IMG/VR virus record: IMGVR_UViG_3300022208_000022
Span: 1-29,860 of that record
Direction: 5' to 3' (one strand)
Source of the DNA: a virus
Length of the DNA: 29,860 bases
Positions 1 through 29,860 of this stretch are shown piece by piece. A program made the translations under genes and the position numbers. Numbering within the stretch: position 1 is the first letter of the stretch; every line of letters begins with the position of its first letter. Under the pieces are notes generated by a model that was given only the letters and a program-made list of their open reading frames with translations, did not search any database and was not told the origin of the DNA.

Positions 1-136
1 TTTCCTCGCGCCCCCCCCCCAATGGAGTAGACCCAAGCCCAGGGTGTCGAGTTGCGCGCGAAACTCTTGCCATTCGGCGCTGACGCCGCATTGATCGTCC
101 TGGCAGCGGAACTCCGCCCGCTCCAACGCCGTGCGT
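1..136. repeat. Terminal direct repeat, left copy
   Basis: These bases recur at 29725-29860 with a constant offset of 29724. I see two differences: c5 against g29729, and a126 against c29850. Both copies include the same ten-C run followed by AATGGAGTAG. A repeat exactly at the two contig ends is what an assembler produces from a circular or terminally redundant molecule. The unique genome is therefore about 29,724 bp. The two mismatches may be read-end errors or strain variants. Confidence 0.93.
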
Positions 137-180
137 TTTTGCGCGGGTGTGAACTCCATCCGTCTGCGCGCTGGCATCAT
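1..180 (-). CDS. HNH endonuclease, N-terminal part (continues at 29860)
   Basis: This is the first 60 codons of the HNH protein whose remainder is at 29455-29860. The start is the ATGATG pair at 180-175. ATG at 180 overlaps the TGA of the upstream CII-like gene (177-179) as ATGA, which supports translational coupling and fixes the start. The protein begins MMPARRRMEFTPAQKR, followed by a Cys-x4-Cys pair (CQDDQC) that probably contributes to a zinc site together with the CVFC pair near the C-terminus. A run of ten G encodes Trp-Gly-Gly-Gly just before the window edge. Joined across the terminal repeat the protein is about 149 residues. The piece here is cut only by the arbitrary contig end. 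Confidence 0.8.
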   Translation of the reverse strand, partial: MMPARRRMEFTPAQKRTALERAEFRCQDDQCGVSAEWQEFRAQLDTLGLGLLHWGGGARK

Positions 181-488
181 GCAGCCACCTCCCGACGGGA
201 GCGCGTGAGGCGGAGCGGGTGCGCGACCAGCCCAGCCACGCGCGCCAGGAAGCGCAGCGGGCGGGTGTCGCGCGTGTAGGCAATGAGGCGCATCATGTCC
301 ACGGCGCCAAGCTTGGCCCACCCCCGCCCGTTGGGGATCCCGTTGGGGTTGATCTCGTTTAGGAGCGAGGTGGGCCGCTTGCCCAGCAGGCGCGCCGCGC
401 CCGCCACGAGGCTGCCCGCCTTGCCTTGGCTCAGTTTTAGCGCCCGCTGCATCAGGGTGAGGAACGTCCGGCGTTGTGAGTCGTTCAT
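177..488 (-). CDS. CII-like phage regulatory protein (CP76 family)
   Basis: This protein of about 103 aa begins MNDSQRRTFLTL. The start at 488 has GGAGG five bases upstream. Longer in-frame starts further upstream lack such a site. The central segment, SLLNEINPNG then KLGAVDMMRLI, then TRDTRPLRFLARVAG, matches the pattern of the phage CII-like regulator family (CP76), helix-turn-helix proteins that replace lambda CII in many temperate phages. Its place supports this: it is the first gene after the terminator that follows the Cro-position operon, and its stop overlaps the start of the HNH gene (ATGA). It probably binds DNA and influences the lysis-lysogeny choice. Family assignment is by recognition, and which promoters it acts on is unknown. 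Confidence 0.72.
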   Translation of the reverse strand: MNDSQRRTFLTLMQRALKLSQGKAGSLVAGAARLLGKRPTSLLNEINPNGIPNGRGWAKLGAVDMMRLIAYTRDTRPLRFLARVAGLVAHPLRLTRSRREVAA

Positions 489-782
489 GTCATCCTCCAG
501 GTTGGTGATTCTGGTAATTTTTTCCGGTCTGCGCTTTTCTGTTTCCCCCGTGGAATGGTTCCGGGGATGATGGCCCATGCGCTCCACCACCCCCGTCACC
601 CGGGCAACCTCCAGCCGCCCACATCCCCCGCCCTCCATGGCGGGACTACGCCAACGCCATGCGGATCACCCGCCCCCGAAAAAGAGCCGGGGCCTCATCC
701 CAGGAAGGCCCCGGCAGCGGAGGAACTGGCACTCGCCGCCTTCAATGCTCGTTTCGAGTCCGGTGCATTTCATGATTCACGC
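489..782. other. Early intergenic region containing a terminator
   Basis: About 294 bp lie between the CII-like gene and the 74-aa gene, both on the minus strand. The part near 783 contains the terminator hairpin described separately. The part near 489 (about 489-560) is richer in A and T and would hold the promoter or leader of the CII-HNH-replication operon if that operon is not transcribed only by readthrough. Open frames on both strands here lack ribosome sites and family resemblance, so I call none. Confidence 0.5.
678..715 (-). terminator. Intrinsic terminator of the Cro-position operon
   Basis: GCCGGGGCC (686-694) pairs perfectly with GGCCCCGGC (707-715) across a 12-nt loop. Read on the minus strand, the hairpin is followed by TCTTTTTC at 685-678. 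This is the textbook shape of a Rho-independent terminator facing leftward. It lies about 70 bp past the stop of the 74-aa gene and before the CII-like gene, the position of lambda tR1. The U-tract exists only on the minus-strand reading. Confidence 0.85.
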
Positions 783-1007
783 TCATTTCCGGCGGCGGTT
801 GGCCAGGGCCTGCTGGAACCCCCCTTTGAGCGCCAGCACCTGCTCGCGACGAACCACCGCGCGCTCGGGATCAAGCGCCAGCGCCGTGCTGAGCCGCCGC
901 AGCACCTGGCGCAGGTCATTCAGGACCACGGTTTGCCGCTGGGATTCCTCCAGCAGCGCGCGCACCAGGGCATTCCCGTCCTCCGGCGGAGGGGTTGGGA
1001 TTTTCAT
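783..1007 (-). CDS. Small early protein, function unknown
   Basis: This 74-aa protein starts MKIPTPPPEDGN. Its ATG (1007) overlaps the TGA of the preceding gene as ATGA, so the two are translationally coupled. After a proline-rich start, residues about 12-45 look helical (LVRALLEESQRQTVVLNDLR), and the tail is very basic (ANRRRK). No family is recognised. It is the last gene before the terminator at 678-715, so it shares the promoter that diverges from the repressor. A short charged helical protein at this place could be an antiterminator or an accessory regulator, but nothing in the sequence shows that. Confidence 0.6.
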   Translation of the reverse strand: MKIPTPPPEDGNALVRALLEESQRQTVVLNDLRQVLRRLSTALALDPERAVVRREQVLALKGGFQQALANRRRK

Positions 1008-1246
1008 GGCCGGGCCTCCGTGTGTTGATCTGCCGGCGGGGCCAGCACATGGTTTTTTGGCCTGGTGCGATTCCGCCAGGTGTCAAGGCCCATCATCGTC
1101 AGCGCCTTGACGGCATTCGCCAGGTCCGCGCGAATGTCGGCGGCCTGGAACTCCGCGAGGGCCGCAACCTCCTCCCGCGTGAAGCGGAGGTTGACTCGCA
1201 CTTTGCCTGTGCTAGGAGTCAGGTTGGCGTTCTGCGCGTCGTTCAT
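1004..1246 (-). CDS. Ribbon-helix-helix-like regulator in the Cro position
   Basis: This is about 80 aa from the ATG at 1246 (MNDAQNANLTPSTGK). A GTG at 1252 in the same frame is a less likely start. The segment KVRVNLRFTREEVAALAEF gives an alternating hydrophobic strand followed by a helix, and a second helix follows at ADLANAVKALTMMGLD. This strand-helix-helix order is that of Arc/CopG-type DNA-binding proteins, though the match is by pattern only. It is the first minus-strand gene opposite the repressor, the usual place of Cro, so it probably binds the shared operator region at about 1253-1320. Its stop overlaps the start of the next gene. Confidence 0.6.
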   Translation of the reverse strand: MNDAQNANLTPSTGKVRVNLRFTREEVAALAEFQAADIRADLANAVKALTMMGLDTWRNRTRPKNHVLAPPADQHTEARP

Positions 1247-1267
1247 CGGCACCCCGCGTGTTGGTTA

Positions 1268-1327
1268 CGGCGTCCACGAAACGCCGCTGATGTTTCATCA
1301 TTAGCGCACCAAGAGTTGCAATGCAAC
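1268..1327. promoter_or_regulatory. Divergent early/repressor control region with operator-like repeats
   Basis: The short gap between the Cro-position gene and the repressor holds three perfect inverted repeats. CGGCGT (1268-1273) pairs with ACGCCG (1281-1286) with a 7-bp spacer. TGATG-TTT-CATCA lies at 1288-1300. GTTGCA-A-TGCAAC (1315-1327) is centred on the first base of the repressor ATG. Two divergent promoters must fit here. I see no confident -35/-10 pair. The three repeats differ in sequence, so they may serve different proteins. Confidence 0.55.
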
Positions 1328-1989
1328 AAGAAAATACGCACAGCGACATTTTTGTATCTGGGCACTCCGATGACATACGGAAGAGGCTGGTTCAGTTTAT
1401 TGGCGGGGAGCGGGGTTGGCAGGTCAGAATTGCACGTGAAACAGGAATCGGAAGGAGTTATCTTTCCCAGCTAATCAATGGAAAGCGAGGCCTCCTTTAC
1501 AGACACTTGAAATTGATTGCCGGAAGTTGCAGGGCGAACATTGATTGGTTGCTGACGGGCCAAGGGCACATGGACGATATTTCGTTACCACCCTCACCCC
1601 CGCATGGTGTAAAACAGGCGCAGGTTGGAGGACGGGATGCGGTGGACCGGTTGCTGGACCGGCTGGATCGTTCGATTGAGCATGTCACAAACGATGAGCG
1701 GACCCTTGTGGATGCATACAGGGGATTGAGCGCAGGGCAGCGCAGCCTCATGCTGGCGATCATTCGCAACGGGGGCGGACAGGCCGAAAACGACCGCCCG
1801 CAGGTGCTCAACGACAGCGCGCGGCCGGAAATGGAATTACTCGATCTCTACCACCGCGCATCGGAAGAGGTTCGTCGGGTTGGGCTGGAATATTTTCGTG
1901 GAGCCGTACTTGGATTGCCGGAGGATCGGGCTCCGGTGGAGCCTGGCGCGGAATCACATCATAGCCCGCCGCGCGTAAAGCGGAAATAA
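1321..1989 (+). CDS. CI-like repressor, XRE family, without S24 protease domain
   Basis: This 222-aa protein has an N-terminal helix-turn-helix at about residues 33-60 (WQVRIARETGIGRSYLSQLI, then NGKRG). It is followed by IDWLLTGQG, the usual end of an XRE repressor domain. The rest is a hydrophilic linker and a helical region. No LexA/S24-type Ala-Gly cleavage site or Ser-Lys dyad is visible, so RecA-driven self-cleavage is unlikely and induction would need another route. The ATG sits inside a 13-bp palindrome (1315-1327), suggesting self-repression, and no strong ribosome site precedes it. It is transcribed opposite to the early operon, as expected of a prophage repressor. The C-terminal half matches nothing I recognise. 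Confidence 0.8.
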   Translation: MQQENTHSDIFVSGHSDDIRKRLVQFIGGERGWQVRIARETGIGRSYLSQLINGKRGLLYRHLKLIAGSCRANIDWLLTGQGHMDDISLPPSPPHGVKQAQVGGRDAVDRLLDRLDRSIEHVTNDERTLVDAYRGLSAGQRSLMLAIIRNGGGQAENDRPQVLNDSARPEMELLDLYHRASEEVRRVGLEYFRGAVLGLPEDRAPVEPGAESHHSPPRVKRK

Positions 1990-2094
1990 TCCCTTTTAAG
2001 CAGTTGTCGCTCATACCCCCCCCCCAATTGGTTCGCTTCAGCAACAAACTAGGATGCGATCAATGGTATTAACGATATCGTTAACGATCAAGTG
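1990..2094. other. Convergent gap with C10 tract and 16-bp palindrome
   Basis: The repressor (plus) and the 104-aa gene (minus) end facing each other here. The gap contains a run of ten C at 2016-2025 followed by AATT. It also holds the perfect palindrome TTAACGATATCGTTAA at 2069-2084, directly followed by CGATCA. There is no hairpin with a U-tract on either strand, so the transcription stops are not obvious. Confidence 0.6.
2069..2084. promoter_or_regulatory. Perfect 16-bp palindrome, candidate protein-binding site
   Basis: TTAACGATATCGTTAA has no central spacer, which suits a dimeric DNA-binding protein better than an RNA hairpin. The half-site AACGAT is repeated at once (2082-2087, in AACGATC). 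Related ACGAT half-sites flank the start of the neighbouring 104-aa gene at 2410-2427. The shared half-site suggests that the small regulator between them binds both places. This is inference. Confidence 0.45.
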
Positions 2095-2409
2095 TCATTT
2101 CGCGGGAGAAGGCTCGATGCTCAGCAAGGCCGCCAATTCCGCGAGCAGCGCTTTAACCTCCGGGTCTGCCGCGCCTGCGTCCACCGCCGCCATGCGCCGC
2201 GCCATCAACCCGACCAACACCATCTCCTCCGCCGCATGGCTCAACGTGATGCCATCCGTCCGTGATATTTCGATCAGGGCGGCCCGCGCCCGCGGCGGCA
2301 GGCGTACCCCCACGACCCTTCGCGGCCCCCACCCCGCGAAGCGGCGCCGCGCGAATTTGAGGATCATGTCCAGTGCGGCGGTGACGGAAAAACGCAAGAT
2401 ATATTCCAT
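2095..2409 (-). CDS. Small putative DNA-binding protein
   Basis: This 104-aa protein starts MEYILRFSVTAALDM with ATG at 2409. No clear ribosome site precedes the ATG, so it may be leaderless. The core, RRVVGVRLPPRARAALIEIS then a helix around LSHAAEEMVLVGLMARRM, has the strand-helix-helix outline of ribbon-helix-helix proteins. The C-terminal part is alanine- and leucine-rich helix. It diverges from the lipoprotein pair at 2458, so it may regulate that pair or itself through the ACGAT repeats on both sides. Function is inferred from pattern and position only. Confidence 0.5.
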   Translation of the reverse strand: MEYILRFSVTAALDMILKFARRRFAGWGPRRVVGVRLPPRARAALIEISRTDGITLSHAAEEMVLVGLMARRMAAVDAGAADPEVKALLAELAALLSIEPSPAK

Positions 2410-2457
2410 ACGATGGATCAGGATCGTTTACGAATGTGATGAAAACATAGGTGCCTA
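2410..2457. promoter_or_regulatory. Divergent promoter gap with ACGAT inverted repeat
   Basis: This is 48 bp between divergently read genes. ACGAT (2410-2414) and ATCGT (2423-2427) form an inverted repeat with 8 bp between. The minus-strand reading of the second arm is AACGATC, matching the unit next to the palindrome at 2069-2084. Promoters for both genes must start here or overlap the genes. None is clear. Confidence 0.4.
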
Positions 2458-2940
2458 ATGCAAATAGCAAGGATTATCCCTGTGGCCCGCGTGATGATTT
2501 TTGCGCTGATAGGATGCACACCCATGCAGCAGGACATCCGGATTGTCACGGATAAGGAATCCCCGTTCTGTAAAATCGTTGGCCCGATTGCGGAAGACGG
2601 CGTGACGGGGTCCGCGCGATTGGCAACGCCCAGGTCACCGCGCGCAGCATGGGCGCGGGGAATAAGCGATGATCAGTTCGCCGCGGATGGAAAACGCCTT
2701 GCCAGCATCACCTGGCCCGCGGACCGTCAGCACCTGATGATTTCGTACCTGGCCCACCGCGCCCGCAACGGCCCCAAAATCCTGATTGACGTTCTGTATG
2801 CCCCCCTGGACACGCTGCAAGAAATCGCCCGCTTGAACGAGGATCAACTGGTGCGTATGCTGGAAGGCATGGAGAAGGACGCGGACGCGCAAAAGCCCGT
2901 CCAGTTTTCCGACGCGATCAACTCCGCACGCAAAATGTAA
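2458..2940 (+). CDS. Putative lipoprotein, unknown function
   Basis: This 160-aa protein has an N-terminal hydrophobic stretch (residues about 6-19, ending VMIFALIGC) followed by TPMQQ. LIGC fits a lipobox, so a mature lipoprotein with Cys about 20 is likely. An ATG at codon 13 (MIFALIGC) could also be the start, but AGG at 2449-2451 favours 2458. The rest is hydrophilic with a predicted helical C-terminal half (DTLQEIARLNEDQLVRMLEG). No family is recognised. It is read against the general direction of the genome, 3 bp before the next lipoprotein gene, and looks like a lysogeny-expressed accessory (moron) gene. Confidence 0.6.
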   Translation: MQIARIIPVARVMIFALIGCTPMQQDIRIVTDKESPFCKIVGPIAEDGVTGSARLATPRSPRAAWARGISDDQFAADGKRLASITWPADRQHLMISYLAHRARNGPKILIDVLYAPLDTLQEIARLNEDQLVRMLEGMEKDADAQKPVQFSDAINSARKM

Positions 2941-2943
2941 CCC

Positions 2944-3495
2944 ATGATCCGCCACCTCCCGCTTCTGCTCGCGCTGCTGGTTGGATGCCAGTCAAATATT
3001 GTATGGTGGGAACAAGACAAGAAGGTGAGTGAGGCCCCGCCTGCAAAGGATGGGTGGGAACAATTCAAGAAGGCGGGTGAGGCTCCATCCCAACGCCGGG
3101 ACAACCCGGCCCCGCAGGCGCAGGATTCCGGCGTATTCACTGCGCTGATGCTGATGCGTGAATGTGAAGGCCGTGACCCTTATGATGGGAAGTCGGTTCC
3201 GGCGTTGAATGCAAGTATATTCCTACGAGGGATGTGCCATGCGTTTCTGCATGGTTTGCTGTCAGGATGGCAAGCTGAATCATTAAATAACCACGAACCC
3301 ATAACCGCCGACAACATGACTTATAATAGTTGCCTATTTTTCAGGGCATCGGAAGGAAATTCCGCCCGCCTGGAAACCATCATACGCGCACACCTCAAGG
3401 AACACCCGGAAGATTTACAAAAAAATGCTGCTCCTGTTGCCTATGTTGCCCTTATCACCAGTTGCAACCTGCCGTGGAACGCTCGAAAACTTTAG
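2944..3495 (+). CDS. Lipoprotein with Rap1a/Tai-like C-terminal region
   Basis: This 183-aa protein begins with MIRHLPLLLALLVGC, a short signal sequence with lipobox LVGC. Residues about 21-50 contain an internal duplication (WWEQDKKVSEAP, then GWEQFKKAGEAP), encoded by two 34-bp repeats at 3006-3039 and 3054-3087. The C-terminal half has a cysteine-containing plan (RECEGRD, FLRGMCHAFLHGLLSGW, YNSCLFF, IIRAHLKEHPEDL, ALITSCNLPW). It resembles the Rap1a/Tai immunity family, in which conserved cysteines, a GY/GxxxG-like helix and an LxxHPE segment occur in this order. Such proteins are periplasmic immunity or accessory proteins. Here it may alter the envelope of the lysogen. The family match is by eye and moderate. 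It forms an operon with the lipoprotein 3 bp upstream. Confidence 0.65.
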   Translation: MIRHLPLLLALLVGCQSNIVWWEQDKKVSEAPPAKDGWEQFKKAGEAPSQRRDNPAPQAQDSGVFTALMLMRECEGRDPYDGKSVPALNASIFLRGMCHAFLHGLLSGWQAESLNNHEPITADNMTYNSCLFFRASEGNSARLETIIRAHLKEHPEDLQKNAAPVAYVALITSCNLPWNARKL

Positions 3496-3580
3496 CGCCC
3501 GCCGCGCCCAGGGCGAGCGCGTCCTGGGCCTCGCCGCGCTGCGCACCCTGCGCGCACGGATGCTCCCGCCACCGCGGTGA
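3425..3580 (+). CDS. Small lipoprotein-like frame overlapping the end of the previous gene
   Basis: A 51-codon frame starts inside the last 71 bp of the Rap1a-like gene in another frame. It reads MLLLLPMLPLSPVATC, then a basic, proline-ended tail (ARMLPPPR). The start resembles a signal peptide with a lipobox-like VATC, and the out-of-frame overlap recalls Rz1-type genes. However, the upstream gene is not an Rz-like protein and the lysis genes lie elsewhere. No good ribosome site is seen. It may be chance coding in GC-rich DNA. Confidence 0.25.
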   Translation: MLLLLPMLPLSPVATCRGTLENFSARRAQGERVLGLAALRTLRARMLPPPR

Positions 3581-3671
3581 TCTCGCGCACACCATGATCT
3601 CGCGCACACCGCCCCCGTGTGCGTTGGGTTGAGGACTTCCCCACTGTCGCTTTTTCGCGATGATAAAATAA
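3496..3671. other. Left flank of the transposon with a 17-bp tandem repeat
   Basis: Past the small overlapping frame there is no supported gene before the transposon end at 3672. TGATCTCGCGCACACCA (3578-3594) is followed directly by a second copy lacking the last base (3595-3610). A related string, GTGATCTCGCGCCGCACACC, occurs inside the integrase gene near 6750. This could be a trace of rearrangement or chance. Confidence 0.5.
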
Positions 3672-3695
3672 CGGAATGTCCCAGATATAGGTAGT
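3672..3695 (+). repeat. Transposon left terminal inverted repeat
   Basis: It starts CGGAATGTCC and ends TATAGGTAGT. It matches the reverse complement of 6270-6293 except at two positions (c3682 and a3685). Confidence 0.85.
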
Positions 3696-3783
3696 GCAAT
3701 AGTCGTTTTTTTGACCGCTGGACCAAAGGCTTAATACTTGCTAATCATTACCTTGTTGCAAGCCCAACCAGCAAGGAGGGATT

Positions 3784-4026
3784 ATGCGTGTACTCAGACA
3801 GGCTATTGTAGAGGGTGTTGCTAGGATACTTGGTGTGCCCGTCCAAATTCGGGAAGAATTCTTCGGGGCACACCCTCCTACAAAAGAGGACTATGCCGCT
3901 TTCCAGATGTCTCTTAGCCAGGTGCTATCCTCTTCACCAAAGCCAGCCCAAGCATCTGCAATCAAACGCCCGACAAGAAGCTTGTCGTTGGCGTCGATTA
4001 CATCCTTGAGAACATCGCGGACCTGA
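3784..4026 (+). CDS. Possible small transposon-borne protein
   Basis: The ATG at 3784 is preceded by a near-perfect ribosome site (AAGGAGG at 3773-3779), and a TTGACC hexamer lies about 70 bp upstream. The first roughly 36 residues (MRVLRQAIVEGVARILGVPV onward) lie in DNA with no other gene. The remainder runs antisense through the 3' half of the Cas2-like gene, where coding would be unusual. No family is recognised. It may be a real short gene converging on the Cas2-like gene, or the intact start of a gene whose end was replaced. Confidence 0.35.
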   Translation: MRVLRQAIVEGVARILGVPVQIREEFFGAHPPTKEDYAAFQMSLSQVLSSSPKPAQASAIKRPTRSLSLASITSLRTSRT

Positions 4027-4169
4027 ACCTCATCAAATTCAGTGAGGACGATCCATGTTGATTGCATCAACCTCCACCACGACTGGCCGATGCGTTTAAT
4101 TGCCGCTTCGATGCCCGGGTAGTTCTGTCCCGGTTTCATCAAGTCATATGAGATCATCATGACATTCAT
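3891..4169 (-). CDS. Solitary Cas2-like (SinR-type) protein
   Basis: This 92-aa protein is read from ATG 4169, which has AAAGG six bases upstream. The frame is open further 5' without a ribosome site. It begins MNVMMISYDLMKPGQNY. A first strand ending in ISYD with Asp9, then a helix (GIEAAIKRIG), then STWIVLTEFDEVQVRDVL and a NDKLLVGRL strand, matches the small ferredoxin-fold proteins annotated as SinR family or stand-alone Cas2-like. Asp9 corresponds to the Cas2 metal-binding aspartate. There are no CRISPR repeats and no Cas1 here, so a role in spacer acquisition is unlikely. Toxin (VapD-like) or regulatory nuclease roles are possible. It is the last minus-strand gene of the transposon, downstream of P63C. 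Confidence 0.7.
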   Translation of the reverse strand: MNVMMISYDLMKPGQNYPGIEAAIKRIGQSWWRLMQSTWIVLTEFDEVQVRDVLKDVIDANDKLLVGRLIADAWAGFGEEDSTWLRDIWKAA

Positions 4170-4205
4170 GATGGCCTTTATTAAATAGACCAGCCCCTTT
4201 CCCAC

Positions 4206-4223
4206 AAAAACCGCAGAATGCGG
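4206..4223 (-). terminator. Terminator-like hairpin before the Cas2-like gene
   Basis: On the minus strand CCGCA (4223-4219) pairs with TGCGG (4215-4211) across a three-base loop and is followed by TTTTT (4210-4206). It lies about 37 bp upstream of the Cas2-like ATG, so it could end transcription coming from P63C or act as an attenuator. The stem is only 5 bp. Confidence 0.5.
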
Positions 4224-4350
4224 GTTGAACTGGCCGTTTTTGGCCTTGAGACCATTGACAGGACCGAGAGTAGGAGGGTACCGTAGTACTGCCATCCACT
4301 GGCATTACCTCCGCTTCGTACCTGATGCGGTTGTCTCACCAAACGTAGAC

Positions 4351-4384
4351 GCTCGGTTTTGCGTGTGTGATCACGCGGCCGAGC
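4351..4384. other. Two-part stem-loop in the transposon
   Basis: GCTCGG (4351-4356) pairs with CCGAGC (4379-4384). Inside it GCGTG (4361-4365) pairs with CACGC (4372-4376), leaving an internal loop of TTTT opposite GG and a six-base terminal loop. Eleven base pairs in 34 nt is stable. There is no U-tract. It may be a structured RNA element or a protein-binding site. Confidence 0.5.
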
Positions 4385-4403
4385 AACTACGTGCTCTTTA
4401 ATG

Positions 4404-4425
4404 CTGTCTGAAGCTTTTCAGACAG
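4404..4425 (-). other. Hairpin abutting the P63C stop codon
   Basis: CTGTCTGAA (4404-4412) and TTCAGACAG (4417-4425) form a perfect 9-bp stem with a 4-nt loop, directly next to the P63C stop codon at 4426-4428. No U-tract follows on the minus strand (CATTAAAG), so it is a weak terminator at most. It may protect the 3' end of the mRNA. Confidence 0.55.
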
Positions 4426-5340
4426 TCAAGAAATCTCAGATTCTTCAACATCTATGTCCATTTCCACTTGCATATTCGCATGCGGAAAGTTCCGATTAAA
4501 AAGCCGCATGAAAGCCCGCCAATTTGGTGCCCCGCGCATCAAAGCAGTAACAACCGCCACCTGCTTTTCGAGGTGTGGATTACCTATATTTTCCGACAAA
4601 AGCTGTGGATGACGATACTTGCGCTGCCACTTCTCATTTGGGGGGTTCTTTGTCTCAAGCTCCTCTAGAACTCCCGGAGGTAATTGCTTGTAAATGAGAT
4701 CGCGTGTAATTTTTCCTGCATAACGCGGTCCCCTTGGCCCCCTAATCTTAGCATCATCAGGATACTTCCAATTTCGCAAGCGGAACATTTCTTCATAGAA
4801 GGTGGTTGGAAATCGACGCGTCCAAGGCAAGAGTTCCGCAGAAATATAAGCCGCAAGAATAACTTGCAGTTCATCATGTGGGCGATCTTTTTGATAACCA
4901 GTGGCTTCATCAATAAGTGCGGTTAGTCCTACCTTTGCAAATGCCTTATGAAAAATGGAGGCTTGGGTTGCAATCGTCCGTTGTCGGCCTGTACGAAGCA
5001 GGCCGTTGCGCTCGGCCTCAATCATGAGTTCACATAGTTTGGTTAACGCCTCAGCTTTGAACCCGGCGATCATTTGGCCCTTGTACTTTCGCCTCACTGG
5101 CTCAAACAGGTCCCCAACATTATCGTTTTTAATCAATGAGTTAAAGAATTTTCCGGTTAAAAAACGCTTCAATCTGGTCCCCGGCCTGCCGGAACCATCC
5201 GGTGATTCTTCGACAATTTTTAGGCTCTCCTGCATTTTACGACTGGCGATCAATCTCTCGCTTTGATTCGTCACAAAGCACGGGATCGAGATAGGTCCCA
5301 ATCGCAAATGTCCAGTATGGGTAATCACCGATTCAGTCAT
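4426..5340 (-). CDS. P63C-domain protein (transposon passenger)
   Basis: This is 304 aa from ATG 5340, which has GGAGG five bases upstream. That ribosome site lies in the last codons of the transposase gene, leaving a one-base gap between stop and start, so the two are coupled. The C-terminal part carries the recognisable P63C signature: LPWTRRFPTTFYEEMFRLRN, then RYAGKITRDLIYKQLPPGVL, then ENIGNPHLEKQVAVVTALMR and a final WRAFMRLFNRNFP. P63C proteins are found on many phages and mobile elements and their biochemical role is unsettled. The N-terminal 110 residues are basic and helical. Co-transcription with the transposase suggests a function in the life of the transposon or a benefit to its carrier. 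Confidence 0.8.
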   Translation of the reverse strand: MTESVITHTGHLRLGPISIPCFVTNQSERLIASRKMQESLKIVEESPDGSGRPGTRLKRFLTGKFFNSLIKNDNVGDLFEPVRRKYKGQMIAGFKAEALTKLCELMIEAERNGLLRTGRQRTIATQASIFHKAFAKVGLTALIDEATGYQKDRPHDELQVILAAYISAELLPWTRRFPTTFYEEMFRLRNWKYPDDAKIRGPRGPRYAGKITRDLIYKQLPPGVLEELETKNPPNEKWQRKYRHPQLLSENIGNPHLEKQVAVVTALMRGAPNWRAFMRLFNRNFPHANMQVEMDIDVEESEIS

Positions 5341-5341
5341 G

Positions 5342-6196
5342 TTAGCCTCCAATGGCTTTGGCTAGCGCCAGTTCAAAAATGTCCGCATTCTTGCGGTTGT
5401 TATATCGGAAGGCGAATTCGTCAATGTACTTTTGAAGATAGGCGAGACTAACTTTATGGTATTGACCCGTAATCCCGCGTTTCAAAAGCGCCCAAAATCC
5501 TTCAATGGTGTTGGTGTGGGCGTCACCTTTTACATATTCACCAGCCGAATGATTTACGGTCTTGTGAATAGTCAAACCGGCAAGGCGGCTATACCCCTTG
5601 AATTCGTCGGTCATGATGATTGATTGTTTCAAATCTACAGACCCACGAATTAGGTTTGTAAGCCGCTTCGAGTCAAGCCATACCATCACTTTGGCTTTGA
5701 CATTGCCGTTCCGTTCTACTGCTCCAACGACTGGAGTTTTGGTAGTGCCGCGCCCGCGTTTTCGAGGCGGTCCCCCTTTCCTGGGTTTTCCACCAATGTA
5801 TGTTTCATCGACTTCTACGATTCCGCGTAGCAATTCACCGCTGTCCACAAGCGCCTTGCGAATACGCATACCCATAAACCATGCAGTGTTCTTATTGACC
5901 TCCAAGTCACGGGCAAGCTGGCGGGCACTCAGTCCCTTCTTTGCGTTTACGATTAGCGCAACAGCCAGGAACCATTTTTGAAGGTCTAACTTGCTATTGT
6001 GAAATATTGTCTGAACAGTAACTGAAAATGTCGTGTTGCAGGTATTACAATGGTGCCGCATTTCTTTCGGCATGGCCGAAGTTTTTACGGATTGGCAGTA
6101 CGGACAACGAGGAATTCCCTTCCAGCGCACCTTTTCAAGGTGCCGGATACAATCTGCGTGGCTTGGAAATTTGGCGTAGACCTGTATAATATTCAT
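5342..6196 (-). CDS. IS1595 family (ISXO2-like) transposase
   Basis: This is 284 aa, a normal length for the family. An N-terminal zinc ribbon has C31/C34 (CPYC) and C50/C53 (CNTC). It is followed by a helix-turn-helix region (GLSARQLARDLEVNKNTAW, residues about 88-106). The catalytic RNase H-like domain shows D130 in VEVDETYIGG, D197 in IMTDEFKGYS, and H227/N229/E232 in AHTNTIEGFW, as expected for IS1595 enzymes. The frame looks complete, so the element may still be active. The ATG at 6196 is immediately preceded by a 9-bp inverted repeat that can bury its ribosome site. The P63C gene follows one base after its stop. Confidence 0.93.
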   Translation of the reverse strand: MNIIQVYAKFPSHADCIRHLEKVRWKGIPRCPYCQSVKTSAMPKEMRHHCNTCNTTFSVTVQTIFHNSKLDLQKWFLAVALIVNAKKGLSARQLARDLEVNKNTAWFMGMRIRKALVDSGELLRGIVEVDETYIGGKPRKGGPPRKRGRGTTKTPVVGAVERNGNVKAKVMVWLDSKRLTNLIRGSVDLKQSIIMTDEFKGYSRLAGLTIHKTVNHSAGEYVKGDAHTNTIEGFWALLKRGITGQYHKVSLAYLQKYIDEFAFRYNNRKNADIFELALAKAIGG

Positions 6197-6197
6197 G

Positions 6198-6252
6198 GGC
6201 GATAGGCTCCAATAGGAGTTTAGTGCGGCCTAGACAACTGCACCCTATCGCC
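6198..6252 (-). promoter_or_regulatory. Leader hairpin sequestering the transposase ribosome site
   Basis: GGCGATAGG (6198-6206) and CCTATCGCC (6244-6252) are perfect inverted repeats bracketing the transposase leader. Inside, CTCC/GGAG (6207-6218) forms a small hairpin that pairs the GGAG ribosome site itself. On the minus strand a TTGACT hexamer directly inside the terminal repeat (about 6271-6266) could be the -35 of the transposase promoter, with the message starting in or near the hairpin. Such structures usually limit transposase made by readthrough transcription. Confidence 0.5.
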
Positions 6253-6269
6253 TATTTTTATAAAAGTCA

Positions 6270-6293
6270 ACTACCTATAGCTAGGACATTCCG
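6270..6293 (-). repeat. Transposon right terminal inverted repeat
   Basis: Its outer end is ATTCCG at 6288-6293. Its reverse complement equals the left repeat (3672-3695) at 22 of 24 positions. It ends 27 bp before the likely integrase start. Confidence 0.85.
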
Positions 6294-6320
6294 AAAACCA
6301 CCACAGGCGGGGGAATGCCC

Positions 6321-7523
6321 ATGACACGCCGTGCAACAGATGGCAGTCCGCGCTACCGAGTCAACCGGAAATCCAAGGCTATCCTGGCGGTATTTTGGAA
6401 GCGTGATCGGCGGCGCTGGGTAACGATCGCGGATTTCGATGAGGCGCGGCTGGATGCGCACGGGGATCCGCTACCAGGCGTTTCCCCCGCCGATGTGGAC
6501 GCCTTCCTGGCCCCCTTGTGGCATGCCGCGAAGGCCAGACTGGGCCAGGAAGAGGCCCGGGCCGCCGCTGGCCCGATGGTCAGCGCGGCATGGAGCGATT
6601 TTATCAAGGCCGCGGAACACACCCGCGCCAGAACAACAATCCTTGAGTACCTGGCCGCCAAGAACGAATATCTAGCAGCCAACCCCGACCATCCGCTCGC
6701 GAATTTCACCCTCCATCACATGGATAATTTTCAGGCGCGCCTCCGGCGGCGTGATCTCGCGCCGCACACCATCAACAAATACATCAACTCCCTGCGCGCC
6801 TTCCTGCGTTGGGCGTATGATCGGGAGTTAATTCAGAAGCTCCCCCGTTTAAAAACTGTCACCGCGCCGCGCCGCGAGCCAAAGATCATGTCAGCCTCCG
6901 ATCTCGAGGCACTGATTCAACGCCTTCGCGGGTTGGCGAAGGCCGGTGATCCGCGCTGGCGTCGCCACTACCATATTCACCTGCGCATTCTGATGATGGG
7001 GCTGGGGTGCGGGTTACGCCGTGGGGAAATCCTCTCGCTCCGCTGGAATCAAATTGATCTGGCGGAGGCGCTTGTAAAAGTTAAGATCACGAAGCAGTTT
7101 CGTATCAAGGAAAATCGAGAGAAATCCATCCCCATGCCCGGATTTCTACAGGATTTTTGCCGCGTGGAATTAAAAACCGCAGCGCGGGATGAGGTCTGGT
7201 ATCTGGACGATGGGCATGGTAATCCACTTTATACGGGCCGCGATCCCGCGCACAGCATCACCACCGCGTTTCGCAAGCACTTTTTCGCGCTGGGGTTCTC
7301 TGGACGCGGCATCAAACCGACGCATGGACAACGCGCCTTGTTCGCCACCGAGCTCCACCGCCTGGGGGCGGACGCCTACACGATCCAACAACTCATGGGC
7401 CATTCGAATATCACCGTCACGGCAGGCTATCTCACCGATCCAGCGCCCGCAAAACGGCGCGCCGTGAGCCTGTTGTCCATCGAAAAGATGGGGAAAAGTA
7501 TGGGTAAAAAATCTAAATTATGA
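6321..7523 (+). CDS. int: Tyrosine site-specific integrase
   Basis: This is 400 aa from ATG 6321, with the G-rich site GGCGGGGG about seven bases upstream. ATG 6315 in the same frame is too close to that site but is possible. An N-terminal arm-binding-like region is followed by a SAM-like core-binding domain (about residues 88-175, HTINKYINSLRAFLRWAYDR). The catalytic domain has Arg in GLRRGEILSLRW, Lys in the KVKITKQF strand, HGQR for the HxxR motif, GHSNITVT for the second His, and the nucleophile Tyr in TAGYLTDP. The Leu-Arg-His form of HxLRH is replaced by GQRAL, a mild deviation. It is read toward the non-coding region that probably holds attP. The transposon upstream has probably separated it from its original promoter. 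Confidence 0.92.
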   Translation: MTRRATDGSPRYRVNRKSKAILAVFWKRDRRRWVTIADFDEARLDAHGDPLPGVSPADVDAFLAPLWHAAKARLGQEEARAAAGPMVSAAWSDFIKAAEHTRARTTILEYLAAKNEYLAANPDHPLANFTLHHMDNFQARLRRRDLAPHTINKYINSLRAFLRWAYDRELIQKLPRLKTVTAPRREPKIMSASDLEALIQRLRGLAKAGDPRWRRHYHIHLRILMMGLGCGLRRGEILSLRWNQIDLAEALVKVKITKQFRIKENREKSIPMPGFLQDFCRVELKTAARDEVWYLDDGHGNPLYTGRDPAHSITTAFRKHFFALGFSGRGIKPTHGQRALFATELHRLGADAYTIQQLMGHSNITVTAGYLTDPAPAKRRAVSLLSIEKMGKSMGKKSKL

Positions 7524-7771
7524 ATTTAATCAAACCTATAAAAAGGATTGTGGATCCGAGGGTTGTGGGATCGTGCCCCATCGCTCGCCCTTGTTTTAAT
7601 AGGTTAAATTTGAATTTCTATCCCATCAATTAATGTGGGAAAATGTGAGAAAATACATTTCCACTTTTGCGTCACTCGAAGTTCAGAATCACATCCCCCA
7701 GTTTCTAAATCAAAGGCACGGTTTTTAGCCTTCCATGTGCAATTTTTGCGCGGCCAGGGAATGCGCGGCCG
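7524..7771. other. Probable attP region between integrase and lysis genes
   Basis: This is 248 bp without a supported gene, clearly AT-richer than its neighbours. It contains four related motifs that could be integrase arm sites: TTGTGGATC (7548-7556), TTGTGGGATC (7563-7572), and the tandem ATGTGGGAAA (7633-7642) and ATGTGAGAAA (7643-7652). TCCCA/TGGGA flanks form a loose inverted repeat at 7621-7640. Position directly after the integrase gene is typical of attP. No tRNA-like core is recognisable, so the crossover core cannot be placed. Confidence 0.45.
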
Positions 7772-7954
7772 TCACGGCCCTTTGCGCAACTCGGCGACAT
7801 CGGCCTGCCCTTGCGCGAATTGATTGAGGCCAAGGATCGCGCCGACAGCCGCGTAGGCCATCGGATCCGCTTTTAGATATGCCAGCGCCACCACGGTTCC
7901 GCATCCCAGCACGGAAACGAATACCTTCCGTGAACTCCAAAATGTTTTGTTCAT
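7772..7954 (-). CDS. Small membrane protein of the lysis cassette
   Basis: This is 60 aa from ATG 7954 (MNKTFWSSRKVFVSVLG). One or two hydrophobic segments (VFVSVLGCGTVVALAYLKA and MAYAAVGAILGLNQF) precede a short polar tail (ADVAELRKGP). Longer versions of this frame are shadows of the upstream gene. It is the last gene of the late operon, 5 bp after the previous membrane gene. It may be a holin or an accessory membrane protein. No family is certain. Confidence 0.6.
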   Translation of the reverse strand: MNKTFWSSRKVFVSVLGCGTVVALAYLKADPMAYAAVGAILGLNQFAQGQADVAELRKGP

Positions 7955-7959
7955 CGTCG

Positions 7960-8283
7960 CTACCAGGTTGGCCGCGTAGGTGGCGCGGGTTTGGGGATCA
8001 TGCGCGGCGCTTCGCGTTGGTAGAGGATGAGCACCATCACCAGCACGAACGTGGCCACCAGTGCCACCACTAGGCCCAGCGCCACGCGGCCCGTGACGCG
8101 AGAGAACGGGATCCGCCCGATGTCTGGGAGCCTCCACGTCAGCGCGATCAGCAGCACCAGGATGCCCAGCACGACGGTGCCATAAAGGCCGTCGCCAACC
8201 GCGAATTTGAACAGGCTGTACCACAAGCCCAGTTCGCCAATCTTCGAGAACAACACAGACCCAACGCTGAACAGTTCCAGCAT
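7960..8283 (-). CDS. Membrane protein, holin candidate
   Basis: This 107-aa protein has an N-terminal amphipathic part, a strong membrane segment (LYGTVVLGILVLLIALTW, about residues 33-50) and a second one (VALGLVVALVATFVLVMVLI, about 67-86). It ends in a polar proline-rich tail (KPAPPTRPTW). Two membrane segments and position just after the endolysin cluster fit a class II holin, but no holin family is recognised with certainty. It shares the cassette with two other small membrane proteins, so which one sets lysis timing is open. Confidence 0.6.
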   Translation of the reverse strand: MLELFSVGSVLFSKIGELGLWYSLFKFAVGDGLYGTVVLGILVLLIALTWRLPDIGRIPFSRVTGRVALGLVVALVATFVLVMVLILYQREAPRMIPKPAPPTRPTW

Positions 8284-8297
8284 ATCACCTCCGTGGG

Positions 8298-8516
8298 TTA
8301 GTCAGCCCCTGGGCGCCATTGGCGGCGTTCCAGATCGTAAAGCCGCTGCTCGTGTTTTTCCGTGCGTTCCTCCAGCACGGGAACCTTGATCATCAGATCC
8401 CGGAAGCTGTCCATGTCGCGGCGAATTTGCCGCAGCTCGTACCACGCCCCACCCGCAACGAATATCGCGGCGCCGATCCCGCCAAAAATAAATGTTTGAA
8501 AGTATTGAACGTCCAT
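8298..8516 (-). CDS. Membrane-anchored coiled-coil protein of the lysis cassette
   Basis: This is 72 aa from ATG 8516, which overlaps the endolysin TGA by one base (TGATG). GGAGAG lies just upstream, inside the endolysin end. A single membrane segment (FIFGGIGAAIFVAGGAWY) is followed by a charged heptad-like helix (LRQIRRDMDSFRDLMIKVPV, then LEERTEKHEQRLYDLERRQ). The plan of one membrane helix plus a coiled coil fits an i-spanin (Rz-like) or a pinholin-type accessory protein. No nested Rz1-like lipoprotein was found with it. Confidence 0.6.
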   Translation of the reverse strand: MDVQYFQTFIFGGIGAAIFVAGGAWYELRQIRRDMDSFRDLMIKVPVLEERTEKHEQRLYDLERRQWRPGAD

Positions 8517-9043
8517 CAATCTCTCCACGGCGTCAGGAACCCCAGGATTTTCATGGAGCCCTCACCCGCGAGCGATCGTTCCCGCTCCCACACCCCGTCG
8601 CCATCGCGCTGCACGCCCGCGCCCGGGCCGGTGTTGCCCTCGATGGTGGATATTTTCCCGGCCATCGAAATGCCGGTGATGAGGCCCACGTGACCCGCGC
8701 TCGTTGGCTTGCCATCCGCCCCCAGTTGCTCCCACAGGATCAGCGCGCCGCGCCGTGGAAAGTCCACGCGCAGTTGCCGTGGCGATTGTTCCCACAACCC
8801 GCGCACCCATTCGGTTTTGGCCAGGGAAGACTCCCCAACGTCCCCGTGGCCCAGCGCGAATCGGTCCACCTCAGCAATGAGGTATTGCACGAAGGCGCAG
8901 CACCAGGGCTCGCCCTGGGCCTTCCCATCCACCGCGCGTTGGAACCGCTCCACCAGCGCGCCCTTGTTGGGCCCGCCCTCTTCGTGGACGCCCACGAATT
9001 GCCGTGCCAGCCACATCAACAAGTCCGCGCGAGATATGTTCAT
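8516..9043 (-). CDS. Endolysin, CHAP-type peptidoglycan hydrolase
   Basis: This is 175 aa from ATG 9043 with GAGGA upstream. An N-terminal helical region (SRADLLMWLARQFVGVHEEG) leads to the catalytic core: GEPWCCAFVQYLI with Cys48/49, then SAGHVGLITGI with His118, and TIEGNTGPG with Glu135/Asn137. These are the Cys-His-Glu/Asn positions of CHAP/NlpC-type cysteine amidases or endopeptidases that cut the peptide part of peptidoglycan. No signal peptide is visible, so release needs a holin. It overlaps the start of the coiled-coil membrane gene. No cell-wall-binding domain follows, as is usual for phages of Gram-negative hosts. Confidence 0.82.
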   Translation of the reverse strand: MNISRADLLMWLARQFVGVHEEGGPNKGALVERFQRAVDGKAQGEPWCCAFVQYLIAEVDRFALGHGDVGESSLAKTEWVRGLWEQSPRQLRVDFPRRGALILWEQLGADGKPTSAGHVGLITGISMAGKISTIEGNTGPGAGVQRDGDGVWERERSLAGEGSMKILGFLTPWRD

Positions 9044-9121
9044 GACAGTCCTCGATCTTCGAGCATTCCAAAGCCGGTTCAGTTGCCCCAACCCTCCGCG
9101 GATTGCTCCCATGCGCCTCCG

Positions 9122-9637
9122 TCAAATCGCCGCTAGCGCGGCCAGCGCCGCGTCCCGCGCCGCCACGACCCCGGCCACGTCCAGCGCATCGTTAACGGCC
9201 TTTTTCCCACCCTCCCGCGACTGCTCGATCTGCGCGCCCGTGGCCGCCCAAGCGTCTGCCTGGGCGATGATCGTATCCGCCGCCAGTTGCGCGGTAATGC
9301 CACGGCCCGCCGCCGTGGCCGCGACCATCGCCGGTACCGATCCGGTGTAGCCCGCCGCGACGAACGCGCGGGCCTGGGTCTCCTTGCGGAGATAGGTCAA
9401 CCCCTGCCCCGATCCCAGCGTGATGTACCGCCCCCGCGCGGCCTCGGCGGCGGTGTCAATTTCCGCGAGCGCGAGCGTTTTTGAATCAGCCAGCGCCACG
9501 CCAGGATCGTGCAATGAATCAAGCGGCGGAAGCGCATCTGCATCCATTTCAATTTCGCCAGGAATGAGAACGTATTCGTCCGTTATAAAACGCAAGTTCC
9601 CGGCGCGTGTGCCTGTTTTCATGTACGCGATTCGCAT
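9122..9637 (-). CDS. DUF4376-like tail-associated protein
   Basis: This is 171 aa from ATG 9637 with GGGAG upstream, starting 3 bp after the tail fibre stop. The N-terminal 45 residues hold short strands. From about residue 60 the protein is a helical domain with AAEAARGRYITLGSGQGLTY, then LRKETQARAFVAAGYTGSVP and a series of alanine-rich helices ending QIEQSREGGKKAVNDA. This is the layout of the DUF4376/XkdW-like domain found in proteins encoded beside tail fibres. It is probably a fibre chaperone or a fibre-tip partner. Exact function is not known. Confidence 0.7.
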   Translation of the reverse strand: MRIAYMKTGTRAGNLRFITDEYVLIPGEIEMDADALPPLDSLHDPGVALADSKTLALAEIDTAAEAARGRYITLGSGQGLTYLRKETQARAFVAAGYTGSVPAMVAATAAGRGITAQLAADTIIAQADAWAATGAQIEQSREGGKKAVNDALDVAGVVAARDAALAALAAI

Positions 9638-9639
9638 GG

Positions 9640-10959
9640 TTAGAACTCCCAGCCAGATACGTAGATATCAACTGACAAATTATACCGTTGGAGATAGATT
9701 GATTGACTATTAACCGCGACGAATCCGTGGGTAAACCAAAGTTCGTCACCCCCAGCTCCACTAGTCCATCGGCCAAACTGTGTTCTTCCTCCCAAATTCG
9801 CATCTTTAGAGATAGCCACTTGTCCCCATGACGAGCTTCCATAGGACTGCTTAGTTACGATGTGTGCGCGTTTCGCGTTCGGTGGAATGAAACTAGCCAA
9901 GTTAATTGTTCCGTCAACAGCGGCAGCCGCCGCAATTTCAAATGCGGTCACCGTTCTTCCGTCGGCCTGGTCGAAATATTTGAAATTACTCGCCCCGTCG
10001 TTCCGTACCGCCCCCAAATACTGCTTAAGCGTGTATCCGGCTGGCATTGTTGGCGCGGTCGAACTCGTCGAGAGCAAGAGCGCGAATACAGGGGCTGTCG
10101 GGTTGGAAACATTGGCGATCGCCCAAATATGGTACCAGGTGCTCGCCGCCTCGGAGCCGGTGTCCAGCCCATCCGCGCCTGCAACGGTGATATCAGCGGT
10201 TTTGTTGACCGCCGTAAATTCCCAGCCCTCGATCACGATGGAGTCCGCCGTCACGCTCACCTGGTTGTTAGGTGCCCCGGCGCTCCGCTTGATGGCGAGG
10301 TTGCGGTAGGGCTGCGCGCTGACGTTGTGGAGCAGGTTAGGGCGCACCTTGCCCCCGGCGTCAATCACGGGCGAGCTTTGATGGTCTGCCGCCAGGATTG
10401 AATAATAGGCAGAATCGAGCGGGTTGGTGAGCGCCACCCCGCCGTCCACTTGGACGGTCACGGTGGTGATGTCAACCGCGAAAACGCTGCTGATGATCGA
10501 ACCGTAAAACGTGGTCGCGCCGGAAATGAGTTTCAGGCGAAGCCCCGGCGTCAGGTTCGGAGTCATGTCGCCGGCAACGCTGAAGCTGGTGCCGGAAATG
10601 TAGGCGAGCGCGATGCCCAGGAATTGCCATTCGGAAACGATTACGCCAATGCTGCTATCATTGATGCCATAGATGTTATCCAGGGTCCACACGGTTCCGC
10701 CGAGTGCGTCCTTCAGGACGAATTTGTAGGGCTCACCGCCTTTCAGCCAGAGCGCAACAGGCGCGCCTGAAACCGCCGGGCGTCCCGCCGCATCCAGGGT
10801 GAGGCTGGTGGGGTTGGGTGTCACGCCCAGGTAATCGGCGTATGTCGCCTTGGGTGTGGTGGTGCCTGCCCGGTAAGAGTTGAGCGATCCGCCCGCCAGG
10901 GGAACGCCGTTCTGGTCATGGAATTCAACCATGCTCAAGTGGCTGACGTACACGGCCAT
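9640..10959 (-). CDS. Tail fibre or tailspike protein
   Basis: This is 439 aa from ATG 10959, with GGAGGT eight bases upstream. The N-terminal 110 residues carry a head/tail-binding plan often seen in podophage spikes: EFHDQNGVPLAGGSLNSYRA, TTPKATYADYLGVTPN, LDAAGRPAVSGAPVALWLKG, GTVWTLDNIYG. The middle part is strand-rich with Ser, Thr and Gly. The C-terminal 90 residues (from about INLASFIPPNAKRAHIV) look like a compact receptor-binding or trimer-forming domain. No enzymatic depolymerase motif was seen. Its position, after the ejection genes and before lysis, matches P22 gene 9. It would bind the receptor at the cell surface. Confidence 0.82.
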   Translation of the reverse strand: MAVYVSHLSMVEFHDQNGVPLAGGSLNSYRAGTTTPKATYADYLGVTPNPTSLTLDAAGRPAVSGAPVALWLKGGEPYKFVLKDALGGTVWTLDNIYGINDSSIGVIVSEWQFLGIALAYISGTSFSVAGDMTPNLTPGLRLKLISGATTFYGSIISSVFAVDITTVTVQVDGGVALTNPLDSAYYSILAADHQSSPVIDAGGKVRPNLLHNVSAQPYRNLAIKRSAGAPNNQVSVTADSIVIEGWEFTAVNKTADITVAGADGLDTGSEAASTWYHIWAIANVSNPTAPVFALLLSTSSTAPTMPAGYTLKQYLGAVRNDGASNFKYFDQADGRTVTAFEIAAAAAVDGTINLASFIPPNAKRAHIVTKQSYGSSSWGQVAISKDANLGGRTQFGRWTSGAGGDELWFTHGFVAVNSQSIYLQRYNLSVDIYVSGWEF

Positions 10960-10980
10960 GATATGTACCTCCTTGCACGG

Positions 10981-13197
10981 TTATTTGCGCTCCGGTTCCT
11001 CGCCGTTCCGGGTCAGGTCATCCGAGACCTGCTGGGCCAGCTTGCGCAACGGCGCTTGCAGGTTCGTGTCGCGCGTTCCAATTTGCGTTAGCCGCGCCAG
11101 GTGCGCCCCCAGTCCGTTAGGGTTGGCTGGCGGGGTTTTCTGCCCGTCAATCAACCAGCGCCGGAACTCGGGGTTGGTGTAGAGCTTCATCTGTTCGTCC
11201 GCGCTCATCCCGCGCATCAGCCCGGAGACATCGCCAAAAAAGCGCCGGAGCGCATCCACCGGATGCGTGGCCGTTGAAACGCCCGCCGCCATGGCCTTCA
11301 CGGCAATGCCCGGGCCGCCCTCCGCCGCCGCGTTCATGTATTCGGCGCGGCGCGCGGTGGGGCTGCCTTCCACGTTGAACCTGGTTTCGCGCATGCGTTG
11401 GCCGATGGTGGCCAGGTCATCAAACATTTGACGCGCGTCCGATCCGGGCGGGGCCAGGATGTTCTTGACGGAGAGCGGATAGCCGCCCTTCCCCTCTCCC
11501 CAGAGCTTGCCAAACGCGACGGGGTCAAACTTGCCGGAGGCGTCCATGGATTGCTGTTGCAACCGCACGGCCACCACGTCGTTCCACGCGCCGGGATTGG
11601 TGGCGGAAACCGTCTGCTTGAATTCGTTGAGCAGCGTTGGGCCCAGCCGATCCCCCGCCACGATGGCCTGGAACGCCTTTTCCGCCTGGGGATGGCTGGC
11701 GATTTTCCCCAGCATGTCCATGCGTTTCTCGCGCTCGGCCCAATTGCTCATGGCCTGCTGCCAATCACTTTTTGCCACGCCCCCCTTGGATTCTGCCGCC
11801 AGGGCCAGGTCGTGACGCGCGGCGTTGGCGGCCTCGCGGTATTGTTGCGGCATGCCGGAGACATCGGGTTGCCCCCACCCCGCCCGCGCATCCCATTGCT
11901 CGCGGAGATCGCGCAGGTGACCGAACGGAAGCCTCCCACCGTTCGCTTCCAGGTCTTCCGCCACGGTGCGCAGGAACGGCGGCACGGTTTGACTTGCGCT
12001 CGCCAGTGGTTGGCCGTCCGGGCCGGTGGCGCGGGCCATGAGTTGACGGATCTGGACATGCAGGCCACCAGCGTCAACCAGGGTGTCCGATCCGATGTTC
12101 CGCTCCACGCGGGATTCCAGGTCACGTTGCAGCGCCCCGCGTGCCGCCGCCCAATCCAGGATGCCCCGCTGGCTCTTCAACCCAGCGGCAATGGGTTCGC
12201 GTTCCGTGGATCCCGTGGATTCCAGCCCGCGCCGGAACGCGGAATCCATCGTTTCGCGCATCTTGTTTACGGCGTTGGCCCAACGATCCGCCGCGCGTGG
12301 GAAGCGGCTGGCGGCGTCCACCAGGCCGTGCACGGTGGGGGATTCCGTGATGAGCGGCGCGGAAGCTTCCGGGGCGATGTTCTGGCGTTCGATGGCGGCG
12401 GCGACATCCGGGCGTCCCTTGCCAGCCACGTCCATGCGCTGGGTCTGTGCCATCTCCTTGAGCAACGGTGCGCCAAAGGCGTTGTTGCGCGCGGCGCGCA
12501 TGGCGTACCCCGCGCCCGCGCCCACGGCCGCCGCTCCCCCACCCAGCAGGGCATTCTCGGTACCCCTCAGGGCCATGTCCCGCGCCACCTGACCGCCCGG
12601 GCGTTGTTCCTCCACGCCCACGCTGTTCAGCGCCAGACGATTGGCCAGTTCTCCCACGCCCGCATCCAACATCGAGGATGCGCCGATGCCCGCCGCCGCC
12701 GCGCCCACCGGGTTTTCCGTCACCATGCCCCCGCCCACCATGCCTGCCGTCTGGGCCAGCATGCGCACGCCTGTACCCGACAAGTCCGCGAGGTCGGAAA
12801 GCGCCAGCCCCCGTGGAGTGAACGCCCGCAACCCCGTGGCCTTGTTGGGATTGGCCTTGTCCTCGAACACCGGGAACAGGATTTCCGGCTCGGATGTGGC
12901 GTTGGGCGGCGGAAGCCCGGCCGCTTGCTTGCGGGATGTACCGGGATGCGTGTAGAGGAACGCGCCTGGGTGAAATTTCTGGATGATGGCCATGCGGTTC
13001 TCCGGCGCGGCCATGGAGGCCAGCGCATGCGCCTTGAGCGAGCCGCCGGTATCGCGATCCACGCGGAGGTTGGAGTAGTCCGCCTGCGCGGAGTATTGAT
13101 CCCACCACGCGCGCAGCGCCGGGGCCGCCTTGGACGTGGCTTGGCCCGGGGCTGGCGCCTCCTTTACCGCCGCGAATTGTTCCCATCCGTCCGCCAT
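10981..13197 (-). CDS. Ejection/internal virion protein (gp16 position)
   Basis: This is 738 aa from ATG 13197 with GAGGTGAT upstream, 1 bp after the previous stop. The N-terminus MADGWEQFAAVKEAPAPGQ carries a motif shared with the lipoprotein at 2944. An alanine- and glycine-rich, weakly hydrophobic stretch (about residues 150-235, TAGMVGGGMVTENPVGAAAA) could interact with membrane. The rest is long helices rich in Ala, Arg, Gln and Glu. No lytic transglycosylase motif was found. By place in the P22-like order it corresponds to gp16, which is packed in the virion and moves into the cell with DNA. Assignment rests on context, size and composition. Confidence 0.65.
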   Translation of the reverse strand: MADGWEQFAAVKEAPAPGQATSKAAPALRAWWDQYSAQADYSNLRVDRDTGGSLKAHALASMAAPENRMAIIQKFHPGAFLYTHPGTSRKQAAGLPPPNATSEPEILFPVFEDKANPNKATGLRAFTPRGLALSDLADLSGTGVRMLAQTAGMVGGGMVTENPVGAAAAGIGASSMLDAGVGELANRLALNSVGVEEQRPGGQVARDMALRGTENALLGGGAAAVGAGAGYAMRAARNNAFGAPLLKEMAQTQRMDVAGKGRPDVAAAIERQNIAPEASAPLITESPTVHGLVDAASRFPRAADRWANAVNKMRETMDSAFRRGLESTGSTEREPIAAGLKSQRGILDWAAARGALQRDLESRVERNIGSDTLVDAGGLHVQIRQLMARATGPDGQPLASASQTVPPFLRTVAEDLEANGGRLPFGHLRDLREQWDARAGWGQPDVSGMPQQYREAANAARHDLALAAESKGGVAKSDWQQAMSNWAEREKRMDMLGKIASHPQAEKAFQAIVAGDRLGPTLLNEFKQTVSATNPGAWNDVVAVRLQQQSMDASGKFDPVAFGKLWGEGKGGYPLSVKNILAPPGSDARQMFDDLATIGQRMRETRFNVEGSPTARRAEYMNAAAEGGPGIAVKAMAAGVSTATHPVDALRRFFGDVSGLMRGMSADEQMKLYTNPEFRRWLIDGQKTPPANPNGLGAHLARLTQIGTRDTNLQAPLRKLAQQVSDDLTRNGEEPERK

Positions 13198-13198
13198 A

Positions 13199-14497
13199 TC
13201 ACCTCACGCGCAGCGTTCCTTGCGGGTCAAGGAACCGGGTTCCGGGCGGCAACTGATTCGCCTCTTCCGGCGTCTTTGGGCGTGGCAACTTGCTGGTGTC
13301 CCCGTTCCATATTTCGTTTTCCTTGGACCTCTTGATGTCCATTGGCTTGGTGAACTCGCTCCGAATGGGCACGGACCCGGTGATTTCATCCTCACCGAAG
13401 CCCAGCTTTTTCCCCTGGCGCTGGAAGTAGTCGCGCGTCATTTCGTTGGTTTTCAGCGCGTTCATGTACATATCGTGCCCACCCACGGCGATCATTTGCC
13501 GCGTTGAATCGGTCAGGGTGTCGTCGCGGCCATCCATCAGGCGAATGTAGGCGTTGGCCATTGGCCCCGGAAGCGCCTGCACGGCCTGTTGCACGCTCAT
13601 GTATTGCCCCTCACCCAGGCCAATGCCGGGATTGTGCATCTTGGCGTACTTGGTAAGCGCGGTGAGCGCGCCCACACGGTCTTTTTTCTCCAGCGCGTCG
13701 CGGAGATCTCCATAATCTTGCTGGATGGTTCGGAACCCGATGGTTTGGCTCACAAACTCCTTGCGCATTTCGGCCTGGGCATTGAGCCGTTCTGGCCCCA
13801 CCAGGACACCCACGGGTTTTTCCCCGATCTTGCTGATCTGACCGCCAGGACCGGCTTGTGCCAACAGTTGCCCGGGCGTACCGCGCGCGGAGTAGGTCGC
13901 ACCCCCTTGTTGGGTGATGTTCATGAAGTCGCCATACTGGCCACGCATGCGGTTGTTGATCTCCATGTCCTGCAACAGGTCGTTGAAGTTCATCGTTAGC
14001 GGAAGGTCCTCGCGGTACATCCCGCGCCCCCCCGCGAACAATGGGCCCTGCGGCTCGCCCTTCAGCCCCGCGGGCATGGATGGCATGACCTTGCCGAGAA
14101 CATGACGTTCCACCTGCCAGGCGTCATTGGTGATTTTGTCTTCGTCCGCTGGGGACAGATTGGGGTTCTGCGCCCGCGCCTCTGCAACCTTGTCCCGCAC
14201 ACGAACGTGGCTTTCTCCAAGTAAGTCATGAATCTTGACCTGGCGGCTGGTGGCCTCCGCCTGCTGGTTTCGCACCATGGGCTCGATTTGCTGGGCCATC
14301 AGTGGATTCTTCTCGGCAACGTGTTGAAGGATGGTGGAAGACCCCAAGCCTTCCTGCGCGATGATTTTCCGCGCCTGGGCGTTGCGCCCCGCCTCCGCGA
14401 TCTGCAACAGGTTGTTGGCCCCGGCGAGCCCACGCAGGATGCTCCCGCCGTAGTCCACGGGTTGGAGGTTGTTGAATACGCTCGGGTCTGAGGGCAT
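13199..14497 (-). CDS. Ejection/internal virion protein (gp20 position)
   Basis: This is 432 aa from ATG 14497 with GGAG upstream. It is mostly helical and polar (ILRGLAGANNLLQIAEAGRN at the start, then long Gln-, Glu- and Arg-rich helices), with a short structured tail ending FLDPQGTLRVR. Position between two other candidate ejection proteins matches P22 gp20. The C-terminal region from about residue 300 (YMSVQQAVQALPGPMANAYI) is less repetitive and may be globular. No enzymatic motif was found. Role in DNA ejection is inferred from synteny only. Confidence 0.6.
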   Translation of the reverse strand: MPSDPSVFNNLQPVDYGGSILRGLAGANNLLQIAEAGRNAQARKIIAQEGLGSSTILQHVAEKNPLMAQQIEPMVRNQQAEATSRQVKIHDLLGESHVRVRDKVAEARAQNPNLSPADEDKITNDAWQVERHVLGKVMPSMPAGLKGEPQGPLFAGGRGMYREDLPLTMNFNDLLQDMEINNRMRGQYGDFMNITQQGGATYSARGTPGQLLAQAGPGGQISKIGEKPVGVLVGPERLNAQAEMRKEFVSQTIGFRTIQQDYGDLRDALEKKDRVGALTALTKYAKMHNPGIGLGEGQYMSVQQAVQALPGPMANAYIRLMDGRDDTLTDSTRQMIAVGGHDMYMNALKTNEMTRDYFQRQGKKLGFGEDEITGSVPIRSEFTKPMDIKRSKENEIWNGDTSKLPRPKTPEEANQLPPGTRFLDPQGTLRVR

Positions 14498-14509
14498 GAT
14501 GTTCTCCGG

Positions 14510-15421
14510 TTAGGCCCTTCCCAGGGCGGCGCCACCCAGGGCGCCACCCAAACTCAACAGTCCGCTAATCAAGTTGTTTTGGGCATTGGCCTTGGCGATG
14601 CCCGCCGCGGCCGCGGCATTGCCCTGCGCGGTGAGCGCGTTGGCGATGCTTTCCCCGCTTCTGGTGGAGCCGCTCATGATGCTCCCGGCCGTGTTGCCAA
14701 TTCCATTGACCATGTTTCCAATGGATGCATCCATGCTGCCGATGGTGCCAACCATGTTGGCCATGCTGGAGGCCAGGCCTGTCTTTCCGCTCACGTAACT
14801 CGCCAATGCATTTTGACCCAAGCCCGCGACGCCCAGCAGGGAGTCCACCTGGTTTTTCCAATAGGTTGACGCGAGGTCCTGGTTGAACATGGAGAGGTCT
14901 TTGGCGGCCTGACCGCTCCAGGGCGATCCGCCCGCGCCCGCCTTTGAGAGAATGCCCATCTCCCCCATTTGTTGCTGGAATTTAAACGCTGGGTCGTTGG
15001 GGTTGAATCCGCCCGCCATGAGGTTGTTGGCGCGGCGCATCGCCGCCTCACCTTCCGAGCGGTAGGCCAGGGTGTCTCGCCCAATGTCCCCGATGTAGCC
15101 CTTCACATCGCCGATGTAGCCCTTCACATCCTTGATGTTCCCCTGCACATCGCCGATGTAGCCCTTCATGTCCTTGATGTAGCCCTGGATGTCACTTCGC
15201 CCCAGGTCGAACATTTCCCGTTGGGCCGCGATGGCGCGATCCGTGGCCGCGCCCATGCCTTCCAACCCTTTATCCACCGCGCCGTTTCCGGTGCCCGCCA
15301 TGTTTTTCAACCAATTTCCACCGCCAAGTCCGCTTGCAAGGCCAAACGTGCCGGTGTTAGCGATGCTCCCCACCAAATCGCTAGCATTTTTAATCTTGTT
15401 CCAGCCGTCAAACATGCCCAT
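14510..15421 (-). CDS. DNA transfer (ejection) protein with heptad repeats
   Basis: This is 303 aa from ATG 15421 with AAGGAG six bases upstream. It begins MGMFDGWNKIKNASDLV and has a glycine-rich first 45 residues. Residues about 77-112 are five to six 7-residue units of the form GYIGDVK, encoded by 21-bp DNA repeats at 15085-15192. The C-terminal third is alanine/glycine-rich and weakly hydrophobic (NNLISGLLSLGGALGGAALG), suited to membrane insertion. Size, composition and place directly after the gp10/gp26-position genes match the small ejection proteins of P22 (gp7/gp14). It would be released into the cell envelope at infection. Confidence 0.65.
   Translation of the reverse strand: MGMFDGWNKIKNASDLVGSIANTGTFGLASGLGGGNWLKNMAGTGNGAVDKGLEGMGAATDRAIAAQREMFDLGRSDIQGYIKDMKGYIGDVQGNIKDVKGYIGDVKGYIGDIGRDTLAYRSEGEAAMRRANNLMAGGFNPNDPAFKFQQQMGEMGILSKAGAGGSPWSGQAAKDLSMFNQDLASTYWKNQVDSLLGVAGLGQNALASYVSGKTGLASSMANMVGTIGSMDASIGNMVNGIGNTAGSIMSGSTRSGESIANALTAQGNAAAAAGIAKANAQNNLISGLLSLGGALGGAALGRA
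15085..15192 (-). repeat. 21-bp tandem repeats inside the ejection gene
   Basis: There are imperfect units of about 21 bp (core GATGTAGCCCTTCACATC on the plus strand) encoding GYIGDVK-like heptads. Some units differ (GNIKDVQ). Copy number could change by slippage in steps of seven residues without shifting the frame. Confidence 0.8.
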
Positions 15422-15442
15422 GTCGCGCTCCTTCTGATCGGG

Positions 15443-16015
15443 TTACCGCCCGGCGACCTTGAAACTCACGCAAAAATGAATCCCCAGGGTGCTAACACCG
15501 GCGCTCCCGGCCACGTTGCCATTGCTGTCAATCGTAAGCGTGGCGGCGGCGCCGTTGGATTCACATCCAAAGCGGACCTTGGCGGCGGGACGATACCCGG
15601 CGGGCAGGGTGAAAATCACCGCCGTGGCCAATGTTCCATTTTTCACCGCGCCCTTGACCCAAACCGTTTTGCCGTCCGCGTCCATGACGAACGCCGTGGT
15701 TTCCTCGCCCGCGCCATACGCCACCCAGTTGTTCTGGAATTTGGGTTCCCCCGTCACCCCGGCGGGAACGTCCACCGCGTGCCAACCTTCCGGAGTACCC
15801 GCCGCGTAGCTCCCCTGGGCCATGGCGTGGATGAAGTTGATGGCCGTGGGGGCGGCGCTGGCGGCAAAATTCGTGGTCAATGTGGCAATGTTGAGCGCGC
15901 CCATCCCAGTGAACAGGTTGTTCCAGAGGGAGTTGAACCAACCCGCCCAGGATGCGGCGGTGCGTTCCCCGTCGGCTGGGGTGCGCTGCACGGGCGGCAT
16001 GTCCAGGGTGGCCAT
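15443..16015 (-). CDS. Virion protein in the tail-needle (gp26) position
   Basis: This is 190 aa from ATG 16015, which overlaps the TGA of the upstream gp10-like gene (TGATG). In-frame starts further upstream lie inside that gene. The first 70 residues are helical (ASWAGWFNSLWNNLFTGMGA). The last 120 form a strand-rich domain (FQNNWVAYGAGEETTAFVMD, then VIFTLPAGYRPAAKVRFGC) like the tip domains of phage fibres. Its place right after gp10 is that of the P22 tail needle gp26, but it lacks the long coiled coil, so it may be a shorter plug or a fibre. Confidence 0.55.
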   Translation of the reverse strand: MATLDMPPVQRTPADGERTAASWAGWFNSLWNNLFTGMGALNIATLTTNFAASAAPTAINFIHAMAQGSYAAGTPEGWHAVDVPAGVTGEPKFQNNWVAYGAGEETTAFVMDADGKTVWVKGAVKNGTLATAVIFTLPAGYRPAAKVRFGCESNGAAATLTIDSNGNVAGSAGVSTLGIHFCVSFKVAGR

Positions 16016-17529
16016 CACACGGCCCCGCTTCTGGAGGATGAACTGCCGGGAACCAGCACCTCGCCGGTGATGGTGCAACGCACGGGATCGGTCACCCGGA
16101 TCTTAACCACAATGTCCCGCGCCCGGCCCAGGTTTTGCCAACGTACCCGCGTGCGGTATTGCCCCACCGCTCCCAGGGTGCGCAGGCGTTCCTTGCCCCA
16201 CGTTCGCCCCTTGTCGCGGGAGAGCGAGAGCATGATCTGCGGCAGTTGCGTGGGGCTGGCGTCAATGCCGTCACCAGAATTGCAGTCCAGTTCTAGCGCG
16301 GCCAGGATTTGCATGCGGTTGCCATCCTCGTACAAATGCCGCCCCACCAATTCGCGCTCGATGGGCTGATCCTGGCCGCCGATCTTTGTCAGCTGATCGG
16401 CATAGGTGGCCTTGCGGGGCTCCGCGGCCCACAACGAGCCGTCCGCGTAATCCCCGAACACCACCACGCTGTTGAAACCGCTGGCCGTGGCTCCCCGATG
16501 CGGGCCGAATCCACTGGGGGCGGCGGAGACCCCGCCGAACGCGCTTTCTTCCGACCACAATTGCGTGGCGGCGTCGTACATCCAACTCACCTTGGAGGAC
16601 GGGAAAAAGAGGCGGTATTGCAGGTGGCCATTGATGGACCAGGAACACCCTTCCGCCTGGAACGCGTCCGAATATCCGTTGATGATGTGCTCCAGGTCGG
16701 GATGGGAAACGCGCTGGAACTGGTTGCCCTGCACACTGTACACTGAGACCTCGCCGCGCCCGCCTTCGCCAGCGGCGGACTGCGCCAGCACCATCAACCC
16801 ATCGCCAAACGGCGCGATGGACGCGGCGGAAGCCAGCCCGAACGATACGGCGTTTTGCGAGATGCGCTGCCAGGGGGGAGATCCCACGCCACTGAACCCC
16901 CAAAATTCCGTGCTGCGCTCGCCAAACAGGTATAGGGTATCCCCGTAATGCCGAACGGCCACCAGGTTGTCCGGGTCTGCGTCGGCGGTGGTGAACGAAA
17001 GGCCCGGCCAACTGGCGCCGTCGCCCAGCGCGGACACGTTCCATTTCCCGGAATTTGCCACAGATCCAATGAAATAACTGTGTCCGGCGGTGATGGAGGT
17101 CAGCGCCGGAGCTCCGGCAACGACGGTGAACGTGCTGGTGGTTACGTTGAAAATATAGAAGTTCGTACCGTCGCAAATTCCAATCTGGAATCCAGTCACG
17201 CCTTGGATGGCGTCCATGGTGACGCGGCCGTCCTTGGTGTTGAGTGTTCCACGTTCGGTGTAGGTGTAATTCGGCAGGACCTCAATAAATTTGCTGCCCT
17301 GCACCACCCACAAGGAACTGGAGAACCGGAAGAGCCCCCGGATGCGGTTCGCGCCCAGGTAGATTTTCTGCGTCAGCGGGGGCCGGTCGTAAATGGCCCA
17401 CGGGCCGCGATCCGGGCCTTGCGCCGGGGTGCCCGGCTGATCCCAGCCATAGTAATAGTTCAGCCGCCGTTGCGTGCTCACCACACGGTTGCGGCCATTG
17501 AGTCCCGCGCCAAAAATTTGAGGGTTCAT
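16015..17529 (-). CDS. P22 gp10-like packaged-DNA stabilisation protein
   Basis: This is 504 aa from ATG 17529, overlapping the stop of the gp4-like gene (ATGA). It is a strand-rich protein with repeated aromatic blade-like segments: RLNYYYGWDQPGTPAQGPDR, VTGFQIGICDGTNFYIFNV, DNLVAVRHYGDTLYLFGERS, TEFWGFSGVGSPPWQRI, WSINGHLQYRLFFPSSK. These match the P22 gp10 family, which forms the hexameric hub below the portal-gp4 assembly and keeps DNA in the filled head. P22 gp10 is about 470 aa, so the length agrees. Neighbours (gp4-like upstream) agree with the P22 order. Confidence 0.85.
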   Translation of the reverse strand: MNPQIFGAGLNGRNRVVSTQRRLNYYYGWDQPGTPAQGPDRGPWAIYDRPPLTQKIYLGANRIRGLFRFSSSLWVVQGSKFIEVLPNYTYTERGTLNTKDGRVTMDAIQGVTGFQIGICDGTNFYIFNVTTSTFTVVAGAPALTSITAGHSYFIGSVANSGKWNVSALGDGASWPGLSFTTADADPDNLVAVRHYGDTLYLFGERSTEFWGFSGVGSPPWQRISQNAVSFGLASAASIAPFGDGLMVLAQSAAGEGGRGEVSVYSVQGNQFQRVSHPDLEHIINGYSDAFQAEGCSWSINGHLQYRLFFPSSKVSWMYDAATQLWSEESAFGGVSAAPSGFGPHRGATASGFNSVVVFGDYADGSLWAAEPRKATYADQLTKIGGQDQPIERELVGRHLYEDGNRMQILAALELDCNSGDGIDASPTQLPQIMLSLSRDKGRTWGKERLRTLGAVGQYRTRVRWQNLGRARDIVVKIRVTDPVRCTITGEVLVPGSSSSRSGAV

Positions 17530-18281
17530 CGTTCCCCCCCGCCGCGATCCGTGTACACGTTGTAATACCAGCCTCCACCGGTGGAGGCGTCGTTGCCGAT
17601 GCGTGGATCCACGCGGTTGACATTCGCCAGATTGGCGCGCGCGTCAGAGAGCCGCCGCAACAGCGTGGCGGTTGGCTCCACCTGGAAATATCCGCTGCAT
17701 TCAACGGCAAGGTTCAGCACCAGCCACCGGTAAAACCCGTTGGGCAGCGCAAAGGCCGTGGTGAGATTGGGGAAATACAAAAATGGATTGTCGAACACCC
17801 AAAATAGGGTGTAGGACGCGCTGGGAACGGGATACAGGATGATCTTTCCCTGCGGGTAGGTGGCATCGTAAAACAGCGCCTGTGGTCTCGGCGCGCTGGT
17901 TACGGTTTTCAGGGGGATGCTGTCAAAGGCTTGGCGGTCAGGAAGCACGGTCACGGGGACATCCATCCCGTTGGCATCGCGCACGTAGGCCCACCACACC
18001 CGCTGCGGACGTCCGCCGCTCACGGCGAAGTCCGCGCCGCTTCCAACGCTGCCCACGGTGTATTCCGATTTCCCCGCCACCAGCGCCCCGCTGTCAATCT
18101 GGTAGCGGAACACCTTGGAGCGGTCCAAGGATTCGGAATCCAACAGGGCGTTGAGGCGGCGCAACATGTCCTTGGGCTGGGAGTCGGAGAGTTCCTCGCC
18201 CTCGCCGATGGCCCCCAGTTCCAGGGCCGCGTCCGTGCAGATGGATATGGCGGTGACCGCCTCACCCCAGGGAGCCGTCAT
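17526..18281 (-). CDS. P22 gp4-like head-tail adaptor
   Basis: This is 251 aa from ATG 18281. The N-terminal part AISICTDAALELGAIGEGEE, then MLRRLNALLDSES, and the aromatic centre (TLFWVFDNPFLYFPN) followed by PNGFYRWLVLNLAVECSGYF are the typical pattern of the P22 tail accessory factor gp4 family. These proteins attach to the portal after packaging. It is longer than P22 gp4 (about 166 aa), as is common in relatives from environmental phages. The C-terminus GGGWYYNVYTDRGGGER is glycine-rich. Its stop overlaps the gp10-like start, and the two proteins would be neighbours in the neck of the virion. Confidence 0.8.
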   Translation of the reverse strand: MTAPWGEAVTAISICTDAALELGAIGEGEELSDSQPKDMLRRLNALLDSESLDRSKVFRYQIDSGALVAGKSEYTVGSVGSGADFAVSGGRPQRVWWAYVRDANGMDVPVTVLPDRQAFDSIPLKTVTSAPRPQALFYDATYPQGKIILYPVPSASYTLFWVFDNPFLYFPNLTTAFALPNGFYRWLVLNLAVECSGYFQVEPTATLLRRLSDARANLANVNRVDPRIGNDASTGGGWYYNVYTDRGGGER

Positions 18282-18320
18282 TGCATCCTCGATTCAACGT
18301 GCCGCGTTCGCTTCGCCGCG

Positions 18321-18545
18321 TTACCCGCGTAGTGCGATTTCGTTACGTTTCCCTTCCGGGAAATCCGCCAACGGCTTGAAGCCATCGGCCCGCGCCTTGC
18401 GGAGTTGCTTTGGGTTGTTCACTTGCCGGGCGTTCTCCTTTTCGTGATAGAGCGCCATGGGGAATTTCCCCGGATCTACCTCACCTTCGTCTTCGTCCTG
18501 CTCTGCTTGCGGCGGGACGTCCGGCCTGCCTTTGTTTTCTGCCAT
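18321..18545 (-). CDS. Small structural-region protein
   Basis: This is 74 aa from ATG 18545 (MAENKGRPDV). An acidic disordered start (AEQDEDEGEVDPG) is followed by KFPMALYHEKENARQVNNPK and a helix LRKARADGFKPL. The form 'P-x-x-LYH-x(n)-V-x-N-x-x-x-L-x-x-x-x-x-x-GF' is common in small proteins encoded near phage capsid and neck genes. No function is known. It lies between coat and gp4-like genes. Confidence 0.6.
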   Translation of the reverse strand: MAENKGRPDVPPQAEQDEDEGEVDPGKFPMALYHEKENARQVNNPKQLRKARADGFKPLADFPEGKRNEIALRG

Positions 18546-18574
18546 GTTGGATCTCCAAGGTTGGTGTGTGGACA

Positions 18575-18606
18575 CCCCCGGCCCCACCAACGGGAAGAGC
18601 CGGGGG
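18575..18606. terminator. GC-rich hairpin downstream of the coat gene
   Basis: CCCCCGGC (18575-18582) and GCCGGGGG (18599-18606) form an 8-bp perfect stem with a 16-nt loop in the gap after the coat stop codon. On the minus strand no U-tract follows (TGTCC), so it is not a classical terminator for the late message. It may reduce readthrough or stabilise the coat mRNA 3' end. The plus-strand reading is followed by ATTTT. Confidence 0.45.
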
Positions 18607-18629
18607 ATTTTGGGATGCAGTGACGTGGG

Positions 18630-19910
18630 CTAGTAAATCAACCGTGCGCCCAGTTCCGGGTACTGCACCACCGCGCCGAAGAGCGCATCCAGGCGCGTGA
18701 TGCGCTTGTCGTTAAGCACGTCGTATGCCTGAACCATGCGCAACGTCATGCCCTTGTACGTTTCCTGGACCGCCCAGATCACGCCTTTCTCCGGCACATC
18801 CATCGGCACCATGGCCAAGGTAACGCAGTCCTTGTGCATGACGATGTTGTTCACGGTCGACTTGGACGCCGTGCCCGTGACCACAACGATGGTCTGGCCG
18901 TTCAAGGGGGAGGTCATGCAGGTGGCCTGCTGCTTCTGGGCGGTCGTGCCGCTCATGGGCGAGATGGCCGGGTAAATCGGGATGGTGGCATTCCCCACGC
19001 CGTCGCTGTTGACGTTGGCGGTGACCAGCCAGCAGGCCCGGACGCCGGTGGAAAGGCGCGTTTGCGGGTTGCAAGCCAGCACGGCGCCCGCCGCCGCGTC
19101 CGTCGCCCCGAACTGGATCACGTCGCCCTGGAGCAACACGCCGGTGACACTGGCCGTCCAGCCACTGGTGACCACGAAACTTCCCACTTGGCTGGCCCCG
19201 TTGACCACCGGTGTTCCACCCTGCGCGCCCGCGGTGTGTTGCGGCGTGGCCTGCCCCATGTAGGTGTTGACGTTGAGCAGGTTGTAGGGGAGCTGTGATC
19301 CGTCGCTCAGCAAGGCTCCCTCCACCAGGCGTTGAGAGAACACAGCCGGGAGCGCGCCCGTGGCGGCGGCGGTGCGGATCGCCGTCATCGTCGCCGGGTT
19401 GAGGTAGGCGTTCCGGCTATCCATAGGCACGTTGTACTCATCCAGCCGTTGCGTGGCCGCGCCAAACGCCGCCGGGGTGTTGGGAATGGTGCCGATGGCG
19501 CCCACGGCGTTGAAAATCCCGTTTTTCGCGACGGCGTTCACATACACTTCCATGTCCGTGCGGAGTTGCGACACGGCGGGTTTCAGGTAGCGTTCCGCGA
19601 AGCGATCAATGGTCAACGTCAGGTCCTTGTCCTGAAATTCCAGGGCAATCACCTTCTGCTGATTGATGTTGAGGTTGACGGACGGTTCCACGGTATCCTG
19701 CCCACCCGTGATGGTGGGGCCATCCAACGACAGATAGCGGTTGGGTTTGCGCAAGCTCAGTTGCGCGCCTTTCTTGAAGGTTCCGCCCGCGCCGCCCGTG
19801 TAGTATTGCTCCCAGTCGGTGTTTACGGTTTCGAGCATCGGGCAAGTGGCTTCCAGCAACAGCAGGGTTTCACGGATGATTGTCGTTGGGGTGAGCAAGG
19901 TGTTTGCCAT
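18630..19910 (-). CDS. Major capsid protein, P22 coat family
   Basis: This is 426 aa from ATG 19910 with GAGG seven bases upstream. The start MANTLLTPTTIIRETLLLLE, the following DWEQYYTGGAGGTFKKGAQL, and the central LTLTIDRFAERYLKPAVSQL and TQRLDEYNVPMDSRNAYLNP segments are the usual landmarks of the P22 gp5-type coat protein, which has an HK97 fold with an inserted domain. P22 coat is 430 aa. A region around residues 225-290 (SGWTASVTGVLLQGDVIQFG) fits the insertion domain. It is preceded by a scaffold gene and a 217-bp structured leader, and followed by a hairpin. Confidence 0.9.
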   Translation of the reverse strand: MANTLLTPTTIIRETLLLLEATCPMLETVNTDWEQYYTGGAGGTFKKGAQLSLRKPNRYLSLDGPTITGGQDTVEPSVNLNINQQKVIALEFQDKDLTLTIDRFAERYLKPAVSQLRTDMEVYVNAVAKNGIFNAVGAIGTIPNTPAAFGAATQRLDEYNVPMDSRNAYLNPATMTAIRTAAATGALPAVFSQRLVEGALLSDGSQLPYNLLNVNTYMGQATPQHTAGAQGGTPVVNGASQVGSFVVTSGWTASVTGVLLQGDVIQFGATDAAAGAVLACNPQTRLSTGVRACWLVTANVNSDGVGNATIPIYPAISPMSGTTAQKQQATCMTSPLNGQTIVVVTGTASKSTVNNIVMHKDCVTLAMVPMDVPEKGVIWAVQETYKGMTLRMVQAYDVLNDKRITRLDALFGAVVQYPELGARLIY

Positions 19911-20127
19911 GACACAGCCTCAGTCTGAACACACGCCGGGGCGGATTCCGTTGGCTCCATGCCAACGGCCGCGTTGCCGGTATCGGTTTTGTGTGGTTCG
20001 CCACGGTGTGGCCGTTGGCCTGCCCGTGTCAGCCTGCGCTGCGTCATCCCCCAGTTACGGGCCCGGCGAGTCGGGTGCTGCGTCGCCACCGCCCGCGTGA
20101 GGGGCGGTTGATGCGTGGTTCCAGGGA
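19911..20127 (-). promoter_or_regulatory. Coat-gene leader with competing hairpins
   Basis: The 217-bp gap between scaffold and coat genes has no supported gene. GCCAACGGCC (19961-19970) can pair with GGCCGTTGGC (20010-20019; 10 bp) or, with its GCCAACGG part, with CCGTTGGC (19948-19955; 8 bp, 5-nt loop). Both pairings cannot exist at once. ACCGCCC/GGGCGGT (20088-20108) forms a third hairpin just after the scaffold stop. A coat-specific promoter, processing or attenuation is plausible. No clear -35/-10 pair was seen. Confidence 0.5.
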
Positions 20128-21279
20128 TCAGTATCCGCGTTGGCGGCGATGTTCAGCCCTGCGGTGTTCCACCCACTGATCCATGGTCATCGTTTCCGGG
20201 TCCGCCACCGCTCCCGTGCCACGCACGGGGGTTAACGCCCGGGGGACCGCCCGCGCCGCCGCTGGTAGCGGCTTGGCCGGTGTGGCCGCTGCTCCAGCGT
20301 TCGCGACGCTGGAAGTGTTCGGTTGCTTCGCCGCGGCTGTTCCGCGTGTGTCTTGGGAGTCCTGCGCGAACCGCGCTACCGTCTTGCCGATTTCCAGCAC
20401 CATACGGTACGGGTCGAGACTGCGGAGTTTCTGAAGTTCTGCTGGGTTTGAGGCCCAGTAATGCGCGATCATGGCCGCAAGGGCCGGATCGTCACGCCCT
20501 ATACTTGCAATGCCCAATTGCATTTCGTTTGTCAACTGCCCCCGCAACCGGATGGAAATATCCCCTTCGCCCAGGTGCCCCCCCCATTCCTCCGGGAACA
20601 GTTCGCCCGCCTTGGCGTTCACGACATCCAACGTGGCGGTAAATTCCTGCTGCGCCTGGCGTTGGGCGGCGGCGTGGCGCGCCTCTTGGCGCTGGGCCTC
20701 GATCTTGCGCGCTTCGTCGCGGGCCACCCAGCGGTTTTCATCCTCGCGGAATTTTTCAATATCCGCGTAATTCTCGGGTTGCGGACGCGGGTCTTTGGTG
20801 TCGCTCCCTGGTGTCGCGGCCTGGGCCTGCCGTTGGGTTGGTTCCGCCGGATCGGTTTTCGTGGAGCGGGTTTCAACTTCGTTCAGCCGGTCTAGCAAAC
20901 GCTGGTTCTCCTTGGCTAGCGCATTGGCTTGGTTCTGCCAGTGGTGCCGGGTTTGGGTAACCGTGGCGATCCGCCGCGCCACGGCACTGCCATATTTTTT
21001 TTCATCCTCCTTATCAACGAATTCCGACAGCTTGTCCTTTGACGCTGGATTTTCCCCACCGCCCTTCCCGCTGGCGGGATCCTCGGTCTCGGATTGCGAT
21101 GGAGCGTTGGCGGTGTCTTGGGCCTTCAATTCACCGCGTTTTTGCGCGCGGCGCTGGGCCACGAACGCATCCATGGTTTGCTCCGCCGCGGCCGCGTCAT
21201 TGGCCTCTGGCGTCAACAGCGCGTTGGGTTCGGTTTGTTCGGCGGGGTTTCCCGCGCCGGTGGTGTTTTCCGTGGACAT
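20128..21279 (-). CDS. Capsid scaffolding protein
   Basis: This is 383 aa from ATG 21279. It is hydrophilic and largely disordered or helical: an acidic start (MSTENTTGAGNPAEQTEPNA), a Lys/Glu-rich middle with DKEDEKKYGSAVARRIATVT and a coiled coil around LAKENQRLLDRLNEVE. The C-terminus, MTMDQWVEHRRAEHRRQRGY, is basic and helical, like the coat-binding end of scaffold proteins. Position between portal and coat matches P22 gene 8. It would assemble with coat protein into the procapsid and leave before packaging. Family recognition is by composition, C-terminus and synteny. Confidence 0.78.
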   Translation of the reverse strand: MSTENTTGAGNPAEQTEPNALLTPEANDAAAAEQTMDAFVAQRRAQKRGELKAQDTANAPSQSETEDPASGKGGGENPASKDKLSEFVDKEDEKKYGSAVARRIATVTQTRHHWQNQANALAKENQRLLDRLNEVETRSTKTDPAEPTQRQAQAATPGSDTKDPRPQPENYADIEKFREDENRWVARDEARKIEAQRQEARHAAAQRQAQQEFTATLDVVNAKAGELFPEEWGGHLGEGDISIRLRGQLTNEMQLGIASIGRDDPALAAMIAHYWASNPAELQKLRSLDPYRMVLEIGKTVARFAQDSQDTRGTAAAKQPNTSSVANAGAAATPAKPLPAAARAVPRALTPVRGTGAVADPETMTMDQWVEHRRAEHRRQRGY

Positions 21280-21327
21280 CGTTCCTCATCCGTGATGGGT
21301 TGGTGCGCGCATCCCGCGCGCTGGGGG

Positions 21328-21624
21328 TTAATTGGCGCGCACGGAAGGCGACAGTGCGTCTTCCTGCGGGTTCACCAGCGTGGCATCCACCACAACGGTG
21401 CCACTCAGGATTTTCTCATTATCGCTTACCCGTTGAAGGGTGAGGCCCTTGAACCAGGTAGAGGTACCAATGATGAGATGTCCTCGATCATCTTTTCTGG
21501 TCAACTGAAACATTTCCATGACAACGCCCAGGATCCATTTTCCTTCGCGGATTCCGCTGGCCACGATCAACGCGGTGATTAAACTCTCTTGATCAAACTG
21601 GAACGCCTGGCTAACGGGTGTCAT
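21328..21624 (-). CDS. Conserved-looking small protein between portal and scaffold
   Basis: This is 98 aa from ATG 21624, overlapping the portal stop (ATGA). It appears to be a compact alternating strand/helix protein (QESLITALIVASGIREGKWI, then LGVVMEMFQLTRKDDRGHLI, then ILSGTVVVDATLVN). No family is recognised. Translational coupling to portal suggests a role in head assembly or a small accessory protein, but nothing in it shows a function. Confidence 0.6.
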   Translation of the reverse strand: MTPVSQAFQFDQESLITALIVASGIREGKWILGVVMEMFQLTRKDDRGHLIIGTSTWFKGLTLQRVSDNEKILSGTVVVDATLVNPQEDALSPSVRAN

Positions 21625-23915
21625 GGTACCTCGTTGGGCGTGGGTTCAGGGTTGCCTCCCGGCGCGGAAGGATTGACCGGTGTTGGCGTCGGTTCTGGCG
21701 GGTTGGCGCGATCCACCATTTCCTGCGGGCTGGGCATCCGGGCAGCGGCGTGGTCCAGCACCTTGCCGCGCAGGTGTGAGACAGCCTTCATTCGCGAACT
21801 TTCAATCGTCGCCAGGCTGCGCAGGCGCTCGCCCGCGAATTTGAGCTTGGCCTCCAGCATGCTCATCATGTGCTCTTCCTGTCTGTCATGCAGGCGCATG
21901 GACAGTTGTTGGATCATGGCCTGCATTTGCTGCATGGCCTGGCCCGCCTGGAACAATTGCTGCTGTTGGAGGGCCGCGACGCGCTCAATGTCTCCCTGCA
22001 TTTCCTTGTTGTAGACCGCCTGCAACTCTGGCGGCAGGTTCGCCAACAACACCTCGTAAAGCGTTTCAGCGTCGGGGATATCCATGTTTCGCGCCAACAA
22101 CGGCGCCAGCCCCAGCGCCACCTTGCTGCCTGGCGGGGCAATGGTGCGAATCATGTCTAGCACGGCGGATTGGGCTTCCAGTTTGCGCGTGGGAAGGCTG
22201 GGTCCGGCGTCCATGTACACGCGGTACCGGCCCACCTTGAGGTTATAAGTCTTGACCATCACTTCCCGCCCGCCTTCCTCCTTGTAGTCCACCTGCACGG
22301 GCTGGTTGTCTTGCGTGGGGCCGATCTTCTCCACCCTCGGCGCGTTGGCCTGTGTAAGTCCCATGATTTCCGTGTGACTATCGAGGTAATTGGGCAGTGC
22401 GTCAACCAGTATCCTCCCCACGTGGCGCATGGCGCGCGCCAGGTTGTCCGCGTAGTGAAACGTAGCCACCTCCCCCTTGCGTTGCCGTGCCAGTTCGTGT
22501 TGCTGTCCCCGCGCGGATTTGTCCTGCACCAGCGACACTGGAGGAATGCCCGTCACGTCGAATAACCCGGCGGCGGCATCCTGCCCCAGCATCATGGCGG
22601 CGGTGCTGGGCGGCGCCGGTGATGGCCGCACGGGTGGCGGAAGCGGGCGGTTCTCTTCGTCGTAGGGCTTGTACGTGAGATAGGCGACGGGTTCCTCGTT
22701 GGCCCGTTTCCAATCCTGCTCATACCCGGTGATGCTTCCATCGGGGATCAACGGCGGGTTGCGAGCATACAAGCCCAGGTCTTCCAGGGCCGTGCATTTG
22801 GCGTAGTTCTGCATCCGCTGGTACCCCCGCGCATGCCGGATCACTCCCTCCGTGATGCGTTGTCCGTTGTCGTTGATTTCCGTTCCCACCACCCGCGCGC
22901 GTGGAATCCACCGCCCCAGCCATTCCACGCTCTCCAACACGCGGTCCTTGGTGACCCAGTGCATCATTACCCGTCGGCGCGGCATGGGCTTGCGATCCGC
23001 CCCCGGTGCATCCGCGTCCACCGGAGGGACAACGTCATCCACCACCTCGAAATACCGGGCGATGTAGACCTTCCCCAATCCCGGTCCGCCGGACACGCCA
23101 ATGTCCAGGCTTTCGTTCCTGGCGCTCCGCTGCCGCCATCGGAGGTAACGGTTCATCATACCGGCGAACCGCTCGCGTAGGTTGGGGTCGCTCGGTTGCG
23201 CGCCTGGCGGGGTCTGTTCTGGATCGGGCCAGGTGGCCGCGAAATCGTCCTCATCCATGGGTTGAATGGAAAACCAATATAGCGCGTCGGAGGCGTCCGG
23301 CTTCCGCGCGTCCGGGTCCGGAAATTCCATGAACGGATCCGCCACCCTGAAGATGCGCGGCATCACCACCACCTGACCGCCCTCTTCCACCTCCACCGGG
23401 TCAATGGCGATGAACCCCTCTCCGCGTTCGGCGGCGTGCTCGGCGGCGGTGTCGTATGCGATATCCGCGTCCGACTCATGCTCCACCTTGCGCAAGTGGT
23501 CCTCCAACAGTTGCGCCACTTCGGCGCTGCCCACTTTGTCATCCGTGCTCACTTTGATCATCGGCTTATCCATCCGAATCGTGTTGACGATTTCGTGGAT
23601 GAACCGTGGCAATCCGTTGAAGGTCTCCGTTGGTCTCCTCTTCCCCCGTCGGGCTTGGAGCATGGCGGCATCCCATTGCAGGTCTCCCCCGCGCCGGAAT
23701 TGCACATCCAAGCGCGCCTCGGCACGGTTGGCGGCGCACGCGGTGCGGGCCTTCTCCAGGCGCTTGGTCATGCGTTGCAGCAGCGCCCGATGTTCCTCTT
23801 CCATGAGCTCCCGGGCCTCCGCCTCATCTTCGTCTTGATTTTCCACGTCGCTGTAACCGGCAATGGATTCCTCCATTTCCGCGCTGGGAGTCACGTTTTT
23901 GTCTTGGCCTTCCAT
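21621..23915 (-). CDS. Portal protein, P22 gp1 family
   Basis: This is 764 aa from ATG 23915 (P22 gp1 is 725 aa). An acidic N-terminal segment is followed by RRGGDLQWDAAMLQARRGKR, then GLPRFIHEIVNTIRMDKPMI and DTAAEHAAERGEGFIAIDPV, which match the P22-type portal pattern. Later come RVVGTEINDNGQRITEGVIR, the EDLGLYARNPPLIPDGSITG loop and a helical crown region with AGQAMQQMQAMIQQLSMRLH. The C-terminal tail is proline-rich. Twelve copies would form the ring through which DNA enters, docking the terminase and later the gp4-like adaptor. It lies between the large terminase and a 98-aa gene. Confidence 0.88.
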   Translation of the reverse strand: MEGQDKNVTPSAEMEESIAGYSDVENQDEDEAEARELMEEEHRALLQRMTKRLEKARTACAANRAEARLDVQFRRGGDLQWDAAMLQARRGKRRPTETFNGLPRFIHEIVNTIRMDKPMIKVSTDDKVGSAEVAQLLEDHLRKVEHESDADIAYDTAAEHAAERGEGFIAIDPVEVEEGGQVVVMPRIFRVADPFMEFPDPDARKPDASDALYWFSIQPMDEDDFAATWPDPEQTPPGAQPSDPNLRERFAGMMNRYLRWRQRSARNESLDIGVSGGPGLGKVYIARYFEVVDDVVPPVDADAPGADRKPMPRRRVMMHWVTKDRVLESVEWLGRWIPRARVVGTEINDNGQRITEGVIRHARGYQRMQNYAKCTALEDLGLYARNPPLIPDGSITGYEQDWKRANEEPVAYLTYKPYDEENRPLPPPVRPSPAPPSTAAMMLGQDAAAGLFDVTGIPPVSLVQDKSARGQQHELARQRKGEVATFHYADNLARAMRHVGRILVDALPNYLDSHTEIMGLTQANAPRVEKIGPTQDNQPVQVDYKEEGGREVMVKTYNLKVGRYRVYMDAGPSLPTRKLEAQSAVLDMIRTIAPPGSKVALGLAPLLARNMDIPDAETLYEVLLANLPPELQAVYNKEMQGDIERVAALQQQQLFQAGQAMQQMQAMIQQLSMRLHDRQEEHMMSMLEAKLKFAGERLRSLATIESSRMKAVSHLRGKVLDHAAARMPSPQEMVDRANPPEPTPTPVNPSAPGGNPEPTPNEVP

Positions 23916-23934
23916 GGCCTGCTCCTATTTTGGG

Positions 23935-25341
23935 TTATTCCGAAGCCAGCCGGTGCTTTCTGACAGGCTGGGTTTTCAATCCCTCGAATTGCTGGGCATA
24001 CAGGGCGAACGTGCACCAAGCGGAGCTTCCGTGCGAACTCCAATCGTGCTCCGGCGTTGAGCGGAACACCTTGTTCCGGTTGTCCCATGGATATTTCCAG
24101 GATCGCAGGCATTCCAGCCCGCGCGCGCAGCGCGTCATGTCAATGCGGGCGCGGCTGAACAGCGCCCGCCCGGCGTTGATCTGATCGGATAGCGGCGTGG
24201 CCTTTTCCGCGATGCGTGGCGGTGGGCTCAGCATGCGCCGCCCCGCCTGTTCGCGCGTGTCGGAGGGGCCCCAGTGCTTTTGCCGCCCGTCATGTGGCCA
24301 CATATGCCCGCCGTACACCCACCCCCGCTCCCGCGCCAGATCGCCCAACGTCGCCGCCCACCAATCCACGTCCGTGCCTGAGGCTTCCTGGTAATCCAGG
24401 ACGTGCCACATTCCGTGGACATACTGGGCAAACCAGACTGCCGTGGCGTCGCTCCGCCCCAAGTCCCAGAACGTAACCACCGGCGCGCTCCGGTTCACCG
24501 TCAGGGTGTCAATCACTTGCCCGTTGCGTTCGGCCAACATCAGCGCCTTGCCGAAAATGGTGCCCTCGGAAACGCCTTCGTCGGAGTTGTAATATTCCTG
24601 CCGGATCATTTCCTCGCTCATTCCGCTGCGCCCCAGGCTGAGGTTCCATTCCCGGCGCTTGGCCTCAATTACCGCTTCCGGGATCACCCGCTGGCCGTCC
24701 TCTCCCGGTGCGTCCCGGAAACAATCCTCCACGGTCAATTTCTCCGCGAAATAGTCCTCACCCAACATCGGCCACGTCCGCGCCTTCACGGCGGCGTGAT
24801 TGTTGGGGCCGCCAAACGCCGTGGTCATCAGCACGATCACCCCCCCGTTCCGATCAATCATGGGTTGCACGTAATCCAGCGCCCGGGGATCGCAGCGCGC
24901 GTACTCGGAAAATGCCGCGATGTACGGCCCCGCGCCCACCAGGGAGTTGTAATTGTCCCAGCCCACCGCGCGGATGATGCTGCCGGTGGCGTGGAAGGTG
25001 AGCGTCATTTCCGTGCGATTTTCCCGCGCCCAGGGCAGCACGTCCTCGATGATCCGCCGACCGGAACCGCCATCCTCCAGCGGGTCTATGTTGTCCCAAA
25101 AAGACTTGCGAACGTGTTCCTGCTCGGGGAACCCATACCAAATGAGGCATTTCCGGCGCATTGCCACCTGCGCCAGCGCGTTCAGTACCGCGCGATCCTT
25201 CCCGTGCTGCCGTGGCCATTCGATTTGGATATTCCGGGGCGCGGGCTTGCCATCCACCCAGGGCGCGTGCAAGCCCGCGCATACAATCGCGGAGATCGCC
25301 CTGAACTGGTAGCTGCGCGGGACGAACAACGGACGCTCCAT
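23935..25341 (-). CDS. terL: Terminase large subunit
   Basis: This is 468 aa from ATG 25341. The ATPase domain has a variant Walker A WPRQHGKDR (about 42-50), a Walker B YIAAFSEYA (about 140-148, Glu146) and the coupling motif LMTTAFG (171-177). The RuvC-like nuclease domain starts with FWDLGRSDAT (Asp293) and has a second acidic site in MWPHDGR (Asp351). The C-terminal motif reads EHDWSSHGSSAW, where relatives usually have SH-x-x-DAxR, so the third conserved Asp is Ser here. It would cut and pump DNA into the head. Packaging is probably headful, judging by the P22-type neighbours, but the pac site is not identified. Confidence 0.88.
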   Translation of the reverse strand: MERPLFVPRSYQFRAISAIVCAGLHAPWVDGKPAPRNIQIEWPRQHGKDRAVLNALAQVAMRRKCLIWYGFPEQEHVRKSFWDNIDPLEDGGSGRRIIEDVLPWARENRTEMTLTFHATGSIIRAVGWDNYNSLVGAGPYIAAFSEYARCDPRALDYVQPMIDRNGGVIVLMTTAFGGPNNHAAVKARTWPMLGEDYFAEKLTVEDCFRDAPGEDGQRVIPEAVIEAKRREWNLSLGRSGMSEEMIRQEYYNSDEGVSEGTIFGKALMLAERNGQVIDTLTVNRSAPVVTFWDLGRSDATAVWFAQYVHGMWHVLDYQEASGTDVDWWAATLGDLARERGWVYGGHMWPHDGRQKHWGPSDTREQAGRRMLSPPPRIAEKATPLSDQINAGRALFSRARIDMTRCARGLECLRSWKYPWDNRNKVFRSTPEHDWSSHGSSAWCTFALYAQQFEGLKTQPVRKHRLASE

Positions 25342-25344
25342 GCA

Positions 25345-25734
25345 TCACGCGCTCCCCTTGATTCGATTCACCAGGCTGGTGAAGTCAACCATGGTCGGAG
25401 TGATGGCCCGCCCTTCATCATCCACCACCTGGATGGCGCCCAACGCCGGATGCACGTATTTGGCGCACGCCACCGCCGCCTGAACACGCACCTGCAACGG
25501 CGCTGTATCGGTAACCTGGCGCATGTTGTCGCCGTTGCCCACCCACTGCTTGAATTTGGTCTTGCCCGAGTACACCTGAAATAGCCACACGGCAGGGCTC
25601 TCCCCATCCCGCATCCCGGCCGCGTGCAACGCCGCGCGCAACGCCGTGGTGGATTTGTTCAGCCCGCCCGCCTTGCGGCCGCTGCCAGGCGTCTTCCCGC
25701 CGCCTTTTGGCCTCCCTGGCCCTGGTTTGCCCAT
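25345..25734 (-). CDS. Terminase small subunit-like DNA-binding protein
   Basis: This is 129 aa from ATG 25734, three bases before the large subunit start. The basic N-terminal tail MGKPGPGRPKGGGKTPGSGR, then KAGGLNKSTTALRAALHAAG, is typical of small phage packaging proteins whose first part binds DNA. It is followed by a helical part with VRVQAAVACAKYVHPALGAI. Position directly before the large terminase supports the small subunit, which recognises pac. P22 gp3 is somewhat longer, so it belongs to another subgroup if correct. Confidence 0.7.
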   Translation of the reverse strand: MGKPGPGRPKGGGKTPGSGRKAGGLNKSTTALRAALHAAGMRDGESPAVWLFQVYSGKTKFKQWVGNGDNMRQVTDTAPLQVRVQAAVACAKYVHPALGAIQVVDDEGRAITPTMVDFTSLVNRIKGSA

Positions 25735-25756
25735 CTCAACCCTTTCCTAATGTTTC

Positions 25757-26158
25757 CTATTTTTGGTTTCCGTTCGCCGCTTCATTTGGAGGTTCGGGGG
25801 CTGGCTCCCGGTGTTCCTTGACCAGCGCGGCCAGGAACGCCCGCAGCCCAGCGTCCGGCGCATCCTCAAAGCGCGCCTGTTCGTGCAAGGGCAGGGCATA
25901 CACGCGCGCCATGATGGCGTCCGCGTCGCCCTGGGTGGGTACCGCGCCGTCCGGCCCCACGGAATCGGCCCATGCCTGCAACTCCGCCAGCAGCGCCACC
26001 CAACACCGATCCGTGAACCGTTCCGCGGCGGCGCCATGTGTGTGGCGGTACTCCCGTTTTTCCCGCGCCGCCGCCGCCGCCCCCAGCCGCAGGTTATGAC
26101 GCCGCGCCCAGCGGGGCAGGTTGCGGCCCACGATCAATTCATTTCGCCAGTCCGTCAT
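25757..26158 (-). CDS. Hypothetical protein upstream of terminase
   Basis: This is 133 aa from ATG 26158, overlapping the stop of the zinc-knuckle gene (ATGA). It is an alanine- and arginine-rich helical protein (WRNELIVGRNLPRWARRHNL, then FTDRCWVALLAELQAWADSV) with a Pro/Glu-rich tail (REPAPEPPNEAANGNQK). I recognise no family. Its place between early and packaging genes does not settle its role. Confidence 0.6.
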   Translation of the reverse strand: MTDWRNELIVGRNLPRWARRHNLRLGAAAAAREKREYRHTHGAAAERFTDRCWVALLAELQAWADSVGPDGAVPTQGDADAIMARVYALPLHEQARFEDAPDAGLRAFLAALVKEHREPAPEPPNEAANGNQK

Positions 26159-26361
26159 CGCACATACCCGTATTGAAGGTTCCTGAAGCCTAGGCGCTGT
26201 TTAATTTTCTTGATGCGACCCCCGCGTTTTAAAAATTTCGCCGTCGCCGCCGCGATTTCCGCGCGGGTCACGGGTGGCTTGTTCTTGGCGCGCCGGATGT
26301 GCCCAGGGCATTTTTAGCAGGTCACATCGTTTTCCTCGCCGTTGCCGGTTAACACTGCCAC
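26155..26361 (-). pseudogene. Small zinc-knuckle phage protein with an in-frame TAA
   Basis: From GTG 26361 the frame encodes AVLTGNGEENDVTC, then TAA at 26316-26314, then KCPGHIRRAK and RAEIAAATAKFLKRGGRIKK to a TGA that overlaps the next ATG. The stop falls between the two cysteines of what looks like a CxxC pair (Cys-stop-Lys-Cys); one base change (AAA to TAA) would explain it. The second half (VTRAEIAAATAKFLKRGGRI) resembles small phage proteins with an 'EI-x-x-A-x-x-x-FLxxGG-I' pattern. Translation could restart at GTG 26271. Causes could be mutation, an assembly error or readthrough. TAA ends other genes here (for example at 14510), so a genome-wide code change is unlikely. Confidence 0.55.
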
Positions 26362-26371
26362 CGCACCAAAA

Positions 26372-27958
26372 TCATGGGTTATCCCCCCGTAAAATTTTGG
26401 GTAGCCAGCGCGTGCTTTTCAGTTCCCGCTCGGCGACCTGGGCCAACTCTGCCTTGGGGAGTTTCTTCCAGTCGCCGCCGCGCGCGGCAAAGGCCGTGGG
26501 TACGCCCGCCGCCAGCGCCTCCAGGATTTCAGACTTGTTCACCTTGCCGTAGTAGTTTTCGGCGGTGGGGGTAAACCAGTCGCGCATGTCCAGCGCAAGC
26601 GCCGCGCCTAACCGGTTTGCCTGATCCTGCACGACCGCCTCCCACTGGCCATTTTTGGCCACGGCGTCCATTGACACCGCAGCACACAACGCCAGCACTT
26701 CCAGCAGCGTTTCCGTGGATTGCGATATGCACCAGTCCCAGAGTTTTGTTTCATTAAAAATATCTGTTACGGAATCAAATTCCCCCGCGTGTTTCATTAG
26801 CGTTGAATGCCATTCCCTGCGCGCATCTCCGATTTCCTGCTCCGCCCGCGGCAGGTACGGGTTGTCGTCATCGCCCAACGAATTATCCTTGGCGGTGATC
26901 CGTAATGGGCTGCCCCGCCCTCTCAACAAGAATGCGTGTACAACCGCCGCCAGCGCGATTTCATGGCGCTTCATCAGGCATGCCGCCAACGCGGCGGTTT
27001 TATCCGTGGTCAGCGTTTGCAACAGCGCCTTGGGGAGTCCTGACGCTTTCGCCCCCGCGCCTTCCTGGGTATCGGCACAGGCACCCGCCTGGGTTTGCGC
27101 ATTCTCGGCCTTGACCGCCAGTTTCCGGTCTTCGTGACGCACCAGACCGCGCAGGATATCCGCCTTGCCGTTATAGTCGATCGTCACCACCACGCCCGCG
27201 AGCGCCTTTTGCTCCGTTGTAAATTCGGGTGTTGGGCGTTGTTTTTCGATTTCTTTAAGGCGCGCGCGAATTTTGTTTTCCTCTGCACTCACTTCGCCAT
27301 CCGCGTCTAGTTCATCCAAACGTGCGCTGAGCTCGTCGTATTCCTTTCCTAACTCCGGTGGTAGGGGTTGTTCTATTGGATAGAGCCGAATGTATTTACT
27401 GCGTTCGCCCCAGCCAAATTCTGCCCGCGCCTCACACCACTTCCACCCCTCCCCCTTGAGGCTCTTAATCGTGTGTTCGAGTTTCAAGGCCGCCAGTTCG
27501 TCCAACAACTTGGCGTCCTCGATGATGACCCCTTCGTCGCTCTCGCCCGCCGCCGCGAACAAGTCCCGCCGTACCTTTCCGCCCGCAGCCTCATATTTCT
27601 TGAGCCCCACGTATTTCACGCGCCGGTCGGTGGCGCTAATTTTGCCCTCCATGAGATGCTCCCGGATTCTCCCAGGGCTCAGGCTCAACCCCGCTCCATC
27701 TTTCAGCAGCGCCTCTTGGGCCGCGTGATCGTCCGTGATGGCGAACGCCTGCACCTGCTCCAGGTTCAATTCCTCCCTCTTCAAATTCCGCGCGCGTTCT
27801 TCAGACCCGCCGTGTTCGATCATGTAGGCCAGTTCCTCGGCGGCATCACGCAACAGAAGCGCCGCGCCCCGGCGATGATCCGGCGTGAACGACGCGAGCG
27901 AATCCCTGATGGCGTCCATGAGGATTTCCAGGCGGCGCGCTTGGTCAATGGCACTCAT
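26372..27958 (-). CDS. ParB-family protein lacking the N-terminal nuclease domain
   Basis: This is 528 aa from ATG 27958, overlapping the stop of the 78-aa gene (ATGA). From about residue 65 it follows the body of long plasmid/phage ParB-RepB-Spo0J proteins: LNLEQVQAFAITDDHAAQEA, GRIREHLMEGKISATDRRVK, YVGLKKYEAAGGKVRRDLF. The C-terminal block (WFTPTAENYYGKVNKSEILE, then LAQVAERELKSTRWLPKIL) is also typical. The usual first 100-200 residues, with the ParB/sulfiredoxin-type domain and DNA-binding helix-turn-helix, are absent. Only about 60 helical residues replace them. It therefore may not bind parS or hydrolyse CTP in the standard way. It could bind a partner or serve in replication. No ParA gene is present. 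Confidence 0.68.
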   Translation of the reverse strand: MSAIDQARRLEILMDAIRDSLASFTPDHRRGAALLLRDAAEELAYMIEHGGSEERARNLKREELNLEQVQAFAITDDHAAQEALLKDGAGLSLSPGRIREHLMEGKISATDRRVKYVGLKKYEAAGGKVRRDLFAAAGESDEGVIIEDAKLLDELAALKLEHTIKSLKGEGWKWCEARAEFGWGERSKYIRLYPIEQPLPPELGKEYDELSARLDELDADGEVSAEENKIRARLKEIEKQRPTPEFTTEQKALAGVVVTIDYNGKADILRGLVRHEDRKLAVKAENAQTQAGACADTQEGAGAKASGLPKALLQTLTTDKTAALAACLMKRHEIALAAVVHAFLLRGRGSPLRITAKDNSLGDDDNPYLPRAEQEIGDARREWHSTLMKHAGEFDSVTDIFNETKLWDWCISQSTETLLEVLALCAAVSMDAVAKNGQWEAVVQDQANRLGAALALDMRDWFTPTAENYYGKVNKSEILEALAAGVPTAFAARGGDWKKLPKAELAQVAERELKSTRWLPKILRGDNP

Positions 27959-28191
27959 TCCTCCTCCCTGTCCCCGGTGGGGATGCTCATTTCAATTCCG
28001 GTCTTCAACGCCGGCGGCGGATTGGCGGCAAGGGCTGGATAATCAACATTCCCCGGCTTTGGCTTGGGTGCTGGAGCGGGCCGCACCGATGGCGGCCCCG
28101 ATCGGCGGAGTTTTTGCGCGGCCCGCACACGGTCCACAGCGGCAACGGCTTCGGCGTAGGTATACCCGGCGGTGATGGGTCGGCGTGTCAT
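27955..28191 (-). CDS. Small protein between initiator and ParB-like genes
   Basis: This is 78 aa from ATG 28191, which overlaps the initiator stop (ATGA). The start MTRRPITAGYTYAEAVAAVD leads to a basic helix and a proline-rich linker (RPAPAPKPKPG), ending acidic (DREEE). No family is recognised. Lambda has helicase loader P in this place, but this protein is far shorter and shows no loader motif. It may be an adaptor. Confidence 0.55.
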   Translation of the reverse strand: MTRRPITAGYTYAEAVAAVDRVRAAQKLRRSGPPSVRPAPAPKPKPGNVDYPALAANPPPALKTGIEMSIPTGDREEE

Positions 28192-29258
28192 GCGGTGCCC
28201 CTCGCTGGATGTGCCGCGCACGGCGCGAAGATTTTGGCACGCACCACCGCGCGCGCCTGCACGCCCACATCCGGGAATGCCCGCCGCACCGCTTCACGCA
28301 CGGGAGCGGTGAACTGTTTTTGGATGCGATCGGCAAAGTAGGTGTTTGGCGCACAGACCACGATAAGGCCGCTTTGCACGGATTTCAGTTCCAGCGTGCG
28401 CGCCCACGCCGCCGAATCATCCCCTGGCAGGGTCTCGGCCATCGCGGCCCGCTCCAGCACCCATTCCGGCGTGTCCTCGGCCCGCGGCTCGCAGGTGCAG
28501 CGCGGTGCTACCGGAGCCGTGGCCCGTTCCTCCGTGGATTGTTTGCGTTCGTCCAGCCAGCATTGGTTTCGCAGCCACTTGTCGGGGTAGGGGATGTATT
28601 GCCCGCCGTCCCGCCGCCAGTCGCGTGATTCCCGCTGCCAGGCTAGCGCCGTCAGCATCGCCTGGACGATTTCCGAGGTTGGCTTGAGCCGCCTCCACAC
28701 TTTTTCCGCGCCCGCCTTGGCGACTTTACGCGGATACGCCACCCAGAACGCTTCAAACCCCCCCACCCCCGGCGAAGCCGGGGAAGTAGGATCTGTAGTT
28801 GAATCTGTAGTTGAATCTGTAGTTGAATCGGGTGGCGTGGTGTCACCCCTAACAGTCGAATTTGTCACCCCGCTCGCGACACCATGCCGCTCCGCTATTG
28901 ACACCGTGTCACCCCGCGCAACACGGGGCGGCAAATTGTCACCCCGATTGTCACCCCGCTCTGGTGTCGGCTTTGCGGCCCTGGGAAGCGCGGCGATGGC
29001 CTCCAAGTCAAGGCGGTACTCGGTGGGCCGGTGGTCCCCAGCGTCACGGACGGCGACGATCAACCCCCGCGCCCGGAACATTTTCAGGTGCCGCTGCACG
29101 GTGCGCGGGTTGTGGCCCGTTTTTTGGGCCAGGGTATCCACGCTTTCAAAATAGCCGCGGCCCTCATCGTTCACCCGGTTGGCCATCTGGTGCAGCGTCC
29201 ATTTTGGGCCGGGCGGCAAGGACGTGTTGTCCACAATGCTCATGACCTCAATGCTCAT
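28188..29258 (-). CDS. Replication initiator (lambda O-like role)
   Basis: This is 356 aa from ATG 29258, overlapping the previous stop (ATGA). A winged-helix domain lies at about residues 17-90: WTLHQMANRVNDEGRGYFES, then LAQKTGHNPRTVQRHLKMFR and ARGLIV. A low-complexity linker (about 97-168) has repeated RGDN/RGDT and DSTT units encoded by the iterons. Next is a helical domain, GFEAFWVAYPRKVAKAGAEK then YPDKWLRNQCWLDE, seen in phage replication proteins. The C-terminal part, LIVVCAPNTYFADRIQKQF, resembles the DnaA N-terminal-type interaction domain. It probably binds the iterons in its own gene and recruits the host replisome. Longer starts upstream lie within neighbouring genes. Confidence 0.75.
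   Translation of the reverse strand: MSIEVMSIVDNTSLPPGPKWTLHQMANRVNDEGRGYFESVDTLAQKTGHNPRTVQRHLKMFRARGLIVAVRDAGDHRPTEYRLDLEAIAALPRAAKPTPERGDNRGDNLPPRVARGDTVSIAERHGVASGVTNSTVRGDTTPPDSTTDSTTDSTTDPTSPASPGVGGFEAFWVAYPRKVAKAGAEKVWRRLKPTSEIVQAMLTALAWQRESRDWRRDGGQYIPYPDKWLRNQCWLDERKQSTEERATAPVAPRCTCEPRAEDTPEWVLERAAMAETLPGDDSAAWARTLELKSVQSGLIVVCAPNTYFADRIQKQFTAPVREAVRRAFPDVGVQARAVVRAKIFAPCAAHPARGTA
28767..28783. other. Hairpin next to the origin repeats
   Basis: CCCCGGC (28767-28773) and GCCGGGG (28777-28783) form a perfect 7-bp stem with a GAA loop, 9 bp from the 12-mer repeats. Within the coding strand it lies in the Pro/Ser/Gly linker of the initiator. Confidence 0.5.
28793..28828. repeat. Three perfect 12-bp repeats, candidate unwinding element
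   Basis: CTGTAGTTGAAT occurs three times head to tail (28793-28804, 28805-28816, 28817-28828). It is AT-richer than the surrounding gene and encodes the DSTT repeats. Position next to the iterons fits the AT-rich 12/13-mers that melt first in many replication origins. Confidence 0.6.
28841..28957. repeat. Iterons: five copies of TGTCACCCC in the initiator gene (candidate ori)
   Basis: Exact copies lie at 28841-28849, 28863-28871, 28907-28915, 28937-28945 and 28949-28957, all in the same orientation. Most are followed by G. Repeated sites inside the linker of the initiator gene are the arrangement of lambda ori in gene O. The spacing is uneven (22, 44, 30, 12 bp). Confidence 0.7.
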
Positions 29259-29458
29259 GGCCCGCCCCCTGCCGCGTTCGTCACTTTGCGCTGCTCCGCC
29301 TTGGCCTGGAACGCCTCTTCGGTCAGGCCGGTGTAATGCAGGATGGTGTTCTTGCTGGGGGCTGCGCCGCCCGCGTCGGCGGAATAGCTGGCCGCCAATT
29401 CCCGCAGCAACGCCTTTTGTTCCACCTTGTTCAAGCCGCGCCTCCATCCATGGTTCAC
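29255..29458 (-). CDS. Small early protein, function unknown
   Basis: This is 67 aa from GTG 29458, which overlaps the HNH stop as GTGA. Its own stop overlaps the initiator ATG, so three genes are chained. The frame is open upstream, but that part lies inside the HNH gene. The sequence (NKVEQKALLRELAASYSADA, then TILHYTGLTEEAFQAKAEQR) is helical. No family is recognised. Confidence 0.6.
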   Translation of the reverse strand: MNHGWRRGLNKVEQKALLRELAASYSADAGGAAPSKNTILHYTGLTEEAFQAKAEQRKVTNAAGGGP

Positions 29459-29860
29459 CGCCGCTGATACCATTTCTTCCCCGGCGCACGGCGCGTCCGG
29501 GTGCGAATCCGCGCGGCGGTTTTTTGCGCGTGACAAAACACGCAGCGCACAACCGCATTGTCCAGGGTAGGCTCGCCACCGTCCGCGTCCTCTCGGTCGT
29601 GATCCACCTCCAACAACGTCGGGTCCGTGCCCGTCAGCTTGTAGCGCGTTACGAACCGCAGGAACGCCCGCGGTGATTTCTTCGCGGCAAGCACCAGGGA
29701 ATCCCGAATCTCGGCCAGGACTGCTTTCGTCGCGCCCCCCCCCCAATGGAGTAGACCCAAGCCCAGGGTGTCGAGTTGCGCGCGAAACTCTTGCCATTCG
29801 GCGCTGACGCCGCATTGATCGTCCTGGCAGCGGAACTCCGCCCGCTCCACCGCCGTGCGT
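29455..29860 (-). CDS. HNH endonuclease, main part (N-terminus at 1-180)
   Basis: The frame is open to the window end and continues at 180-1 through the terminal repeat, giving about 149 aa in all. The C-terminal half carries the HNH signature: LEVDHDREDADGG with the first His, Asn in LDNAVVR, and a CVFCH-AQK block with a Cys pair and the final His. The first Cys pair (CQDDQC) lies near the N-terminus. Such proteins nick or cut DNA with a metal ion. This one sits in the early operon between the CII-like and replication genes, not beside the terminase. The GTG at 29850 is internal coding (TTG in the other copy), not the true start. A G10 run encodes Trp-Gly-Gly-Gly. Confidence 0.82.
   Translation of the reverse strand, partial: RTAVERAEFRCQDDQCGVSAEWQEFRAQLDTLGLGLLHWGGGATKAVLAEIRDSLVLAAKKSPRAFLRFVTRYKLTGTDPTLLEVDHDREDADGGEPTLDNAVVRCVFCHAQKTAARIRTRTRRAPGKKWYQRR
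29725..29860. repeat. Terminal direct repeat, right copy
   Basis: Matches 1-136 except at two positions (see left copy). It marks the circular or terminally redundant joint of the genome. Confidence 0.93.

Follow-up and report, generated by a model that had tools for sequence, protein, structure and literature searches.

Where does a phage of an uncultured bacterium begin to copy its DNA, and how might it reach the replicative helicase of its host? Origins lying within initiator genes are classical in lambda. The window, by which we mean the whole 29,860-nt stretch of DNA analysed, is an entire contig of a 2.79-Mb genome that is 97% complete and belongs to a small phylum (the phylum-level comparison set comprised 51 further genomes). 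It appears to represent a temperate phage with a start site within its own initiator gene, at 28767-28957, where the original prediction had placed five iterons, three AT-rich 12-mers and a 7-bp hairpin.

The phage genome and its initiator gene

The two ends of the contig (1-136 and 29725-29860) are identical at 134 of 136 bases, and this 136-bp overlap makes it probable that the phage genome is circular or has terminal redundancy. Genes of temperate type are present (an integrase, a CI-like repressor and a CII-like gene), together with a P22-like head set of portal (phrog_156), coat (phrog_283), scaffold and the head closure protein Hc3. When the sequence is read across the contig joint, the CII-like gene is followed by the initiator gene, both on the minus strand, which is the order found in the right operon of lambda. 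Searches of viral and genome collections with the initiator, the portal and a neighbour gene found no close relatives of the phage, the initiator yielding a single viral locus, which is distant, the portal two contigs that encode it and the neighbour gene nothing. Elsewhere in the window, an IS1595-type transposase gene (5342-6196) adjoins a gene for a P63C-domain protein (4426-5352). The GC content of this stretch, 4426-6196, is 47-48% as opposed to about 60% or more in other parts, and it has the look of an insertion that carries a passenger gene. Also, a 42-bp tandem array at 15092-15187 encodes a repetitive segment of a DNA-ejection-like protein (phrog_598).

The initiator gene (28188-29258, minus strand, ATG at 29258) is an open reading frame for a 356-amino acid protein that consists, from N- to C-terminus, of a winged helix-turn-helix (HTH), an origin-coding linker, a domain with the motif FWxAYP and a tail resembling domain I of DnaA. 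The profile of PHROG_270, a family of phage replication initiation proteins, covers residues 7-266 and takes in the first three of these parts (E 2.6e-31). The winged HTH, presumed to be the iteron-binding domain, is encoded at 29058-29219 on the minus strand and matches HTH_36 (E 4.9e-7). In an AlphaFold2 model built on an alignment of viral relatives, it is predicted with a pLDDT of about 95. Among PDB structures the modelled domain comes closest to 5kbj, a complex of a plasmid Rep with DNA (E 0.05, probability 1.00), a resemblance that is suggestive only. The FWxAYP...WLNxxRW domain (28551-28757, minus strand; pLDDT about 96) is conserved and common to many phage initiators, and a search for its relatives in the PDB gave none that was convincing. 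Between these two folded domains, linker residues about 90-163 are predicted to be disordered, and it is to this linker that the origin-coding DNA maps in the model.

The original prediction had likened the locus to lambda O and its origin. The design, carried by different sequences, does recur here, whereas kinship with the lambda O protein family does not. The Pfam family Phage_rep_O (PF04492, the N-terminal domain) gave no match to the initiator at E values up to 0.1 and readily detected the controls lambda O (6e-36) and P22 18 (7e-38), and membership in that family was rejected on this ground. PHROG families of O-like proteins match the initiator weakly (phrog_391, 1e-8). Similarly, RepA_N (PF06970) has no Pfam match in the initiator, and the resemblance to it is confined to the fold of the winged HTH. 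At 29228-29257, the initiator start is present twice (MSIEV/MSIVD) as a 15-bp direct repeat, and this repeat overlaps TTGTCCACA, which is one mismatch off a DnaA box; a search for DnaA-box clusters found none above chance.

Repeated DNA in the linker-coding region

All of the predicted elements were located within 28767-28957, in the linker-coding part of the initiator gene. The iteron TGTCACCCC occurs in five exact copies, all on the plus strand, at 28841-28849, 28863-28871, 28907-28915, 28937-28945 and 28949-28957, with spacings of 22, 44, 30 and 12 bp. A dinucleotide shuffle of the 3.2-kb locus around the initiator gene gives an expectation of 0.04 copies. Furthermore, TGTCACCCC is the sole 9-mer with five copies in 117 nt, the maximum in the remaining window being four. 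A chance origin of the repeats was considered and rejected. The iterons, at 9-10 bp, differ from those of lambda, which are 19-bp imperfect inverted repeats; no such inverted repeat was found here, and the flanks of the five aligned copies are not consistently palindromic.

Four of the five iterons are read as CGG/AGG GGT GAC A, specifying RGDT (28841 and 28907) or RGDN (28937 and 28949), and the copy at 28863 lies in a different frame (GGG GTG ACA) and specifies SGVT. When the iteron-coding peptide was recoded synonymously according to the codon usage of the phage itself, four or more copies of GGGGTGACA arose in none of 200,000 recodings, and no 9-mer of any kind reached five copies in 20,000. 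The iterons are thus not explained by the protein, because one is out of frame and recoding never gave four copies. These observations show that the repeats are under constraint at the level of DNA, and they support the suggestion that the DNA sites shape the linker rather than the reverse.

Adjoining the iterons on their 3′ side are the tandem 12-mers ATCTGTAGTTGA (28791-28829; 3.2 copies, 100% matches), the presumed unwinding element. This tract is 33% GC, which ranks it among the bottom 1% of the window's 39-mers, and its duplex stability is low (z -2.04). The 12-mers encode DSTT, and three identical copies appear in about 6e-4 of synonymous recodings; their identity could also be explained by recent tandem duplication. 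The hairpin at 28767-28783 (CCCCGGC-GAA-GCCGGGG) has a fold z of -3.4 for its 17 nt and is ordinary when taken alone, as 12 perfect 7-bp arms with loops of 3-4 nt are present across the window. We rejected it as a terminator, given that no T-run follows it on either strand. Read in the sense of the gene, the order is iterons, low-stability 12-mers and hairpin.

Layout in relatives and known systems

Searches with the initiator over the host family, order and phylum gave matches that, outside the window, were confined to DnaA tails, and no relative with the same linker was found. A probe for the FWxAYP domain listed 80 viral loci of at least 588, of which 56 formed a dereplicated set. The N-terminal domains of these relatives vary (HTH_36, DUF6291, DUF1376 and DnaD_N); initiators of PHROG_270, PHROG_9474 and PHROG_9327, the type found in Pseudomonas JBD68, share both the winged HTH and the FWxAYP domain with this phage.

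The 234-nt stretch preceding the FWxAYP motif holds three or more copies of some 8-mer in 36 of 78 relatives, compared with 0.77% of other windows, and about half of the relatives are without exact 8-mer repeats. Among the dereplicated relatives, 24 of 56 carry a 9-mer at least three times in the linker, versus 6 of 3103 other windows (0.19%), and synonymous recoding of the same 56 leads to an expectation of 0.76. The repeat test also picks out its two positive controls, lambda O and P22 gene 18. At a point 90 nt before the motif, the mean duplex-stability z is -1.62 in the relatives (-2.04 in this phage), and 12 of 56 relatives have hairpins against a background of 6.8%. The repeat sequences are unlike from phage to phage and the layout is kept. 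Statistics now show the intragenic-origin design throughout a family of initiators that is both large and divergent, and since the sites differ while their position and the unwinding dip persist, a scan of linkers could locate origins in uncultured phages. In the 3′ half of many of the relatives' linkers there are dipeptide runs (ESES, TETE, DTDT, PTPT and SQSQ). These runs derive from different tandem hexamers at one location, which suggests an unwinding element that is free in its codon choice.

The same architecture is seen in established systems. In both lambda O with ori-lambda and P22 gene 18, the central part of the initiator gene contains iterons and an AT-rich tract, and in P22 a GC hairpin follows this tract, reproducing the order observed here. 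Lambda and Stx phages are known parallels for an intragenic origin (PMC7466680), and repABC and other listed plasmids also have internal origins (PMC3155836). In the Rep protein of the staphylococcal plasmid pSK41, a RepA_N protein, the Rep boxes lie centrally in rep and encode a dispensable linker, and a host-specific, DnaD-like C-terminal domain contacts DnaG of the host replisome (PMC5703833). The phage initiator resembles this Rep in its winged HTH N-terminus, its sites inside the gene, its linker and its possession of a C-terminal domain; it differs in that its tail is like DnaA domain I rather than the DnaG-binding, DnaD-like domain, and in its lack of a Pfam match to RepA_N. A lambda/P22-type origin inside the initiator gene, as originally predicted, is well supported by the PHROG family assignment and by the layout in lambda, P22 and the relatives, and it adds one more case to a known type.

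We consider it probable that 28767-28957 is an origin that works together with both ends of the initiator. Specifically, we infer that the winged HTH would bind the five iterons, that the resulting complex would melt the neighbouring 12-mers and that the DnaA domain I-like tail would recruit the host replicative helicase DnaB onto the melted DNA, taking the role that lambda assigns to a separate protein, P.

Other accounts of the repeats have to be set against this. They might be operator or partition sites through which the winged HTH protein autoregulates or segregates the genome, with replication beginning elsewhere. Iterons can indeed serve copy control and partition too, and the GC skew of the window is uninformative, with no clear switch. 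However, PHROG assigns the protein as a replication initiator, the repeats lie inside the gene and away from its promoter, and they flank a low-stability element that is placed as in the origins of lambda and P22 and as the dip of the relatives. This makes a purely regulatory or segregational role improbable. It is less probable still that the repeats reflect nothing but a low-complexity linker of RGD and DSTT units that arose by tandem duplication. Such an account draws on the frequent low complexity of linkers, on the RGD[NT] encoded by four of the five iterons and on the DSTT encoded by the 12-mers, yet it leaves the out-of-frame iteron, the failure of 200,000 recodings to give four copies and the excess of repeats in the relatives (24 observed, 0.76 expected) without explanation. 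The iterons of lambda likewise occupy several frames, and protein low complexity alone was rejected.

A DnaA domain I-like tail

DnaA domain I normally docks the replicative helicase in the host. The tail of the initiator, residues 264-335 (28251-28466, minus strand), matches the N-terminal domain of DnaA. In phmmer comparisons with the host family, the initiator matches the DnaA N-termini of three genomes (E 2.8e-8, 1.8e-6 and 3.1e-6). A profile of five host-family DnaA domains I detects the initiator at E 9.1e-14, with the next open reading frame at 0.49, and gives it 49.1 bits, compared with 6.4 bits for the best of 5,000 shuffles. When a six-sequence profile was run against the PDB, DnaA domain I structures led (4tps at 2.5e-6, 8btg and 2e0g); between 2e0g and a fourth DnaA ranked a single unrelated chain, 4lzi (0.0094). 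A Foldseek search with a low-confidence, single-sequence model of the tail (pLDDT 53) had DnaA domain I chains in five of its top six places and a DciA in the other. The Pfam family DnaA_N scores 18.0-18.6 bits on the tail, under its gathering cut-off of 24.6. Judged by these comparisons, the C-terminus of the initiator is homologous to DnaA domain I.

The residues of E. coli DnaA domain I with assigned roles are W6 in dimerisation, E21 and F46 in DnaB binding, and W25 and N44 in DiaA binding (PMC5448010). The tail has W, D, W, N and Y where E. coli has W6, E21, W25, N44 and F46; the positions predicted to contact DnaB are kept in kind, E21 being replaced by D and F46 by Y. The host encodes one DnaB. 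An alternative role for the tail would be to dimerise the initiator, or to compete for the partners of host DnaA and thereby shut down host initiation. In E. coli, dimerisation and DiaA binding are further functions of domain I, which is also the target of YfdR, a protein of a cryptic prophage (PMC5448010). Against this, the tail belongs to a protein presumed to bind the origin, the phage has no loader that was recognised, and the DnaB-contact positions appear to be preserved. We judge a non-docking role to be unlikely, although less so than either alternative for the repeats. A helicase-docking tail would suggest a direct route by which the phage, lacking a recognised loader, recruits the helicase of its host, and a molecular basis for the host specificity of initiator tails.

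This tail, which did not figure in the original prediction and is missing from lambda O and P22 gp18, is a more unusual part of the system than the internal origin. DnaA_N tails occur in none of the 56 dereplicated FWxAYP viral relatives, and searches of phages and viral contigs for the tail itself, using sequences of the window or host family, found none. Fecal phage matches to domain I were rejected as tails, being full-length or near-full-length DnaA, as was an Acinetobacter match that lies in a chromosomal dnaA-dnaN-recF region. A literature search found no paper on a DnaA tail in phage initiators, which is weak evidence, since subscription papers lay mostly outside the search.

The arrangement is not wholly new. 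Gene product 4 of Brevibacillus phage Jenst (667-1710) has the same two ends, HTH_36 and a C-terminal DnaA_N (1.8e-9), and between them its gene holds four copies of TCAAAATCTG in two frames. In design, Jenst is a cultivable cousin of the phage initiator. Initiators of Bacillales plasmids, annotated as DnaA N-terminal domain-containing, also combine a winged HTH N-terminus with a C-terminal DnaA domain I, and exact internal repeats were found in none of the seven such genes checked. These initiators and that of Jenst differ from ours in that no FWxAYP domain is seen and their domain I resembles that of B. subtilis DnaA. In a small tree of 14 short sequences, the clade of host-family DnaAs includes domain I of the window (support 0.977), and that of Jenst groups with B. 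subtilis (support 0.845). Because the two group with different DnaAs, the simplest reading is that of two separate captures, which we hold with moderate confidence. More generally, and as a tentative though plausible proposal, initiators of phages and plasmids whose origins are internal may have acquired, repeatedly and independently, domain I from the DnaA of their own host. It would serve them as a host-matching, helicase-docking adaptor in place of a separate loader such as lambda P, this phage and Jenst being examples.

Lambda relies on P, and P22 encodes a DnaB-like helicase of its own downstream of the initiator, whereas the scanned proteins of the window include no recognised helicase or loader. 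Downstream of the initiator lies a 528-amino acid gene (26372-27958, minus strand) that matches phrog_7783 (E 7.8e-56). It is a candidate replication partner, and its product could be a loader.
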